64,000 nt of DNA from Wenzhouxiangella sp. XN24. Lineage in GTDB: Bacteria > Pseudomonadota > Gammaproteobacteria > Steroidobacterales > XN24. The translations under genes and the position numbers were made by a program. The notes under the pieces were generated by a model. It was given only the letters and a program-made list of their open reading frames with translations. It was not told the origin of the DNA and did no database searches. Numbering within the stretch: the first letter of the stretch is position 1; each line of letters begins with the position of its first letter. The stretch is from the NCBI RefSeq assembly GCF_011064545.1, contig NZ_JAAMFG010000021.1, forward strand, positions 1 to 64,000. Reading direction: 5' to 3'. Positions 1 to 64,000 of this stretch are shown here, one piece after another.

Positions 1-94
1 CGGCTCGCGACCGCGGGCGCGCGGGCGCATCGCGTCGCGCCCACCAGAATACGGCGAGCCCGACGACAGCCAGCAGCACGATCAGAAGCTCCAT
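1..94 (-). CDS. Small membrane protein, N-terminal part only (cut by window edge)
   Basis: Reading leftward from the ATG at 94, an open frame runs to the window edge. It begins MELLIVLLAVVGLAVFWWAR and continues with Arg- and Pro-rich residues. This is one hydrophobic membrane segment of about 16 residues followed by positive charges, so an N-out or signal-anchor protein with a cytoplasmic tail is likely. The rest lies outside the window and the family cannot be named. It is divergent from the WYL regulator at 211. Confidence 0.55.
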   Translation of the reverse strand, partial: MELLIVLLAVVGLAVFWWARRDAPARPRSRA

Positions 95-120
95 ATAGCC
101 AACCTATCGGCCCGCGGGGG

Positions 121-132
121 CTCAAACTTGAG
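121..132. promoter_or_regulatory. Short inverted repeat in divergent promoter region
   Basis: CTCAA-AC-TTGAG lies between the small membrane protein and the WYL regulator, about 80 bases before the regulator's start. Its position fits an operator for autoregulation by the WYL protein, but the arms are only five bases, so this is weak. Confidence 0.2.
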
Positions 133-210
133 TCAATTCATGCTGCGGCGCGATAGTGTGGCGTCGCCCGGCGCAGGCTATCATGCGCAAAACTGCTCGG
201 CGCGGAGACA

Positions 211-1200
211 ATGGACCGGTCAGAGCGCTTCCACAAGATCATCCGGATGCTCAAGGACCGGAAAGTCGTCTCGCGGGATGCGTTTCTCGCGGCGCTCGAG
301 GTGTCTCGCGCCACCTTCAAGCGGGACCTGGAGTACCTGCGCGACCGCATGGACGCGCCGATCCTTTGGGATGCCGAGTTCGGCGGCTACCGCCTGGCGG
401 CGGCCGGCGGTGCGCCGCAGAACTATGAATTGCCGGGCCTGTGGCTCAATGCCGGCGAATTGCATGCCCTGCTGGCGATGGAGCAGTTGCTCGACGGGCT
501 GCAGCCGGGCCTGCTCGGGCCGCATGTCCGGCCGCTGCGCGACCGCATCCGCCGGCTCATCGAGGTCGGCGACCACTCGGCGGAGGAGGTCGGCCGGCGG
601 ATCCGGGTGCTGGAGGTCGGCAGCCGGCCGGTCGAGCCGGATTGTTTCCAGTCGCTCGCTTCGGCGGTGTTGTCCCGACGCCGGCTCAGGATCACGCACT
701 ACAGCCGCGTCCGCGGCGTCTCGACGGAGCGCACCGTGTCACCGCAGCGCCTCGTGCATTACCGCGACAACTGGTACCTGGATGCCTGGTGCCACGAGCG
801 CCAGGCCCTGCGCACCTTCTCGGCGGACGCCATCGAGTCGGCGGAGATGCTGGAGCGCGGCGCGCGCGAGATCTCCGACGCGAAACTCGACCGGCACCTC
901 GGCTCCGGCTTCGGCATTTTTTCCGGGGCGCGCACCGACCTCGCCGTGCTGCAGTTCACGCCCGATCGCGCCCGCTGGGTGGCACGCGAATCCTGGCATC
1001 CTGAACAGGAGGGCCAGTTCCAGCTGGACGGTTCCTACCTGCTCAAGGTCCCGTATTCGGACCCGCGCGAACTGGTGATGGATATCATGAAATACGGGCC
1101 CGATGTCGAAGTGCTCGCCCCGGCCGCGCTGGCGGAGCTGGTGCTGGATCGTCTCGCGGAGGCGAAGGGACGGTACGACGCCCGCACCACGCGGCGATGA
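211..1200 (+). CDS. WYL-domain transcriptional regulator
   Basis: This 329-residue protein has the DeoR/WYL regulator layout. An N-terminal helix-turn-helix (about residues 1-60, with VSRATFKRDLEYLRD as recognition region) is followed by a WYL ligand-sensing domain with NWYLDAW near residue 190 and a C-terminal WCX-like region. Such proteins bind DNA and sense small ligands or nucleic acid; several regulate DNA-damage or defence genes, but no such genes are nearby. The start is chosen for the GGAG four bases before ATG and a full-length HTH. It stands alone, with msrA 71 bases downstream on the same strand behind its own -10-like element. Target and ligand are unknown. Confidence 0.88.
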   Translation: MDRSERFHKIIRMLKDRKVVSRDAFLAALEVSRATFKRDLEYLRDRMDAPILWDAEFGGYRLAAAGGAPQNYELPGLWLNAGELHALLAMEQLLDGLQPGLLGPHVRPLRDRIRRLIEVGDHSAEEVGRRIRVLEVGSRPVEPDCFQSLASAVLSRRRLRITHYSRVRGVSTERTVSPQRLVHYRDNWYLDAWCHERQALRTFSADAIESAEMLERGAREISDAKLDRHLGSGFGIFSGARTDLAVLQFTPDRARWVARESWHPEQEGQFQLDGSYLLKVPYSDPRELVMDIMKYGPDVEVLAPAALAELVLDRLAEAKGRYDARTTRR

Positions 1201-1230
1201 ATCGACGCTGAAGGGCACCGCGAATCGGTC

Positions 1231-1236
1231 CATAAT
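1231..1236 (+). promoter_or_regulatory. Candidate -10 element for msrA
   Basis: CATAAT lies 35 bases before the msrA ATG, in the short gap after the WYL regulator, and a T-run follows. No convincing -35 box is visible, so this is a suggestion only. Confidence 0.3.
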
Positions 1237-1271
1237 GCTTTTTTGCGTCGCTGTTTCCTGGAGCCGTTCCG

Positions 1272-1922
1272 ATGCTAGCCTCACTGCTTGGCCAGAAGAC
1301 CCGCATGATCACCGCCGACGACGCCCTGCCGGGGCGCGCGACGCCGATGCCCGTGCCCGCGGCCCACTTCGTCAACGGCCGCCCGATGGCGCCGCCCTAT
1401 CCGGAAGGCCTCGCCTGGGTGGATTTCGGTCTCGGGTGTTTCTGGGGCGCGGAGCGACGCTTCTGGCAAACGCCGGGCGTGTGGGTCACGGCCGCGGGCT
1501 ATGCCGGCGGCTTCACCCCCAATCCGGACTACCGGGAAGTCTGCTCGGGCCGCACCGGGCACACGGAGGTCGTGCGCGTCGTGTTCGACCCTGCCGAGAT
1601 CGATTTTGCCGGGCTGCTGAAAGTTTTCTGGGAGTCGCATGACCCGACGCAGGGCATGCGCCAGGGCGGCGACGTCGGCACGCAGTACCGCTCGGCGATC
1701 TACACCTACGGTGAGACCCAGCAGGCCGAGGCCGAGGCGTCCGCCGCGGCCTACCAGCAGGCGCTGCGGGCCGCCGGGCGCGGCGAGATCACGACCGAAA
1801 TCCGTCCGGCCGGGGCGTTCTACTTTGCCGAGGACTACCACCAGCAGTACCTGGCGAAGAATCCGGGCGGCTATTGCGGTATCGGGGGTTGCGGCGTCGA
1901 CTACGTCGCGCCGGCCGGCTAG
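1272..1922 (+). CDS. msrA: Peptide-methionine (S)-S-oxide reductase MsrA
   Basis: MsrA reduces methionine-S-sulfoxide in proteins or free Met, using thioredoxin. The catalytic motif GCFWGAE is present (Cys about residue 56). Two C-terminal cysteines in GYCGIGGCG (about 202 and 207) can act as resolving cysteines. The family motifs [13 protein letters not shown] and GTQYRS are all in place. It has 216 residues, a normal length, with about 45 extra residues before the catalytic domain and no signal peptide, so a cytoplasmic location is likely. GGAG lies upstream of the chosen ATG. The gene converges on the DUF882 gene with only 15 bases between stops. Confidence 0.96.
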
Positions 1923-1936
1923 GCTTTTTCCGGCCG
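1912..1936. terminator. Hairpin at the msrA/DUF882 convergent junction
   Basis: CGGCCGG and CCGGCCG pair around an 11-base loop containing five T. It spans the msrA stop and reaches the last bases before the opposing stop. It could serve transcripts from both sides, but lacks a classical 3' U-tract. Confidence 0.3.
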
Positions 1937-1937
1937 A

Positions 1938-2516
1938 CTACCAGTAGCGGACGCGGCCGGTGTCGATGTGGATGAAATCTGAGCTCTGGTAATAGCCCAC
2001 GCCGCCGGCCTTGAGGTCCAGCGCCGCCTGGCGCAGCTGCCGCGTGTCCACGCCCCTGAGACGGATGTCCATGGCGCGCCCCTCCATGTGCAGGCTGCGC
2101 TGCGCCACACCGTTGCTGCTGGAGCGGAGCATCTCGTTGGTCTGCGGCGAGCGGTAGGCTGAGATGATCTCGAACGGGCCCTTGCCGCCCGTCGACTGCT
2201 GCAGGTGGTGGAGGATATCCAGCAACTGCGGGTCCATCTGGTGTGCTTCGCCGCTGCGGAAGTCCCTCAGGAAGTGGCTGACCTCGTCGAGCGCCGCGGG
2301 GATATGGTGGTCGCCCTCTGCGTAGGCCACGCGAAGCTTTTCGCCGGTGTGCGTATGATAGAAGCTCAGGATTCGCGCTGCGGACTGGGTTGCGGACCGG
2401 TTGGCGAACGCGCTGGCGGGGAACATCGCCAGCGCGCCGGCGCCCAATCCCGCGAAAACCAGCCGCCGCCGCGCCCGGCCGTGATCGGGCAAGGATTCCT
2501 CGCAAAGGTCGCACAT
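1938..2516 (-). CDS. DUF882 (YcbK-like) exported peptidase-fold protein
   Basis: DUF882/YcbK proteins belong to the peptidase M15 (D,D-carboxypeptidase-like) fold and are linked to envelope peptidoglycan processing. This 192-residue protein starts with a Tat-type signal (RRRLVFAGLG, hydrophobic to ASAFA) and ends with the M15-like pattern RSLHMEGRAMDIR and DFIHIDTGRVRYW, which supplies the His/Asp zinc ligands. ATG at 2516 is preferred because GGAG lies eight bases before it; an in-frame ATG at 2522 has poorer spacing. Its start codon overlaps, on the other strand, the start of the L,D-transpeptidase gene. In many gammaproteobacteria ycbB and ycbK lie in tandem; here they are head to head. 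Confidence 0.88.
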   Translation of the reverse strand: MCDLCEESLPDHGRARRRLVFAGLGAGALAMFPASAFANRSATQSAARILSFYHTHTGEKLRVAYAEGDHHIPAALDEVSHFLRDFRSGEAHQMDPQLLDILHHLQQSTGGKGPFEIISAYRSPQTNEMLRSSSNGVAQRSLHMEGRAMDIRLRGVDTRQLRQAALDLKAGGVGYYQSSDFIHIDTGRVRYW

Positions 2517-4221
2517 GCGCATTTCTCCGGCGCCGGCCCGCCCGGCCGGCAATCTGTTGATCCTGCGTTGCATCACCGCGGTGATGCTATTGGTGGCGCT
2601 CGCTCCCCGGGCTCATCCGGAGGCGTTATCGTCGGTCGCATCGGCCGAGCAGCTGCAGCTGCGGATCGGCGCCCTGGCCGAAGATTCCCGCGTCGCCGGC
2701 CGGGAGGTAGCCGACCCCTGGTTCCTGGCGCGCTTCTACGAGCGCCGGCAGTTTACCCCGGTCTGGGCCGATCGGGCAAAAATTGACCAGCTCCTTGAGG
2801 CGGTTATCGTCAGCGAGCGCCATGGACTTGAGCCGGAAGACTACCACCTCACGATTCTCCGGGAGCTGGCGGCGGCCATGCGTTCCGCGCCTCGCCCCTG
2901 GCTGGCCAACGAGCTCGAGATTCTTGCCACGGACGCCCTGGTCAGGCTGGCGTTCCACCTCCGCTTCGGCAAGGTGAACCCGGGGCGCATCGAATCCACC
3001 TGGAACTTCAGTCCCGACATGGGCAGCGTCAGCCCGGTCGATGCGATCCAGTCGCTGCTCCGTGCGGACGACCTGGCTGCGGCGGTGGCTGGGAATGCCC
3101 CGGACAGTGCGCATTACCGGGCGCTGATGGGCCACCTGGCGGCTTACCGGGAGATCGCTGCGCAAGGCGGCTGGCCGGTCATCGGGCTCGGCGACTCGTT
3201 GCGCCTGGGAATGCAGTCGCGCCGGGTGCCGGCGCTGCGCGCGCTGCTGTCGATCACCGGCGACCTGGAGGCGGCCGTGTACGCGGAGGCCCCTGACGTC
3301 TTCGACCCAGTCATGGAGGCCGCGGTAAAGCGCTTCCAGGAGCGCCACGGCCTCGACCCCGACGGCGTGGTCGGCCGCCAGACGCTGGTCGAGCTCAATG
3401 TCCCGGTCGAGGCACGCATCGACCAGCTGCGCATCAACATGGAACGGTTTCGCTGGATATTCCGGGACCTCGAGCCGCGCTTCCTGCTGGTCAACATCGC
3501 CCGCTACCGTGTGCTGCTGGTGGAGAACCAGCAGGTCGTATGGAGCACGCGCGCCGTGGTCGGCCGCCCGTACCGCCAGACGCCGGTGTTCAAGGCGCGC
3601 ATGACTTACCTGGAGCTGAATCCCACCTGGACGGTGCCTCCGACCATCCTGCGCGAGGACCTGCTGCCTGACATCCGCCGCGATCCCACAGTCCTTCAGC
3701 AGCGCAACATGACGGTGCTGGATCACCAGGGCCGGCCTGTGGACCCTGCCACCATCGACTGGTCGACCGTCACCGGGCAAACGTTCCACCACATGATCCG
3801 CCAGGAACCGGGTCCCGACAATGCGCTCGGCCGGGTGAAGTTCATGTTTCCCAACCCGTACCACGTGTACATGCATGACACGCCCGCCCGCAGCTTGTTC
3901 GCGCGGGCCGCGCGTGGCTTCAGCTCGGGGTGCATCCGCCTCGAGCGCCCCTTCGAGCTGGTGGAAATCCTGTTGGCCGGCACGCAGTGGAACCAGGCGG
4001 CGATCGAGCAAGTCCTCGCGAGCGGCCGCACGCGGGTCGTCAACCTGCCGCAGCCGTTGACCGTGCTGACGCTGTACGGCACGGCGGTGCCGGAGGCCGG
4101 CCGTATTCACTTCGCCCGGGATGTTTACCAACGCGATGCCCGGCTGCTGCAGGCGCTGGATGTGCCTTTTGAGTTCAGCCCGCCGGCAGGCTACCAGGAA
4201 GCCCTGGATTCGACCGACTGA
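2515..4221 (+). CDS. ycbB: L,D-transpeptidase of the YcbB/LdtD family
   Basis: This periplasmic enzyme would form 3-3 crosslinks in peptidoglycan. The 568-residue protein has an N-terminal signal or anchor (hydrophobic [18 protein letters not shown]), a scaffold domain, a peptidoglycan-binding repeat (about 262-300, [17 protein letters not shown]) and a YkuD catalytic domain. The active-site signature is [20 protein letters not shown] followed by IRLE, with the catalytic Cys near residue 473. An AAAGG-like ribosome site six bases before ATG 2515 supports that start; ATG 2584 would destroy the signal sequence. The DUF882 partner is divergent with no intergenic space, so each promoter must lie inside the other gene. 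Confidence 0.94.
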
Positions 4222-4275
4222 TTCGCCACATTGGTCTATGGTGTGTCGACAGGAGCGGTCCCGGGCGGTCAGACC

Positions 4276-4374
4276 ATGCCGACAGTCACTTTCCCCTCGA
4301 ATCTGCGCCGCCACCTCGATGTCACCGGCGCCCGGTCGGGTGGCGAGAGCGTGCGCGCGATGCTGGAGGCGGTA
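4276..4374 (+). pseudogene. Remnant of a MoaD/ThiS-like ubiquitin-fold gene
   Basis: From ATG 4276 the frame reads [16 protein letters not shown], then [10 protein letters not shown]. This matches the first third of small MoaD/ThiS-family sulfur-carrier-like proteins. After about 33 residues homology stops and the rest of the beta-grasp fold, including the C-terminal Gly-Gly, is missing in every frame I read. The frame continues meaninglessly into the next gene. A strong palindrome with a flanking 7-base direct repeat starts just after the breakpoint. Recognition is from memory of the family. Confidence 0.55.
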
Positions 4375-4385
4375 AAAATCCGGGA

Positions 4386-4438
4386 GGTCACGACCGGGTG
4401 GCATGCATGTCGCCTGCATGCCACCCGAGAGGGTCACG
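4386..4438. repeat. Palindrome flanked by a 7-bp direct repeat
   Basis: A perfect 12-base inverted repeat (4396-4407 and 4415-4426, GGGTGGCATGCA and its complement) has a 7-base loop. GGTCACG occurs on each side (4386-4392 and 4432-4438). The arrangement resembles a very small palindromic insertion with target duplication, placed next to the truncated MoaD-like gene. It could instead be a terminator, although there is no T-run. Confidence 0.45.
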
Positions 4439-4483
4439 GACCCGAGTCCCGCTGGCCCGTTACATTGCGGCCGCCTGCCCCGC

Positions 4484-4489
4484 TAGAAT
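4484..4489 (+). promoter_or_regulatory. -10 element suggesting a leaderless mRNA
   Basis: TAGAAT is followed by seven bases and then the ATG of the ABC ATPase gene at 4497. Transcription would start at or next to the start codon. No ribosome-binding sequence is visible there. Confidence 0.45.
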
Positions 4490-4496
4490 CTCGCCG

Positions 4497-5420
4497 ATGC
4501 AGCCGATCATCCACATCCGCAACCTGGGCAAGACCTACGCCTCCGGCCTGAAGGCGTTGCAGAGCATAGACCTCGAGATCCGGCGCGGCGAGATCTTCGC
4601 GCTGCTCGGTCCGAACGGCGCCGGCAAGACCACGCTGATCAGCATCCTTTGCGGACTCGTGACGCCCGGCGAGGGCACGGCAGCGGTCGACGGCCACGAC
4701 ATCGTGCGCGACTACCGCGCCGCGCGCGCGGTCATCGGGCTGGTGCCGCAGGAACTGCACACCGACATGTTCGAGACGGTGTGGGACACGACCTGCTTCA
4801 GCCGCGGCCTGTTCGGCCTGGGGCAGGACAAGGCGCACATCGAGCGCGTGCTGCGTGCCCTGTCGCTGTGGGACAAGCGACATGAGAAGATCATGACCCT
4901 GTCGGGCGGCATGAAGCGCCGCGTGCTGATCGCCAAGGCGCTGGCCCACGAGCCGCGCGTACTGTTTCTCGATGAGCCGACCGCCGGCGTGGACGTCGAG
5001 CTGCGGCGCGAGATGTGGGACCTCATGCGCCGTCTGCAGGACGACGGGGTCACGATCATCCTGACGACCCACTATATCGCCGAGGCCGAGGAGATGGCCG
5101 ATCGGGTCGGCGTCATCCACAAGGGCGCGCTGGTGGTGGTGGACGAGACACGCGCGTTGATGAGCAGGCTCGGGAAGAAGCAGCTCACCCTGCACCTGCA
5201 GTCCCCGCTGCAGGAAATCCCGGCGGAACTCGGGCCCTGGGAACTCGAGCTGGACGATGACGGGTGCGAGTTGCGGCTGGAGTTCCGCACGGGCGAGGAG
5301 CAGTCCCGCATCCCGTCCCTGCTCAAGCGCATCGGCGAGCTCGGCATCGAGTTTCGCGACCTCAACACGCGGCAGAGTTCGCTGGAGGAGATCTTCGTGG
5401 ACCTGGTGAACGAGCGATGA
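4497..5420 (+). CDS. ABC transporter ATP-binding protein (ABC-2 exporter type)
   Basis: This 307-residue ATPase belongs to the DrrA/YadG/NodI-like subfamily, which powers ABC-2 exporters. Walker A is GPNGAGKTT, the signature is LSGGMKRR, Walker B is [10 protein letters not shown], and the H-loop is TTHY. A C-terminal extension of about 80 residues is typical of this group. The ATG at 4497 is chosen because it sits just before the conserved first strand and right after a TAGAAT -10 element. Its stop overlaps the permease start (ATGA), so the two are translationally coupled. The substrate is unknown. Confidence 0.93.
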
Positions 5421-6196
5421 GCGCGGCGTCGAGGGTCAACCTGCGCGGCATGCGCGCCATCTACCTGTTCGAGATGGCGCGTTTCAGGCGCACGCTGTGG
5501 CAGAGCCTGGCCACGCCCGTCATCACCACCGCGCTGTATTTCGTGGTGTTCGGTTCGGCCATCGGCGGGCGCATCGGGACCATCGACGGCGTGAGCTACG
5601 CCGCCTTCATCGTGCCGGGGCTGATCATGCTCACCGTGTTCACCGAGAGCCTGAGCAACGCGGCCTTCGGGATCTACATGCCGAAGTTCAACGGCACCAG
5701 CTACGAGTTGCTGTCGGCGCCGATCTCGCCGCTCGAGACCGTGCTCGCCTTCGTGGGCGCCGCCGCGACCAAGTCGGTGATTCTCGGGCTGGTGATCCTC
5801 GCGACCGCCGCGACGTTCGTGCCGCTGGAGTTGCAGCATCCCGTCTGGATGTTCTGCTACCTGGTGCTCGTGGCGCTGGCATTCAGCCTCGCCGGGTTCA
5901 TCATCGGCCTCATGGCGGAGGGCTTCGAGGCGCTGCAGTTCGTGCCGATGCTGGTCATCACGCCGTTGAGCTTCCTCGGCGGGGCCTTCTACTCGATCCG
6001 CATGCTGCCCGAGACCTTCCAGGCGGTCAGCCTGTTGAACCCGATCGTCTACGTGATCAGCGGCTTCCGCTGGAGTTTCTACGGCAGCGGCGACGTTTCG
6101 ATCGGCGTCAGCATGGCGGTCCTGGGGACTTTTCTCGTCGCCAGTTTCGGCTTCGTGTGGTGGGTTTTCCGCAGCGGTTACCGGCTCAAGAGCTGA
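5417..6196 (+). CDS. ABC-2 type permease
   Basis: This 259-residue membrane protein is the partner of the preceding ATPase. It has about six hydrophobic segments and the ABC-2 signature region near the C-terminus ([18 protein letters not shown], then [12 protein letters not shown]), as in YadH/NodJ permeases. The four-base overlap with the ATPase supports a two-gene operon. YadG/YadH homologues are exporters without a firmly known substrate. The gene converges on nrfA. Confidence 0.93.
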
Positions 6197-6201
6197 GCCG
6201 G
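6181..6201 (+). terminator. Stem-loop over the permease stop codon
   Basis: CCGGCTCA and TGAGCCGG form a perfect 8-base stem with a 5-base loop that includes the stop codon. A second, weaker stem (GCCGCG/CGCGGC, 6226-6246) follows. Neither has a T-run, so termination is plausible but unproven. Confidence 0.3.
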
Positions 6202-6261
6202 CAACCGCGCTGGTATCCCGTTGGAGCCGCGATCGCAAAGCGCGGCACCCTGTGTCGACGC

Positions 6262-7944
<1,683 letters not shown>

Positions 7945-7961
7945 GGACCTCAGAAGTATGT

Positions 7962-8453
7962 CTAGCGCCGGCCTGCGTGACCGACGTCGCTATGGCAATG
8001 CACACACAGCTGCACGTCGCCGCCGTGCTCCGCCGGGAGCATGGCGTTGACCAGGTCGCTGTGGCAGGAGAGACACGCGCCCTGCGTCACGCGCCGGTTG
8101 CGCGGCTTGATCTTGATGGGCTCGTCAAAATTGCCGGTCGTGAAGGCCAGCGCGTGGAAGAAACCGTTGTCGGCCTTGGTGAGCCATTTGCCGACGAAAT
8201 CATGCGGCAGATGGCAATCGCCGCAGCCCGCCACATCACGGTGACTGGAGTTCAGCCAGGCATCGAAATGATCCTGCATGACGTGGCAGTTGGCACAGGC
8301 CGTGGAGTCCTTCGTCAGGTAGGACAGGCCGTCGCCGTAGCCGAGGGTGAACACGCCCAGCCCGCCCAGCACGCCGACGGCGATCGCCGTGGCGAAGGCC
8401 AGGACACGAAGCCCGCGGGGCTTGGGAGAGGGGGCGGCTTGAGACTGGCGCAT
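7962..8453 (-). CDS. nrfH: NrfH tetrahaem quinol dehydrogenase subunit
   Basis: NrfH is the membrane-bound electron donor of NrfA, oxidising quinol and passing electrons on. The 163-residue protein has one N-terminal transmembrane helix (about 17-38) and four haem motifs: CANCH (53-57), CGDCH (77-81), CLSCH (127-131) and CVHCH (150-154). GLSYLTKDSTACANCHVMQ matches the NrfH/NapC family around the unusual first haem. No good ribosome-binding site precedes the ATG. I looked for and did not find an FNR-type TTGAT-N4-ATCAA box upstream. Confidence 0.94.
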   Translation of the reverse strand: MRQSQAAPSPKPRGLRVLAFATAIAVGVLGGLGVFTLGYGDGLSYLTKDSTACANCHVMQDHFDAWLNSSHRDVAGCGDCHLPHDFVGKWLTKADNGFFHALAFTTGNFDEPIKIKPRNRRVTQGACLSCHSDLVNAMLPAEHGGDVQLCVHCHSDVGHAGRR

Positions 8454-8543
8454 AATTAATACATTTCGTGTGTATCTTTATGGCGGGCAGTCTCCTCGAG
8501 CCGTCGAAAGGTGGCAATACGCAGAATCCGAAGGTTGAGACGG

Positions 8544-8560
8544 GGCCGGCGAAACCGGCC
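8544..8560 (-). terminator. GC-rich hairpin between gdh and nrfH
   Basis: GGCCGG and CCGGCC pair around CGAAA, 56 bases after the gdh stop and 90 bases before the nrfH start on the same strand. It could end the gdh transcript or act as a leader structure for nrfHA. It has no T-run. Confidence 0.3.
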
Positions 8561-8615
8561 GGCGTTGAGCGGCGGCCCCCAGGAAACGCCCGGCGGATAG
8601 CCGGGATCGCGGCGC

Positions 8616-9902
8616 TCAGTCGCCGTCGAACAGCGCCGCGGTCCCCATGGCTTCCACCGCGGCGCCGATGCGCTTGAGCACGAGCCCGTAGGCCGCCATG
8701 CGTGGCGACAGGGACTTGTCCGCCGCAATGTCCATGACGACGTTGAACTGGTCACACATCCGCTTGTCCAGCCGCGCCAGCACGTCACGTTCCTCCCAGT
8801 ACTCGCCGCTGCGGTTCTGCACCCACTCGTAGTAGCTGACCGTCACACCACCCGCGTTGGCGAGAATGTCGGGAATGATGGTCACCCCCCGCTCGTCGAG
8901 GATCCGATCGGCCTCAATGGTCGTCGGGCCGTTGGCCAGTTCGATGACGGTCGTGGCCTTGATCTGCCCGGCATTGTCGGCGTTGATGACGTCTTCGAGA
9001 GCGGCGGGCACCAGCACATCGACGTCCAGTTCGAGCAGTTGGGCGTTGGAAATATGCTCACCGTTCTTTTCATCGCCCACGGAGTGTTCGCAGTACAGGC
9101 TCTTCACCTGGCCGTGCTCGTTTTTCGCCCGGATCAGGCGCGGCACGTCGAGACCGCTCTCGTCGTGGACGCCGCCGCCGGAATCGCTGACCGCCACGAC
9201 GCGATAACCGTTCTCGTACAGGAGGCGGGCCGCCTCCTGGCCGACATTGCCGAAGCCCTGCACCGCGACGGTGGTCTCTTCCGCAACCCAGTCGCGCCGT
9301 TTCGCGAGTTCGCGGATGCAGACGTAGCCGCCGTAGCCCGTTGCACCCCGTCGCCCGAGACTGCCGCCCAGGGCGACCGGCTTGCCGGTGAAGGCGGCGG
9401 GCGTGCGTTGCCGGACCACCTGAGAGTACTCGTCCATCATCCAGCCCATGATGCGGGCGTTGGTGTACACGTCGGGCGCGGGAATATCGGCCGCCGGGCC
9501 GATGAAGTCCGCGATTCTGCGGATGAAGCCGCGGCTGAGCCGCTCGAGCTCCATCTTCGACAGCGATTTCGGGTCCACGGCGACGCCGCCTTTCGCGCCG
9601 CCGTAGGGCAGGTCCATGAGCGCGCACTTGCAGCTCATCCAGAGCGCGAGGGCCTTGAGTTCCTCGAGGCAGACGTCCGGGTGGTAGCGAAGTCCGCCCT
9701 TGCACGGGCCGAGCAGGTCGCTGTGCTGCACGCGGTAGCCGTCGAATATTTCCAGGCGGCCGTCGTCCATGCGCAGGGGTATCGATACGGCGAGGACCGC
9801 GGTCGGATGGCGCAGCCGTTCCAGCGTTTCTGCGCCGACCTCCATGTGTTGCGCCGCTTCGTCGAGTCTGCCGAGGGCGCGTTCGAAAAGTTTCTCTGTC
9901 AT
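8616..9902 (-). CDS. gdhA: Glu/Leu/Phe/Val dehydrogenase, probably glutamate dehydrogenase
   Basis: This enzyme interconverts glutamate and 2-oxoglutarate plus ammonium. The 428-residue length fits the hexameric GDH class used by many bacteria and archaea. Key residues are in GPCKGGLRYHPDV, the catalytic-Lys region LPYGGAKGGVAVDP, the PAPDVYTN loop, and the NAD(P)-binding VQGFGNVGQEAA. Its start lies one base after the stop of the NSS transporter, implying coupled translation. Being next to NrfHA, which makes ammonium, suggests ammonium assimilation, but cofactor preference is not visible. Confidence 0.93.
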   Translation of the reverse strand: MTEKLFERALGRLDEAAQHMEVGAETLERLRHPTAVLAVSIPLRMDDGRLEIFDGYRVQHSDLLGPCKGGLRYHPDVCLEELKALALWMSCKCALMDLPYGGAKGGVAVDPKSLSKMELERLSRGFIRRIADFIGPAADIPAPDVYTNARIMGWMMDEYSQVVRQRTPAAFTGKPVALGGSLGRRGATGYGGYVCIRELAKRRDWVAEETTVAVQGFGNVGQEAARLLYENGYRVVAVSDSGGGVHDESGLDVPRLIRAKNEHGQVKSLYCEHSVGDEKNGEHISNAQLLELDVDVLVPAALEDVINADNAGQIKATTVIELANGPTTIEADRILDERGVTIIPDILANAGGVTVSYYEWVQNRSGEYWEERDVLARLDKRMCDQFNVVMDIAADKSLSPRMAAYGLVLKRIGAAVEAMGTAALFDGD

Positions 9903-9903
9903 G

Positions 9904-11286
9904 TCAGATCACGTTGGCGAGCAGTACCCAGGCGATGCCGAGCGGCGCGATGTATCGCAGTGTGAAACGCCACAGGCCGAACAGCCGGTTGTTTTCCAGG
10001 CCGAGTTCCTTGCGCGTCGTCTCCGCCGACACGACCCAGCCGACGAACACGGCGATCAGCAGGCCGCCCAGCGGCAGCAGGAGGTTGGAGGTGAAATAGT
10101 CGATCAGGTCGAACACCGTCGATTCGCGAAAGCGCTCGAAACCGCCGAGCGGGAACCAGCCGGCCCAGATGTTGAAAGAGAACACCGTCGCCAGGCCCAT
10201 CAGCCATGCGGCGGCGCCCGCGATGATCGTCGCGGGGCCGCGGCGCATGCCGTTGTGCTCCTCCGCCCAGGAGACAACCGGCTCCAGGATCGCGATCGAC
10301 GAGGTGATGGCGGACACCAGCACGAGCAGGAAGAACACGGCGCCGAACAGCGCGCCCGCCGGCATCTGGCCGAAGGCGATCGGCAGCGTGACGAAGATCA
10401 GTCCCGGCCCCTCGGCAGGGTCGAGTCCGTTGGCGAACACCAGCGGGAAGATCGCGAGACCGGAGAGCAGCGCAACGCTGGTGTCCGCGCCGGCGATATA
10501 GACCGCAGACGAACCGAGGCGGGCGGAGCTGTCGAGATAAGCCCCGTAGGTGATCAGAAGCCCCATCGCGACGCTCACGGAGAAAAAGGCCTGCCCGATG
10601 GCCTGCAGCACGACGCCGGAATCGATTTTCGAGAAATCCGCCTTGAACAGGAAGCTGAGGGCGCTGGCCATGTCGCCGGCGATCGCCGCATAGCCCACCA
10701 GCATGACCAGCATCACGAGCAGGGCCGGCATGAGAAAGCGCACGGCGCGCTCGATGCCGCGTTTCAGGCCGACCGAGACGATGCCGACCGTCAGGATCAT
10801 GAAGATGGCGTGGAACAGTGCGAGGCGCCCGGGGGATGCGAGCAGTGCACTGAATTCCGCTGCCACCTCGTCCGGCGAGGCGCCCGAGAAATGGCCCATC
10901 GCCATCTTGGGCACGTAACCGAGAGCCCAACCCGCGATCACGCTGTAGAAGGAGAGGATCAGGAAGACCGCGAGCAGGTTCATCCAGCCGACGAATCGCC
11001 AGCCCGGATTGGCGCCGGCCTCCCGGGCCAGGGCGAGAAAACTGTTCGGCGGACTCAACCGACCGCGCCTGCCGATCATCAGTTCGGCGATGACCACCGG
11101 GATGGCGACCGCCGCCACCGCGACCAGGTACACGACCACGAAGGCTGCGCCCCCGCTGACCCCGGCCGTGTACGGGAATTTCCACAGGTTGCCGAGTCCG
11201 ACGGCGGCGCCCACGGCCGCCATCAGGAACACGATCCGGGACGACCAGCCCTCGTGGACGTTTGCGCTGCCTTGGCCAGACGCCAT
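9904..11286 (-). CDS. Sodium-dependent transporter, NSS/SNF family
   Basis: This 460-residue inner-membrane protein is a neurotransmitter:sodium symporter homologue, a family that takes up amino acids with Na+. The first helix has the diagnostic AVGLGNLWKFPY followed by GGAAF. About eleven to twelve hydrophobic segments follow. The ATG at 11286 is chosen because it is 30 residues before helix 1 and has GGGGGTAGG upstream; a longer frame to 11400 adds unlikely sequence. It is the first gene of an operon with glutamate dehydrogenase, so glutamate or another amino acid is a reasonable but unproven substrate. Confidence 0.92.
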   Translation of the reverse strand: MASGQGSANVHEGWSSRIVFLMAAVGAAVGLGNLWKFPYTAGVSGGAAFVVVYLVAVAAVAIPVVIAELMIGRRGRLSPPNSFLALAREAGANPGWRFVGWMNLLAVFLILSFYSVIAGWALGYVPKMAMGHFSGASPDEVAAEFSALLASPGRLALFHAIFMILTVGIVSVGLKRGIERAVRFLMPALLVMLVMLVGYAAIAGDMASALSFLFKADFSKIDSGVVLQAIGQAFFSVSVAMGLLITYGAYLDSSARLGSSAVYIAGADTSVALLSGLAIFPLVFANGLDPAEGPGLIFVTLPIAFGQMPAGALFGAVFFLLVLVSAITSSIAILEPVVSWAEEHNGMRRGPATIIAGAAAWLMGLATVFSFNIWAGWFPLGGFERFRESTVFDLIDYFTSNLLLPLGGLLIAVFVGWVVSAETTRKELGLENNRLFGLWRFTLRYIAPLGIAWVLLANVI

Positions 11287-11378
11287 GCCTACCCCCGTTA
11301 TCTCGCGATGCGCCGGGCCGGTCTGTCGCCGGCTTTGCATCCCGGATGATAACGAATATGCGGGCTTCCAGTGGAATG

Positions 11379-11407
11379 CACCCCGGTTGCGGCAGGCCAC
11401 CGGGGTG
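11379..11407 (-). terminator. Hairpin after the BON-domain gene
   Basis: CACCCCGG and CCGGGGTG form an 8-base stem with a 13-base loop, about 30 bases beyond the stop of the BON gene and before the NSS transporter. It plausibly separates the stress and nitrogen blocks. No T-run is seen. Confidence 0.35.
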
Positions 11408-11438
11408 AACGGACCTGGACTTCAAGGCCTGGAAGTCC

Positions 11439-12152
11439 TCAGTCGTCCTTCACGGCCAGCTCGTTGCGCACGTCCTTCACGCCGGACGTGTTCGCGGCGA
11501 TCAGTTCCGCCAGTTCGCGTTCCGTGTCGTCATTCACATTGCCCATGAGCGTGACGACCTGCTCGTCGGTATCGACATTTATCTCCAGCCCTGCGGTATT
11601 CTCGCTGGCAAGAAGGCGCGCCTTCACGGTGGCGGTGATGCGCGCGTCGTCCGCCGTCGAGGCGAGTCGCTCGGCGATCGTGGCCTGCTCGGTGTCGCCG
11701 ATGACGCGGATGTCGTTGCGCACCGAGCGAATCCCCTCGATATTGAAGGCGGCCTGTTCGGCGAGTTCGCGTTCCGCAGCGGACTCTACCTCGCCGCCCA
11801 GGTAGGCGGTCCCGTCACGCACGTCGGTATCGATCTGCAGGGCGCTGAGTTCGTCGCTCATCGCATAGTGCGTCTCCAGCCGGATATGCGCCTCGATGTC
11901 GTCGAAATTGCTGCTGCGACCGCTGCCGTTGATCCCGCCCGCCTGGGCCGGATCACCGTAGCTTGCGTCACTCTGTGATTCATCCGTGGTGGTCTGCGCC
12001 TGCGTTTGCTCCGCCTGTTGCGTCTGCTGTTCGGTTCTTTGTGTCTGTGCCCGGGCGTCGTCGGCGGTCTCGTTATCGCGGTCCGCACATGCGCCCAGCG
12101 GCAGCAGGAACAACCCTGCGAGCATCAGCGTGGTCTTCCTGGATGGTTTCAT
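11439..12152 (-). CDS. BON-domain lipoprotein (OsmY-like)
   Basis: BON domains occur in exported stress proteins such as OsmY and are thought to bind membranes. The 237-residue protein has a lipoprotein signal (LAGLFLLPLGAC, lipobox LGAC with Cys near 22), a Gln/Thr/Asp-rich linker (about 25-75), and two BON repeats (roughly 80-155 and 160-235, each with an LxGxV strand: AYLGGEV and TLMGNV). It lies downstream of the DUF1328 gene on the same strand with a 68-base gap and could share its sigma-54 promoter. I found no separate -24/-12 promoter in that gap. Confidence 0.9.
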   Translation of the reverse strand: MKPSRKTTLMLAGLFLLPLGACADRDNETADDARAQTQRTEQQTQQAEQTQAQTTTDESQSDASYGDPAQAGGINGSGRSSNFDDIEAHIRLETHYAMSDELSALQIDTDVRDGTAYLGGEVESAAERELAEQAAFNIEGIRSVRNDIRVIGDTEQATIAERLASTADDARITATVKARLLASENTAGLEINVDTDEQVVTLMGNVNDDTERELAELIAANTSGVKDVRNELAVKDD

Positions 12153-12220
12153 GGTCTTTTACCTCTATGCGTTGATTGGTTGCGATGCCCGGCACGGCCA
12201 ATGCCGAAGCCGGGGTTTCG

Positions 12221-12397
12221 TCAAGGTCCCCGGCGACGTGTGCCCATCAGGTGGGAGACGAGAGACACGACCAGCAACACGAGGAAGACGAAGAACAGGA
12301 TCTGGGCGATGCCGGCCGCGGCGCCGGCGACTCCGCCAAAGCCCATGACGCCCGCGATCAGGGCGATGATGAAAAACAACAATATCCAGCCAAGCAT
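12221..12397 (-). CDS. DUF1328 small membrane protein (YtjA-like)
   Basis: This 58-residue protein begins [20 protein letters not shown], has a Gly/Ala-rich turn, and then a second hydrophobic helix ending in RRR. This is the standard DUF1328 pattern of two transmembrane helices. The family is common and usually stress-associated, with unknown biochemical function. An excellent AGGAG lies six bases before the ATG. A near-perfect sigma-54 promoter starts 64 bases upstream. Confidence 0.93.
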
Positions 12398-12460
12398 GGC
12401 GATCTCCTTTTGTATCGATCCGTGAGACAAGCGGTCCCACCGGGCTCTTTGCCATTTCGA

Positions 12461-12476
12461 TGCAATCAACGTGCCA
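12461..12476 (-). promoter_or_regulatory. Sigma-54 promoter before the DUF1328 gene
   Basis: On the minus strand the sequence is TGGCAC-GTTGA-TTGCA, which matches the sigma-54 consensus TGGCAC-N5-TTGCA at every fixed position. The expected start of transcription is near 12450, about 50 bases before the ATG at 12397. A sigma-54 activator gene is encoded 0.6 kb upstream. Confidence 0.8.
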
Positions 12477-12618
12477 GTGCCCCGATGTACGTGATACGGG
12501 CCGCGCCCGCGCCTTTGAGCGTCGGTACTATCGAAAGCCGAGACCGGGCGCGCCGAGCACCGATGGGTGCGACGGGACGGCATGGCTGAGGAAGAGTTTT
12601 CAGCGGGAACGGAAGTTT

Positions 12619-12900
12619 CTACCGCCCGGAGGGGCCCTGTCCGCCGAGATTCTTGAGCCGGCCGAGTGCTTGCCGGCTGATGCCGAGGACCAGTTGCGAC
12701 TGCGAACGGCGTTCCAGCAGGCTCCACGGCACCGCGACCATGCGCTGGCGAGGCTCCGTCGGCTGCTCGATATGCACGAGCGCGTAACAGATGTTGGCCG
12801 CGCCCGGCACATCGAGAATGAGATCTTCAATCCGGCCGACGCGGTCGCCTTCGCGGTCGACGACGGCCGATCCCAGCAGCTCGCTTGCGTGTATCGTCAT
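12619..12900 (-). CDS. PRC-barrel domain protein
   Basis: The 93-residue protein starts [20 protein letters not shown], followed by [10 protein letters not shown], the typical PRC-barrel opening. PRC barrels occur in photosynthetic reaction centre H subunits, RimM and many small stress-induced proteins; a precise role is unknown. ATG at 12900 is chosen because it starts directly at the domain. It lies 36 bases downstream of a good sigma-54 promoter. The DUF1328 gene follows 221 bases later with its own promoter. Confidence 0.88.
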
Positions 12901-12935
12901 GCACCTGCGCCTACAACATTGCCCGCTTGAGGACA

Positions 12936-12951
12936 TGCAGGAAGCGTGCCG
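12936..12951 (-). promoter_or_regulatory. Sigma-54 promoter before the PRC-barrel gene
   Basis: On the minus strand the sequence is CGGCAC-GCTTC-CTGCA, with GG and GC exactly ten bases apart and most other consensus positions kept. The predicted start of transcription is about 12925, giving a leader of about 25 bases. It sits in the 91-base gap after the sigma-54 activator gene. Confidence 0.68.
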
Positions 12952-12991
12952 TCGGCCGGGGAACGGTTTATCCCGGTGACCGCGGGGCGAG

Positions 12992-14323
12992 TCAGCCCTC
13001 GCGGTAGGCCTTCAGCTTCGTGTAGAGCGTCTTCAGGCTCACGCCGAGGGTTTCCGCGGCGGCCTTCTTGTCGCCCTCGAGATGTTCGACGGTCGCGAGG
13101 ATAGCCCGGCGCTCGACCTCCGCGAGCGGCAGGCCCACAGCGATTCTCAGGTAGTCCCGGTCAACGGGGTTGTCGCCGGCCACGGCAGGTGGCAGGTCGT
13201 CCGCCTCGATCGTGTCGGTAGACAAGACGTGCGCCCGCGCGACCGCGTTGCGCAGCTCGCGCACGTTCCCCGGCCAGCTGTGCATGCGCAGCAGTTCCTC
13301 GACCTCGGTGGAGAATTCCTTGGCGGTCCCATTGGCTTCGTTCAGCTCGGCAAGGAACAGGTTGGCGAGCACCAGGATATCGTCACCCCGTTCCCGCAGC
13401 GCGGGGATGCGGACCGGAAACTGCGCAAGGCGGTAATAGAGATCTTCGCGAAGCAGGCCGGCCTGCACGGCGTCTTCCGGGTCCCTGTTGCTGGCCGCCA
13501 CCACCCGCACGTCGACGGCAATATCCTCCTCGGCGCCCACGCGCCGAATGCTGCCCGATTCGAGGACCCGCAGCAGTTTGACCTGCAGCGCCGGCGACAT
13601 CTCCGTGATCTCGTCGAGGAACAACGTCCCTCCCGACGCGGTTTCGAAGAAGCCGATGTGGCGCCGCGTCGCGCCCGTGAAGCTGCCTTTTTCGTGCCCG
13701 AAGAGCTCGCTTTCCAGGATCTCGGCGCTGATCGCCCCGCAATTGACCGCCACCAGCGGGGCCGCGGAGCGATCGCTGAGCGAATGTATCATCTGGGCAG
13801 CCAGTTCCTTGCCGACGCCGCTTTCGCCGGCCAGCAGCACCGTCATGTCGGTCGGCGCAACCTTGCGCAGCAGCGTGAACAGGCGGCGCATGGGCCGGGA
13901 ATCTCCGTGCATGATGCCCAGGCCGGCGGCCTTGACGATTCCGGAGATCTCGGCGGCGGGCCGGTTCGCCGCCGCGACGAGCTTTTCCAGTGCCGTGCGC
14001 AATCGCTCGATCTTCACCGGCTTGGAGAAATAATCCGAAGCGCCCAGCTGCATTCCCCGCACCGCTGTCTCGAGCTGGGGGTCGGCCGTGATCAGCATGA
14101 GTTCGATCACGTTGCCGAGACGGCTGTGCTCGAGGAACGATATTCCGTCGGCGCCGAGCAGGTCGTACTCCAGCACGGCCACGTCGGGCATCTCCCGGAG
14201 CAGCGCGCGCTGGGCGTCTTCGAAGCGCGTGACGACCTGCACCGCGCAACCCGTCTCGCGAAATACATCCGACAGGCTGGCGATGGTTTCTCCATCGCCG
14301 GAGAACAGCAGGGCGTTGAGCAT
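12992..14323 (-). CDS. Sigma-54-dependent activator with a degenerate receiver domain
   Basis: This 443-residue NtrC-family regulator has a receiver domain (about 1-115), an AAA+ domain (about 145-370) and a Fis-type HTH (about 405-443, AAAETLGVSLKTLYTKLKAY). The AAA+ part is intact: GESGVGKE Walker A, GSFTGA sigma-54-contact loop, LFLDEI Walker B, and an R-finger region. The receiver is not: the phosphoacceptor position aligns with Glu52 (VLEYDLLGADG against the usual LLDxxMPGMDG), and the N-terminal acidic pair is reduced to SGD. The Thr (LITAD) and Lys (FSKP) are kept. No histidine kinase is nearby. A Glu here can mimic phosphorylation, so constitutive or otherwise-controlled activity is possible. 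Confidence 0.93.
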   Translation of the reverse strand: MLNALLFSGDGETIASLSDVFRETGCAVQVVTRFEDAQRALLREMPDVAVLEYDLLGADGISFLEHSRLGNVIELMLITADPQLETAVRGMQLGASDYFSKPVKIERLRTALEKLVAAANRPAAEISGIVKAAGLGIMHGDSRPMRRLFTLLRKVAPTDMTVLLAGESGVGKELAAQMIHSLSDRSAAPLVAVNCGAISAEILESELFGHEKGSFTGATRRHIGFFETASGGTLFLDEITEMSPALQVKLLRVLESGSIRRVGAEEDIAVDVRVVAASNRDPEDAVQAGLLREDLYYRLAQFPVRIPALRERGDDILVLANLFLAELNEANGTAKEFSTEVEELLRMHSWPGNVRELRNAVARAHVLSTDTIEADDLPPAVAGDNPVDRDYLRIAVGLPLAEVERRAILATVEHLEGDKKAAAETLGVSLKTLYTKLKAYREG

Positions 14324-14450
14324 GGGGTCCCACGGGTCAGTTCCTGTCCCCAGAGTTTAGGAGGCCCGCGGAAAAAAAGTACCTGCAGCGGCCTGAACGC
14401 CGAGGCCGTGGCTGCTTACTCCCGTGGCCTGTCTATTATTCAGGTGACGC

Positions 14451-14466
14451 CGGCAGTGTCCGTGCA
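14451..14466 (+). promoter_or_regulatory. Sigma-54 promoter before the SDR gene
   Basis: The sequence is CGGCAG-TGTCC-GTGCA, with GG and GC at the right -24/-12 spacing. The predicted start of transcription is near 14478, 19 bases before the SDR ATG. It lies in the 173-base region divergent from the sigma-54 activator. Confidence 0.6.
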
Positions 14467-14496
14467 GGAAATTTGTTTCAGGTCGGGAGAACGGAG

Positions 14497-15390
14497 ATGA
14501 CTATCGGGAACGCAGGAAACGGCCGGCGGCCGAGACCGCCTTTCGATCCGCAGGATACGCAGGGACAGCCGGGCATCGAGGCGAAGCTCGATCCCCGACC
14601 GCAATACAGCGGCCGGGACTACAAGGCGGCCGGCAAGCTGGAGGGCGAGGTTGCATTGATCACGGGGGGCGACTCGGGAATCGGCCGGGCCGTCGCGGTG
14701 TTGTTCGCCCGGGAGGGGGCGGATGTCGCCATCTTGTGCCTGCCGGAAGAGAAAACGGATGCCGATGAGACCCTGCAGGCGATCGAGGCGGCGGGCCGGA
14801 GGGGCCTGGTCATGACAGGGGATATCCGGGAATACGCGTTCTGCCAGGAAGCGGTGCGCCAGGTGGTGGCGCATTTCGGCCGGATCAATATCCTCGTCAA
14901 CAACGCCGCTTACCAGCAGCACGTCGAGAGCCTGGACGAACTCAGCATCGAGCAGTGGGATCGCACCTTCCGGACCAACATCTACGGCTATTTCTACATG
15001 GCGAAGGCGGTCGCCAGTCACCTGGATCACGGCGACTGCATCATCAACACGGGTTCCGTCACGGGGCTCCAGGGCAGCCCCGGCCTGCTGGATTACTCAG
15101 CCACGAAGGGTGCAATCCACACCTTCACCAAGAGCCTGGCCGCGAACCTCGTCAAGCGGGGAGTCCGCGTCAATTGCGTTGCGCCCGGGCCCGTCTGGAC
15201 CCCGTTGAACCCCGCGGAACGCAGTGACGAGGAGATCGAGGAATTCGGCGCCCGCGTGCCTTTCGGCCGTCCTGCACAACCGGAGGAAATCGCCCCTGCG
15301 TTCGTCTACCTGGCCTCCAGGGCCGATTCCGGCTATGTGACGGGCGAGACGATCGCCCTGCTCGGCGGCGAGATCACGGCAGGGAGCTGA
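14497..15390 (+). CDS. SDR-family oxidoreductase (general-stress YhdF/YghA-like)
   Basis: This 297-residue short-chain dehydrogenase has an N-terminal extension of about 45 residues (PPFDPQDTQGQPG, Pro/Gly-rich) before the Rossmann fold. That extension is typical of the stress-induced YhdF/YghA subgroup. The cofactor motif is TGGDSGIGRA, followed by NNAAYQ, the catalytic Ser (NTGSVTG) and YSATK. GGAG is close to ATG 14497. It is divergent from the sigma-54 activator and has a candidate sigma-54 promoter. The substrate is unknown. Confidence 0.92.
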   Translation: MTIGNAGNGRRPRPPFDPQDTQGQPGIEAKLDPRPQYSGRDYKAAGKLEGEVALITGGDSGIGRAVAVLFAREGADVAILCLPEEKTDADETLQAIEAAGRRGLVMTGDIREYAFCQEAVRQVVAHFGRINILVNNAAYQQHVESLDELSIEQWDRTFRTNIYGYFYMAKAVASHLDHGDCIINTGSVTGLQGSPGLLDYSATKGAIHTFTKSLAANLVKRGVRVNCVAPGPVWTPLNPAERSDEEIEEFGARVPFGRPAQPEEIAPAFVYLASRADSGYVTGETIALLGGEITAGS

Positions 15391-15404
15391 ACCACCGGCC
15401 GCCG

Positions 15405-15596
15405 TCAGTCATTTTCCCGGCGCGCATCGAGGCGCAGCCCGCTGTCCTCGTCGAATTCCGCGACGACCAGGATGGGGTTGCAGCAGACGCTGCAGTCCTC
15501 GACATAGGACTGGGCCGGGGTAGAGCAATCGACGAGCACCTCCAGGGTCTCCCAGCAATAGGGACACTGCAGGTTCGCTTGCATCAACAAGTCCAT
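15405..15596 (-). CDS. CPXCG-motif cysteine-rich small protein
   Basis: This 63-residue protein has the family pattern of a first CPYC pair, then CSVCCNP, and an acidic tail. It resembles a small zinc ribbon and its function is unknown. The ATG at 15596 has GAGGGACGGG before it and is preferred over the in-frame ATG at 15584. It follows the superoxide dismutase gene by 13 bases on the same strand and is probably co-transcribed with it. It converges on the SDR gene. Confidence 0.88.
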   Translation of the reverse strand: MDLLMQANLQCPYCWETLEVLVDCSTPAQSYVEDCSVCCNPILVVAEFDEDSGLRLDARREND

Positions 15597-15609
15597 GACG
15601 ACCCGTCCC

Positions 15610-16293
15610 TCATTGCGCCTGCGCGGCGTCGTACAATGCGGCGACGGCGGGCCAGTTCACCACGTTCCAGAAGCTGTCGATGTAGCGGCCGCGCTCGTTC
15701 TGGAATTTCAGGTAATAGGCGTGTTCCCACAAATCGACGCCGAGAAGCGGCGTGCCGCGCTTTTCCACGACGTCCATTAGCGGATTGTCCTGGTTGCTGG
15801 TGGTGGTGACGAACAGCGATCCATCGTCTGCCACGCACAGCCACGCCCAGCCGCTGCCGAAGTGGGACAGGCCCGCGGTCTTGAATTCGACGCGCAGCCC
15901 GTCCAGTGACCCGAACTTCGCATCGATGGCTTCCTCCAGCGGCCCCGTGGGGAAACCGCCGACCGGAGGCGACATGACCTGCCAGTAGAGACTGTGGTTG
16001 TAATGTCCGCCGGCGTTGTTGCGCACGGTCGTCGGCCATGCGCTGATTTCGCCAAGCAGTTCCGTCAGCGAGGTGTTGCCCAGCTCGGTACCTTCCAGCG
16101 CCGTCATGAGCTTGGTGAAATAGCCCCGGTGGTGCCGGTTGTAATGGAGCTCCATCGTGCGGGCGTCGATGTAGGGCTCGAGTGCGTCGTATGCATAGGG
16201 CAGCGGTTCGAAGGCGAAGGTCGCGACCTCATCCTGCGCGATCGCAGGACCGGCCAGCATGGCGGTCGCGGCAAGGGCAAAGAAAATTCTCAT
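15610..16293 (-). CDS. Exported Fe/Mn superoxide dismutase
   Basis: This enzyme dismutates superoxide. The 227-residue protein has a clear Sec signal peptide (MRIFFALAATAMLAGPAIAQ), so it acts in the periplasm, whereas most Fe/Mn SODs are cytoplasmic. Metal-ligand regions are visible: LHYNRHH, GGHYNHSLYW, and the C-terminal DLWEHAYYL with Asp and His; GSGWAWL is also conserved. Metal choice (Fe or Mn) cannot be assigned safely. The CPXCG protein follows in the same transcript. Confidence 0.93.
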   Translation of the reverse strand: MRIFFALAATAMLAGPAIAQDEVATFAFEPLPYAYDALEPYIDARTMELHYNRHHRGYFTKLMTALEGTELGNTSLTELLGEISAWPTTVRNNAGGHYNHSLYWQVMSPPVGGFPTGPLEEAIDAKFGSLDGLRVEFKTAGLSHFGSGWAWLCVADDGSLFVTTTSNQDNPLMDVVEKRGTPLLGVDLWEHAYYLKFQNERGRYIDSFWNVVNWPAVAALYDAAQAQ

Positions 16294-16383
16294 GGCAATC
16301 TCCGGCAGGCCCGGGGTTGCGGCATGAATAAGTCGCGGACCTGCGCTTAAAAAAGGTATAGCGCATACCGGAGGCTCTGCCAG

Positions 16384-18057
16384 TCAGCGTTCGGGTACGG
16401 TGCTGTCTGCGGACTCCAGGTCCACGGCCTCGAGCTCCGCCGCCTCCAGGTCTGCCGCATCCTGGTCCGCGACGACCCGGGCGATCTCGCCGCGACGTCG
16501 CTCGGCCTCCAGGTCGCTGTCGGCGAGCGGCGCCTTGACGATGATCTCGTAGAGATCGCGGCGCCTGTCCTTCAGGTTGGTCACGCTGCCGATTTCGTGC
16601 AGTTCCTTGAGCAGGTCCATGTCGAGGTCGGCGATGACGGTCATCTCGGTGTTTGGGGTGGTCTCGGCCTTGATGGAATTGGTCGGGAAGGCGAAGTCCG
16701 CGGGCGTGAATATGGCCGACTGGCCGTACTGGACGTCCATGTTGTGCACCTGGGGGAGGTTGCCGACCGAGCCCGCGATCGCGACGTAGCATTCGTTTTC
16801 CACGGCGCGCGCCTGCGAGCAGATGCGCACCCGCATGTAGGCGCTCTGTGTGTCGGTCAGGAAGGGGACGAACAGGATGTGCATGTTCTGGTCCGCGCAG
16901 ATGCGGGCCAGCTCGGGAAACTCGGCGTCGTAACAGATCAGGATCCCGATGCGGCCGCAGTCCGTGTCGAAGACCGGCACGCGGTCCCAGCCGGACATGC
17001 CCCAGATGGAAATCTCGTCGGGGGTCGGGTGAATCTTCCGCGACTGGTCCCAGGTCCCGTCCCGACGCAGCAGGAAGCTGACGTTGTACAGCCGGTCGTG
17101 CTCCACCAGCGGCATGCTGCCGGCGATGATGTTGATGTTGTAGGACACCGCGAGTTCCTGGAAACGTGCGCGGATCCACTCGGTGTGCTTCGACACTTCC
17201 CGGATCGCTTTCGGTTCATCCAGCTCGTTGAACTCCGCCATCAGGGGGGCGTTGAAGAATTCCGGGAAAAGGATGAAATCGGCCTTGTAAGCCGAGATCG
17301 CATCGACGAAGAACTCGACCTGGTCCATCAGCGCCACGCGGTCCGCGAACAGCCGCATCTGCCACTGCACGAGGCCGACGCGCACGACGCTGCGCGGGCG
17401 ATTGATCAGTCGCGGCTTCTCCTCGTAGTAGATGTTGTTCCACTCGAGCAGCGTGGCGTAGCCGAGCGATTGGGTGTCTTCCTCGAGATAGTTGCGCAGC
17501 AGTTTCTTGACGTGGAAACCGTTGGACAGCTGGAAGGTGAGGGTGGGATCGTAGATGTTCTTCAGCCGCACCTGCTCGATGTATTCGCGCGGCGTCATCA
17601 GTTCGCCGTATTTCTCGTAGTTCGGAATGCGCCCCCCGGCCATGATCGCCCGCAGGTTGAGGTTCTCGCACAGTTCCTTGCGGGCGTCGTAAAGACGCCG
17701 CGCCAGGCGCATGCCGCGGAACTCGGGCCGCACGAACACCTCGATGCCGTACAGCACGTCGCCGTCCGGGTCGTGCGTCTTGAAGGTGTCGTTGCCGGTG
17801 ATGTCACGGAAACTGTGGTTGTCGCCGAACTTTCCGTAATCGACCACGAGCGAGAGCGCCGACGCCACGACCTTGCCGTTGACCTTGACGCACAGCTGGC
17901 CCTCCGGGAATTTCTCCAGCAGTTTCGCGATGTCGGCATGCGGCCAGTAGTCCCGGCCGATGCCCGCGTAGGCCTCCTCCATGGCTTTGCGCAGCTCGCT
18001 GTAATCGGCCAGTTCGAGATTGCCGAGTTCGATTTTCATGCCGGATTCTTCGCTCAC
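16384..18057 (-). CDS. GNAT acetyltransferase fused to a carbon-nitrogen hydrolase
   Basis: The 557-residue protein has an N-terminal GNAT domain (about 7-150, with RPEFRGMRLARRLYDARKEL as the acetyl-CoA loop) and a C-terminal nitrilase-superfamily domain (about 225-500). The hydrolase triad is visible as Glu in FPEFF, Lys in SRKIHPTPDE and Cys in ILICYDAEFPEL. Such fusions are a recognised bacterial family without a firmly known substrate. The last about 30 residues are an acidic Ala/Asp/Glu repeat (DLEAAELEAVDLESAD), probably disordered. It follows the potassium genes on the same strand after 154 bases. Confidence 0.93.
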   Translation of the reverse strand: MSEESGMKIELGNLELADYSELRKAMEEAYAGIGRDYWPHADIAKLLEKFPEGQLCVKVNGKVVASALSLVVDYGKFGDNHSFRDITGNDTFKTHDPDGDVLYGIEVFVRPEFRGMRLARRLYDARKELCENLNLRAIMAGGRIPNYEKYGELMTPREYIEQVRLKNIYDPTLTFQLSNGFHVKKLLRNYLEEDTQSLGYATLLEWNNIYYEEKPRLINRPRSVVRVGLVQWQMRLFADRVALMDQVEFFVDAISAYKADFILFPEFFNAPLMAEFNELDEPKAIREVSKHTEWIRARFQELAVSYNINIIAGSMPLVEHDRLYNVSFLLRRDGTWDQSRKIHPTPDEISIWGMSGWDRVPVFDTDCGRIGILICYDAEFPELARICADQNMHILFVPFLTDTQSAYMRVRICSQARAVENECYVAIAGSVGNLPQVHNMDVQYGQSAIFTPADFAFPTNSIKAETTPNTEMTVIADLDMDLLKELHEIGSVTNLKDRRRDLYEIIVKAPLADSDLEAERRRGEIARVVADQDAADLEAAELEAVDLESADSTVPER

Positions 18058-18121
18058 GCGTTTGCTTCTCGCCAGGTTGGATATGGATTACAAGGGTACT
18101 GCCGCCGGCCGGCCGCGGCTA

Positions 18122-18137
18122 CCCGCGGCGCCGCGGG
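18122..18137. repeat. Perfect 16-bp palindrome between ktr and the GNAT-hydrolase gene
   Basis: CCCGCGGCGCCGCGGG is fully self-complementary. It lies 75 bases after the stop of the RCK protein and 65 bases before the GNAT-hydrolase start. It may be a terminator stem without a loop or a protein site; no further support is visible. Confidence 0.3.
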
Positions 18138-18211
18138 GGCGTATTCGGCAACTCCGCTGACGGACGCATCTCGCGGGACGAGACGACGGGCCACGCACCC
18201 GGCTCGGAGTT

Positions 18212-18625
18212 TCACACGAGATGGTCGGCCACATAGCGTGCCATCGCTTCCTCGGCGAACAGCACTTCGACGTCCCCCAGCTTGCGCAGGATCTTCGCAT
18301 GCAACTCGTCGATGCCCTTGATCAGCACGCGCTCCGCGCCGTGCTCCAGCGCCAGCATCGTCGTGACGATGCTGCGGTTGGCATGGTCGCCGAGCGAGAT
18401 GAACACCGCGTCCGCATTCGGCAGATCCAGGGCCTCGAGCACCTCTTCGTCTGCACCGTCGGCCACCAGGGCCTCCGCGAGGCAATGCTCGACCCGTTGC
18501 ACCGCGGCCTCGTCGATGTCCACGCCGGTGACCTTGTGGCCGTTTTTCGCCAGGCGTTCGGCCAGGGCGCCGCCGAAGCGTCCGAGGCCGATGACGATGA
18601 AGCGGGAATGCTTTTTCTCAGCCAA
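18212..18625 (-). CDS. KtrA/TrkA-type RCK_N protein lacking the RCK_C domain
   Basis: RCK subunits bind nucleotides and gate potassium uptake channels. This one has a complete Rossmann-type RCK_N domain (VIGLGRFGGALAERLA at 11-26, GVDIDE, then DGADEEVL), but ends at residue 137 with MARYVADHLV. KtrA proteins are normally about 220 residues with a C-terminal RCK_C. I read the downstream DNA in all frames and found no RCK_C piece, and only 154 bases separate it from the next gene. It overlaps the ktrB stop by 8 bases, so the two are coupled. Confidence 0.88.
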   Translation of the reverse strand: MAEKKHSRFIVIGLGRFGGALAERLAKNGHKVTGVDIDEAAVQRVEHCLAEALVADGADEEVLEALDLPNADAVFISLGDHANRSIVTTMLALEHGAERVLIKGIDELHAKILRKLGDVEVLFAEEAMARYVADHLV

Positions 18626-20000
18626 TGATCACCTCACTTTGCGGATAGCGGATTTTAGGGCCCTGCGGACGGCGCAGCAGGGAGGAGGCCATCGCCAGCG
18701 GCCCGACGCGCCCGAGTAGCATCATGAGGACCACCACGAGTTGTCCACCCTCGCTGAGCCGCCCGGTGGCGCCCGTGGAAAGGCCCACGGTGCCGAGGGC
18801 GGAAATCGCCTCGAAAACCACGTCGAGGAACTCTCCCTGCGCGGTCGCCCGCTGCAGATCGCGAGTCTCGAGCACCAGCAGCAGGGCGGCGCCGACGACC
18901 AGCACGACGAGATAGGTCGCCGTGACCGTGACCGCGAGCAGCAGGGCGCGGTCGGAGACGCGCCGGTGGAACGCGTTCATCTGCCAGTCGTGGCGCACCA
19001 GCGCCTTGGCCTGCAACGCCAGCACGGCGACCGTGGAGACCTTGATGCCGCCCGCGGTAGAACACGAGCTGCCGCCGATCATCATCAGCAGCATGAGGAC
19101 GAACAGCGAGGGGTAGACCATGCTCTCGATCGGGAGGGTCGAAAACCCCGCGGATCGTGCGGTGACACTCTGGAAAAGCGCGTTGACCACGGCATCGCCC
19201 GGGCCCATGTCCGCCAGGGCCTGGCCGCGCTCCAGCCACCAGATGGCAATGGTGCCGCCGATCACGAGAAACAGGGTGGCGGTGACGACGAGGCGCGTGT
19301 GGAACCGCAGGCTGCGCCGGTCGCGACCTTTCTTCCTCACGTGGCGCAGGTCGAGCAGTACCGGGAACCCGAGTCCTCCGGCGATGATCAATCCCGCCAT
19401 CACCAGGATCACGGCGGGATCGCCTGCCCAGGGCGCGAGACTGGCATCCTGCAGCGAGATGCCCGAGTTGCAGAACCCCGATACCGAATGGAACACGGCC
19501 CACCAGAGCACGTCGAGGAACGGTCCGTCCCCGAGCCGCGCCAGCAGCAGCGCGATCGCGCCGACCGCTTCGATGGCGAGGGTCACGGCCGCCACCAGGA
19601 GGATCAGTCGCTTCACGTCGGCGCCGAGAGGCGCGCCGAGCGTTTCCTTGGTGAGCACATGGAAGCGGACCGGCTGCCTTCCGGTGGCGCTCACGAAGAG
19701 GAGCGTACCGATCGACATGATGCCGAAGCCGCCGAGCTGGATGAGCGCCAGGACGACCGCCTGGCCGGTGAAGCTCAGCTGCGACTCGACCGACAGCACC
19801 ATCAGCCCGGTGACGGTGGAGGCGCTGGCGGCGGTGAACAGCGCATCGATGAAACCGAAAGGCGCCACGCCGGGCGCGCGGCAGGCCGGTAGCAAAAGGA
19901 CCAGGGTGCCGACAGCGATCAGCCCCAGGTACCAGGAGAACAGCGCACGGGATGGATAGTCGGCGATGACGCCGACGTACCTGACCAGTCGGGTCTGCAC
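18618..20000 (-). CDS. ktrB: Potassium uptake channel subunit, KtrB/TrkH family
   Basis: This 460-residue membrane protein imports K+ (often with Na+). Four pore repeats are recognisable: SASTVTGLMV, SVSGFCNSGISL, TARSAGFSTLPI and ALGTVGLSTGATG, each supplying the filter Gly. The length fits KtrB better than TrkH (about 480). The RCK_N subunit gene overlaps its end. Confidence 0.92.
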   Translation of the reverse strand: MQTRLVRYVGVIADYPSRALFSWYLGLIAVGTLVLLLPACRAPGVAPFGFIDALFTAASASTVTGLMVLSVESQLSFTGQAVVLALIQLGGFGIMSIGTLLFVSATGRQPVRFHVLTKETLGAPLGADVKRLILLVAAVTLAIEAVGAIALLLARLGDGPFLDVLWWAVFHSVSGFCNSGISLQDASLAPWAGDPAVILVMAGLIIAGGLGFPVLLDLRHVRKKGRDRRSLRFHTRLVVTATLFLVIGGTIAIWWLERGQALADMGPGDAVVNALFQSVTARSAGFSTLPIESMVYPSLFVLMLLMMIGGSSCSTAGGIKVSTVAVLALQAKALVRHDWQMNAFHRRVSDRALLLAVTVTATYLVVLVVGAALLLVLETRDLQRATAQGEFLDVVFEAISALGTVGLSTGATGRLSEGGQLVVVLMMLLGRVGPLAMASSLLRRPQGPKIRYPQSEVIIG

Positions 20001-20105
20001 GATCGCGGCGGCCTATGCTGCGAACTTGTCCAGAGCATAGACCGTCGGTCGCCGTCTTGCGCGCGGCGGTTCGGAGAGTGGCGTCCCGCCCCTTGCTGCG
20101 TGGCG

Positions 20106-20375
20106 TCAGGCGTCTTGAGCCGTTTCGGGAGCGGCGACGATGGCTTCGTCGGCCAGCATGATGGGAATGCCGTCGCGGACCGGATAGATGCGCGACCCGT
20201 CGCTGGTCACCAGCGCAGTCTCGAGCGGCGCTTCGACCTTGCGGCCGTCCGGATGACACAACTCGCCTGCATCGATCGCGGCGTTCAGCTCGCGCAGCCG
20301 GTCTTTCGGTGCGACGGTGACGGCCTGTCGGGTCACCGGGCAACGGAGAATTTCGACGAGTTTCCTATCGATCAT
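20106..20375 (-). CDS. Trm112-family protein (YcaR-like)
   Basis: This 89-residue protein starts MIDRKLVEILRCPVTRQ and has a second conserved stretch IYPVRDGIPIML, the Trm112/YcaR pattern. The family is a small zinc-ribbon-like fold; eukaryotic Trm112 activates methyltransferases, and the bacterial role is unclear. Only one Cys (RCPVT) is present, so zinc binding may be lost. AAGGAA precedes the ATG. It follows znuB by 15 bases and is probably in that transcript. Confidence 0.87.
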   Translation of the reverse strand: MIDRKLVEILRCPVTRQAVTVAPKDRLRELNAAIDAGELCHPDGRKVEAPLETALVTSDGSRIYPVRDGIPIMLADEAIVAAPETAQDA

Positions 20376-20390
20376 GTTCGTATTCCTTTG

Positions 20391-21203
20391 TCAGCGGCGG
20401 CCGCGCCGCAACAGCGCGGCCAGCAGGTATGCGATGCCCGCAAGCACGATGATCACGGGCCCGGAAGGCAGGTCAGGGGCATAGGAGATCGCCAGTCCGC
20501 CGGCGGTGAAAGCCATGCCCAGCAGGATGGCGAGGCCCATCATCGCGCCGAGCGACACCGTGAAGCGCCCGGCGATGGCGGCCGGCAGGGTCATCAGGGC
20601 GATCACCAGGATCAGGCCGACGACCTGGATGAGCATCACGACGGTCAGCGCCACCAGGACCAGCAGCAGCAGGTAATATCGTTCCATCTTGAGGCCGCGC
20701 ACGCGCGCGAATTCCGGGTCGAAGCACACGGCGAGGAACTGGCGGAAGAACAACCCGGTCAGGACGAGGATCACGATATCGAGCGCGGCGATGAGCTGCA
20801 GGTCGCTCGAGGACATCATCAACAGGTTGCCGAACAGGTAGCCGATGAGATCCACGCTGTAACCCGGGGTCTTGGCGATGAACAGGATGCCGATGGCCAT
20901 GCCGAGCGCCCAGATCGCCGAAATCGCGGTGTCCTCGCGTTCCGCGAAGCGCAGCTTGACCCAGCCGATGATGAGCGCGGCGAAGACCGCGGCCACCAGT
21001 GCGCCGGCCAGGGGATCGATGCCGAAATACCAGGCGGCGCCCATGCCCCCGAGCACGGCGTGCGCGATCGCACCCGCCAGCAGGCTGATGCGCTGCACGA
21101 CGACGTAGCTGCCGACGATGCCGCAGCCGATGCTGGCGAGGAGCCCCCCCGCGAGAGCGCGTTGCAGGAAATCGTGCTCCGCCAGGGCCTGGAGAAACTC
21201 CAT
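20391..21203 (-). CDS. znuB: Zinc ABC transporter permease ZnuB
   Basis: This 270-residue permease of the metal ABC-3 family has about eight hydrophobic segments (SIGCGIVGSYVVVQRISLLAG near the N-terminus, LMTLPAAIAGRFT near the C-terminus). Its ATG shares one base with the znuC stop (TGATG), so translation is coupled. Gene order on the minus strand is znuA-znuC-znuB. Confidence 0.94.
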   Translation of the reverse strand: MEFLQALAEHDFLQRALAGGLLASIGCGIVGSYVVVQRISLLAGAIAHAVLGGMGAAWYFGIDPLAGALVAAVFAALIIGWVKLRFAEREDTAISAIWALGMAIGILFIAKTPGYSVDLIGYLFGNLLMMSSSDLQLIAALDIVILVLTGLFFRQFLAVCFDPEFARVRGLKMERYYLLLLVLVALTVVMLIQVVGLILVIALMTLPAAIAGRFTVSLGAMMGLAILLGMAFTAGGLAISYAPDLPSGPVIIVLAGIAYLLAALLRRGRR

Positions 21204-21955
21204 CAGCTTCGATCCGGCGCCGATCCGTGGGGATGCGCATGATGCACGGCCCGGACCGGGTGCCCGTAGAGCTCGTTGATCACTTCGCCGGTGACTTCCG
21301 AGGTGCCGTGGCAGATCAGGGTCCGGCTGATGCACGCGACCCGCTGCACGTAGCCGGTGACGAACCCGACGTCGTGCGAGACGAGCACGACCGCCATGCG
21401 GTCGCTCAGTTTCGCAAGGAGGGCGAACATGTCCTCCTCGGCGCGCTGGTCGAGGTTCGAGGTGGGTTCGTCGAGCAGCAGCAGGCGCGGCTCGGCGGCG
21501 AGCGCGCGGGCGATCAGCACGCGTTGCAGTTCTCCGCCGGACAGCGCGCTGAGTGGTCTGCCCGCGAGCGCATCCAGCTCGGTTTCGTGGATCGCGCGGG
21601 TGGCCGCGGCCCGGTCGGCCGCGCTCCAGCGGAGTCCGGAGCCGACCCCCAGCCGGCCGAGCAACACGGCCTGCGCGACGGTGATGGGAAACTCGCGCGG
21701 AAACAGCGCGAACTGCGGCACGTACCCGATGTCTTCGCGCGCTGCATGGGGCGGCCGGCCGAACACTTGCACTTCGCCCTCGCGCGGCTTGAGCAGTCCG
21801 GCGGCGAGTTTCAGGAGCGTGCTCTTGCCGCCCCCGTTGGGGCCGATCAGGCCGATCAGCTCGTGGGGGCCGATCTCCAGGTCCACGTGTTGCACGACGT
21901 CCGGGCCGTCTCCGTAACCGAAGCTGACATCCCGGAAAGACAGTGAGGCCGTCAC
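21203..21955 (-). CDS. znuC: Zinc ABC transporter ATPase ZnuC
   Basis: This 250-residue ATPase has Walker A GPNGGGKST, signature LSGGELQRV, Walker B LLLLDEPTSNLD and the H-loop VSHD. The start is taken as GTG at 21955, giving VTASLSFRDVSFGYG; it overlaps the znuA stop (GTGA). The C-terminus is His-rich (HPVRAVHHAHPHG), as in many ZnuC proteins. Confidence 0.94.
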   Translation of the reverse strand: MTASLSFRDVSFGYGDGPDVVQHVDLEIGPHELIGLIGPNGGGKSTLLKLAAGLLKPREGEVQVFGRPPHAAREDIGYVPQFALFPREFPITVAQAVLLGRLGVGSGLRWSAADRAAATRAIHETELDALAGRPLSALSGGELQRVLIARALAAEPRLLLLDEPTSNLDQRAEEDMFALLAKLSDRMAVVLVSHDVGFVTGYVQRVACISRTLICHGTSEVTGEVINELYGHPVRAVHHAHPHGSAPDRS

Positions 21956-22929
21956 GAGCCGTCGTCCGCGCCCGCGCCGTCGAGCGCGGCCGCCATGGCG
22001 ATGGAAACGCGTCGCAGGTTGTCGATGTAGTCCAGGGCCAGCGGGTCGGCCTCGACGGTCGGCACGCCCAGGGCCTCCGCCACGGCGCGCGCGCTGCGCT
22101 GGGTGAACTGGCGCTGGACGAACACCGCCTTGACGCCGGCCGCGCGGCCGCGGCGGATCAGCTCGGCGAGGCTCCGCGGGCCGGGTTCGCGCCCCCCGAT
22201 CTCGATGGGCAGCTGCACCAGCCCATAGGCGTCCGCAAAATATCCCCAGGAGGGGTGGAACACGATGAAAGCCCGACCCTCCAGCGGCGCGAGGCGTGCG
22301 GCGATCTCGCGGTGCAGGTCGAGCAGTTCCTCCTGCAGGGCGGCGGCCCGTTCCCGGTAATAGGCGGCTCCCTCGGGATCGAGCCGGGCCAGCGTGTCCG
22401 CGATGCGTTCCGCCATCCGCGCCGCCAGGCGCGGATCCGTCCACGTGTGGGGGTCCGGAGCGCCGCCATGGTCGTGATCGTGGTGATGGTCATCATGACG
22501 GTCGTGATCGTGCGTGCCCGCAGGCGAACCTTCGGTCAGTACGTCGCTCTCCTCCGTGCGACGCAACGGCAGATCCTCTGCCAGGGGAATAATCTCCAGG
22601 CCGGGCCGGTCGCGCACGATTCGGTCGAGCCAGACGGCTTCGAAATGCACGTCGATGGTGAACCACGCCTGCGCGGTATCCAGGGCGGCGAGCGTGGCGG
22701 GTCCGGGTGCGTAGGTGGCGGGGCTGTCTCCCGGCTGCACCAGCGTGAGCACCTCGACCCGCGACCCGCCGATCCGCTCGACGAGGTACTGCTGCGGCAG
22801 GATGCTGACGACCACCTGCGGCGTCGCGGCCCCGGCGGCCGCCGCCGGCAACAGGGCCAAGGACGACAGCACCAGGGCCGAGATGACCATGGACGACAGG
22901 CGGACGATCAGGGGGCTGGCAGGACGCAT
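21952..22929 (-). CDS. znuA: Zinc-binding protein ZnuA
   Basis: This periplasmic zinc-binding protein delivers Zn2+ to ZnuBC. The 325-residue protein has a signal peptide (cleavage near AAAAGAA), the cluster A-I fold, and a His/Asp-rich loop (about 138-153, HDHDRHDDHHHDHDHG) found in zinc-specific members. Likely zinc ligands are His in the DVHFE region, DPHTWTDP and FHPSWGYF. A TAGAAT element ends only six bases before the ATG, suggesting a short or absent leader. I did not see a convincing Zur box. Confidence 0.94.
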   Translation of the reverse strand: MRPASPLIVRLSSMVISALVLSSLALLPAAAAGAATPQVVVSILPQQYLVERIGGSRVEVLTLVQPGDSPATYAPGPATLAALDTAQAWFTIDVHFEAVWLDRIVRDRPGLEIIPLAEDLPLRRTEESDVLTEGSPAGTHDHDRHDDHHHDHDHGGAPDPHTWTDPRLAARMAERIADTLARLDPEGAAYYRERAAALQEELLDLHREIAARLAPLEGRAFIVFHPSWGYFADAYGLVQLPIEIGGREPGPRSLAELIRRGRAAGVKAVFVQRQFTQRSARAVAEALGVPTVEADPLALDYIDNLRRVSIAMAAALDGAGADDGS

Positions 22930-22935
22930 CCTGAT

Positions 22936-22941
22936 ATTCTA
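22936..22941 (-). promoter_or_regulatory. -10 element suggesting a leaderless znuA mRNA
   Basis: On the minus strand the sequence is TAGAAT, then ATCAGG, then the znuA ATG. The start of transcription would fall at the start codon. No -35 box is clear. Confidence 0.4.
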
Positions 22942-22979
22942 CCGCGCCGGTCAAGCCTCCCCGCGGAAGTCCCGTCGGT

Positions 22980-22985
22980 TAGAAT
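22980..22985 (+). promoter_or_regulatory. Candidate -10 element for ttcA
   Basis: TAGAAT lies 24 bases before the ttcA ATG, followed by a strong GGGAGGAAG ribosome site. No clear -35 is seen. Confidence 0.35.
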
Positions 22986-23009
22986 GCGCTCCCCCCGGGA
23001 GGAAGCAGG

Positions 23010-23822
23010 ATGAACGACGAGGGCGCACTCTCCGCCACGGCCCGCCGCCTCGAATCGCGGCTGCGCAGCCAGGTCGGCAAGGCGATCGAGGATTACGGCA
23101 TGATCGCCGACGGCGATCGCGTGATGGTGTGCCTGTCGGGGGGCAAGGACAGCTACGCGCTCCTCAGCCTGCTCATCGCGCTGCAGCGCGCGGCGCCGGT
23201 GAGCTTCGAGCTTGTCGCCGTGAACCTCGACCAGAAGCAGCCGGGTTTCCCGGCGCACGTCCTCCCGGAGTATCTCGCGTCCCTCGGGGTGCCTTTCCAT
23301 ATCCTGGAACAGGACACCTACAGCGTGGTCAAGCGGGTCATCCCGGAGGGGAAGACCACCTGCGGCCTCTGCTCGCGGCTCAGGCGGGGCGCCCTGTACA
23401 GCTTCGCCGCCGCGCAGGGATTCGACAAGATCGCCCTGGGGCACCATCGCGACGACATCATCGAGACGCTGTTCCTGAACCTGTTTTTCGGCGGCACCAT
23501 CAAGGCCATGCCGCCGAAGCTGCGCAGCGACGACGGACGCAACGTGGTGATCCGGCCGCTGGCCTATTGCCGCGAGAGCGAGCTGGCGCGCTACGCCACG
23601 GCCAAGCAGTTTCCCCTCATTCCCTGCAACCTGTGCGGCGCGCAGGAAAACCTGCAGCGACAGGAGATCAAGGCGATGCTGGCGGACTGGGAGCGACGTT
23701 TCCCGGGCCGGATCGACTCCATTGCCGCCGCACTCGGCAATGTCGCGCCTTCCCAGCTGCTCGACACACAGCTGTTCGACTTCGCCGGCCTGGCGGCGGC
23801 GAGCAGGGCTGCAGCAGACTAA
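23010..23822 (+). CDS. ttcA: tRNA 2-thiocytidine synthetase TtcA
   Basis: TtcA inserts sulfur at C2 of cytidine 32 in some tRNAs, using ATP and a 4Fe-4S cluster. The 270-residue protein has the PP-loop [12 protein letters not shown], the cysteine pair [10 protein letters not shown] and the CNLCG motif, and [11 protein letters not shown]. coli TtcA is somewhat longer at the ends. The strong ribosome site fixes the start. It converges on the small RRM gene. Confidence 0.95.
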
Positions 23823-23866
23823 AAGGAACCGATCGCCGCGGGTGCAGCGTGCTACAGGCCGGGGCA

Positions 23867-23885
23867 GGCGGGACCGGCGCCCGCC
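23867..23885. terminator. Hairpin between ttcA and the RRM gene
   Basis: GGCGGG and CCCGCC pair around a 7-base loop in the 69-base convergent gap. It may terminate both genes. There is no T-run. Confidence 0.3.
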
Positions 23886-23891
23886 CGGAGG

Positions 23892-24155
23892 TCAGAACCT
23901 CGGTGGCCGGGGCGCCCGGGGACGGGCTTCGTTGATCTTCAGGGCGCGTCCACCCATTTCGTGGCCCTCGAGGGCCTTGATGGCGTTGTCCGCGTCAGCG
24001 TCAGGCATCTCGACAAACCCGAATCCCCTCGGCCGGCCGGTCTCTCGATCGCTCACGATCTTGACCGACTGGACGTCGCCAAAGGGGGAGAACAGGCCAC
24101 GGACTTCTTCTTCTGTGGCGGTGAAAGGCAGGTTGCCTACGTAGATCGACTTCAT
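23892..24155 (-). CDS. Small RNA-recognition-motif (RRM) protein
   Basis: This 87-residue single-RRM protein has RNP2 as IYVGNL and RNP1 as RGFGFVEM, the standard RNA-contact strands. The short tail RPRAPRPPRF is basic and Pro-rich. Bacterial RRM proteins of this size are often cold- or stress-induced RNA binders. It stands alone, with 113 bases separating it from the MscS-type gene upstream on the same strand. Confidence 0.94.
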   Translation of the reverse strand: MKSIYVGNLPFTATEEEVRGLFSPFGDVQSVKIVSDRETGRPRGFGFVEMPDADADNAIKALEGHEMGGRALKINEARPRAPRPPRF

Positions 24156-24268
24156 GTCATGAGGCTCTCAACAACGGATCGGGATCAGGGAAGCCACATG
24201 GGCATCCGGTCCCAAGCATACGACAGCGCTGCCGCGGGGCAAAGCGGGGGAATTACGTGGTTCGAGCG

Positions 24269-26860
24269 CTACGATGTCCCGCCGGAGGATGGCCCGGAAC
24301 CCTGACCTCCTCGCGAGCCGGGCCCGGGATCGGGTGATGACGCTGCGTCGCTCGCGGGGGCATCGCCGACCTCGGGAGAGCGAACCGCGCCGATCCGCGC
24401 GACGGCGGCGGAGTCCACCGAGCGGAGGTGAAGGTCGCGTTGCGGGAAGGGGATCTCGATTCCCGATTCGTACAGCGCATCGTGCACGGCGAGCGTCAGG
24501 TCGCTCTTGATGGTGAGGTAGTTGTTGAAATCGTCCGTCCACGCGCGGAGCGAGAAATCCAGCGAGCTGTCGCCGAAGCCGAGAAACAGCGCGGCGGGTT
24601 CCGGGTCCTCGAGAACTTTCTCGTTGCGACGCGCCACGGCCAGGAGCAGTTCGATCACTTTGCGGGGATCCGTGCCGTAGGCCACGCCGGCCAGGATCTC
24701 GATGCGCCGGCGCATATCGGACAACGTCCAGTTGGTGACTTCGTTGGATATCAGGTTGGCGTTCGGCACGATCACCTCGGCGCCGTCGAAAGTGCGCACC
24801 GTGCTGGAGCGCACGCCGATGCGCGTGACGTTGCCGAACGTCTCGGTGAACTCGATGGTATCGCCGGATTGCACCGGGCGCTCGAAGGCCAGGATCAGGC
24901 CGGACACGAAGTTGTTGACCACGTTCTGCAGCCCGAAACCGATGCCGACGGAAAGTGCGCCCACGATGATCGCGAAACGATCGAGCTGGATGCCGGCGGC
25001 CGCCACGGCGAACACGACGGCGATGCCCAGGATCGTGTAGTTGACCAGCATCGAGATGGTGGCCGCCACGCCCCGCGGCAACGTGACCCGCGGGAACACG
25101 TCCACGTCGAGCACGAAGCGCAGCAGTCGCGAGAGGAGCAGGCCCAGCCAGATCGCGAGCGCGAAACCGAGGATGTCGCCGAGCGATATCGACACCGTTC
25201 CGATCCTGGCCCTGCTGAACAATATTCCGGAAACCACCTGGCCGAGCAGGCCATCGAGACGAAACAGCCGGAGGGTGGCCACGATCCAGCCGATGAGCAC
25301 GACGAACGGCAGGATGCGCATCACCCAGCCGTCGATGGCGGCACTGTGCCAGCGGACGAGGTTCGATTTTCTCAACAGCTGCGTCTGCAGCATCGCGTTG
25401 AGCGCAGCCCGCGTGACGACGACCCCGGCGAACAGCACGATGCCGGCAAACGCGCTGCCGATCACCGCATTGGTGAGCAAACCCGCCAGTGACACATAGC
25501 CGCCGATATTTGCCAGCAGCGCGGTCAACAGGACCAGGCTGCCGGCTCGTCCGGCGAAACGCACCGCCCGCCACCATGGTCCCGCCTCGAGCTTCGCCGC
25601 CGGCCCGCCGGGACGGAACATCAGGGCGGCGACCGCGAGCGCCGCAGTGGTGAGCAAGAGCAGCGTGTAGCGCTCCAGGCTGGTCCCCGTGCCGAGCAGG
25701 ATATCCATCCGCAACAACGCATACAGGGCGATGACCTGGTAAAGGGGGCCCCGCAAAACCGGGCTGACGATGGGCGGCAGCATGCGCAGCAATGGCAGGA
25801 TCAGCAAGACGCCGAACAGCTCCCTCAGTACCGGTGGCGCGTCCGGGTAGAGCCACGCGCCGGCGAGAATCGCCATGACGAGCGCGGCGGCGAGGGGGAA
25901 ACGGAATATGGCGAGCGTCGGGGCGAGCCCGGGCCTGTCGCCGACCCATTGGTCGACCTTGCGTGCCAGCGCGAAGAAGAATACGAGCAGCAACACCAGC
26001 AAACCGGCATGGAGGGCAAGGGCGCCTTCCCTGGCCGCCAGGTAATTCTGCAGCGCCTGCCAGTCGCCTTGCCATGCGTGCCGGGAGCCCTGGAGGTCGC
26101 CGAGCGAGATGTCACTGCGCCAGATCGCCGGATGCTCGGGCTCGAACAATTCGGCGCCCGCTTGCGCCATGGCCGCTTCGAGGATTTCGCGTCGTTCCTC
26201 GACGGGCGTGCGCCAGCGCGTCAGTTGCGCCTGCATGGCCAGGATCGTTTCCAGGCGTCCATCGACGACCTGCCGGGCGTCCTCGAGCGCATCTTGCAGG
26301 TTGTCGACGCTTTCGAGCAGTTCGGCGGGAGCGTCCCCCCCGGCCAGCGCTTCCCGGGTCAGGCGCCAGGTCTCGCTCGCCTGTTGCAGCGACTCCAGCC
26401 GCTGGCCGAGTTCGCTGCCGCGCCGGGCAAGCGGCAAGCGTAGCGAAGTCAGGTCGCGGCGCAGCCCGTTGACCCGTTCCAGGGCATTCTCGAGGCTCCG
26501 CAAGTCGGTGGCCGGCAGGGGTTCGTCGAGTGTCTCGAGGCGCGTTTCGAGCCCCGTGAGCTGCTCGGCAATCGACTCGACTTCCGGGTCGGGCCGGGCG
26601 GCATTCACCGCGCGCCGCACGAGTTCCCGTCCCTCGTCCAGCCGGTCCGGCACCGCTTGCAGGGGGACCGCCCTCAGTGGCGCAGGCGCCGTTTCCTCGG
26701 CAGGCTCCTCGGTCTCGGCCCTGTCCGGCACGCTGATTCCCGGGAGGACCTGGGCGATGGCCGGCGCGCCGGCAGAGAGACCGCAGGCGATGCAGAGCAC
26801 GGCCAGGAGCAGCATGGCGGCGCGGGGCGATGACTTCGCAGGCGGCATGGCGCAATCCAT
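24269..26860 (-). CDS. Large MscS-family mechanosensitive channel (DUF3772-type)
   Basis: This 863-residue protein would release solutes under hypo-osmotic stress. It has a signal peptide (MLLLAVLCIACGLSAGAPAIAQ), a periplasmic coiled-coil-rich region (about 60-300, matching DUF3772 as far as I recall), multiple hydrophobic helices (about 310-600), then the MscS pore and beta domain (GIGFGLQNVVNNFVSGLIL, then VRSSTVRTFDGAEVIVPNA). The last about 40 residues are a disordered Ser/Gly-rich tail. The ATG at 26860 is chosen with an upstream GGGAG; the frame stays open far upstream, but that part is antisense to the SDR gene. Confidence 0.88.
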   Translation of the reverse strand: MDCAMPPAKSSPRAAMLLLAVLCIACGLSAGAPAIAQVLPGISVPDRAETEEPAEETAPAPLRAVPLQAVPDRLDEGRELVRRAVNAARPDPEVESIAEQLTGLETRLETLDEPLPATDLRSLENALERVNGLRRDLTSLRLPLARRGSELGQRLESLQQASETWRLTREALAGGDAPAELLESVDNLQDALEDARQVVDGRLETILAMQAQLTRWRTPVEERREILEAAMAQAGAELFEPEHPAIWRSDISLGDLQGSRHAWQGDWQALQNYLAAREGALALHAGLLVLLLVFFFALARKVDQWVGDRPGLAPTLAIFRFPLAAALVMAILAGAWLYPDAPPVLRELFGVLLILPLLRMLPPIVSPVLRGPLYQVIALYALLRMDILLGTGTSLERYTLLLLTTAALAVAALMFRPGGPAAKLEAGPWWRAVRFAGRAGSLVLLTALLANIGGYVSLAGLLTNAVIGSAFAGIVLFAGVVVTRAALNAMLQTQLLRKSNLVRWHSAAIDGWVMRILPFVVLIGWIVATLRLFRLDGLLGQVVSGILFSRARIGTVSISLGDILGFALAIWLGLLLSRLLRFVLDVDVFPRVTLPRGVAATISMLVNYTILGIAVVFAVAAAGIQLDRFAIIVGALSVGIGFGLQNVVNNFVSGLILAFERPVQSGDTIEFTETFGNVTRIGVRSSTVRTFDGAEVIVPNANLISNEVTNWTLSDMRRRIEILAGVAYGTDPRKVIELLLAVARRNEKVLEDPEPAALFLGFGDSSLDFSLRAWTDDFNNYLTIKSDLTLAVHDALYESGIEIPFPQRDLHLRSVDSAAVARIGAVRSPEVGDAPASDAASSPDPGPGSRGGQGSGPSSGGTS

Positions 26861-26980
26861 TCTTGAAACAAACTCCCGTAGCTTAGATCCCTGGCCCATG
26901 TTGCACACGTTTCCGGCCGCCGCATCCATGTCGGTCCACAGGACGAAAGCGACGCTGAATTCTACGCCACTGGTGAAGAC

Positions 26981-27772
26981 ATGAACCCTCCGGCGCCGGA
27001 CCCCGTGCTCGCCAGCTTTCCCCAACCCTTCACCGCGCTGGTCGCCGGGGCGAATCGCGGCATCGGCCTGGCTTTCGTCCGGCACCTCGTGGCGGGCGGG
27101 CAGGCGCGACGGATCTGGGCGGGCTGTCGGGACCCGGAGGCGGCCGGGGAACTGGCCGAGCTCGCCGCCGTCGCGCCGGCCGTGCGCATCCTGCAACTCG
27201 ACGTCACCGACGAGCAGGTCCTCGCCGACGCCGCCCGGGAGGCGGGCGAAGAAGGCTCGACGGTCGAGTTGCTGATCAACTGCGCCGGATTCCTGCACAG
27301 GCCGGGTGGACCGCAACCGGAACGGCGTCTTGCCGAGGTCCGCGCAGACTGGCTCCAGGAGTCGTTCGCGGTCAACGCGGCCGGCCCGTTGTTGCTGGCC
27401 AAGCACTTCGAGCGGCTGTTGCCGCGGCGGGATCGTGTCGTGTTCGCGAGCCTCTCCGCCCGCGTGGGCAGCATCGGCGACAACCGGCTCGGCGGCTGGT
27501 ATGCCTATCGTGCGGCCAAGGCGGCGCAGAACATGTTCATCCGGACGTTATCCATCGAGCTGGCACGTCGCGCGCGCGGTTCGATCTGTGTCGCCTTGCA
27601 TCCCGGCACCACCGACACCGGCCTGTCGCGCCCGTTCCAGGCCGGTGTTCCCGAGGGCAAGCTGTTCAACACGGCGTTTTCGGCCGGGCGGCTGCTCGCG
27701 GTGATCGACGGGCTGAAACGCGACGACACCGGCGGATTCTTCGCCTGGAACGGGGAGCGAATTCCCTGGTGA
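26981..27772 (+). CDS. SDR-family oxidoreductase (C-factor-like)
   Basis: This 263-residue short-chain dehydrogenase has the cofactor motif AGANRGIGLAF, NCAGFLH, a catalytic Ser (ASLSARVGSIGDN) and YRAAKAAQNM. The GSIxDN and RAAKAALN features are those of the CsgA/C-factor subgroup. It is divergent from the MscS gene (120-base gap) and converges on the arm-like membrane gene with 18 bases between stops. The substrate is unknown. Confidence 0.92.
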   Translation: MNPPAPDPVLASFPQPFTALVAGANRGIGLAFVRHLVAGGQARRIWAGCRDPEAAGELAELAAVAPAVRILQLDVTDEQVLADAAREAGEEGSTVELLINCAGFLHRPGGPQPERRLAEVRADWLQESFAVNAAGPLLLAKHFERLLPRRDRVVFASLSARVGSIGDNRLGGWYAYRAAKAAQNMFIRTLSIELARRARGSICVALHPGTTDTGLSRPFQAGVPEGKLFNTAFSAGRLLAVIDGLKRDDTGGFFAWNGERIPW

Positions 27773-27790
27773 GGGGAGGCGCGACGTTGC

Positions 27791-28180
27791 TCAGCGCAGC
27801 AGCCAGACCACCGCGAGGCCCAGCAATGCGGCGAAGCCAAGGCCCAGGCCGAACGCCAGCAGGGGCTTGTCTTCGAGAAGGCCGACGAAAAAGCCGCGGC
27901 GGGGCGCCGCGGCGCTGAGCTCGCCGGAGCGGGCCAGTTCGCTTTCCACCGCGAGGATGCGGCGCGCCTGCGCGAGCGCCTCGCGGGCGCCGTCCGCGTT
28001 GAGTTCCGGAAACAGGCCGAGGGTCCGGCGGCGCGCGAAACCGTCCACCGAATAGACCAGCACCCAGCACTTCGTGCCGTTGGGAAACACCGAGAACACC
28101 AGCCCTTCCCCCAGCGGGGTGTCGTAGCGGCGTTCTTTCGGCGGCAGGTCGCGAAAATAGTCGTCCGTCAGCTTGCTCAT
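27791..28180 (-). CDS. Membrane-anchored protein with an integrase arm-type (DUF4102-like) domain
   Basis: The first about 80 residues (LGEGLVFSVFPNGTKCWVLV, RRTLGLFPELNADGAREAL, ARRIL) closely follow the arm-type DNA-binding domain that normally begins tyrosine integrases. No integrase core follows; instead there is a linker and one C-terminal transmembrane helix (about 108-128). The total is 129 residues. Its ATG overlaps the stop of the CPA2 antiporter gene (ATGA), so it is translated with it. This is not an integrase fragment in a mobile element as far as I can see, since no att site, tRNA or phage gene is nearby. The function is unknown. Confidence 0.82.
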   Translation of the reverse strand: MSKLTDDYFRDLPPKERRYDTPLGEGLVFSVFPNGTKCWVLVYSVDGFARRRTLGLFPELNADGAREALAQARRILAVESELARSGELSAAAPRRGFFVGLLEDKPLLAFGLGLGFAALLGLAVVWLLR

Positions 28181-29970
28181 TTCTCTTTGGCCTTCACCGC
28201 GCTTTCCACGTCATGTTCGTCGCTATGGAACAGGAACGCGAGTTCCCGTTCAGCCTCGCGGACCGTCTGCACGAGGCGGCCCTCGTCCTGGTCCACCGCG
28301 CGTTCCCGCTCCAGCAGGTTCTCGTCGAAGCGGCGGAACTGGCGGATGCTGTCGGCCGCCATGTCCGGCGGATCGCCAAGCGCCTGCAACAGGTTCTCCG
28401 CCATTTCCAGGCTCGACACGTAGTTTTCGCGAATGACGTAGTCCACGTTCCGGTTGCGCAAGGCCCGCGCATGGGCGCGATCGGTGGCGCGGGCAAATAT
28501 CTTCAGGTGCGGGAAATGGTGTTTCACCAGTTCGACCGTGCGCACGGAAGCCTCGATATCCTCGATGGCGACCACGAACAGCTTGGCTTTTTCCACGTGC
28601 GCCGCGCGCAACAAATCCAGGCGCGTCGTGTCGCCGTAATAGACGACGTTGCCGAAGCGGCGCACGAAGTCGACCTGCCGGCTGTCGGACTCGAGCGCGG
28701 TGAAGGGGATCCGGCGCATGTTCAGGACGCGCGCTACGACCTGGCCGAAGCGACCGAGGCCGGCGATGATGACCTCGTGGTCGCGATCGGATTCCACCTT
28801 GTCCCATTCACGCTGGTCTTCCTTCTCGCGGGTGGCCCGGCCGACGCGTTCATCGGCGATCACCAGGAAGGGCGTCGCCATCATGGACAGGCTGACGACC
28901 AGGATCAGCAGCTCGAACAGCTCGCGATCGATGAGGTTGCCCTGCAATGCGGCGGCGAACAGGACGAAGGCGAATTCGCCGCCCTGGGCGAGCACGAACG
29001 CCAGGCTGCGCGCCGAGCTGGTCGGCAGGCCGCTGAGCCGGCCGACCACGAACAGCACCAGCGCTTTCAGGGCGATCAACGCCACGGTCATGGCGATGAT
29101 CCGCCAGGGTATTTCGACCAGCAGGCCGAGGTTGGTGGACATCCCGACGGCGACGAAGAACAGGCCGAGCAGCAGGCCCTTGAAGGGCTCGATCTCGGCC
29201 TCCAGTTCGTGGCGGAACTCGGAATCCGCCAGCAGCACGCCGGCGAGGAAGGCGCCGAGCCCGGCCGAGAGCCCGACCTGGGTCATCAGCAGCGCGGAGC
29301 CGACCACCACCACCAGTGCAGTGGCCGTGAATATCTCGTGGCCCCCGTCGCGGGCCGCGATCCGGAACATCGGCCGCAACAGCCAGCGACCGCCCGCAAT
29401 CAGGGCCAGCACGGCGCCGATCTGCAACACGTACCCGCTGCCTGAGACCGGCGTGCCGCCGGCCCCCGGGGCGAGCATCGGGATCAGGGCGAGCAGTGGA
29501 ATGACGGCGATATCCTGCAACAGCAGGATGGTGAAGGCGGTCCGGCCGTGCCGCGTCGTCAGTTGCCGGCGCTCGGCCAGCAATTGGAGCACGAAGGCCG
29601 TGGAGGACAGTGCCAGGATCAGGCCGACGATCAGCGCCGATTTCCACGCCAGGCCGAAAGCGATTGCCGCGCCCGCCAGCACTGCGCCGGTGACGAGGAC
29701 CTGCGCTGCACCGGTGCCGAAGATGCCGCGCCGGAGCGCCCACAGGCGGGTCGGCTGCAATTCCAGCCCGATGATGAACAGCAGCAGGACCACGCCGAAC
29801 TCGGCCAGGTGGAGAATCCGGTCGACGTCGGCGAACAGCTTCAGTCCCCAGGGCCCGATGATGATGCCCGCCGCGAGGTAGCCGAGGATCGAGCCGAAAC
29901 CGAGCCGACGGGCGATGGGCACGGCGATCACGGCGGCTACGAGATACGCGAGCAGTTCGGTCAGCGACAT
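28177..29970 (-). CDS. CPA2 cation:proton antiporter with an RCK_N domain (KefB/YbaL-like)
   Basis: This 597-residue protein has about 12-13 hydrophobic segments (1-385), a short charged linker (about 390-415) and a cytoplasmic TrkA-N/RCK_N domain (about 418-535, IIAGLGRFGQVVARVL, then ALESDSRQVDF). A C-terminal charged helix follows. Homologues exchange K+ or Na+ for H+, and some are glutathione-gated. The next gene starts within its stop codon. Confidence 0.92.
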   Translation of the reverse strand: MSLTELLAYLVAAVIAVPIARRLGFGSILGYLAAGIIIGPWGLKLFADVDRILHLAEFGVVLLLFIIGLELQPTRLWALRRGIFGTGAAQVLVTGAVLAGAAIAFGLAWKSALIVGLILALSSTAFVLQLLAERRQLTTRHGRTAFTILLLQDIAVIPLLALIPMLAPGAGGTPVSGSGYVLQIGAVLALIAGGRWLLRPMFRIAARDGGHEIFTATALVVVVGSALLMTQVGLSAGLGAFLAGVLLADSEFRHELEAEIEPFKGLLLGLFFVAVGMSTNLGLLVEIPWRIIAMTVALIALKALVLFVVGRLSGLPTSSARSLAFVLAQGGEFAFVLFAAALQGNLIDRELFELLILVVSLSMMATPFLVIADERVGRATREKEDQREWDKVESDRDHEVIIAGLGRFGQVVARVLNMRRIPFTALESDSRQVDFVRRFGNVVYYGDTTRLDLLRAAHVEKAKLFVVAIEDIEASVRTVELVKHHFPHLKIFARATDRAHARALRNRNVDYVIRENYVSSLEMAENLLQALGDPPDMAADSIRQFRRFDENLLERERAVDQDEGRLVQTVREAERELAFLFHSDEHDVESAVKAKEK

Positions 29971-30170
29971 CGAATTCTCAGGAAAGGGCGGGCGCCATCA
30001 GGCAGAGCATAACCAAGCGGGCGGCGAATTTCCCGGCCGGAAACATGAAGCTTTTCCGTCAAGCCATTATGCTTGTAGGGGATGCGTAGCGAGTCGCACC
30101 CCTCGAGCATGGCATGAATCCGTGCGACTGACAGGTATCGCGCCCCACAAGCCCGCCCAGGAGCCCCGGA

Positions 30171-31574
30171 ATGGATTACGAAATGGCCCGCCGGCCCGAA
30201 GTCTGGTTGATCACCCTCGCGGGCATCGGCTGGTTCGCGTGCGGTGCCGACGGCGGTCTCGCGGGAATCCTGGCCGCCACGGTGCCGGGGGCGCTGCTGC
30301 TGGCGTGTGCCGTGGGCATGGTGTTCTTTCCGGGCGACCGGCTGATCCCCCGGACCGGGGTGACGGGGGCGTTCGTCGGGCTGGTGTTCGCGGTGCTGTT
30401 GCTGCTGTTCGCGCCCTTGACGGCGGTGTTCCTGGGCGCGCTGTCCGTCGGGGCCGGACTCGCGGCGGCTCGGCTTGCGGCGGACGACCTGGTGGTTCCG
30501 GAGGGTTTGCCCGTTCCGGAACTCGACCTGGCATTGAGCGCGGAAATCGCGCTGGACGAGACGGTGCTGGGCAGTCTCACCACCATCATGGGCGTCTACA
30601 GCGAGCCGGTGCAGGCCCGGGTCGGCGAGGAGCTCGAGGCCACGCTCGACTGGTTGCGGGCGGGCGGCTGGCTGGAGAACCCGGCCGCGTTTCACGAGGC
30701 GCCGCCGCCGATCGGCCCGTCGGCCATCGCGGAGCGGCGCAGTGCCGGCCTGGACTGCGAGATCATGCGTTTCGAGAGCGAGTTCGCGCCGCGCCAGGGC
30801 GCCCCGGGTCGCGACCGGTGGCTCGGCTACCGGGCGAACCGGACCGAGGAGGTGCGCATCGTGCGCAGCGGACGGACGCGCGACTGGCTGATCTGCGTCC
30901 ACGGCCTTGCCATGGGCCGCGACTGGCTCGACCTGCGCGCCATGAATGCGGGCTGGCTGCACCAGACGGGGCTCAACCTGGCGTTGCCCGTGCTGCCGCT
31001 GCATGGCCCCCGGTCGATCCATGGCGTCGCCAGTGGCGCCGGCTTTATTTCCGGCGACGTGAGCAACACGCTGCACGCGTTGACGCAAACCGTCTGGGAT
31101 GTCCGGCGCCTGGTGGCCTGGCTTCGCGACGAAGGGGCCGAGCGGATCGGCCTGATGGGTCTCTCGCTGGGCGGCTACACCACCGCGCTCATCGCCTCGC
31201 TGGAGGACGATATCGATTGCGCGATCGCGGGCATCCCGGCGGCCGAATTCGGCGAGCTGACCTGCTATCACGCCAGCGGCCGTGCGCTGGCCCTGGCCAC
31301 CGCCGAGGGCATCACGCCGGATCGAATCTCGCTTGCGCTGACCCCGGTGTCGCCGCTGGCCCTGCCCCCCCGGATCGCGCGGGAGCGGCGCTTCATATTC
31401 GGTGCCCTCGCCGATCGCTTCGTGCCGCCCGGGCAGGTGGACGCGTTGTGGCGTCACTGGGAGCAGCCAGAGATCGAGTGGTATCCCGGCGGCCACCTGG
31501 GCTTCCGCTTTCATCGTTCCGTGACCACCTTCGTCGATCGCGCCCTGCGCGCGACCATCCTGCAGCCCCGCTGA
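30171..31574 (+). CDS. Membrane-anchored alpha/beta hydrolase
   Basis: This 467-residue protein has three N-terminal hydrophobic segments (about 11-110), then a linker and a C-terminal alpha/beta hydrolase domain (about 230-460). The oxyanion region is CVHGLAMG, the nucleophile elbow is GLSLGGY, and the later Asp (ALADRFVPP) and His (GGHLGF) complete a likely triad. Ester or lipid hydrolysis is likely, with no substrate visible. AGGAG precedes the ATG. The ABC1 kinase gene follows by 19 bases and is probably co-transcribed. Confidence 0.87.
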   Translation: MDYEMARRPEVWLITLAGIGWFACGADGGLAGILAATVPGALLLACAVGMVFFPGDRLIPRTGVTGAFVGLVFAVLLLLFAPLTAVFLGALSVGAGLAAARLAADDLVVPEGLPVPELDLALSAEIALDETVLGSLTTIMGVYSEPVQARVGEELEATLDWLRAGGWLENPAAFHEAPPPIGPSAIAERRSAGLDCEIMRFESEFAPRQGAPGRDRWLGYRANRTEEVRIVRSGRTRDWLICVHGLAMGRDWLDLRAMNAGWLHQTGLNLALPVLPLHGPRSIHGVASGAGFISGDVSNTLHALTQTVWDVRRLVAWLRDEGAERIGLMGLSLGGYTTALIASLEDDIDCAIAGIPAAEFGELTCYHASGRALALATAEGITPDRISLALTPVSPLALPPRIARERRFIFGALADRFVPPGQVDALWRHWEQPEIEWYPGGHLGFRFHRSVTTFVDRALRATILQPR

Positions 31575-31593
31575 GGCGCCCCGGAGAATCATC

Positions 31594-32904
31594 ATGAGCA
31601 ATGCCGCCGAACTGCTCGGCCTGACGGTGAAAGGCGCGCTGCGCCTGGGGCAGACCGGGCGGGTGCTCGCCGGCACGGGGGTGAGCTGGCTGATGGGCGA
31701 CCGCCCACCGCCGCCGCGCCTCGTGCGCCAGACCTTCGAGCGCCTCGGCGCGACCTACGTCAAGCTCGGCCAGTTCATCGCCAGCTCGCCGTCCATGTTC
31801 CCGGAGCCCTGGGTCACCGAGTTCCAGCACTGCCTGGACCGCACCTCGCCGTTGCCCTGGCGCACCATCCGCCGCGCCCTGCGCGAGGAGCTCGGCGACA
31901 AGGTCGAGTCCGAGTTCAGCTGGATCGATCCGGAGCCGCTGGCGTCCGCGTCCATCGCCCAGGTGCACGCCGCGCGCCTCAAGACGGGTGAAGACGTGGT
32001 GTTGAAGGTGCGCAAGCCCGGCGTCGAGAAAGTCATCGTCACCGACCTGAACCTGCTGTACCTGGTGGCGCGCGTCGCGGAACGTGTCACGCCCGGCGCC
32101 GCGCATGCCTCCCTCGCGGCCATCGTGGAAGAGATCCAGGGCTCGATGATGGAGGAGTGCGACTTCGTTCGCGAGGCCGCCAACATCGAGGCCTTCCGCG
32201 TCTATCTGGACGATACGCTGAACCGGAGCGCGGCGGTCCCACGCGTCTACCCGGCCTTGAGCACGGGGCGCGTGCTGACCATGGAGCGGTTCTTCGGCGC
32301 CTCCCTGACGGACCCGGCCGGCTTGCGCCGCTGCACCGACGATCCCGAGGGCCTGTTGGTCACGGCGCTGAACACCTGGTTCGGCAGCCTGATGCATTGC
32401 CGGACCTTTCATGCCGACCTGCACGCCGGCAACCTGATGGCGCTGCGCGACGGGCGCATCGGCTTCATCGATTTCGGCATCGTCGGGCGCATTCGCGAAG
32501 AGACCTGGCGCGCCATGTTCGCCCTTGCCGACGGCCTGCCGAGAGGGGATTTCAAGGCGGTCGCGGAGGGTCTCGCGACCATGGGCGCCACCCGCGAAGG
32601 GGTGGATACGGCGCGACTTGCGACCGACCTCGAGGCGCTGTTCCGGCGGCTTGATCTTGCGCCCGGTGGGCCCGGCGACGCGGCGGACTACCCGGTCTAC
32701 GACGAGCCGCCGGAAGACGAGGACCTGAACCGTGCGCTGATGGAACTCGTGGCGGTCGGTCGCCGCCACGGCATTCGTTTCCCGCGCGAGTTCACCCTGC
32801 TGGTGAAGCAGTTCCTCTATTTCGACCGCTACATCCGGATGCTGGCGCCGGATCTCGCGCTGTTCGGCGACGCGAGGGTCAATGCCCTGCCGAGCCTCGG
32901 GTGA
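31594..32904 (+). CDS. ABC1/UbiB-family atypical kinase
   Basis: ABC1 (UbiB/AarF) proteins are kinase-fold ATPases tied to ubiquinone and lipid metabolism. The 436-residue protein shows the family's KxGQ motif (YVKLGQFIASSP), the Ala-rich loop ASIAQVHAA, the Lys of VVLKVRKPG, and the catalytic FHADLHAGN, then FIDFGIVG. It is shorter than E. coli UbiB (about 546) and lacks its C-terminal transmembrane pair. With no ubi genes nearby, it is better called an ABC1-family kinase than UbiB. It forms a pair with the upstream hydrolase. Confidence 0.9.
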   Translation: MSNAAELLGLTVKGALRLGQTGRVLAGTGVSWLMGDRPPPPRLVRQTFERLGATYVKLGQFIASSPSMFPEPWVTEFQHCLDRTSPLPWRTIRRALREELGDKVESEFSWIDPEPLASASIAQVHAARLKTGEDVVLKVRKPGVEKVIVTDLNLLYLVARVAERVTPGAAHASLAAIVEEIQGSMMEECDFVREAANIEAFRVYLDDTLNRSAAVPRVYPALSTGRVLTMERFFGASLTDPAGLRRCTDDPEGLLVTALNTWFGSLMHCRTFHADLHAGNLMALRDGRIGFIDFGIVGRIREETWRAMFALADGLPRGDFKAVAEGLATMGATREGVDTARLATDLEALFRRLDLAPGGPGDAADYPVYDEPPEDEDLNRALMELVAVGRRHGIRFPREFTLLVKQFLYFDRYIRMLAPDLALFGDARVNALPSLG

Positions 32905-32957
32905 CCAACAGTCTCCAAGCGTCGGCTTGAAGATGCCCGGCGCCGCCTTGGTTGCCC

Positions 32958-33593
32958 TCAGGGCAGGTACGAATCGCGCCAGCGCAGCACGACATTGAAC
33001 GAGATGGAGACGCGCAGTTCGTCCGACAGGTTCGGATGCACCAGGTGGTGCAGGAACGCCGGCCACAGCATGATCTCGCCGGCGCGCGGCAGGATGCGGT
33101 GCTCGGGATCCACCTGCGGATCGCCGCGCACCGCCATCATGTTGGCCTGCGGGCGCGGGTCGTAGAAACTGATCGCGCCCGGGTTGCGGTCGGCGCGTCC
33201 CGGCAGTGGCTTGGGTTCGGGCACCTGCAGGTAGTAGGTCCCGCTCAGCCACGAGTGCGGGTGATTGTGCAGGTTGTGGTAGTCGCCGAAGCGATTGATG
33301 TTCGCCCAGGCCTGCACGTGGTAGTCCAGCTCGTAGTCGACGCCGGCGGCCCTTGCGTAGTCCAGCACGGCGCGCTTGACGCAGCTCTTCAGCCAGCCGA
33401 TCGCCGGGTGCTCGTTGTCGAACAGGTTGCCCTCGAGGTACTTGGTGGTGAGGTCCGGCCGCGCCTTTTCCATCCCGGTGAGCAGCTCCAGCAGCACCGG
33501 GTTGGCGCGCTCGGCGCCCGGCAGGCGATGACGCAGCATCAGTGTCGGCCAGAGCCGCGTGATCTCGGGTGTGTCTGCTGTCGGCTTGGTCAT
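32958..33593 (-). CDS. Putative 2OG-Fe(II) oxygenase (TIGR02466-type)
   Basis: This 211-residue protein matches a family of small cupin-fold dioxygenases. Iron ligands would come from HNLHNHPHSWLSGTYYLQVP and a distal His in LHHLVHP; Arg in SDELRVSISFNV is a candidate 2-oxoglutarate contact. The substrate is unknown. Its start overlaps the racemase stop by four bases (ATGA), so both are in a minus-strand operon with DUF6231 upstream. Confidence 0.87.
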   Translation of the reverse strand: MTKPTADTPEITRLWPTLMLRHRLPGAERANPVLLELLTGMEKARPDLTTKYLEGNLFDNEHPAIGWLKSCVKRAVLDYARAAGVDYELDYHVQAWANINRFGDYHNLHNHPHSWLSGTYYLQVPEPKPLPGRADRNPGAISFYDPRPQANMMAVRGDPQVDPEHRILPRAGEIMLWPAFLHHLVHPNLSDELRVSISFNVVLRWRDSYLP

Positions 33594-34300
33594 GGCTCCA
33601 TCTCCTGGCGTTCGCCGAGGGCGTAATCGATCGCCTGTGACGCGTGGATCTCTGTCGTGTCGTAGAGGGGGATGTCAGTATCCTCGGGCCGCAGCAGCAG
33701 GCCGATCTCGGTACAGCCGAGGATCACGGCCTCGGCGCCGCGCGACGCCAGCGCCTCGACGACTTGCAGGTACGCGCGCCGGGAGCCCGGATTGATGGCG
33801 CCCCGGCACAGCTCTTCGTAGATGATCCGGTGCACGATTTCGCGCTGTGGCGCCTCGGGTACCAGCACCTCGATCCCGAAATCGGCCAGGCGATCACTGA
33901 AAAACGCCTGTTCCATGGTGAACCGCGTGCCCAGCAGCCCCACGCGCGTGATCCCGCCCCGGCGCAGCGCCGCCGCCGTCGCATCCGCGATATGCAACAA
34001 CGGGATATCGATCGCCCGGGCGATCTCCGGCGCGACCCTGTGCATGGTGTTGGTGCAGATCAGCAGGAAATCCGCGCCCGCCGACGCCACGCCCTTCGCC
34101 GCCGTCGAGAGCAGTTCAGCCATCGCGGGCCAGTCCTCGCGACGCTGGAGCGCCTCGATCTCCGCGAAATCGACGCTGTGCAAAATGATTTTCGCGGAGT
34201 GCAGCCCGCCGAGCCTGGCGCGAACCTGCTCGTTCAGCAGCCGGTAGTAGACCTGGGTCGATTCCCAGCTCATGCCGCCGAGCAGGCCGATGGTCTTCAT
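33590..34300 (-). CDS. Aspartate/glutamate racemase family protein (YgeA-like)
   Basis: This 236-residue PLP-independent racemase has two catalytic Cys in LICTNTMH and ILGCTEIGLL. The N-terminus TIGLLGGMSWEST is characteristic of the YgeA-type aspartate/glutamate racemases with broad amino-acid activity. It sits four bases after DUF6231 and overlaps the oxygenase gene. Confidence 0.93.
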   Translation of the reverse strand: MKTIGLLGGMSWESTQVYYRLLNEQVRARLGGLHSAKIILHSVDFAEIEALQRREDWPAMAELLSTAAKGVASAGADFLLICTNTMHRVAPEIARAIDIPLLHIADATAAALRRGGITRVGLLGTRFTMEQAFFSDRLADFGIEVLVPEAPQREIVHRIIYEELCRGAINPGSRRAYLQVVEALASRGAEAVILGCTEIGLLLRPEDTDIPLYDTTEIHASQAIDYALGERQEMEP

Positions 34301-34304
34301 GCTG

Positions 34305-34757
34305 CTACCAGCGGAAGCGCTGGAAATTCTCCGGGTGCGCCCAGTCGTCCGGATTGTTCCAGCGTCGTTCCGGGTTGTACTCGTCGATGTCGTAGCGCCA
34401 GGCGATGCGCCCGTCGTCGAGACGCTCGAACGGCGCCAGCGCGAGCGCCAGCAGCGCCTCGCGTCCCAGGCAGGACCGCGCAGGATCGGCCAGCAGCAGG
34501 AACCTGTCGGTGTGCAGGTTCTTCAGCCGGCCGAGCACGGCCTCCGCGGTGGGCTCATCGACCTGTTCCAGCAGGTCGCAGACGACGACGAAATCGAAAC
34601 GCCCCAGCGTGGCCAGAGTGTCCAGCGCGTCGGCGGCGGGTATCGCCGCCTCGGCCGGTATGCCATGCCCCCCGGGCGGCTCGCCGATCAACAGCAAGCG
34701 CGTCGGCGCCTCGCTCGCCAGCAGCGATGCCACGCATTCCTGTGCCGATACGCTCAT
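34305..34757 (-). CDS. DUF6231 protein
   Basis: This 150-residue protein matches the DUF6231 family known from Pseudomonas and relatives, including the diagnostic C-terminus WAHPENFQRFRW. Its middle reads like the later strands of a SAM-methyltransferase fold (RLLLIGE, FDFVVVCDLLEQV, RFLLLADP), but it is short, so methyltransferase activity is doubtful. The ATG at 34757 is chosen because homology starts there. It lies between DUF819 and the racemase with 4-13-base gaps, in one transcript. Confidence 0.85.
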   Translation of the reverse strand: MSVSAQECVASLLASEAPTRLLLIGEPPGGHGIPAEAAIPAADALDTLATLGRFDFVVVCDLLEQVDEPTAEAVLGRLKNLHTDRFLLLADPARSCLGREALLALALAPFERLDDGRIAWRYDIDEYNPERRWNNPDDWAHPENFQRFRW

Positions 34758-34770
34758 CAGTCCGCCGCGC

Positions 34771-36030
34771 TCATCCGGCGGCGATGACGCGCAGGATCTG
34801 GCCGCACAGCCAGGCGCCGTAGGTGCCGACGCCGTAGCCGAGCACCGCCAGCAATACACCGACCGGGGCCAGCGAGGGATGGAAGGCGGACGCCACGACG
34901 GGCGCGGAGGCGGCCCCCCCGACATTCGCCTGGCTGCCGACCGCGAGGTAGAAAAACGGCGCCTTGATCAGCTTGCCGACGATCAAGAGCAGGATGGCGT
35001 GGAAGCCGATCCAGATCATGCCGACGGCGAACAGCCCCGGGTTGCTGAGGACGGCCGTGATGTCCATCTGCATGCCGATACTGGCGACCAGGATGTAGAG
35101 GAAGGCGGAGCCCACCGTCGAGGCGCCGGCGCCTTCCAGTTTGCGCGCCGGCGTGAACGACAGCAGCAGGCCGCCGGTGGTGGCGATCACCACCAGCCAG
35201 AAAAAGCCGCTGGTCAGGCTGAAGCGGTCCAGTCCCGGCGCGTTGGCGGCGATCCACGGGGCGAGTGTGTCGGCGCCGAAATGCGCGACCGCGGTCACGC
35301 CGAAGCCGATGGCGGCGAGGAACATGAGGTCGGCAAGGCGCGGGATGCGTGCGTGCTGCGCGTGGTAGGCCTCGATGCGACGCTGCAAATCCTCGATGGC
35401 CGTGGTGTCGGCGCCCGTCTTCGCGTCGATGGCCTTGGCGCGTCCTGCGAAGAACAGCAGGATCGCCAGCCAGACGCTGGCGCACAGCACATCGACCGCG
35501 ATCATCTGGCCGAACAGGTTATTGCCGACGTCGAAGACTTCTTTCATCGCGGCCTGGTTGGCGCCTCCGCCGATCCAGCTGCCCGCGATGGTCGTCATGC
35601 CGCGCCACACGGCGTCGGGGCCGTCGCCCCCGACCGTCTCCGGCGAGATCGCGCCGACCACCAGCAACGCCAGCGGGCCGCCGACGATGATGCCGAAGGT
35701 GCCGGTGAAGAACATGATCACGGCCTTGTTGCCGAGGCGCGCCACCGCCGGCAGGTCGATCGACAGCGTGAGCAGCACCAGGCAGGCCGGCAGCAGGTAG
35801 CGGGAGGCGACGAAGTACAGCCGTGACTCGCTGCCGTCGATGATGTTGAAGGTGTTCAGCAGCGAAGGCAGGAAATAGCACAGCAGCAGGGCCGGGACAA
35901 AAGTGTAGAAGCGGCGGAAAAAAGGATGGCTGCTTTGCTGGGTCCAGAAGACGCCGCCGAGAATGATCGCCAGCAGTCCGAGGACCACGGCGTCGTTGGT
36001 GATCAGGGCGGTGGATTCGTTCATCGGCAT
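34771..36030 (-). CDS. DUF819 (YjcL-like) membrane protein
   Basis: This 419-residue integral membrane protein has about 11-12 helices. The family signature GSWIGGGANQAAMKEVF occurs near the middle, and QANVGGAASAPVVASAF occurs near the end. The repeated GGxAN-type motifs suggest an inverted-repeat transporter fold. The substrate is unknown. It is the first gene of the minus-strand group DUF819-DUF6231-racemase-oxygenase. Confidence 0.9.
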   Translation of the reverse strand: MPMNESTALITNDAVVLGLLAIILGGVFWTQQSSHPFFRRFYTFVPALLLCYFLPSLLNTFNIIDGSESRLYFVASRYLLPACLVLLTLSIDLPAVARLGNKAVIMFFTGTFGIIVGGPLALLVVGAISPETVGGDGPDAVWRGMTTIAGSWIGGGANQAAMKEVFDVGNNLFGQMIAVDVLCASVWLAILLFFAGRAKAIDAKTGADTTAIEDLQRRIEAYHAQHARIPRLADLMFLAAIGFGVTAVAHFGADTLAPWIAANAPGLDRFSLTSGFFWLVVIATTGGLLLSFTPARKLEGAGASTVGSAFLYILVASIGMQMDITAVLSNPGLFAVGMIWIGFHAILLLIVGKLIKAPFFYLAVGSQANVGGAASAPVVASAFHPSLAPVGVLLAVLGYGVGTYGAWLCGQILRVIAAG

Positions 36031-36109
36031 CCGGCTCCTTGCTGGCGGACGATTCTACCGGAGATGAGGCCGCGCTATGCTGCACGCTGGTTTTCCTTCG
36101 GAAGCGATC

Positions 36110-37420
36110 ATGCCCGAACTCGCCGATCACCTGCGCCTGCCCTGCGGCGCACTGTTGCCCAACCGCATCGCCAAGGCGGCCATGACCGAGGGGCTGGCGG
36201 CGGCGGACGACCGGGCCAATGAACGTCATGCGCGCCTTTACCGTCGCTGGGCGGCCGGCGGCGCGGGCCTGCTGGTCACCGGCAACGTGATGGTCGATCG
36301 CCGCTGGCTGGAGCGGCCCGGCAACGTCGTGATCGAGGATCGGCGCGGTGCGGCGGCGCTGGCCGAATGGGCGAAGGCCGGGACCTGCGCGGGCAATCAC
36401 CTGTGGATGCAGATCAGCCACCCGGGGCGGCAATGCTCGCGCATGAGTTCCTCCCAGCCGGTCTCGGCCTCGACGGAGGGGCTGGACCTGCTCGGGCTGT
36501 TCGCCCGGCCGCGCGCGCTGACAGGGGCGGAGATCGAGGACGTCATCCGCCGCTTCGCCACCACCGCGACGATCGCGCGGGAGACCGGGTTCACCGGGGT
36601 GCAGGTGCATTCCGCCCACGGTTACCTGCTGGCGCAGTTCCTCTCGCCGGTCACCAACCACCGCGAGGACGAATGGGGCGGCCCGCTGGAGAACCGGGCG
36701 CGGCTGCTGCTCGAGATCGTGCGCGCCACGCGTCGCGCGGTCGGCGACGACTTCCCGGTGGCGGTTAAGCTCAACAGCGCCGACTTCCAGAAGGGCGGCT
36801 TCGATCTGCCCGACTGCGTGCGGGTGGCGGGATGGTTGGCGGAGGAGAAGATCGACCTGCTGGAAGTGTCCGGCGGCACCTACGAGCAGCCGAAACTGTT
36901 CGGCTACGAGGGGCGGGCCGAGACCGCGGCCGAGCCGCAGCGCGCCAGCACGCGGCAGCGCGAGGCGTACTTTCTCGACTACGCGCGCGAGATCCGCGCC
37001 GCGTACCCGCTCCCGATGATGGTCACGGGCGGCTTCCGCAGCCGCGCCGCGATGGCCGAGGCGCTGGCCGCCGACGAACTCGACGTGGTCGGGCTCGGGC
37101 GCCCGCTGTGTCCCGAGCCGGACCTGCCGGGCCGGCTCGCCGCCGGCAGCGTAGTGGGCGCGACGCCGCCTCCGCCGTTGCGCTTCGGCCGCAGTCGCTG
37201 GGCGGGGCCGGCCAGCCCGCTGATGCTCATGAAGTTTCTCAACGTGCAGGGCGAGATGGCGTGGTATTACCGCCAGATCCTGCGGCTCGCGGACGGCCTA
37301 GCGCCGGATCCCTCGCTGTCCATCGGCCGCGCCCTCGCGGCGCACGCGCGCGACGAGTGGCGGCTGTCGCGTGCACGGCGACGCGCGATGGCCGTGCGCC
37401 GGCCTCTCGTGGAGGGGTAG
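36110..37420 (+). CDS. NADH:flavin oxidoreductase, Old Yellow Enzyme family
   Basis: This 436-residue FMN enzyme would reduce activated C=C bonds or related substrates. The start of the TIM barrel is LPNRIAKAAMTEGLA, the substrate-binding His region is GVQVHSAHGYLLAQFLSP, then WGGPLENRARLLLEIV; the FMN phosphate site is VTGGFRSRAAM. It lacks the C-terminal Fe-S/FAD modules of the larger dienoyl-CoA reductases. ATG 36110 is preferred over 36077 because it begins the domain. The DUF3144 gene follows and its -10 overlaps this stop codon. Confidence 0.91.
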   Translation: MPELADHLRLPCGALLPNRIAKAAMTEGLAAADDRANERHARLYRRWAAGGAGLLVTGNVMVDRRWLERPGNVVIEDRRGAAALAEWAKAGTCAGNHLWMQISHPGRQCSRMSSSQPVSASTEGLDLLGLFARPRALTGAEIEDVIRRFATTATIARETGFTGVQVHSAHGYLLAQFLSPVTNHREDEWGGPLENRARLLLEIVRATRRAVGDDFPVAVKLNSADFQKGGFDLPDCVRVAGWLAEEKIDLLEVSGGTYEQPKLFGYEGRAETAAEPQRASTRQREAYFLDYAREIRAAYPLPMMVTGGFRSRAAMAEALAADELDVVGLGRPLCPEPDLPGRLAAGSVVGATPPPPLRFGRSRWAGPASPLMLMKFLNVQGEMAWYYRQILRLADGLAPDPSLSIGRALAAHARDEWRLSRARRRAMAVRRPLVEG

Positions 37421-37423
37421 AAT
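37418..37423 (+). promoter_or_regulatory. Candidate -10 element for the DUF3144 gene
   Basis: TAGAAT overlaps the stop codon of the flavin oxidoreductase and lies 32 bases before the DUF3144 ATG. Confidence 0.35.
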
Positions 37424-37455
37424 CGTTCCAATTGAAGCGTCTCTCGGAGCAACGG

Positions 37456-37917
37456 ATGAGCAACGACAAGAACGGCCGCGACCAGGTCAGCGGCGAACTC
37501 AAGAAGATCATCGAGAGCTACAGCCGCCTCGCCGATCACCAGGGCCCGGCCGCGGTGCCCGAGCACGGCCGCATCAAGTTCGAGACCGAAGAGGCGCCGC
37601 CGCCCGACGAACAGGAAAAGGCCGCGATCGACCGGGAGTTCCGCCAGGTGGTGGACCGCTTCATCGCGCTGGCCAACGAGCAGATCGACAGCGTGCCCCG
37701 CGAACACGTCAGCATGGCGCTGCTCTACGCCGCGGCGCGTTTCAACTCCTTCATCGTCTCGACCCATGCGCCGAGCCGCGAGAAGTTCCGCGCCGACCGC
37801 CCCGCCGCCTTCAAGTTCTTCACCGGCGAGTATCACCGCATGCTCGGGGAAAATCTCGACGACTACGAGCGGGTGTACGAGGGCCGCGCAGACGACAAGC
37901 CCGCCGACGGCAAGTAG
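37456..37917 (+). CDS. DUF3144 protein
   Basis: This 153-residue soluble protein has a C-terminal DUF3144 domain (about 55-135, FRQVVDRFIALANEQ, then ALLYAAARFNSFIV). The N-terminal 50 residues are hydrophilic and charged. GGAGCAACGG provides the ribosome site. The function is unknown. A long perfect hairpin follows, between this gene and the convergent M16 peptidase gene. Confidence 0.87.
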   Translation: MSNDKNGRDQVSGELKKIIESYSRLADHQGPAAVPEHGRIKFETEEAPPPDEQEKAAIDREFRQVVDRFIALANEQIDSVPREHVSMALLYAAARFNSFIVSTHAPSREKFRADRPAAFKFFTGEYHRMLGENLDDYERVYEGRADDKPADGK

Positions 37918-37955
37918 GCCCCGGCCGACGTACCGAACAAGGCAGGTGACGTGCG

Positions 37956-37989
37956 CCGGACCGCCGCGGCGTCCACCGCGGCGGTCCGG
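37956..37989. terminator. Bidirectional hairpin between DUF3144 and the M16 peptidase
   Basis: A perfect 14-base stem (CCGGACCGCCGCGG and its complement) with a 6-base loop lies 38 bases after one stop and 9 bases before the other, in a convergent gap. This is a strong candidate bidirectional terminator despite having no T-run. Confidence 0.65.
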
Positions 37990-37998
37990 CCCGGGTCG

Positions 37999-40743
37999 TC
38001 AGCGCAGCACGTTGCCGTCGGCGTCCAGCACCACCACTTCGCCGAGTCCGAGGTCACGTACCGGCGCCTCGATCTGGGCGAGGTCGCCGATGATCACCCA
38101 GGTCAGGGCATCCGCGTCCAGTGATCTGGCCGCGGCGCGCACCTGCTCGACGGTCATGGCCTCGATGCGCTGCTGCTCGCGGATCACGTAATCGTCGGGG
38201 CGGTCGTAGCTGACGATGCCGCCGATGGCGCCAAGCACGGCGCCGCCCGTTTCGTAACGGCCCGGGAGGCCGCGGATGCGGTTGTTGCGGATCTTGTCGA
38301 CCTCGTCCGCTGTCGCCGGCTGGTCGCCGGCGAACGCCGCGAGTTCGCGCCGGATCTCGGTGATCGACTCGGCGGTGCGATCGATCTGCACCGCGGCCGA
38401 GAGAATCCAGGGGCGCTGGCCCTTGGCGGCGGAGGCCCCGCTGCCTGCGCCGTAGGACCAGCCCTTGTCCTCGCGCAGGTTCATGTTGATCCGCGAGGTG
38501 AACGTGCCGCCGAACACGCCGTTGGCGATGTCGAGGTCCGTGGAGGCCTCGTCTGCGGTCGAGTTCACGAGCAGGCCGGCCAGGATGTTGGCCTGCACGG
38601 CGCCAGGCTGGTCAACCAGGTAGATGCGTGGCGACACCGGCCGTTCGACCGGCGCGATCGCCTTGGTCGGCAATGGCGCATCGGGCGCCTCCCAGCGGCC
38701 GAAATGTTTTTCCAGCAGCGGCACGATCTCTTCCATCGTCGTGTCGCCGACCACCAGGATCTTAACGTTGTCCGGCCGCAGCCAGGCGCGCTTAAACGCC
38801 ACAAGGTCGTCCCGGCCGATCGCCTTGACCGAGGCCTCGGTGCCGCTGCCGGTGAAGGGGATGGCGTAGGCGTGGCCGTCGCCGTACAGCAGCGGCGGCA
38901 GCACGCGGTAGGCGATGGACTGGGGGCGGGTCTTCTCCTGCGCGATCGAGGCCAGCCATTGCCGGCGGACGCGTTCGATCTCGTCGGCGTCGAAGGTCGG
39001 GCGCAATGTCACGTCGGCCAGCAGCCCCAGTGACGGGTCGAGCCGGTCGGCCAGGGCCGACAGGCCGATCGTCGCGGTATCCAGGCCGGTGCCGGTGCCG
39101 ATCTGTGCCCCTTCGGCTTCGATAGCGGCGGCCAGCTCGAGGGCGCTGCGCTTGCCGGCGCCTTGATCGAGCATCGACATTGCGAAACTCGCCGTGCCGA
39201 GCTTCGCGCCCTGGTCGGCTGCATAGCCCGCATCGAACTGCAGCTGGACCCGGACCGTCGGAATCTCGTGGCGTTCGGCCAGCACCACTTCGATGCCGTT
39301 CTTCAGCGTGGCGCGCTGCAGTGCCGGGAACGTGATGTCCGGAAACTCATCGACCTGCGGCACGCCGAGACTGCGATCCACGTCCGTCGGCACGGTCGCA
39401 TGGCTCGGGAACGGCAGCACCGTCAGCGTGTGGTCGCCCCTGGCCAGGTAGCGCGTGCCGATCGCCTTGAGGTCGGCGGCGCTGGTGGTCTCGATATCCG
39501 TGAGCGCCTGGCGGAAACAGCCGGGGTCGCCCGTGTAGACCGCGCACTCCGCGAGCGCGTCCGACTTGCCGCCGAAGCCGCCGACCCGCTCGAGGCCGCG
39601 GATGACCTGCCCCCGCACGTGATTTTTTGCCTGCTCGAGTTCGGCCCGGCTGGGGCCGTCCTTTTTGAAGCGGGCGAGTTCCTCGTCGATGATCGCCTCG
39701 ACCCGGGCCGGATCCACGCCCTGCTTGACCGAGGCGATGATCATGAACACCCCGGAGATCTCCAGCGGCATGCTGAAGGCCGTGATGTTGTCCACCAGCT
39801 GTTCCTCGTGCACCAGGCGGGCATTGAGGCGCGAGGAGGCACTGTTGCCGAGGATGTGGCTGAACAGCCCCAGCCGGTTGACGTCGGCGTGACCGTAGTT
39901 GGCCACCGTCCAGGCGCGGTAGATGCGCGGCTGCGCGACGCGGTCGTACATGATTTCGCGCGTGGACTCGTTGCGCGGCGCGATCCAGGTCTTCTTGCGG
40001 CTCAGCGGCGGGCCCGCCGGGATGTCGCCGAAGTAACGCGTGACTTTTTCGCGCGCGGTCTCGACGTCGATGTCGCCGGCCAGCACCAGCACCGCGTTGT
40101 TCGGCCCGTACCAGGTCTCGAACCACTCCTTCACGTCGTCCAGGCTGGCCGCCTCCAGGTCCTCCATGGAGCCGATCGGCATCCAGGAGTAGGGGTGGCC
40201 CGCCGGGTAGAGGGCCTTGAACATCGATTCCCACACGCGACCGTACGGCTGGTTCTCGCCCTGGCGTTTCTCGTTCTGCACCACGCCGCGCTCCTGGTCG
40301 AGCAGTTCCTGCGTGATGACGCCCTCGAAATGACCCATGCGGTCCGATTCCATCCACAACGCGAGATCCAGCGCGGTCGTGGGGACATTCTGGAAATAGT
40401 TGGTGCGATCGAAACTGGTGGTGCCGTTCTGTCCCGTCGCGCCGACGAGCTCGAAAGGCTCGAAGTACTCGCCCGGGTGGTTCTCCGAGCCCTTGAACAT
40501 CAGGTGTTCGAACAGGTGCGCGAAACCGGTGCGGCCCGGCGGCTCGTCCTTGGAGCCGACGTGGTACCAGAGGTTCACGGCGACGATCGGCGCCTTGCGA
40601 TCCGTGTGGACGATGACCCGCAGGCCGTTATCCAGCGTGAACTCCTCGTAGGGAATGTCCACCGCGGCAGTGGCGCCGGCGGCCATGGGCAGCGACAGGG
40701 ACAGCAACAGGACGGCCGCAAGACCGTTAAGCCGGTTCATCAT
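37999..40743 (-). CDS. Exported M16 (insulinase/pitrilysin) zinc peptidase
   Basis: This 914-residue two-half peptidase has a signal peptide (LLSLSLPMAAGATAA) and acts in the periplasm or outer envelope. The N-terminal half has the inverted zinc motif HLFEHLMFKGS and the distal Glu in QERGVVQNEKR, so it is catalytic. The second half lacks HXXEH, as usual for the substrate-holding half. Homologues degrade peptides. It lies downstream of the M3 peptidase gene on the same strand (144-base gap with a terminator hairpin). Confidence 0.93.
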   Translation of the reverse strand: MMNRLNGLAAVLLLSLSLPMAAGATAAVDIPYEEFTLDNGLRVIVHTDRKAPIVAVNLWYHVGSKDEPPGRTGFAHLFEHLMFKGSENHPGEYFEPFELVGATGQNGTTSFDRTNYFQNVPTTALDLALWMESDRMGHFEGVITQELLDQERGVVQNEKRQGENQPYGRVWESMFKALYPAGHPYSWMPIGSMEDLEAASLDDVKEWFETWYGPNNAVLVLAGDIDVETAREKVTRYFGDIPAGPPLSRKKTWIAPRNESTREIMYDRVAQPRIYRAWTVANYGHADVNRLGLFSHILGNSASSRLNARLVHEEQLVDNITAFSMPLEISGVFMIIASVKQGVDPARVEAIIDEELARFKKDGPSRAELEQAKNHVRGQVIRGLERVGGFGGKSDALAECAVYTGDPGCFRQALTDIETTSAADLKAIGTRYLARGDHTLTVLPFPSHATVPTDVDRSLGVPQVDEFPDITFPALQRATLKNGIEVVLAERHEIPTVRVQLQFDAGYAADQGAKLGTASFAMSMLDQGAGKRSALELAAAIEAEGAQIGTGTGLDTATIGLSALADRLDPSLGLLADVTLRPTFDADEIERVRRQWLASIAQEKTRPQSIAYRVLPPLLYGDGHAYAIPFTGSGTEASVKAIGRDDLVAFKRAWLRPDNVKILVVGDTTMEEIVPLLEKHFGRWEAPDAPLPTKAIAPVERPVSPRIYLVDQPGAVQANILAGLLVNSTADEASTDLDIANGVFGGTFTSRINMNLREDKGWSYGAGSGASAAKGQRPWILSAAVQIDRTAESITEIRRELAAFAGDQPATADEVDKIRNNRIRGLPGRYETGGAVLGAIGGIVSYDRPDDYVIREQQRIEAMTVEQVRAAARSLDADALTWVIIGDLAQIEAPVRDLGLGEVVVLDADGNVLR

Positions 40744-40847
40744 GGCAACACTCTCTCGGTAACACGGTTTGGCGCATAAACAGCTTGGCGGTGCGGAGCG
40801 CTTCGTCGCACCGGCCCCGGCCGGATTCCGCAGGCCCTTCGAAACGT

Positions 40848-40879
40848 GACCGGGCGCTGCCGGAGAGCAGCGCCCGGTC
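40848..40879 (-). terminator. Terminator hairpin after the M3 peptidase gene
   Basis: A perfect 13-base stem (GACCGGGCGCTGC and its complement) with a 6-base loop starts 8 bases after the M3 peptidase stop. Only short T-containing sequence follows, so it may need Rho or act as an mRNA end stabiliser. Confidence 0.6.
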
Positions 40880-40887
40880 GTTCCGGA

Positions 40888-43044
40888 TTACTCGCCGCCG
40901 GTCAGACCCCGGCGCTCCAGCAAGTGACGAATCTCGGGATCACGCCCCGCGAAGTCGCGGTACAGTTCCATCGCGTCCTTGCTGCCGCCCCGCGACAGCA
41001 GGGTCGCGCGGAAATGCTCGCCGTTCTCGCGCTTCATGCCGCCGTTTTCCTTGAACCAGGCGACGGCGTCGGCATCCAGCACTTCGCTCCAGATGTAGGA
41101 GTAGTAGCCGGCCGAGTAACCGCCCATGATGTGGGAGAAGTAGGGGCTGCGATAACGCGGCGGCACCGGGGCGAAGTCCATGCCCGTTTCCGCCAGGACC
41201 TGCTGTTCGAAGGCCACGGTGTCGGTGGGGACATCGCCCGCGGCGCGCTGGTGCCAGGCCTGGTCGACCAGTGACGCGGCGACGTACTCGGTGCTCCGGT
41301 AGCCCTCGTTGAACTGCTGTGCCTCCAGCGCCTTCTCGAGCATCTCTGTCGGCAACGGTTCGCCGGTCTCGTAGTGGCGGGCGTAGTTCGCCAGGACTTC
41401 CGGCCAGTCAGCCCACATCTCGTAGACCTGCGAGGGAAACTCGACGAAGTCGCGCGGCACGCTGGTGCCCGCGAAGCGCGGGTAGCGGACGTCGGAGAAC
41501 AGGCCGTGCACCGCGTGACCGAACTCGTGGAACATCGTGATGACCTCATCGAAGGTCATCAGGGTCGGTTCGCCCTCCGGCGGCTTCGGAATGTTCTGGT
41601 GGTTGCCGACGACGGCCTTGGTGCCCAGCAGGCCGGATTGCGGGACGTAGGCGTTCATCCAGGCGCCGCCGCGCTTCGAGTCACGGGCGTAGAAGTCGCC
41701 GATGAAGATGCCGAGCGGCGTGCCGTCTTCCTCGAAGACTTCCCAGGCCCGGGCGTCGGGGTGGTACATCGGCAGGTCCGGACGCGGCTTGAAGGTCAGC
41801 CCGAACACCTTGTTGGCGGCGTAGAACACGCCGTTGTTCAGCACGCTCTCGAGTTCGAAGTAGGCGCGCAATTCCGCCGGATCGAGGTCGTAGCGGGCCG
41901 CTTTGACCTGCTCGGCGTAGAAGTCCCAGTCCCAGGCCTGCAGCTCGAAACCGCCGCCCTGGGCATCGATCAGCGCCTGGAGATCGGCGGCTTCCTTGCG
42001 TGCGTTGGCGACTGCCGCCGGCGCGAGGCCGGCCAGCATCGCGTTGACCGCTGCCGGGGTGCCGGCCGTGGCGTTCTCCAGCACGAAAGCCGCGTGGCTG
42101 TCGTAGCCCAGCAGGGCCGCGCGTTCCGCGCGCAGCGCGGCCACGCGCGCCACCACCGGCCGGTTGTCATGCTCGTTGTCCCGGGCGCCGCGATTGACCG
42201 AAGCTTCATGGATGCGCTGGCGCAGGGCACGGTTGGTCAGCACCGCGAGAGGCGGCTGGCCGGAGGTGTTCTGCAGGGAGATCAGGTATTTCCCTTCATG
42301 GCCCCGGGCAGCGGCCGCTTCCGCGGCGGCGCGGATCTGCGCATCGGAGAAGCCGTCCAGCTCCTCGGCGGTGTCCACGATGACCGCGGAGTCCAGGGTC
42401 TCGCGCAGCACATTCTGGGCGAAGGCAGTGCCCAGCGAGGCCAGTTCGGCGTTCACGGCGCGCAGCTTGTCCTTGTCTTCCTCGGACAGGCGGGCGCCTG
42501 CGCGCACGAAGTCGATGTAGTAGCGCTCCAGCAGGCGCTTGGACTCGGGGTCCAGACCCAGTTCATCGCGCTTGGCATGCAGCGCCTCGACCCGCGCGAA
42601 CAGCCGGGGGTTCAGGAAGATTGCATCGCGGTGCGCGGCGAGTTGCGGCGACACCGTCTTCTGCACTTCCTGCATGGCGGGGTTGGTGTGCGCGGAGTTC
42701 AGGTTGAAGAACACGCGCGACACGCGCGCCAGCACTTCGCCCGTGGTTTCCATGGCGACGATGGTGTTCTCGAAGGTGGGCGGCTCGGGATTATTCGCGA
42801 TCGCCTCGATTTCGGCGAGTTCCTCCGCCATGCCGCGCTCGAAGGCCGGCAGGTAATGCTCGTCTTCGATCTTGTCGAAGGGCGGCACGGAATAGGGCAG
42901 CGGGCTCGGCGTGAAAAACGGGTTCGGTTCCGCCATGGCGACCGGTTCATCCGCGGCCGTTGCAGATTCCTGCGGCGTGCTGCAACCGGCGAGAGCGACG
43001 GTGGCGGCCAGCGCCAACGGGAGGGCGAAATGTCGGCTCATCAA
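40888..43044 (-). CDS. dcp: M3-family peptidyl-dipeptidase (Dcp-like) lipoprotein
   Basis: This enzyme would cleave peptides, typically removing C-terminal dipeptides. The 718-residue protein has a lipoprotein signal (LALAATVALAGC, Cys near 21), unlike cytoplasmic E. coli Dcp, so it sits in the envelope. The zinc motif HEFGHAVHG is intact, with the third ligand expected in the following Glu-containing helix (VEFPSQVYEMW). Length and the GGAWMNAYVPQ region are normal for Dcp. The M16 peptidase follows, suggesting a shared peptide-degradation role. Confidence 0.92.
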   Translation of the reverse strand: MMSRHFALPLALAATVALAGCSTPQESATAADEPVAMAEPNPFFTPSPLPYSVPPFDKIEDEHYLPAFERGMAEELAEIEAIANNPEPPTFENTIVAMETTGEVLARVSRVFFNLNSAHTNPAMQEVQKTVSPQLAAHRDAIFLNPRLFARVEALHAKRDELGLDPESKRLLERYYIDFVRAGARLSEEDKDKLRAVNAELASLGTAFAQNVLRETLDSAVIVDTAEELDGFSDAQIRAAAEAAAARGHEGKYLISLQNTSGQPPLAVLTNRALRQRIHEASVNRGARDNEHDNRPVVARVAALRAERAALLGYDSHAAFVLENATAGTPAAVNAMLAGLAPAAVANARKEAADLQALIDAQGGGFELQAWDWDFYAEQVKAARYDLDPAELRAYFELESVLNNGVFYAANKVFGLTFKPRPDLPMYHPDARAWEVFEEDGTPLGIFIGDFYARDSKRGGAWMNAYVPQSGLLGTKAVVGNHQNIPKPPEGEPTLMTFDEVITMFHEFGHAVHGLFSDVRYPRFAGTSVPRDFVEFPSQVYEMWADWPEVLANYARHYETGEPLPTEMLEKALEAQQFNEGYRSTEYVAASLVDQAWHQRAAGDVPTDTVAFEQQVLAETGMDFAPVPPRYRSPYFSHIMGGYSAGYYSYIWSEVLDADAVAWFKENGGMKRENGEHFRATLLSRGGSKDAMELYRDFAGRDPEIRHLLERRGLTGGE

Positions 43045-43151
43045 GAAGTCTCCTGCAGATAGAGGTTCGGGCGCATGGTGCCCGCTGAAAAACGATCATT
43101 CTAACCGATGCGAGGCCGATGACGGACCGATGACGGCGCAGGCGCCTCTGA

Positions 43152-43157
43152 TATAGT
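43152..43157 (+). promoter_or_regulatory. -10 element suggesting a leaderless helicase mRNA
   Basis: TATAGT is followed by CCCGCC and the helicase ATG at 43164, which puts the predicted transcription start on the start codon. No ribosome-binding sequence is present. Confidence 0.45.
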
Positions 43158-43163
43158 CCCGCC

Positions 43164-45233
43164 ATGCTTCCCGCTCCGACCCTCGACGTCCTCAACGAGG
43201 CACAGCGCCGCGCCGTCACCTATGGTGTGCGGCGCAGCAAGGGCGACGGCCTGGACGCCGGACCGCTGCTCGTCGTCGCCGGAGCGGGCACCGGCAAGAC
43301 CATGACCCTGGCGCACAGGGTGGGACACCTGGTGCTTTCCGGAGTTCCACCGGCCCGCATCCTGCTGTTGACCTTCAGCCGCCGGGCTGCACGGGAGATG
43401 ACCCGCCGCGCGCGTCGGATCGTCGGCCAGGCGCTCGCCGACCAGGGACGCGGCGAGGCCATCCGCCTGCCGTGGGCGGGCACTTTCCACTCGATCGCCA
43501 ACCGGCTGTTGCGGGAGTACGCGCCGAACCTGGGCCTCGACGCCGGTTTTTCCGTGCTCGACCGGAGCGATGCGGGGGATCTCATTGACGTCGCCCGCCA
43601 GGAGCTCGGGCTGGGTGGCAGCGACCGGCGCTTCCCGCGCAAGGACACGTGCCTGGCGATCTATTCGCGGTCGGTGAATGCGCGCGCGGCCCTGGACGAG
43701 TGTCTTGCGGACGGCTGGCCATGGTGTGCGGACTGGGCGGAGGAGTTGCGCAGCCTGTTTCGCCGCTACGTGGAGCTCAAGCAGGCCGGCGGCATGCTGG
43801 ATTACGACGACCTGCTGCTGTGGTGGCACGGCCTGCTGGAGTCGCCCGCGCTTGCGGCTGCGGTCGGTGAGCGCTTCGACCATGTGCTGGTGGACGAATA
43901 CCAGGACACGAACCTGCTGCAGGCCGAGATCCTCGCACGGCTGAAGCCCGACGGCCGCGGCCTCACGGTGGTCGGCGACGATGCGCAGAGCATCTACTCC
44001 TTCCGCGCGGCGGACGTCGAGAACATCCTTCGTTTTCCGACCCAGTTCACGCCCGGCGCCGAGGTCGTCACGCTGGCGGAAAACTACCGCTCCGTGCAGC
44101 CGGTACTGGCTGCCGCCAATGCCTTGATGGCGGGTGCCGAACGCCAGTTTCGCAAGAACCTGCGCTCCGCCAGGCCGTCGGGGCAACGGCCCTGCTATGT
44201 CACCGTGCAGGACGACGAGGGGCAGGCGCAGTACGTGATCGAGGGTGTGCTTGCAGCTCGCGAGGCGGGACAATTGCTGCGCCACCAGGCCGTGTTGTTT
44301 CGCGCCAGTCATCACAGTGACCGGCTGGAGCTGGAGCTTACGCGGCGTAACATTCCTTTCGTGAAATACGGGGGGCTGAAGTTTCTCGAGGCCGGCCATG
44401 TGAAAGACCTGCTGGCCGTGTTGCGCTGGGGCGATAATCCGCGCAACCGGATCGCCGCGTTCCGCTGCCTGCAGTTGTTGCCGGGCGTCGGCCCGGCCCT
44501 GGCGGCCAAGGCCTGGGGTTGGCTGGAGACGCACGATTATTTGCCGGCCGCGCTTGCCGACTGGCGCCCGCCGGCGGCCGCCGCGCCATATTGGGCGAGC
44601 CTCGTCGAGTTGCTGTGCACGATGGGCGGCGGCGGCGACTGGCGCCCGCAGGTCGGCCTGGCGCGCGACTGGTACCGGCCGCAGCTGGAGCGCATCTACG
44701 AGGAATGGCCGGTGCGGCTCGGCGATCTCGACGCCCTCGAGCAGATCGCCGCGAAATTCGCCACCCGGGAGCAGTTCCTGACCGAGTTGTCGCTCGATCC
44801 GCCGCAGGCGACGGGGGACCTGGCAGGCCCGCCACTGGTCGACGAGGATTACCTCGTGTTGTCCACCATCCATTCCGCCAAGGGACAGGAATGGGACTCG
44901 GTCTACGTGCTGAACGTGGCGGACGGCAATTTCCCCTCCGAGTTCGCCACCGGCAAGCCGGCCCTGATCGAGGAGGAGCGACGCCTGCTGTACGTGGCCA
45001 TGACGCGCGCCAAGACGGCGCTGCACCTTGTCGCACCGCTCAAATACTGGGTGCCGCAACAGCCCCGGCACGGCGATCGGCACGTCTACGGGGCCCGCAG
45101 CCGTTTCATCGACGAGGCCATGATGGCGTGCATGGAGAAGCGCTTCCATGGCAATGCGGAAGCGCACGCGGCCGGTTCCGCGCGGCCCGCCGAGATCGTC
45201 GATCTCGGGGCGCGCATGAGGATGATGTGGTGA
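43164..45233 (+). CDS. UvrD/Rep-family ATP-dependent DNA helicase
   Basis: This 689-residue superfamily 1A helicase has Walker [13 protein letters not shown] (about 37-48), motif Ia [11 protein letters not shown], motif [10 protein letters not shown], motif [16 protein letters not shown], motif IV ENYRS, motif [13 protein letters not shown] and motif [12 protein letters not shown]. It is more like the UvrD/PcrA group than RecB, and no nuclease domain is present. It would unwind DNA during repair or replication. The polyphosphate glucokinase gene follows by 10 bases. Confidence 0.94.
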
Positions 45234-45243
45234 GGAACGAATC

Positions 45244-45999
45244 ATGAGCGTGCTGGGAATCGATGTCGGCGGTTCGGGGATCAAGGCGGCGCCCGTGAAT
45301 CTCGTCGAAGGGCGCCTCACGACCGAGCGTCACAAGCTGCTGACGCCGCAACCCGCGACCCCGGAAGCGATCGTTGCGTCGGTGGTGGCGCTGGCCGGCG
45401 AGTTCGACTCGCACGGCAGCGTGGGCGTCGCGGTGCCCGCCGTGGTCAAGCACGGCGTGGCGCACACCGCCGCCAACATCGATGCGGCCTGGATAGGATG
45501 CGACATCGGCCGCCTGCTGCACGAGGCGCTCGGCAGGCCCGTGGCCGTGCTCAACGATGCCGACGCGGCGGGTATCGCGGAGATGCGCTTCGGCGCCGGC
45601 AGGGGGCAACGCGGCACGGTCGTCATGCTGACGCTCGGCACGGGGATCGGCACAGCCGTGTTCGTGGACGGGATATTGGTGCCGAACACGGAGTTCGGCC
45701 ACATGGACATCCGCGGCAAGGAAGCCGAGCATCGCGCGTCGGCGCAGCGGCGCAAGGACGACAACCTGTCGTGGGAGAAGTGGGCGACGAACGTCTCCGA
45801 GGTGCTGGTGGCGCTCGAGCGACTGCTGTGGCCGGATCTCTACATCATCGGCGGCGGCGTCAGCCGCAAGCACGAGAAGTTTCTCCCCTTGCTCGAGTGC
45901 CGCACGCCGGTCGTCACGGCCGAACTCGGCAACGACGCGGGCATCGTCGGGGCGGCGCTGGCGACGACCGAAGGGCACACCCCTGCCGGCGCCCGGTAA
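45244..45999 (+). CDS. ppgK: Polyphosphate glucokinase (ROK family)
   Basis: PpgK phosphorylates glucose using polyphosphate (and often ATP). The 251-residue protein starts with [15 protein letters not shown] (phosphate-1 motif), has the catalytic Asp in [11 protein letters not shown], and the PpgK hallmark [15 protein letters not shown]. It lacks the Cys-rich zinc loop of classical ROK kinases, as expected for PpgK. It is probably co-transcribed with the helicase. Confidence 0.92.
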
Positions 46000-46013
46000 G
46001 GGCGGTGACCTCG

Positions 46014-46241
46014 TCAGTCCTTCTTCACCCAGCGATCGCCTTTTTTCTCATAGGATTTTTTCACCGTAGACCAGGCCACGCGGTGCGCCGTTTCCTCGCG
46101 GCTCGCATCTCCACGCCGGTCTTCCGGGTCGCTGTACTCGTCCCAGGCATTGTTGAAGGCATTGCGATAGATGGTCTGCGCCTTTTCGGGCAGGTTGTCG
46201 CGCACCGAGTCGGGCAGGTCCGCGTTGCGGTCGTAAGGCAT
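46014..46241 (-). CDS. chaB: ChaB-family protein
   Basis: This 75-residue ChaB protein begins MPYDRNADLPDSVRDNLPE, followed by KAQTIYRNAFNNAWDEY, and ends in a basic Lys-rich tail. ChaB is described as a cation-transport regulator in E. coli, but its function is uncertain and no ChaA gene is in this window. It lies convergent to ppgK with 14 bases between stops. Confidence 0.94.
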   Translation of the reverse strand: MPYDRNADLPDSVRDNLPEKAQTIYRNAFNNAWDEYSDPEDRRGDASREETAHRVAWSTVKKSYEKKGDRWVKKD

Positions 46242-46360
46242 GGTCTTTCTCCAGTTCAGCGATGGGGATCCAGAAAGAAGGGCTACCCTTCATTCTGGTC
46301 GAAAATCGCGGGACCATTGAGTCATCGCTGCCAGGAAGCCGGGCCGGCCCCCATGTGCGG

Positions 46361-47188
46361 ATGAAGAGTTTCGCTCCGCTGTTGATTTTCGTCGTGCTGA
46401 TCTATGCGGCGCTGGTCGCCTTTCTCTGGTTTCGGCAGGAGAGCCTGTTGTTCCTGCCGAACATGCCTTCACGGGAAATCGTCGCCACGCCCGCGGATAT
46501 CGGGCTGCGCTACGAGGCCCTGCGCCTGCCGACTGCAGACGGCGAGGAGCTGGACGCCTGGTTCGTTCCGGCGCCCGGGGAGCGCGCCGTGCTGCTGTTC
46601 TTCCACGGCAACGCCGGCAATATTTCGCACCGCCTGGATTCCTTGCGAATCTTTCACGAGCTCGGGTTGTCGGTGCTGATTTTCGATTACCGCGGTTACG
46701 GGCGAAGCACGGGACGGCCGACGGAACCCGGTACTTATGAAGACGCGCGCGCGGCCTGGCGCCACCTGGTCGAGGATCGCGGCATTCCCGCGCAACGCAT
46801 CGTCCTGTTCGGCCGCTCGCTGGGCGGCGCCGTGGCGACCTGGCTGGCGGCGAACGCCGCGCCGCGTGCGCTGATCGTGGAGTCGGCCTTCCGCTCGGTG
46901 CCCGACATGGCGGCCGAGATCTACTGGTTCCTGCCGGTGCGGCTGCTGGCGCGGCTGCACTACCCGGTGGAGGAACTGCTGCCGCGCGTTGCCGCGCCGG
47001 TGCTGGTGATTCACAGCCGCGACGACGAGATCATCCCCTTCGCCCATGGCGAGGCGCTGCACGCGGCGGCGGGGCCGCCGACGCGCCTGCTGGAGCTGCA
47101 GGGCGGTCACAACACCGGCTTTTTCCACAGCCGGGCGCGCTATGTGGCGGGCATCGACGCCTTCCTGCGGGAGGAACTCGGCCTGTGA
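46361..47188 (+). CDS. Membrane-anchored alpha/beta hydrolase (ABHD13/17-like)
   Basis: This 275-residue serine hydrolase has an N-terminal membrane anchor (about 6-22). The oxyanion motif is FFHGNAGN, the nucleophile is in GRSLGGAVA, the Asp in HSRDDEIIPF and the His in QGGHNTGF. This layout matches bacterial homologues of BEM46/ABHD13. The ATG at 46361 is chosen because the anchor follows immediately; the frame opens at 46262, but the extra residues look non-conserved. The substrate is unknown. Confidence 0.9.
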   Translation: MKSFAPLLIFVVLIYAALVAFLWFRQESLLFLPNMPSREIVATPADIGLRYEALRLPTADGEELDAWFVPAPGERAVLLFFHGNAGNISHRLDSLRIFHELGLSVLIFDYRGYGRSTGRPTEPGTYEDARAAWRHLVEDRGIPAQRIVLFGRSLGGAVATWLAANAAPRALIVESAFRSVPDMAAEIYWFLPVRLLARLHYPVEELLPRVAAPVLVIHSRDDEIIPFAHGEALHAAAGPPTRLLELQGGHNTGFFHSRARYVAGIDAFLREELGL

Positions 47189-47212
47189 CGCGGCGGTTCG
47201 CCGGCCGCGCGC

Positions 47213-48370
<1,158 letters not shown>

Positions 48371-48527
48371 GGCGGGTCTCCGGAACGGTCGCTAAACAAG
48401 CGTTCGATTCTACCTCACCGGGGAGACCGGGTAGGGCCGCGCACGGTTCCCCGCGCCCAAAATTGCGATGACGCTCGCTGCGTCCTGCCCGACCCGACGC
48501 GGCACCCCCGAATTCGTCGCTAGCGCA

Positions 48528-48603
48528 GTGGCGGGGACATGCCAGGGTCCCTGGAGCGGCATAAGAATTCCAAGCGAAAGGGACCCTGGCATGTCTCCGC
48601 CAC
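48528..48603. repeat. REP-like element: 25-bp inverted repeat with a 26-base loop
   Basis: Arms 48528-48552 and 48579-48603 are complementary except for one mismatch; both include CATGCCAGGGTCCCT or its complement. The loop contains GAATTC. It sits in the 238-base gap between the acyl-CoA dehydrogenase promoter side and the end of greB. Size and form suit a REP/BIME-like palindrome, possibly mobilised by an IS200-like (RAYT) transposase elsewhere. No second copy is obvious in this window. Confidence 0.6.
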
Positions 48604-48608
48604 GGCCG

Positions 48609-49115
48609 TCAGGATCGGTCGTCGTAGCTGACCTCGAGCAGCAGCCAGGTCCTGCGCCCGGTGGCGAGTTCGAGGGTGACCTCGTCCCCCGGCGACCGCT
48701 TCAGCAGCGCGCGGGCCAGCGGCGCATCCATGCTGATGTAGCCGGGCGCATGGTCGAACTCATCCGGGCCGACGATCCGGAAACGTGATTCGGCGCCGTT
48801 TTCATCTTCCAGCGTCACCCAGGCGCCGAAAAAAACCCGGCCGCCTGCTTCCGGGGTGCGATCGACGATTTTCAGGACGCCGAGGCGCCGCCGCAGGTGG
48901 CGGATGCGCCGGTCGAGTCCGCCGAGCTGCTTCTTGCGGTAGATGTATTCCGCGTTCTCGGAGCGATCGCCCTCGGCGGCGGCGTCGGCCAGCGCGCGCA
49001 CCACCTCGGGACGCTCCACGCGCCACAGCCGGTCCAGTTCCTCGCGCAAACGTCCTGCGCCCTCCGGCGTGATATAGGGCGAAGCTGCGGGCTGGGGCGG
49101 GCGGTAGCGGCTCAT
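48609..49115 (-). CDS. greB: Transcription elongation factor GreB
   Basis: GreB rescues backtracked RNA polymerase by stimulating RNA cleavage. The 168-residue protein has the coiled-coil N-terminus with the tip motif DRSENAEYIYRKKQL and a FKBP-like C-terminal domain (ISMDAPLARALLKRSPGDE). The Ile-Tyr-Arg-Lys-Lys segment favours GreB over GreA. Its start overlaps the winged-helix gene's stop (ATGA). Confidence 0.92.
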   Translation of the reverse strand: MSRYRPPQPAASPYITPEGAGRLREELDRLWRVERPEVVRALADAAAEGDRSENAEYIYRKKQLGGLDRRIRHLRRRLGVLKIVDRTPEAGGRVFFGAWVTLEDENGAESRFRIVGPDEFDHAPGYISMDAPLARALLKRSPGDEVTLELATGRRTWLLLEVSYDDRS

Positions 49116-49417
49116 TCCTGCGCCGGGGCGGTCACCGCGCGCAACAGCTCTCCTACGGTGCAATGGCGCTCGAGCGGATGTCGCAAAGGCACATCCAGGT
49201 TCAGTTCATAGTGATTGCGCCGCCCGAGGCGTTCCCGCCTGATCACCCCGCCCGATTCCAGCTCCGCCACGATGCGCTGCACGGCGCGCTCGGTGATGCC
49301 CACCTGTTGCGCCACTTCGCGTAACACCTGTTCGGGGTTTCGCGCGAGACACACCAGCACGTGGGTGTGGTTGCTGAGAAAGGTCCATCCGCCGGTATCG
49401 GACACGGGAGATTTCAT
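49112..49417 (-). CDS. Winged helix-turn-helix regulator
   Basis: This 101-residue single-domain DNA-binding protein starts WTFLSNHTHVLVCLARNPEQ and has a recognition region ITERAVQRIVAELESGGVIRR, followed by a beta-wing (RLGRRNHYELN). It resembles small MarR/ArsR-type winged helices without a metal site. ATG 49417 is chosen because the domain begins there. It is translationally coupled to greB and divergent from isocitrate dehydrogenase. A weak ATCGT/ACGAT inverted repeat lies at 49440-49463 in that divergent region. Confidence 0.88.
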   Translation of the reverse strand: MKSPVSDTGGWTFLSNHTHVLVCLARNPEQVLREVAQQVGITERAVQRIVAELESGGVIRRERLGRRNHYELNLDVPLRHPLERHCTVGELLRAVTAPAQE

Positions 49418-49491
49418 TGCGCCCCCTTGCGTTCGGAACATCGTAAGACTTAGAATTCACGATATCAAGTGCGTATATACCAGGAGTGCCC

Positions 49492-50988
49492 ATGTCTGCA
49501 GTACTTGCCCCGCTGATCAACAGCGCCGCGCCCGACACGCTTCCGGCACGCACCGTGGCCGTCGCCGCGGGCGATGGCATCGGACCCGAAATAACCTCCG
49601 CCGTGTTGCGTGTGCTCGCCGCCGCCGATCCTGCTCTCAGCTTCCACCATGTGACCGTCGGGCTCAAGGCCTATGCCGCCGGCGAGGCCTCGGGAATCGG
49701 CCAGGACGTCCTCGACGCGGTGGCGCGGCACGGTGCGATCCTCAAGGGCCCGATCACGACACCGCAGGGCGGCGGCTACAAGAGCGTCAACGTCACGCTG
49801 CGCAAGGTGCTGGGACTCTACGCAAACGTCCGCCCGAGCATTTCCTACCACCCTTTCATTACGGCCCTGCAACCCGGGATGGACGTCGTCGTCATCCGGG
49901 AAAACGAGGAGGACACCTACGCCGGGATCGAGCACAGGCAATCCGACGAGGTTTACCAGTGCCTCAAGCTCGTGTCCCGCCCCGGCTGCGAACGGATCTG
50001 TCGTTACGCCTTCGAGTACGCCCGGGCGCACGGCCGGCGAAAGGTCACGTGCATGACCAAGTCCAACATCATGAAGCTGACGGACGGCCTGTTCCAGCGG
50101 GTATTCGAAGAAACCGCCCGGGACTATCCGGAGCTCGTCGCAGAACACATGATCATCGACATCGGCACGGCGCGCATGGCGAGTCGCCCCGCAGAATTCG
50201 ACGTGGTGGTCACGCTCAATCTCTACGGTGACATCCTCTCCGATGTGGCCGCGGAAGTATCCGGCTCCATCGGCCTGGCGGGCTCGGCCAATATCGGCCG
50301 GGAATGCGCCATGTTCGAGGCGGTGCATGGCTCCGCGCCGGACATCGCCGGCCGGGATATCGCCAATCCCTCCGGCATGCTGCAGGCCGCGGTCATGATG
50401 CTGCAGCATCTCGGTCGCGAGCGGCCTGCGGCATTGATCCGGAATGCCTGGCTGCGCACGCTCGAGGAGGGCATTCTCACGGCCGACGCGTATCGCCCCG
50501 GCCCGGGACGCCGCCAGGTCGGGACGCAGGAGTTCGCGGATGCCGTGATCGAACGGCTCGGCCAGGTGCCGCGGCGGCTGGCGCCGGTGGCCGAAGGGCA
50601 GGCCGTTCCCGAGGTGCGGCTGCAGCCGCCCGGCAGCGCCACGCCGAGGTCGTCGAAGCGCCTCGTGGGCGTGGACGTATTTCTCGACTGGGACGAAGCG
50701 GGCCGCGATCCGGGCGTGCTCGGCCGGCGTCTCGAGGCGCTGGCCGGGCCGGATTTCACGCTGGCCGTGGTGACCAACCGGGGCGTGAAAGTCTACCCGG
50801 GCGGCAACGCCCGGACGCTCTGCACCGATCACTGGCGCTGCCGTTTCCAGGCGCAGGAAGCTGCCGGACCGACCACCATTGCTGCGCTGTTGCTGCGACT
50901 GGCGGAGGCCGGGCTCGACGCGGTGAAGACGGAGAACCTGTACGAGTTCGACGGGCAGGCGGGCTACTCCCAGGCCCAGGGCGCTTAG
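49492..50988 (+). CDS. icd: Isocitrate dehydrogenase, Rickettsia-type with C-terminal extension
   Basis: This TCA-cycle enzyme oxidatively decarboxylates isocitrate to 2-oxoglutarate. The 498-residue protein has the beta-decarboxylating dehydrogenase core: AAGDGIGPEITSAV, IRENEEDTYAGIEH, KSNIMKLTDGLF, and NLYGDILSDVAAEVSGSIG. An additional C-terminal domain (about 380-490, VGVDVFLDWDEAGRDP) is typical of the Rickettsia-type enzyme and absent from E. coli Icd. ATG 49492 is preferred, with AGGAG five bases upstream; GTG 49486 is the alternative. NADP or NAD preference is not certain from sequence alone. Confidence 0.9.
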   Translation: MSAVLAPLINSAAPDTLPARTVAVAAGDGIGPEITSAVLRVLAAADPALSFHHVTVGLKAYAAGEASGIGQDVLDAVARHGAILKGPITTPQGGGYKSVNVTLRKVLGLYANVRPSISYHPFITALQPGMDVVVIRENEEDTYAGIEHRQSDEVYQCLKLVSRPGCERICRYAFEYARAHGRRKVTCMTKSNIMKLTDGLFQRVFEETARDYPELVAEHMIIDIGTARMASRPAEFDVVVTLNLYGDILSDVAAEVSGSIGLAGSANIGRECAMFEAVHGSAPDIAGRDIANPSGMLQAAVMMLQHLGRERPAALIRNAWLRTLEEGILTADAYRPGPGRRQVGTQEFADAVIERLGQVPRRLAPVAEGQAVPEVRLQPPGSATPRSSKRLVGVDVFLDWDEAGRDPGVLGRRLEALAGPDFTLAVVTNRGVKVYPGGNARTLCTDHWRCRFQAQEAAGPTTIAALLLRLAEAGLDAVKTENLYEFDGQAGYSQAQGA

Positions 50989-51059
50989 CGCGGCAACCGG
51001 CCGCCCCTCACCGGTCTTTGGCCGGCCGGGGATGGCGGCTCGCGTCCGGGTCGCCGTGC

Positions 51060-51065
51060 CATAAT
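51060..51065 (+). promoter_or_regulatory. Candidate -10 element for the YahK-type gene
   Basis: CATAAT lies 31 bases before the alcohol dehydrogenase ATG, in the 108-base gap after icd. No clear -35. Confidence 0.3.
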
Positions 51066-51096
51066 GCCGGCAGACCCTTAACTCAGGACTGCCGCC

Positions 51097-52149
51097 ATGC
51101 CCCAAGTCAAAGCCTATGCCGCCGAGTCTCCGGAGTCCGGAGTGGCGCCTTTCCCGATCGAGCGCCGGGCGCCGCGGCCGGACGACGTGGTGATCGAGAT
51201 CGACTATTGCGGGGTCTGCCACAGCGACCTGCACACCGCCTACAACGACTGGGGTATCACCACCTATCCGATCGTGCCCGGCCACGAGATCGTGGGCACC
51301 GTGCAGGCCGTGGGCGACGCGGTCACCGCGTTCAAGCCGGGCGACCGGGTCGGGGTGGGCTGCCTGGTCGATTCCTGCCGCAGCTGCGGCTCCTGCGACG
51401 ACGGCCTCGAGCAGTACTGCGAGCAGGGCTGGACCGGCACCTACAACGGGGTCGATCGCCATGACGGCACGCCGACTTTCGGGGGCTACTCCGAGCAGGT
51501 CGTGGTCAGCGACCGCTTCGTCCTGCGCATGCCGGAGGGACTCGACCCGGCGGCGGCCGCGCCGCTGCTGTGTGCGGGCATCACCACCTGGTCACCGCTG
51601 AAGCACTTCGGCGTCGGCAAGGGACATCGCGTCGGCGTGGTCGGCATGGGCGGGCTGGGCCACATGGGCGTCAAGTTCGCGCGCGCGCTCGGCGCCGAGG
51701 TCACCGTGTTCACGCGCTCGGCCTCGAAGGTCGAGGAGGCCAAAAGCCAGGGCGCGCACCACGTGATCATCTCCAGCGACCCGGCGCAGATGGAAGCCGC
51801 CGCCGCCAGCTTCGACTTCATCCTCGATACCGTGCCCGTGGAGCACGACCTGAATCCTTACGTCAACGCGCTGAAGCGCGACGGCACGCTCATCATCGTG
51901 GGCCTGCTGGGACCCGTCGAGCCGGCGCTGCACACTTTCCCGGTCGTGCTGGGGCGCCGCCGGATCGCCGGCTCCCTCATCGGCGGGCTGCCGGAGACGC
52001 AGGAGATGCTGGATTTCTGCGGCGAACACGGCATCACCTGCGATATCGAGATGCTGGACATCAAGAATATCAACCAGGCTTACGAGCGCATGCAGCGCAG
52101 CGACGTGCGGTACCGCTTCGTGATCGACATGGAGACGCTCCGGGCCTGA
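51097..52149 (+). CDS. yahK: Zinc-dependent NAD(P) alcohol dehydrogenase, YahK-like
   Basis: This 350-residue medium-chain dehydrogenase reduces aldehydes or oxidises alcohols. Catalytic zinc ligands are in YCGVCHSDLH and GHEIVG plus a later Cys (PLLCAGIT); the structural-zinc Cys cluster is CRSCGSCDDGLEQYC. The Rossmann motif is GMGGLGHMGVKFA. Closest named relatives are E. coli YahK and cinnamyl-alcohol-dehydrogenase-type enzymes, usually NADP-preferring. It converges on the iron ABC permease gene. Confidence 0.94.
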   Translation: MPQVKAYAAESPESGVAPFPIERRAPRPDDVVIEIDYCGVCHSDLHTAYNDWGITTYPIVPGHEIVGTVQAVGDAVTAFKPGDRVGVGCLVDSCRSCGSCDDGLEQYCEQGWTGTYNGVDRHDGTPTFGGYSEQVVVSDRFVLRMPEGLDPAAAAPLLCAGITTWSPLKHFGVGKGHRVGVVGMGGLGHMGVKFARALGAEVTVFTRSASKVEEAKSQGAHHVIISSDPAQMEAAAASFDFILDTVPVEHDLNPYVNALKRDGTLIIVGLLGPVEPALHTFPVVLGRRRIAGSLIGGLPETQEMLDFCGEHGITCDIEMLDIKNINQAYERMQRSDVRYRFVIDMETLRA

Positions 52150-52190
52150 AAACCGGCTATCGGCACCAAGCTCGCTACGACCTCGTGTCC

Positions 52191-52254
52191 GCGGCAGGCG
52201 AAGGCGGCAGGCGTAGCTGTCAGCGGCAGGCGAAGGCGGCGGCCGAGGCTGTCA
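52191..52254. repeat. Two-copy tandem repeat (32 bp each)
   Basis: The segments 52191-52222 and 52223-52254 both begin GCGGCAGGCGAAGGCGGC and end CTGTCA, with four differences in 32 bases. Copy two includes the stop codon of the iron permease gene; copy one is just outside it. It probably arose by local duplication. Confidence 0.6.
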
Positions 52255-53937
52255 GCGGGCCGCGGCCGGCGCCATCATGTGCGCCGTCTCGCTGCGCTGG
52301 CGGCGCGCACCCGGGCGCGACACCTGGCGTGCCAGCAGGATCACCGGGATGAGGCCGGCGACCACGATCGCGAGTGATGCGGTCGAGGCTTCCGCGAGCC
52401 GCTCGTCCGAGGCGAGCTTGTAGGCCTGTACCGCGAGCGTGTCGAAATCGAAGGGTCGCAGGATCAGGGTCGCCGGCAGCTCCTTCATCACGTCGACGAA
52501 GACGATCAGGCCGGCCGTCAGCAGGTTGGCGCGCAGGATCGGGAGATGCACGCGCCGGAGCGTGCGCCCGGGACCCTCGCCGAGCGCATGGGCCGCGTCG
52601 TCCATCGCAGGCGTGATGCGGGCAAGGCCGGCGTCGACGCTCTGCAGCGACACCGCAAGAAAGCGCGCGACGTAGGCAAACACGAGGCCGAGAATGCCGC
52701 CGGTCAGGATCAGCCCCGATTCGACGCCGAACCATGCCGAGAGCCAGCCCCGCAAGCCATGATCCGCCAGGGTGAGCGGGATGAGCACCCCCACCGCGAT
52801 CACCGAGCCGGGTATGGCGTAACCGAGTCCGGCAATCCGGTGCACGAGCCGCATTCCCGCCCCCGGGCGCAGGCGCAGCCCGTAGCCCACGATCACGGCG
52901 GCGACAACCGCGACCACCGCACTCACCGCCGCCAGGCTGACGCTGTTCCACAGGAGCCCGAGATAGCGCGCGCCGAACTGCATGTCGCCCCCGACCCAGG
53001 CCAGCCAGGCGAGACGACCCGCCGGCAACAGGAAACCGAAGGTCAGCGGCACGAGGCAGACGGCCAGCGCCAGCGCCGCACGTCCGCCGCGGAGTTCATA
53101 GGGTTTGCGTTCGGCGGCCGGCGCACCGACCTGGTGGAAGCGCATCCCGCCGCGATTGATGCGCTCCAGTGCGACCAGGGTGAAGACGAAAGCCAGCAGC
53201 ACGGCCGAGAGCTTGGCGGCGGAGACCGGGTCGCCGAGGGAGAACCACGCGCGATAGATGCCGGTCGTGAACACGGGGATGCCGAAATAGGCGACGGTGC
53301 CGAAATCGGCCAGTGTCTCCATGAGCGCCAGCAGCACGCCCGCGACCAGCGCCGGACGCGCCATCGGCAGCGCGACTTTCCAGAACGCACCCCAGGGACC
53401 GTGACCGAGCGTCCGGGCGGCCTCGAGCACGCCGCTGGACTGTTGCACGAAGGCCGCCCGCCCGAGCAGGTAGACGTAGGGATAGAGCACCAGCGAGAGC
53501 ATCGCGATGGCGCCGCCCAGCGAGCGGATGGGCGGAAACCAGAAATCGCGGGCCGACCACCCGGTCAGGTCGCGGATGAATGTCTGGACGGGCCCGGAGA
53601 CCTGGAGCAGGTCGGTATACGTGTACGCGATGACATAAGCGGGAAAGGCGAGGGGCAGGACCAGGGCCCATTCGAGGATGCGGCGCCCGGGGAAGCGGCA
53701 CACGGCCACCAGCCAGGCAGTGGACAACCCGAGCACCAGTACGCCGATTCCCGTGCCGACGACCAGCAGCAGGGTGGTGAGGACGTAATCGGGCAACAGC
53801 ACCTGGGCGATGTGACGCCAAGCCCCCTCGTCCGGGAGAAAGACGTGCAGGACCACCGTGATGACCGGCAAGGCCACCACCGCCGCCACGAGCACCGCGG
53901 CGGCGGGTAGCGAGAACAGCCTCCCCGCCGCGCGCAT
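52252..53937 (-). CDS. fbpB: Fe(3+) ABC transporter permease FbpB
   Basis: This 561-residue permease has two fused domains of about six helices each, as in FbpB/SfuB. Each half has the EAA loop for ATPase contact: LEAARTLGHGPWGAFWKVAL and DDAAHALGEGPGRTLRRVHL. It imports ferric iron delivered by FbpA. The start at 53937 (second of two adjacent ATGs) is preferred for distance to AGAGGA; 53940 is possible. The gene follows fbpA by 19 bases. No ATPase gene (fbpC) is present on either side. Confidence 0.92.
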   Translation of the reverse strand: MRAAGRLFSLPAAAVLVAAVVALPVITVVLHVFLPDEGAWRHIAQVLLPDYVLTTLLLVVGTGIGVLVLGLSTAWLVAVCRFPGRRILEWALVLPLAFPAYVIAYTYTDLLQVSGPVQTFIRDLTGWSARDFWFPPIRSLGGAIAMLSLVLYPYVYLLGRAAFVQQSSGVLEAARTLGHGPWGAFWKVALPMARPALVAGVLLALMETLADFGTVAYFGIPVFTTGIYRAWFSLGDPVSAAKLSAVLLAFVFTLVALERINRGGMRFHQVGAPAAERKPYELRGGRAALALAVCLVPLTFGFLLPAGRLAWLAWVGGDMQFGARYLGLLWNSVSLAAVSAVVAVVAAVIVGYGLRLRPGAGMRLVHRIAGLGYAIPGSVIAVGVLIPLTLADHGLRGWLSAWFGVESGLILTGGILGLVFAYVARFLAVSLQSVDAGLARITPAMDDAAHALGEGPGRTLRRVHLPILRANLLTAGLIVFVDVMKELPATLILRPFDFDTLAVQAYKLASDERLAEASTASLAIVVAGLIPVILLARQVSRPGARRQRSETAHMMAPAAAR

Positions 53938-53956
53938 CATTCCTCTGGTCGTCGGC

Positions 53957-55048
53957 TTACTTCCAGCCGGCCCGGTCGAGCGCCTTCTGCGCCTCGGCCT
54001 GGTGGATGCCATAGAGCGAGGCATCCACGGGGTCCGCCTTGAACGTGCCCATCGATTCCAGGGCCGGGTTGTCGAGCGCGGCGCCCGGGACGACCGGATA
54101 TTCGTTGTTGCCCCTGGCGAACAGCGTCTGGGCTTCGCTCGAGGCGAGGAATTCGAGGAAGGCGACCGCTTCTTCTGCGTTGTCGGCTTTGGCCACCACG
54201 CCCGCGCCGGAGATGTTCACATGCGTGCCGCGCCCGTCCTGGTTGGGGAACACCCAGCCCAGGCGTTCGACCACCGCGCGGTCGTTCGGGTCGTCGGACT
54301 TCATCAGGCGGGCGAAATAGTAGGTGTTGGCGACGGCGATGCCGCACTCGCCGGCAGCGACGGCGCGGATCTGGTCGGTATCGCCACCCTGCGGGTCGCG
54401 CGCGAAATTGGCGACCACGCCCCGCGCCCAGGCTTCGGCCTCTTCCAGTCCGTGCGCTTCGATCATCGAGGCCATCAGTGAAAGGTTGTAGATGTTGCCG
54501 CCCGTACGGATGCAGATTTCGCCGGCCCAACGGGGGTCGGCCAGGTCCTCGTAACGCGTGATCGCGCCGGCCTCGATCCGCTCGGCGTCATAGAAAATGA
54601 TCCTCGCGCGCGAGGAAAAGCCGAACCAGAGGCCGTCGGGGTGACGCAACTGCGCGGGTATCCGTTCCGTGAGCACCGCCGATTCCACGGGCTGGAAGAG
54701 GCCGGCCTGCTCGGCGCGCCACAGGCGCCCCGCGTCCACCGTGAACAGGAGGTCCGCCGGCGTGGCCTCGCCTTCCTGCAGGATGCGCTGGATCAGGGCG
54801 TCGTCCGTGCCTTCGATCCGTCGCACTTCGATTCCCGTGGCGTCCGTGAACGCCTGGTAGAGCTGCTCGTCGCTCTGGTAGTGGCGGGCCGAATAGATGT
54901 TGATGACCTGTGACTCCGCCTCGGTGGCGGCCGCGGCATTCTCCTCAGTCCCCGGGTCGGGCGAGCGGCCGCAGGCTGCGAGGAGCGCAAGCGATGCCAG
55001 GGTGAAGGCGAATCGTGCGGGGGTGAGCTTAGGTCGGGTGGGCAGCAT
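53957..55048 (-). CDS. fbpA: Fe(3+) ABC transporter substrate-binding lipoprotein FbpA
   Basis: This 363-residue binding protein captures ferric iron in the periplasm. It has a lipoprotein signal (LASLALLAAC, Cys near 26), INIYSARHYQSDEQLY at the mature start, and the iron-ligand Tyr pair in VANTYYFARL. The ATG at 55048 is chosen to give a short signal. A Fur-box-like palindrome lies 39 bases upstream, so iron repression is very likely. Confidence 0.93.
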   Translation of the reverse strand: MLPTRPKLTPARFAFTLASLALLAACGRSPDPGTEENAAAATEAESQVINIYSARHYQSDEQLYQAFTDATGIEVRRIEGTDDALIQRILQEGEATPADLLFTVDAGRLWRAEQAGLFQPVESAVLTERIPAQLRHPDGLWFGFSSRARIIFYDAERIEAGAITRYEDLADPRWAGEICIRTGGNIYNLSLMASMIEAHGLEEAEAWARGVVANFARDPQGGDTDQIRAVAAGECGIAVANTYYFARLMKSDDPNDRAVVERLGWVFPNQDGRGTHVNISGAGVVAKADNAEEAVAFLEFLASSEAQTLFARGNNEYPVVPGAALDNPALESMGTFKADPVDASLYGIHQAEAQKALDRAGWK

Positions 55049-55086
55049 GGTGAATTCCGGTGTTGGCGTAGACAGGAGGACCAATT

Positions 55087-55107
55087 TAATGCGAATCGTT
55101 CGCATTA
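55087..55107. promoter_or_regulatory. Fur-box-like palindrome
   Basis: TAATGCGAA-TCG-TTCGCATTA is a perfect 9-base inverted repeat with a 3-base centre, close to Fur sites of the AATGCGAATnATTCGCATT type. It lies 39 bases before fbpA and 58 bases before the divergent lipA start, so it most likely controls fbpAB. Confidence 0.75.
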
Positions 55108-55164
55108 TCAAGGTCCCGGCTTTCGCAGGTTACGGCGCTATGGGGGACATGAGAGAATTACTCG

Positions 55165-56175
55165 ATGGACACGAATTTCAAGGGCATCCCGATCATGCAG
55201 CCGCCCCCGGTGAAGAGCGGCGCCAAGTTTCGTCACCAACAGGGTGTGGCGGCGATCAAGAACGGCGTGAAGCAGAACGACCGCGCGGTTGCGGCGCCGC
55301 TGGGCCGCAAGCCGCCGTGGTTGCGCGCCAAGATGCCGAGCGGCGAAGGATACTCCCGGGTCCGGCAGAACGTACGCGAGCATCGCCTGGCGACGGTGTG
55401 CGAGGAATCGATCTGCCCCAATATCGGCGAGTGCTGGAACAACGGCACCGCGACGCTGATGATCATGGGCGCCGTGTGCACCCGCGCCTGCCAGTTCTGC
55501 GCCGTGGACACCGGTAATCCGCGCGGCTGGCTGGATGCGGAGGAACCGGCCAACGCGGCGCGCTCGGTCCAGTTGATGGGCTTGCGTTACGTGGTCATCA
55601 CCAGCGTCGATCGCGACGACCTGCCGGATGGCGGCGCCGCGCATTACGCGGCCTGCGTGCGCGCCATCAAGGCGCTGAATCCGGACACCGCGGTCGAGGC
55701 GCTGACGCCGGATTTCTGCGGCGACCTGCGCGCCATCGAGGCGGTGGTCGAGTCCGGGCTGGAGGTCTATGCGCAGAACCTGGAGACGGTGCGGCGCCTG
55801 ACTCACCCGGTGCGCGACCCGCGGGCGGGCTACGAACAGACGCTCGACGTGCTGGAACATGCCAAGCGCCATCGTCCCGAAGTGCTCACGAAGACGAGCC
55901 TGATGGTGGGGCTCGGCGAGACCGACGAGGAGATACGCGAGACGCTGGCCGAACTGCGCGCCCGGCAAGTCGACATCGTCACCTTCGGCCAGTACCTGCG
56001 CCCGACGCCCAATCACCTGCCCGTCGAGCGTTACGTCACGCCCGAAGAATTCGCCGAATACCGGCGGATCGGGCTGGAGATGGGTTTTCTCGAGGTCGTG
56101 TCCGGCCCGCTGGTCCGTTCCAGCTATCGCGCCGACCGCGTTTTCGAACACAACAACGTCGGTCTGGGAACATGA
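55165..56175 (+). CDS. lipA: Lipoyl synthase LipA
   Basis: LipA inserts two sulfurs into protein-bound octanoyl groups to form lipoyl cofactors for pyruvate and 2-oxoglutarate dehydrogenases. The 336-residue radical-SAM enzyme has the auxiliary cluster [12 protein letters not shown], the radical-SAM motif CTRACQFC and the conserved C-terminal RSSYRA. Length is normal. No lipB is in the window. It is divergent from fbpA, with sohB 22 bases downstream. Confidence 0.96.
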
Positions 56176-56197
56176 TTCGTCCGCACGGCTGCCGCTC

Positions 56198-57181
56198 ATG
56201 ATCGACGTCCTGCTCGATTACGTCCTGTTTCTCACCAAGACCCTGACGCTCGTTGCCGCGGTGACGTTCGTGGCGGGCGCCCTGGTCAATCTTTCGCGCC
56301 GGAACCGGGAAACCGAGGAGCTCAGGGTCACCAGCCTGAATTCGCGCCTGCGCCGCGCAGCGGACAGCCTGCGCGGCAAGCTGTTGCCCAAGGCCGGGCG
56401 CAAGCAGCTGGCGAAGCAGCGTCGCCGCGAAGAAAAGGCCGCGCGGGAAGAACGCCGCAAGCGGGTGTTCGTGATCGACTTTCATGGCGACATGCGCGCC
56501 ACCGCGACCGCATCCCTGCGCGAGGAGGTCAGCGCCGTGCTGGCGGTGGCCGAGAAGGGCGACGAGGTGCTGGTGCGCCTGGAGAACGCCGGCGGGCTGG
56601 TGCACGATCACGGCCTGGCCGCATCCCAGCTGGTACGCATTCGCGAGCGGGAGATTCCGTTGACGGTGGCGGTCGACAAGGTGGCCGCGAGCGGCGGATA
56701 TCTCATGGCCTGCGTGGCCGACCGGATCGTCGCCGCGCCGTTTGCCATCGTCGGCTCGATCGGCGTACTGGCGCAGATCCCGAATATCCGTCGCCTCCTC
56801 GACGATCGCGGCGTCACCGTCGAGCAGGTCAAGGCAGGGCGCTACAAGCGCACCGTCAGCATGGTCGGCGAAGTCACCGAAGAGGATCGCGAGAAGCTGC
56901 GCGAAGAACTCGAGGACGTCCACACGCTGTTCCAGGAAATGGTCGCCAGGTACCGACCGGACCTCGACATGGAGCGGGTCGCCACCGGAGAGCACTGGTA
57001 CGGCAGCCGGGCGCTCGAGCTGGGGCTGGTCGATGAGCTCAGCACCAGCGACGACTGGCTGGCCCGGCTCATCGACGACGCCGATGCGTGGAAGGTGGAA
57101 TGGCGCCGGCCCCGGCGCTTCATGGAAAAGCTCTCCGGCGCGATGGAAGAGAGCCGCCTCGGCGCATTCTTCGGCCGCTAG
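56198..57181 (+). CDS. sohB: Inner-membrane protease SohB (S49 family)
   Basis: This 327-residue signal-peptide-peptidase-like enzyme has an N-terminal membrane helix (about 10-30) and a charged linker (about 45-85, Arg/Lys/Glu-rich). The catalytic Ser is in VAASGGYLMACVAD and the Lys in KAGRYKRTVSMVGE, forming the Ser-Lys dyad typical of S49. Its stop codon directly abuts the stop of the convergent SDR gene with no base between them (GCTAGCTAGC). Confidence 0.93.
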   Translation: MIDVLLDYVLFLTKTLTLVAAVTFVAGALVNLSRRNRETEELRVTSLNSRLRRAADSLRGKLLPKAGRKQLAKQRRREEKAAREERRKRVFVIDFHGDMRATATASLREEVSAVLAVAEKGDEVLVRLENAGGLVHDHGLAASQLVRIREREIPLTVAVDKVAASGGYLMACVADRIVAAPFAIVGSIGVLAQIPNIRRLLDDRGVTVEQVKAGRYKRTVSMVGEVTEEDREKLREELEDVHTLFQEMVARYRPDLDMERVATGEHWYGSRALELGLVDELSTSDDWLARLIDDADAWKVEWRRPRRFMEKLSGAMEESRLGAFFGR

Positions 57182-58018
57182 CTAGCCCCAGACCTTGGAC
57201 GAGATCAGCTTGTCCCGCAGCAGGTCGGGCAGCCGGCCGAGCAGGGCGATCGACTTCGCGTCCTTGCCGACCAGGTAGCGGTTCTTCGGCCGCGGCGTTT
57301 CGAGCGCATCGATGACGACCCCGGCCACATCCTCGGGCGGCAGGCCGCCCGGCCTGGCATTGAGCTTTTCCAGCAGCTTCACCAGAGGGGCGTAGATCTC
57401 CAGCAGCCGGGCCGTGTGCGGATCTTCCGGACGTTCGGCATCCCGTTGCGCGCCTTTTTGCCAGATCGGCGTCTTGATGCCGCCCGGCTCGATCACGACG
57501 ACCTTCACGCCGAAGGGCTGCAGCTCGATGCGCAACGAGTCCGTGATGGCTTCCACGGCATGCTTCGACCCGGCATAGACGCTCACGCCGGGCATGGCGA
57601 CCAGCCCGGAAATCGAGCCGATGTTGATGATTCGTCCCTCGGCAGCGCGCAGCAGGGGCAGGCACGCGCGGGTCACCGACAGCAAACCGGTCACGTTGAC
57701 GGCAAAGGTCCGCGCGATCTCGTCGTTGCTCATCAACTCGAGCGGACCCCCCAGGTAAATGCCGGCGTTGTTGATGAGCCCGTGGAGTTCCCCGCCCGTG
57801 GCTTCGTTCAAATGCGCCGCGGCGGCGTCTACGGTGTCCTGCTCGGCAACGTCCAGCAGCAACGGCACCACCGTCCCATCGGCTTCCTTGACCAGTGAGT
57901 CGCCATCGGCTTCCTTGCGCACGCCGGCGAACACCTGCCAGCCCTTGGCGGCCAGCATCAGCGCGGTGCTTCTACCGAGTCCCGACGACGTGCCGGTGAT
58001 GAGAACGTTTTTCTTCAT
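57182..58018 (-). CDS. SDR-family oxidoreductase
   Basis: This 278-residue classical short-chain dehydrogenase has TGTSSGLGRSTAL, NNAGIYLGG, the catalytic Ser (NIGSISGLV) and YAGSKHAVE. The pattern matches SDRs related to retinol/17-beta-HSD-like enzymes, with no known substrate. The ATG at 58018 overlaps the stop of the Calx-beta gene (ATGA), so both are translated together. Confidence 0.92.
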   Translation of the reverse strand: MKKNVLITGTSSGLGRSTALMLAAKGWQVFAGVRKEADGDSLVKEADGTVVPLLLDVAEQDTVDAAAAHLNEATGGELHGLINNAGIYLGGPLELMSNDEIARTFAVNVTGLLSVTRACLPLLRAAEGRIINIGSISGLVAMPGVSVYAGSKHAVEAITDSLRIELQPFGVKVVVIEPGGIKTPIWQKGAQRDAERPEDPHTARLLEIYAPLVKLLEKLNARPGGLPPEDVAGVVIDALETPRPKNRYLVGKDAKSIALLGRLPDLLRDKLISSKVWG

Positions 58019-59490
58019 GGGGAATTCCTTCGGCGGCTCCGTGCGCGCAGATTCATCAGCAGCAGGAACATACCAAGCGTCCCGAGGCTCGCGGCGACGG
58101 GTCGTTCGATGGCGAAGACCACGGGCGCCAGGCCCGCACGGGTGAGTGCGCGCAGGCTGTCGTGGCGGCTGATGACTGCGGCGATCGGGGGCGAGTGGCG
58201 GTAGTAGAAAGCGACGAACTCGCGTCCCGCGGCGTGCGGCATCAGGACGTCGTCGCGGAACTGCCGCAGGCTGCCGACATGCGGATCCATCCAGCTGCCC
58301 CAGGCGGCGGTCGCGATGAAGCATTCGCAGAAACCCTGGCACGATTCGCTGGGTTCGCCGTCGTCCTCGCGCACCGTGATCGTCACGCTGCGCGACTCGG
58401 GGTCGAGTCCGGCGAGCGGCGAGGGGTCCGCCAGCGCGACGGCGAAACGCCGACGGTCCGTGCGCACCTCTTCATCGTCGATCAGCTGGACCTGGAAAGT
58501 CTGGCGCGTCTCGCCCGGGGCGAAAACCAGCCGGCCCGTGGCGGCGACGAAGTCGACGTCGGCCACCGCTGCGCCGTCGTCGGCCAGTTCGACCGTGACC
58601 CAGCTGACGGCCGCTTCGCCGCTGCTGCCGCGATTGCGGTCCACGGTGAAGCCAATGCTGCCGTCGCTTTCACCGACCTCGAGCGCGTCCGCGAACAGAG
58701 AGAACTCGCCGGCATGGGTGTCGCCCGGCGGCTCGATCACGACCAGTGGCCCGCGGCCGTCGAATGCCGCGCTGTCCTCGGGCGTCGGGCTGGCAAGCAG
58801 CAGGCTGAGCGTGCGCGGTGGCCGCGCCGCAATGCTGGAGAGCGTGGCGAGCGTCGCCTCGCGCAGGGTCTCACCGGCGGGAAATTCGATGTCGAGCGTC
58901 AAGTCGCTGTAATCGATGCCGACGGCCGCGGTATCGGGAACGCCCAGCAGGGTGGCCGACACGGCGGTATCCGGGAGTCCGCTGCGGGTCACTTCGATGG
59001 GCAGCTCATTGCCCTCCGTCACACGGCGCACCGCGTCGCCCGGAATGGCCAGCAACGCATCGGCGGACTCGTCGTCCTCGATCTGCAGCAACTGGCTGCT
59101 GCCCCGGCCTAGTGTCGCGCCGGCAGGGTTCGCCAGGGTGAACACCGCATAGCGGGTACCGTCCGCGGCGTCGTTCTGCAGTGCATCGATTTCGGCATGA
59201 CCGGAGAACTCGCCATCGGCGATCCGGACGACTCCGAGGGGCAGTTCGACGGTGAAATCCTCGCCGAGCCGGGCCGTGCCGCCGAGGCTGACGTTCAGCA
59301 CGACCGTGACGTCGCCGGTCGCGCTGCCGCTGCGGATCACCGTGACCTGTCCGGTTTCACCTTCGACGAGGTTCAGCCGGGGCTCGAGGAACTGCAACAC
59401 GCCGTCCGCCATGGCAGGCGAGGTCCACAGGGCCAGGGCTGTTGCGGCCAGCAGTGCCGGGCCCGCCACCGATCTGCCAAGTCCCCGCAT
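58015..59490 (-). CDS. Exported Calx-beta protein with a CFI-box C-terminus
   Basis: This 491-residue surface or periplasmic protein has a signal peptide (LLAATALALWTSPAMA), two to three Calx-beta repeats (about 30-370, each with a GxDF-type strand such as GEDFTVELP and DVDFVAATGRLVFAPG), and an acidic link EDDGEPSESC. A C-terminal CFI-box (CFIATAAWGSWMDPHV, then FVAFYYRHSPP) and a last hydrophobic helix followed by RARSRRR complete it. The CFI-box/C-terminal helix pattern is associated with envelope sorting in other bacteria. The function is unknown. It is coupled to the downstream SDR. Confidence 0.83.
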   Translation of the reverse strand: MRGLGRSVAGPALLAATALALWTSPAMADGVLQFLEPRLNLVEGETGQVTVIRSGSATGDVTVVLNVSLGGTARLGEDFTVELPLGVVRIADGEFSGHAEIDALQNDAADGTRYAVFTLANPAGATLGRGSSQLLQIEDDESADALLAIPGDAVRRVTEGNELPIEVTRSGLPDTAVSATLLGVPDTAAVGIDYSDLTLDIEFPAGETLREATLATLSSIAARPPRTLSLLLASPTPEDSAAFDGRGPLVVIEPPGDTHAGEFSLFADALEVGESDGSIGFTVDRNRGSSGEAAVSWVTVELADDGAAVADVDFVAATGRLVFAPGETRQTFQVQLIDDEEVRTDRRRFAVALADPSPLAGLDPESRSVTITVREDDGEPSESCQGFCECFIATAAWGSWMDPHVGSLRQFRDDVLMPHAAGREFVAFYYRHSPPIAAVISRHDSLRALTRAGLAPVVFAIERPVAASLGTLGMFLLLMNLRARSRRRNSP

Positions 59491-59545
59491 CGTTCAGTTC
59501 TCCCGGGTCGAATATCCTGTATTTGTACATCATGGGACGGTCGCG

Positions 59546-59572
59546 GCGCGACCGCAAATAAAGCGGTCGCGC
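59546..59572. repeat. Perfect 10-bp inverted repeat in the Calx-beta/CHAD divergent region
   Basis: GCGCGACCGC and GCGGTCGCGC flank an AT-rich 7-base loop (AAATAAA). It lies 56 bases before the Calx-beta start and 40 bases before the CHAD start, so it may be an operator or a 5' leader structure for the CHAD gene. Confidence 0.45.
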
Positions 59573-59612
59573 GTGCTAAAGTCGGCGTCCCCAGGCATGC
59601 ACTGGAGCAGGA

Positions 59613-60458
59613 ATGAGCACCGAAAGGTCGTCCCGGGCCGGCTTTCTGACGCCGGTTGCAGACGAGGCCCCGACACCCGAAGGCATCGGGGCGACGATCT
59701 CCGCCAGGCTCGCGGCATGCGTGTCGCGCCTGGAGGATCCGGCGTTGCCGGGTGGGCGGGTGGTGCACGAGGTGCGCAAGGAACTGAAGCGGGTGCGGGC
59801 CCTGCTGCGGCTCAGCAGCGATGCCTTGCCGACGCGTCACCTGGAAAAGCGCTGTGCCGAGGCTGCCCGCCGGCTGGCGCATCTGCGCGATGCGGATGCC
59901 ATGGCCGAGACACTCCTGCGGCTGCGTTCCAGAGCGGACGCGCGCCATCTCGAGGCGCTGGATGCGCTGTCCGAAGCGCTGGCGGAGGATCGCCGGGCGA
60001 ATGCCGCCGCCGGACTGCCGCGGCCGCTGGCGGAGGGCGTGGTGGATACCCTCCGCGTGATCCGCGCGGACGTCGACGGGCTGGATTTCGCGCTCATGGA
60101 CGAGGGGACGATCGGTGCCGGTCTCGCAGACGCCTGGGCGAAAACCGCCCGGGCATTCCGGCGCGTCCTGGAGCACCCGGTATTGCCGCGCTTCCATGAT
60201 TTCCGCAAGGTCGTGAAGCGCGAGCTCTACCAGAGGGAGCTTTGCGGGATGCCGCTCGACAAGCAGGAGCGCGCCATGCTGAAGAAGCTCGCCGACGTGC
60301 TGGGCGAGTTGCAGGATCTCGACGTGCTGCGGGCGAAGCTTCGTGCGATCGATGCGTGGCAGGGTCCGGTGCGCCAGCTCGTCAAGCAGACGATCCGTGA
60401 ACTCAAGGCGCGTGCATTGCGCCTCGGCCTCGCCAGGTATCCGGAAGGCCTGTCCTGA
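59613..60458 (+). CDS. CHAD-domain protein
   Basis: CHAD domains are alpha-helical, His- and Lys/Arg-rich modules that bind polyphosphate. The 281-residue protein has the hallmark basic helices VHEVRKELKRVRALLRL and HDFRKVVKRELYQREL. No CYTH domain is fused, although CHAD is often next to one. Rhomboid follows 34 bases later. The window also encodes PpgK, another polyphosphate-linked enzyme, but 13 kb away. Confidence 0.92.
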   Translation: MSTERSSRAGFLTPVADEAPTPEGIGATISARLAACVSRLEDPALPGGRVVHEVRKELKRVRALLRLSSDALPTRHLEKRCAEAARRLAHLRDADAMAETLLRLRSRADARHLEALDALSEALAEDRRANAAAGLPRPLAEGVVDTLRVIRADVDGLDFALMDEGTIGAGLADAWAKTARAFRRVLEHPVLPRFHDFRKVVKRELYQRELCGMPLDKQERAMLKKLADVLGELQDLDVLRAKLRAIDAWQGPVRQLVKQTIRELKARALRLGLARYPEGLS

Positions 60459-60492
60459 GAGGCCGGCCCGTTCAACCGGGTTCCCGGCGTCC

Positions 60493-61164
60493 ATGATTCC
60501 GTTGCGGGCCGAGCACCGGGTCGCGTCCACGCCGCTCGTGACCTGGGCCCTCCTGGCGGCCATCGCCGTGGTGTTCCTCTGGCAGGTGTCGCTCGACGAG
60601 GCCGGCTTCAACCGCGCCATCTTTACCTTCGGCGTGATTCCGGCCGTGTTGCTCGGCCACCTGGCGATGCCGCAGGACATCGCCGTCGTCCCGCCCGCGG
60701 CGACCGTGATCACCTCCATGTTCCTCCATGGCGGCTGGCTCCACCTCGCGGGTAACATGCTCTACCTTTGGGTATTCGGACCCAGCATCGAGGACCGCAT
60801 GGGACGCGCCAGGTACGGGTGCTTCTACCTGGCCTGCGGCGTGGTGGCGGCACTGGCCCAGGCCTTGCCGGCACCCGAGACGCTGGCACCGATGATCGGT
60901 GCTTCCGGGGCGATCTCGGGCGTGCTCGGTGCCTATCTCTTGCTGTTCCCGCGCACACAGGTGCGCGTACTGGTGCCGTTGGGCTTTATGCTGACGGTGG
61001 TGAGGTTGCCGGCGCTTTGGGTGCTCGGGCTGTGGTTCGCGATCCAGCTGCTGTCATCGCTGTGGGCGCCCGACGGCGAGGGCGGCGTGGCGTTCCGGGC
61101 GCACCTCGGGGGCTTTGTCGCGGGGCTGGCGGCGGCGCCGTTGTTCCTGGCACGGAGAAGATGA
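60493..61164 (+). CDS. Rhomboid intramembrane serine protease
   Basis: This 223-residue membrane protease has about six helices. The catalytic Ser is in GASGAISGVLG, the His in FRAHLGGFVAG, and HGGWLHLAGNMLYLWVFG supplies the Asn and oxyanion region. All catalytic positions are present. The start at 60493 is chosen because helix 1 follows about 15 residues later. Its stop overlaps the next small gene (ATGA). Confidence 0.93.
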   Translation: MIPLRAEHRVASTPLVTWALLAAIAVVFLWQVSLDEAGFNRAIFTFGVIPAVLLGHLAMPQDIAVVPPAATVITSMFLHGGWLHLAGNMLYLWVFGPSIEDRMGRARYGCFYLACGVVAALAQALPAPETLAPMIGASGAISGVLGAYLLLFPRTQVRVLVPLGFMLTVVRLPALWVLGLWFAIQLLSSLWAPDGEGGVAFRAHLGGFVAGLAAAPLFLARRR

Positions 61165-61325
61165 ACTTGAACGAATGGTTGTCGCTGATGATCGACGAGA
61201 TCCGCCGCAAGCAGAGCGAGCGGGAGCAAGCCGAGCGCGAACGCGAAAGGCGCGCCGCCGCGGACCTCTCGCCACCGCCTGAAGGCGGCGGCGCCGGCCG
61301 GAACGAACCGCCGGGGCAGAACTGA
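61161..61325 (+). CDS. Small charged protein (54 aa), coupled to rhomboid
   Basis: The ATG overlaps the rhomboid stop by four bases. The product begins MNLNEWLSLMIDEIRRKQSE, is highly charged (Glu/Arg-rich helix to about residue 35) and ends in a Pro/Gly-rich tail. It shows no recognised domain and no membrane segment. The tight coupling makes it likely real and possibly linked to rhomboid, but no function can be given. Confidence 0.6.
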   Translation: MNLNEWLSLMIDEIRRKQSEREQAERERERRAAADLSPPPEGGGAGRNEPPGQN

Positions 61326-61333
61326 TCGCCACG

Positions 61334-62344
61334 ATGTCGATGATGTCGGGACACAAGCCTGCGGACCCTGCGGCGGGACCGGCATCGCCGTCTGCCGTGC
61401 CGCAGTCTCCCGTGCATGGCGTGCTGCGCCAGGGCCCGGCCGAATGGGGCCTGCTCGTCACGCTCGTGGCCTTGTGGGGCAGTTCCTTCCTGCTGGTGCG
61501 CCTCGCGCTCGACAGCTTCACGCCGGTGACGGTGACGGCAGGGCGCCTGTTGATCGGCGCCGGTGTGCTGTTGCTGCTGTTCGTCCTCACGCGGCGACGG
61601 CCGCCGCGGTCGCTGCGCGTGTGGCTGTTCTTCCTCGTCATGGCGCTGCTCGGCAACGCGCTGCCGTTCTTTCTCATCGCCTGGGGCCAGCGGTCGATCC
61701 CGTCAGGTCTCACCGGCATCCTCATGGCGGTGATGCCGCTGGTCGTCCTGTTGCTGGCCCATTTCCTGGTGGCCGGGGAACGCCTGACGCCGCGACGCCT
61801 GGCGGGTTTCGCGCTGGGTTTCATCGGGGTCGTCGTGCTGACGGGGCCGGAGGCCGCCGCCGCAATGGTCGGACGCGAGGCTTCGTTCGCGGCACAACTC
61901 GCCGTGCTGGGCGCTGCGCTCTGCTATGGCGTGGCGGCGGTCATCGCGCGCCGCGGTCCGGTGCTGCATCCCGTCGTCACCGCCGGCGCAGTGTTGTCCA
62001 TCGCGGGGATCGTCGTCGGTGGCTTCCTGCTGCTTGCCGGGCTGCGCGACGGGTCCGCCGGCGTCGTGCACTCGCCGGTCGCCGTCGTGCCGACGCTGGC
62101 CCTGCTCGCGCTGGGCGCGCTGTCCACGGGGCTGGCGACCGTGGTCTATTTCAGCCTGGTGGCGCGGGCCGGTCCGACCTTCCTGTCCCTCATCAATTAC
62201 CTGATCCCTGTGTGGGCGGTGGTGCTCGGATCGCTGGCCCTGGGTGAACGCCTGCCCGGCCGCGCCTTCGCGGCACTCGGCCTGATTCTCGGGGGCGTGG
62301 TGCTGGCACGCTGGCAGTTCCGCGGCCGACGGGCGTCCGCATGA
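61334..62344 (+). CDS. EamA/DMT-family transporter
   Basis: This 336-residue protein has ten hydrophobic helices in two EamA halves. Typical motifs are ALWGSSFLLVRLALD in helix 1 and YLIPVWAVVLGSLALGERL in helix 9. Family members export metabolites or amino acids. The N-terminal about 35 residues are Pro/Ser-rich and probably cytoplasmic. It overlaps the flavoprotein gene by four bases (ATGA). Confidence 0.92.
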   Translation: MSMMSGHKPADPAAGPASPSAVPQSPVHGVLRQGPAEWGLLVTLVALWGSSFLLVRLALDSFTPVTVTAGRLLIGAGVLLLLFVLTRRRPPRSLRVWLFFLVMALLGNALPFFLIAWGQRSIPSGLTGILMAVMPLVVLLLAHFLVAGERLTPRRLAGFALGFIGVVVLTGPEAAAAMVGREASFAAQLAVLGAALCYGVAAVIARRGPVLHPVVTAGAVLSIAGIVVGGFLLLAGLRDGSAGVVHSPVAVVPTLALLALGALSTGLATVVYFSLVARAGPTFLSLINYLIPVWAVVLGSLALGERLPGRAFAALGLILGGVVLARWQFRGRRASA

Positions 62345-63438
62345 GGATCGTCGTGCTCGGCGGCGGATACGCAGGGCTGGCCTGCCTGGCACGGCTGGCG
62401 CGGGTGCTGCCGGATGCGGATCGACACCTGGTCGATCCCGCCCGCTGGCACCTGCGTCGCACGCTGCTGCACGAGACGTTGCGCAAGCCCCTGTCGGACC
62501 TGCGGGCGGACTTCGCGCCGATCGCGCGGCGCTGGGAATTCCGTCACCACATTGCGCAGGTGGACTGGACCCCGGCCCGCCTCGAGGAGTGGTCGCGACG
62601 CGGCGAGCTGCCCGTGGGACGCCGCAAGCTGGCCTTCGACGCCCTGGTCGTCACCACCGGGTTGCCCGGTGTCCGGAGCCGCCCGTCGCGTGCGCGTCCG
62701 CCGCCGGTGCCGCTCGAGTCGCTGACCACCGGTCCCGGGGTCAACGCCTTCAAGCGCCTCGCCGGCACGGAGGAGCGCGCCTGGGTCGTGGGCGCCGGCG
62801 CCAGCGGGCTGCAATGTCTCTTCGAGCTCGCGGCCGTCCGCCCGCAAGGCGCACCCCTGGGCCTGGTCGAGGCCGCCGACACGATCATGGCAGCCGAGCC
62901 GGAAGGGCTGCGAAAAGCCGTCTTCGAACGACTGGACGGCCTCGACATCGATATCCGCATGGGAACGCGCTACGAGTCGTTCGGCCGCGGGCGCATTCGC
63001 ATGAGCGCGGATGGGTCGTCCCTGTCGGAGCCGGCCGGCGGAGTGCTGCTCTGCACGGGGCCGAAGGTCGAGCGCATCGAAGCCGATTCGGCCGGGCGCG
63101 TGTTGCATGGGAGCCGGCCGCTGGCGGGGATCTATGCCGCCGGCGATTGCGCGCGCTGGAAAGATGTGCCTTTCGATGCGGCGACCGCGCAGACGGCCGT
63201 GCGCAAGGGTCGCCACGTCGCCGACACGGTCGCGCGCGTGGCCGAAGGGCGTTCGCCGGAGCCGTGGGACGTGCGGCAGCTCGGCTTTTTCATGAGCCTC
63301 GGACCGCATGATGCGGTCGGCTGGGTGTTCAAGCGTGCGGCCCTGATCAGCGGCCTGCCCGCGGTGGCTGCGCGCGAGGCCATCGAGGCTCGCTGGGATC
63401 TGTTGCTGCGCGGCCTCGACAGCTTCGCCGCATTCTGA
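62341..63438 (+). CDS. FAD-dependent pyridine nucleotide oxidoreductase (NDH-2-like)
   Basis: This 365-residue flavoprotein of the NDH-2/sulfide-quinone-reductase-like fold has the FAD motif IVVLGGGYAGLACLARL, a second nucleotide motif VVGAGASGLQCLFEL, and the FAD-ribityl motif YAAGDCARW. It could be a type II NADH dehydrogenase, but the C-terminal membrane anchor of classical NDH-2 is weak. It is coupled to the EamA transporter. Confidence 0.86.
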   Translation: MRIVVLGGGYAGLACLARLARVLPDADRHLVDPARWHLRRTLLHETLRKPLSDLRADFAPIARRWEFRHHIAQVDWTPARLEEWSRRGELPVGRRKLAFDALVVTTGLPGVRSRPSRARPPPVPLESLTTGPGVNAFKRLAGTEERAWVVGAGASGLQCLFELAAVRPQGAPLGLVEAADTIMAAEPEGLRKAVFERLDGLDIDIRMGTRYESFGRGRIRMSADGSSLSEPAGGVLLCTGPKVERIEADSAGRVLHGSRPLAGIYAAGDCARWKDVPFDAATAQTAVRKGRHVADTVARVAEGRSPEPWDVRQLGFFMSLGPHDAVGWVFKRAALISGLPAVAAREAIEARWDLLLRGLDSFAAF

Positions 63439-63459
63439 ATGCAGCAGCCGATCCGGCGC

Positions 63460-64000
63460 TCAGTCGCGCGCCGGGACGTATTGCGGGTCGAGCGGCTGCA
63501 CCGGCTGTTCGAAGTAGCGATGGAAGCCGGCGGGCAGTTCGCGGTAATCGAGGGCCAGGGCATCGTCGGGCACCGCATGGCCGTTGTAGGTATTCCAGAA
63601 CAGCGCGTGCCGTCCCGTGAGGCGACCGCTCTTGAGGTCCGCGAGCAGCGCCGCAAAAGCCTTGCCGGTGTAGGTGCCTTCCAGCCCGAGATCGAGGGCC
63701 TGGCGCGCCACGGCGAGCGCGTTCATGCCCTCGGGCGTGAAGCGCGCATAACCCGGCCCGATGAATTCGTGCCGCACCTCGATTCGTGAACTCTCCAGCG
63801 GGGCGAGCGGAAAACGGGGATCGCGCGCATGCAGCAGGCGCGCCGCACCGTGATAAAGCGCACGGAAGCGGCGCGGACTGGCGATATCCGCGCGCACCAC
63901 CCGCACGAGGACCAGGCGGGTGCGTAATCCACCGGCGGCCAGCCCCAGCGCCAGGCCCGCGGCGGTGCCCATCGTTCCGAGTGCGACATAGAGCGCGTCC
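63460..64000 (-). CDS. D-cysteine desulfhydrase/ACC deaminase-like PLP enzyme, C-terminal part
   Basis: Reading in from the window edge, the frame shows LYVALGTMGTAAGLALGL, the glycine-rich PLP-phosphate loop seen in the D-cysteine desulfhydrase/ACC deaminase family. It ends about 170 residues later with PEGMNALAVARQ, then EGTYTGKAFAALLADL, both typical of this family's C-terminal half. The N-terminal part with the PLP lysine is outside the window, so substrate cannot be judged. Confidence 0.85.
   Translation of the reverse strand, partial: DALYVALGTMGTAAGLALGLAAGGLRTRLVLVRVVRADIASPRRFRALYHGAARLLHARDPRFPLAPLESSRIEVRHEFIGPGYARFTPEGMNALAVARQALDLGLEGTYTGKAFAALLADLKSGRLTGRHALFWNTYNGHAVPDDALALDYRELPAGFHRYFEQPVQPLDPQYVPARD

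Follow-up and report, generated by a model that had tools for sequence, protein, structure and literature searches.

A membrane-anchored integrase-type arm domain in Wenzhouxiangella sp. XN24 appears to be the short form of a conserved arm-TM-DUF2914 protein family

ToxR and CadC are one-component regulators with a cytoplasmic winged helix-turn-helix DNA-binding domain, one membrane helix, and a periplasmic domain, and the ancillary proteins KefF and KefG of Kef antiporters are flavodoxin-like. The arm domain belongs to another setting: in PMC8138268 (Smyshlyaev et al.), it is described as a component of mobile-element recombinases, and finding it within a tyrosine recombinase counts as strong evidence for a mobile-element integrase. 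Neither a membrane-anchored arm domain nor an architecture of arm domain, membrane helix, and DUF2914 (arm-TM-DUF2914) was found in the literature covered, which lay mostly outside subscription journals and is weak evidence of absence; publications naming DUF2914 included none relevant to this architecture.

The window analyzed here is a stretch of 64,000 nt from Wenzhouxiangella sp. XN24. An open reading frame on its reverse strand (27791 to 28180; ATG start at 28178 to 28180, stop at 27791 to 27793) encodes a protein of 129 residues and is supported as a gene by the frame itself, by Pfam, and by dN/dS within the genus. Residues 5 through 77 match PF13356 (Arm-DNA-bind_3; E = 6.7e-9, 36.2 bits against a curated cut-off of 27). 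No other Pfam domain is found in the protein at E ≤ 1, be it a winged helix-turn-helix domain or a flavodoxin-like fold, and neither the PF00589 catalytic domain nor DUF2914 (PF11141) gives a match. In the AF2 model, pLDDT is 94 to 98 for residues 11 through 80 and 81 for residues 1 through 10, and a Foldseek search with this model returns only three PDB entries at E ≤ 0.001, namely 3JTZ, 3RMP, and 3JU0 (E = 3e-6 to 5e-5; best figure 3.1e-6 for 3JTZ). Profile and structure comparison thus agree on an arm-type domain in residues 1 through 80 (27941 to 28180, reverse strand), predicted to be cytoplasmic; the first-pass annotation had proposed such a domain from the letters of the DNA, and the possibility that searches would reveal no arm similarity is not borne out. 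A short linker joins the domain to a membrane helix at the extreme C terminus (approximately residues 107 through 128; 27797 to 27862, reverse strand). The helix is clear by hydropathy, with a single hydrophobic segment past residue 60 (about 107 through 125; mean Kyte-Doolittle value 2.43, runner-up 0.51), in keeping with the single transmembrane helix first described; AF2 places a helix at residues 106 through 128 at lower confidence (pLDDT 65 to 75). Elsewhere in the same genome, contig C30 carries one more complete PF13356 match, within a frame of integrase length (226717 to 226944), and contig C34 a sub-cut-off match in an 85-residue frame (367959 to 368123).

What the first-pass annotation overlooked is the wider family: the window protein is an arm-TM-DUF2914 protein in shortened form. 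On sequence grounds it is the short form of a conserved family in which an arm domain is followed by one membrane helix, a Pro/Ala/Thr-rich linker, and DUF2914, an architecture that we regard as nearly certain. Matches to the window protein occur in 27 of 59 relatives' genomes; the stronger ones are not integrases but proteins with an arm domain and a membrane helix, mostly continuing into a linker and a C-terminal DUF2914. When 247 genomes of the order are searched, the members of the family score at least 78 bits, bar one N-terminally truncated copy (50 bits), and integrase-type matches reach 70 bits at most. Members were counted in 15 genomes, four of them with a second copy, and on two MAG contigs (L101, labeled Sedimenticola sp., and L104, labeled Candidatus Polarisedimenticolaceae). 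Homologs with an arm domain and a hydrophobic segment in all of these indicate that the arm-TM arrangement is not due to chance. At E ≤ 0.01, PF13356 is found in 19 and DUF2914 in 17 of 20 aligned members, the alignment leaving out one more (G046 contig 9) that is cut by the contig end; the PF13356 matches of L004, L015, and L143 lie under Pfam's curated cut-off, and L005 gives none. Compared with PDB sequences, a profile of the family arms finds 3JU0 (E = 3e-11) and 3JTZ/3RMP (E = 1.6e-10), the next match lying at E = 0.17, and a long-form relative aligns with 3JTZ by structure in VIA (Z = 12.2 over 77 residues, 1.7 Å). The second copy in G021 (L143, 2716 to 3735, reverse strand) has an arm domain without its N-terminal part, matched by the Pfam profile from position 27 only, and is possibly decaying or misassembled.

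Among 370 genomes sampled from the class and searched at E ≤ 1e-12, all matches besides the window's own score 61 bits or less and look like integrases by their frame length. A DNA pattern scan of genome contigs, in which the pattern demands Phe at position 32 and so misses Leu-type members, yielded 19 stretches; by the arm profile, eight are family members (L101 and L104 being new), two match weakly (17 bits) and are of another kind, and nine have no match. Phage and plasmid records (93 and 75 matching, respectively) gave partial matches only, with less than 60% identity and none spanning 80% of the query; nine of the best 10 of the 93 phage matches and seven of the best 10 of the 75 plasmid matches are named integrase or recombinase.

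One best hydrophobic segment follows the arm domain in all 20 aligned members, with a mean hydropathy of at least 1.6 in 18 and weaker values in L009 and L012 (1.34 and 1.45). In 16 of the 17 long forms the 15-residue flank preceding the helix is more basic than the 15 residues that follow, and in L143 the two flanks are equal; in the short forms almost no residues follow the hydrophobic segment. By the positive-inside rule, these flank charges suggest an N-in/C-out topology, with the arm domain cytoplasmic and DUF2914 periplasmic. The model of a long form is of low confidence overall (pLDDT 75, pTM 0.43), and all that we take from it is that DUF2914 is predicted to be a β-sandwich. VIA relates this modeled domain to Ig and macroglobulin domains (Z about 10 to 11), and Foldseek places Unc119/RhoGDI-like β-sandwiches first, with TM-scores of ∼0.2 by query; the Ig/macroglobulin-like fold is common and therefore shows no function.

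DUF2914 is absent from all three genomes of the window's genus, which supply the three aligned members without it, and present in all four others of the bacterial family; the same search finds no DUF2914 elsewhere in the three genus genomes. Their short forms retain nothing after the membrane helix, and a DUF2914 remnant downstream of the arm gene was not found in any of the three. In the window, a convergent short-chain dehydrogenase gene (26981 to 27772, forward strand), which also adjoins the arm gene in the genus-mates G001 and G002, ends 18 bp from the arm gene stop and leaves no room for a DUF2914 domain. This spacing, together with the missing remnant, suggests that the domain was removed cleanly or replaced. 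Compared in pairs, the three short forms give dN/dS values of 0.18 to 0.26 (Nei-Gojobori), at dS values of 0.74 to 0.99 that are near 1 in two of the three pairs; the differences fall mostly at third codon positions, and conservation extends to the membrane helix and its end. These values point to a short form that is under purifying selection and not decaying. In G006, of the same bacterial family, the region before the membrane helix of a DUF2914 protein (L168) is a run of N, and no antiporter match lies within the 14 kb around it.

The arm domain derives from integrases, and the order contains other, truncated frames with an arm alone (e.g., L089 and L091), which lends something to the idea that the arm-TM gene is a decaying integrase fragment left by a mobile element. 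Against this stand the single architecture shared by 20 proteins, 17 of them with DUF2914, the purifying selection just described, and a tree in which the family arms split from 41 integrase-type arms with support of 99/98 and as a single change in 99% of the 200 bootstrap trees; the tree is built on 80 columns and contains one long branch, L015, and the loss of charge common to the family arms may contribute to their grouping. A recombinase region was seen in the translations of L016 through L020 and most of L081 through L094, where several translations are cut short, the integrase-type rows L114 through L139 standing outside that check. On C21, the 282-kb contig that holds the window, there is no catalytic recombinase domain at E ≤ 0.001, the window and 19 family neighborhoods contain no tRNA, and no direct repeats of at least 18 nt occur between 25500 and 31500, where one 18-nt inverted pair (94%) is present. 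The original observation that nothing around the gene points to a mobile element is upheld by these three results, and the homologs are not of the kind it had weighed as an alternative, namely decaying integrase fragments beside attachment sites. Given dN/dS, the separate tree group, and the lack of recombinase domain, tRNA, and direct repeats, we reject the integrase fragment as a candidate and consider it exceedingly improbable.

The family arms differ markedly from integrase-type arms in charge. Over the same alignment columns, net charge averages −1.37 (−6 to 5) in 19 family arms versus +8.63 (4 to 16) in the 41 integrase-type arms (Mann-Whitney p = 5e-10, the test treating related sequences as independent), 19 of which come from the same order as the window genome and average +8.05. 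L143, with its incomplete arm, and L125 and L126, in the wrong frame, were left out of this comparison and of the tree; when they are included, over slightly different columns, the means are −1.55 (n = 20) and +8.30 (n = 43). Positions 40, 42, and 44, which alternate along one strand, and position 48 after it are basic in 66 to 85% of integrase-type arms and in 0 to 11% of family arms, where hydrophobic, neutral, or acidic residues take their place. From the strand alternation, the 40/42/44 face is probably the one that faces DNA. All or nearly all family arms keep P33, G35, K37, W39, Y43, T53, G55, P58, and A65. The fold of the arm domain is kept in the family, and its basic DNA-binding surface would be largely lost; of the DNA-binding-like domain proposed in the first-pass annotation, the arm fold stands, but the DNA-binding character is weakened.

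With the basic residues of the strand face gone and the charge negative, integrase-style DNA binding by the family arms is doubtful. A basic cluster at positions 50 through 52 is nevertheless retained: K/R occupies position 37 in all 19 family arms, positions 50 and 51 are basic in 74% and 95%, and positions 52 and 18 are more basic than in integrase-type arms, so some nucleic-acid binding may still be possible. These residues bear on whether the protein is of the ToxR/CadC kind, its arm binding specific DNA from the membrane and, in the long forms, its periplasmic DUF2914 sensing a signal. The fully retained fold, the mostly conserved K/R37 and R50/R51, and a topology that fits by hydropathy and flank charge would suit such a regulator, as would the possible nucleic-acid-associated N-terminal domain (RMF-like, below cut-off) of other single-pass DUF2914 proteins. 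A deficit of about ten positive charge units relative to integrase-type arms and the replacement of the basic residues at 40, 42, 44, and 48 speak against it, and we regard a membrane-tethered DNA-binding regulator as unlikely.

The arm gene start overlaps, in an ATGA, the stop of a gene for a KefB/KefC-like CPA2 antiporter with TrkA_N (28177 to 29970, reverse strand; Pfam Na_H_Exchanger and TrkA_N), as had been noted at first reading. Against NCBIfam, the antiporter scores 691 bits for KefC (under the cut-off of 752) and 278.3 bits for TIGR00932 (over the cut-off of 238.3). In G004 and G005, an ortholog with 56 to 57% identity sits immediately upstream of the arm gene, with gaps of some 60 to 70 bp and no overlap; the orthologous pair is therefore present in three of seven genomes of the bacterial family (the window genome, G004, and G005), G006 being unreadable at the arm. 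In G001 and G002, which keep the arm gene, no antiporter ortholog is found (best matches 28% and 35%), and the arm gene is flanked by the dehydrogenase gene and by an alpha/beta-hydrolase-like gene whose place in the window is on the far side of the antiporter gene. At 14 loci of other lineages the antiporter is missing throughout (0 of 14, in the 4 to 20 kb examined per locus). The pair proposed in the first-pass annotation thus recurs within the bacterial family, in G004 and G005, but a partnership with a cation antiporter is not a theme common to the protein family.

An obligatory antiporter subunit is ruled out by G001, G002, and the 14 loci, where the arm gene is kept without the antiporter. 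A looser version gives the arm-TM protein an accessory or regulatory role, as a subunit that is cotranslated with the KefC-like antiporter and works in a KefF-like way with another fold. It draws on the ATGA overlap, on the pair in three genomes, and on the ancillary proteins known for Kef systems; the same genus-mates and 14 loci count against it, as does the lack of a Pfam match to a flavodoxin-like fold in the window protein, and we think it quite improbable.

Other neighbors vary as well. At seven of the 14 loci the arm gene is next to groEL (L059, L060, L104, L142, and L143) and/or divergent from glnE (L059, L060, and L140 through L143), names that are confirmed by Pfam for L060 only and come from sequence clustering at the other loci. 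At the other seven, neither gene is immediately beside it, with groEL within 8 kb in L062 and L065, and no neighbor gene is common to all lineages among the loci compared. Ordinary chromosomal neighbors that differ between lineages mark the arm gene as a chromosomal resident with shifting neighbors. In the window, two genes near that of the KefC-like antiporter appear by eye to encode a TrkH-type K+ transporter and a mechanosensitive-channel-like protein (18618 to 20000 and 24269 to 27406, reverse strand), and both have counterparts close to the arm gene of G001 and G002. Together they suggest an osmotic/K+ neighborhood around the arm gene, the antiporter being the only one of these three genes checked by Pfam.

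Beyond the family, arm domains are not a general feature of DUF2914 proteins: at 50 DUF2914 loci of the class sample, one of which (L164) has no DUF2914 frame by the small profile, none scores better than E = 2.9 in any frame. By eye, the proteins at these loci mostly look secreted, single-pass without a domain, or multi-pass. Five single-pass DUF2914 proteins (L038, L151, L159, L163, and L165) have, by eye, a short cytoplasmic start of the KLKIRIKL/KIKIKLG type and no domain there. Three others (L049, 685 to 1692, forward strand; L166, 389 to 1291, reverse strand; L167, 346 to 1164, reverse strand) have an N terminus resembling ribosome modulation factor (RMF, PF04957; E = 0.032, 0.0027, and 0.0098, respectively, all below the Pfam cut-off), which hints at a modular platform. 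In its fullest form, a speculation to which we give little weight, single-pass DUF2914 proteins would be a swap-in platform in which a periplasmic Ig-like domain is combined with exchangeable cytoplasmic modules from nucleic-acid machinery (integrase arm, RMF-like), tethering chromosome, ribosome, or their partners to the inner membrane. In the window's genus only the cytoplasmic half of this platform would be left, and in the window species this half apparently shares an operon with a K+ efflux antiporter.

The reading that we rank first, ahead of the DNA-binding regulator and then the antiporter accessory protein, is that the arm fold has been exapted as a membrane-tethered interaction module, a putative function that we hold with about even confidence. 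The family would consist of single-pass inner-membrane proteins encoded on the ordinary chromosome, and we infer vertical inheritance of the arm-TM gene. The N-terminal cytoplasmic domain would be an exapted DUF4102-type integrase arm domain whose fold, tethered to the membrane, may offer a surface on which a cytoplasmic protein or another ligand docks. In the long forms, docking could be controlled by whatever the periplasmic DUF2914 binds; the short form would work only as a membrane-localized cytoplasmic module. In the window species, expression of the arm gene is likely coupled to that of the Kef-type antiporter, a possible but not obligatory partner. Apparently, a group of uncultured bacteria has kept a piece of an integrase for a new job, in which it may no longer grip DNA.

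With the arm apart from any recombinase, anchored in the membrane, its fold kept and its positive charge lost, the family clearly exemplifies a DNA-binding fold of mobile elements put to new use by the host. It also warns that an arm-domain match by itself does not identify an integrase, and it offers a way into the function of DUF2914. Set against known systems, the long forms would share with ToxR and CadC, on their predicted topology, the order of a cytoplasmic DNA-binding-type domain, one membrane helix, and a periplasmic domain, but with an arm fold in place of the winged helix-turn-helix and with DNA binding that is doubtful from the residues present. Like KefF and KefG, the arm-TM protein is encoded beside a Kef-type antiporter gene, which its own gene overlaps; unlike them, it has a modeled arm fold that is not flavodoxin-like, is membrane-anchored, and is kept where the antiporter is absent. 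The window protein itself is without DUF2914, and the 50 DUF2914 loci of the class sample are without an arm domain. Among the 20 aligned members, the 17 long forms carry DUF2914 at their C terminus, an Ig/macroglobulin-like β-sandwich in the model. Compared with the arm domains of IntSXT/P4-type integrases (3JTZ, 3RMP, and 3JU0), the family has no core-binding or catalytic domain, sits on a membrane helix, and has lost the basic strand face, but it shares their fold and the signature P33, G35, K37, W39, Y43, T53, G55, P58, and A65.
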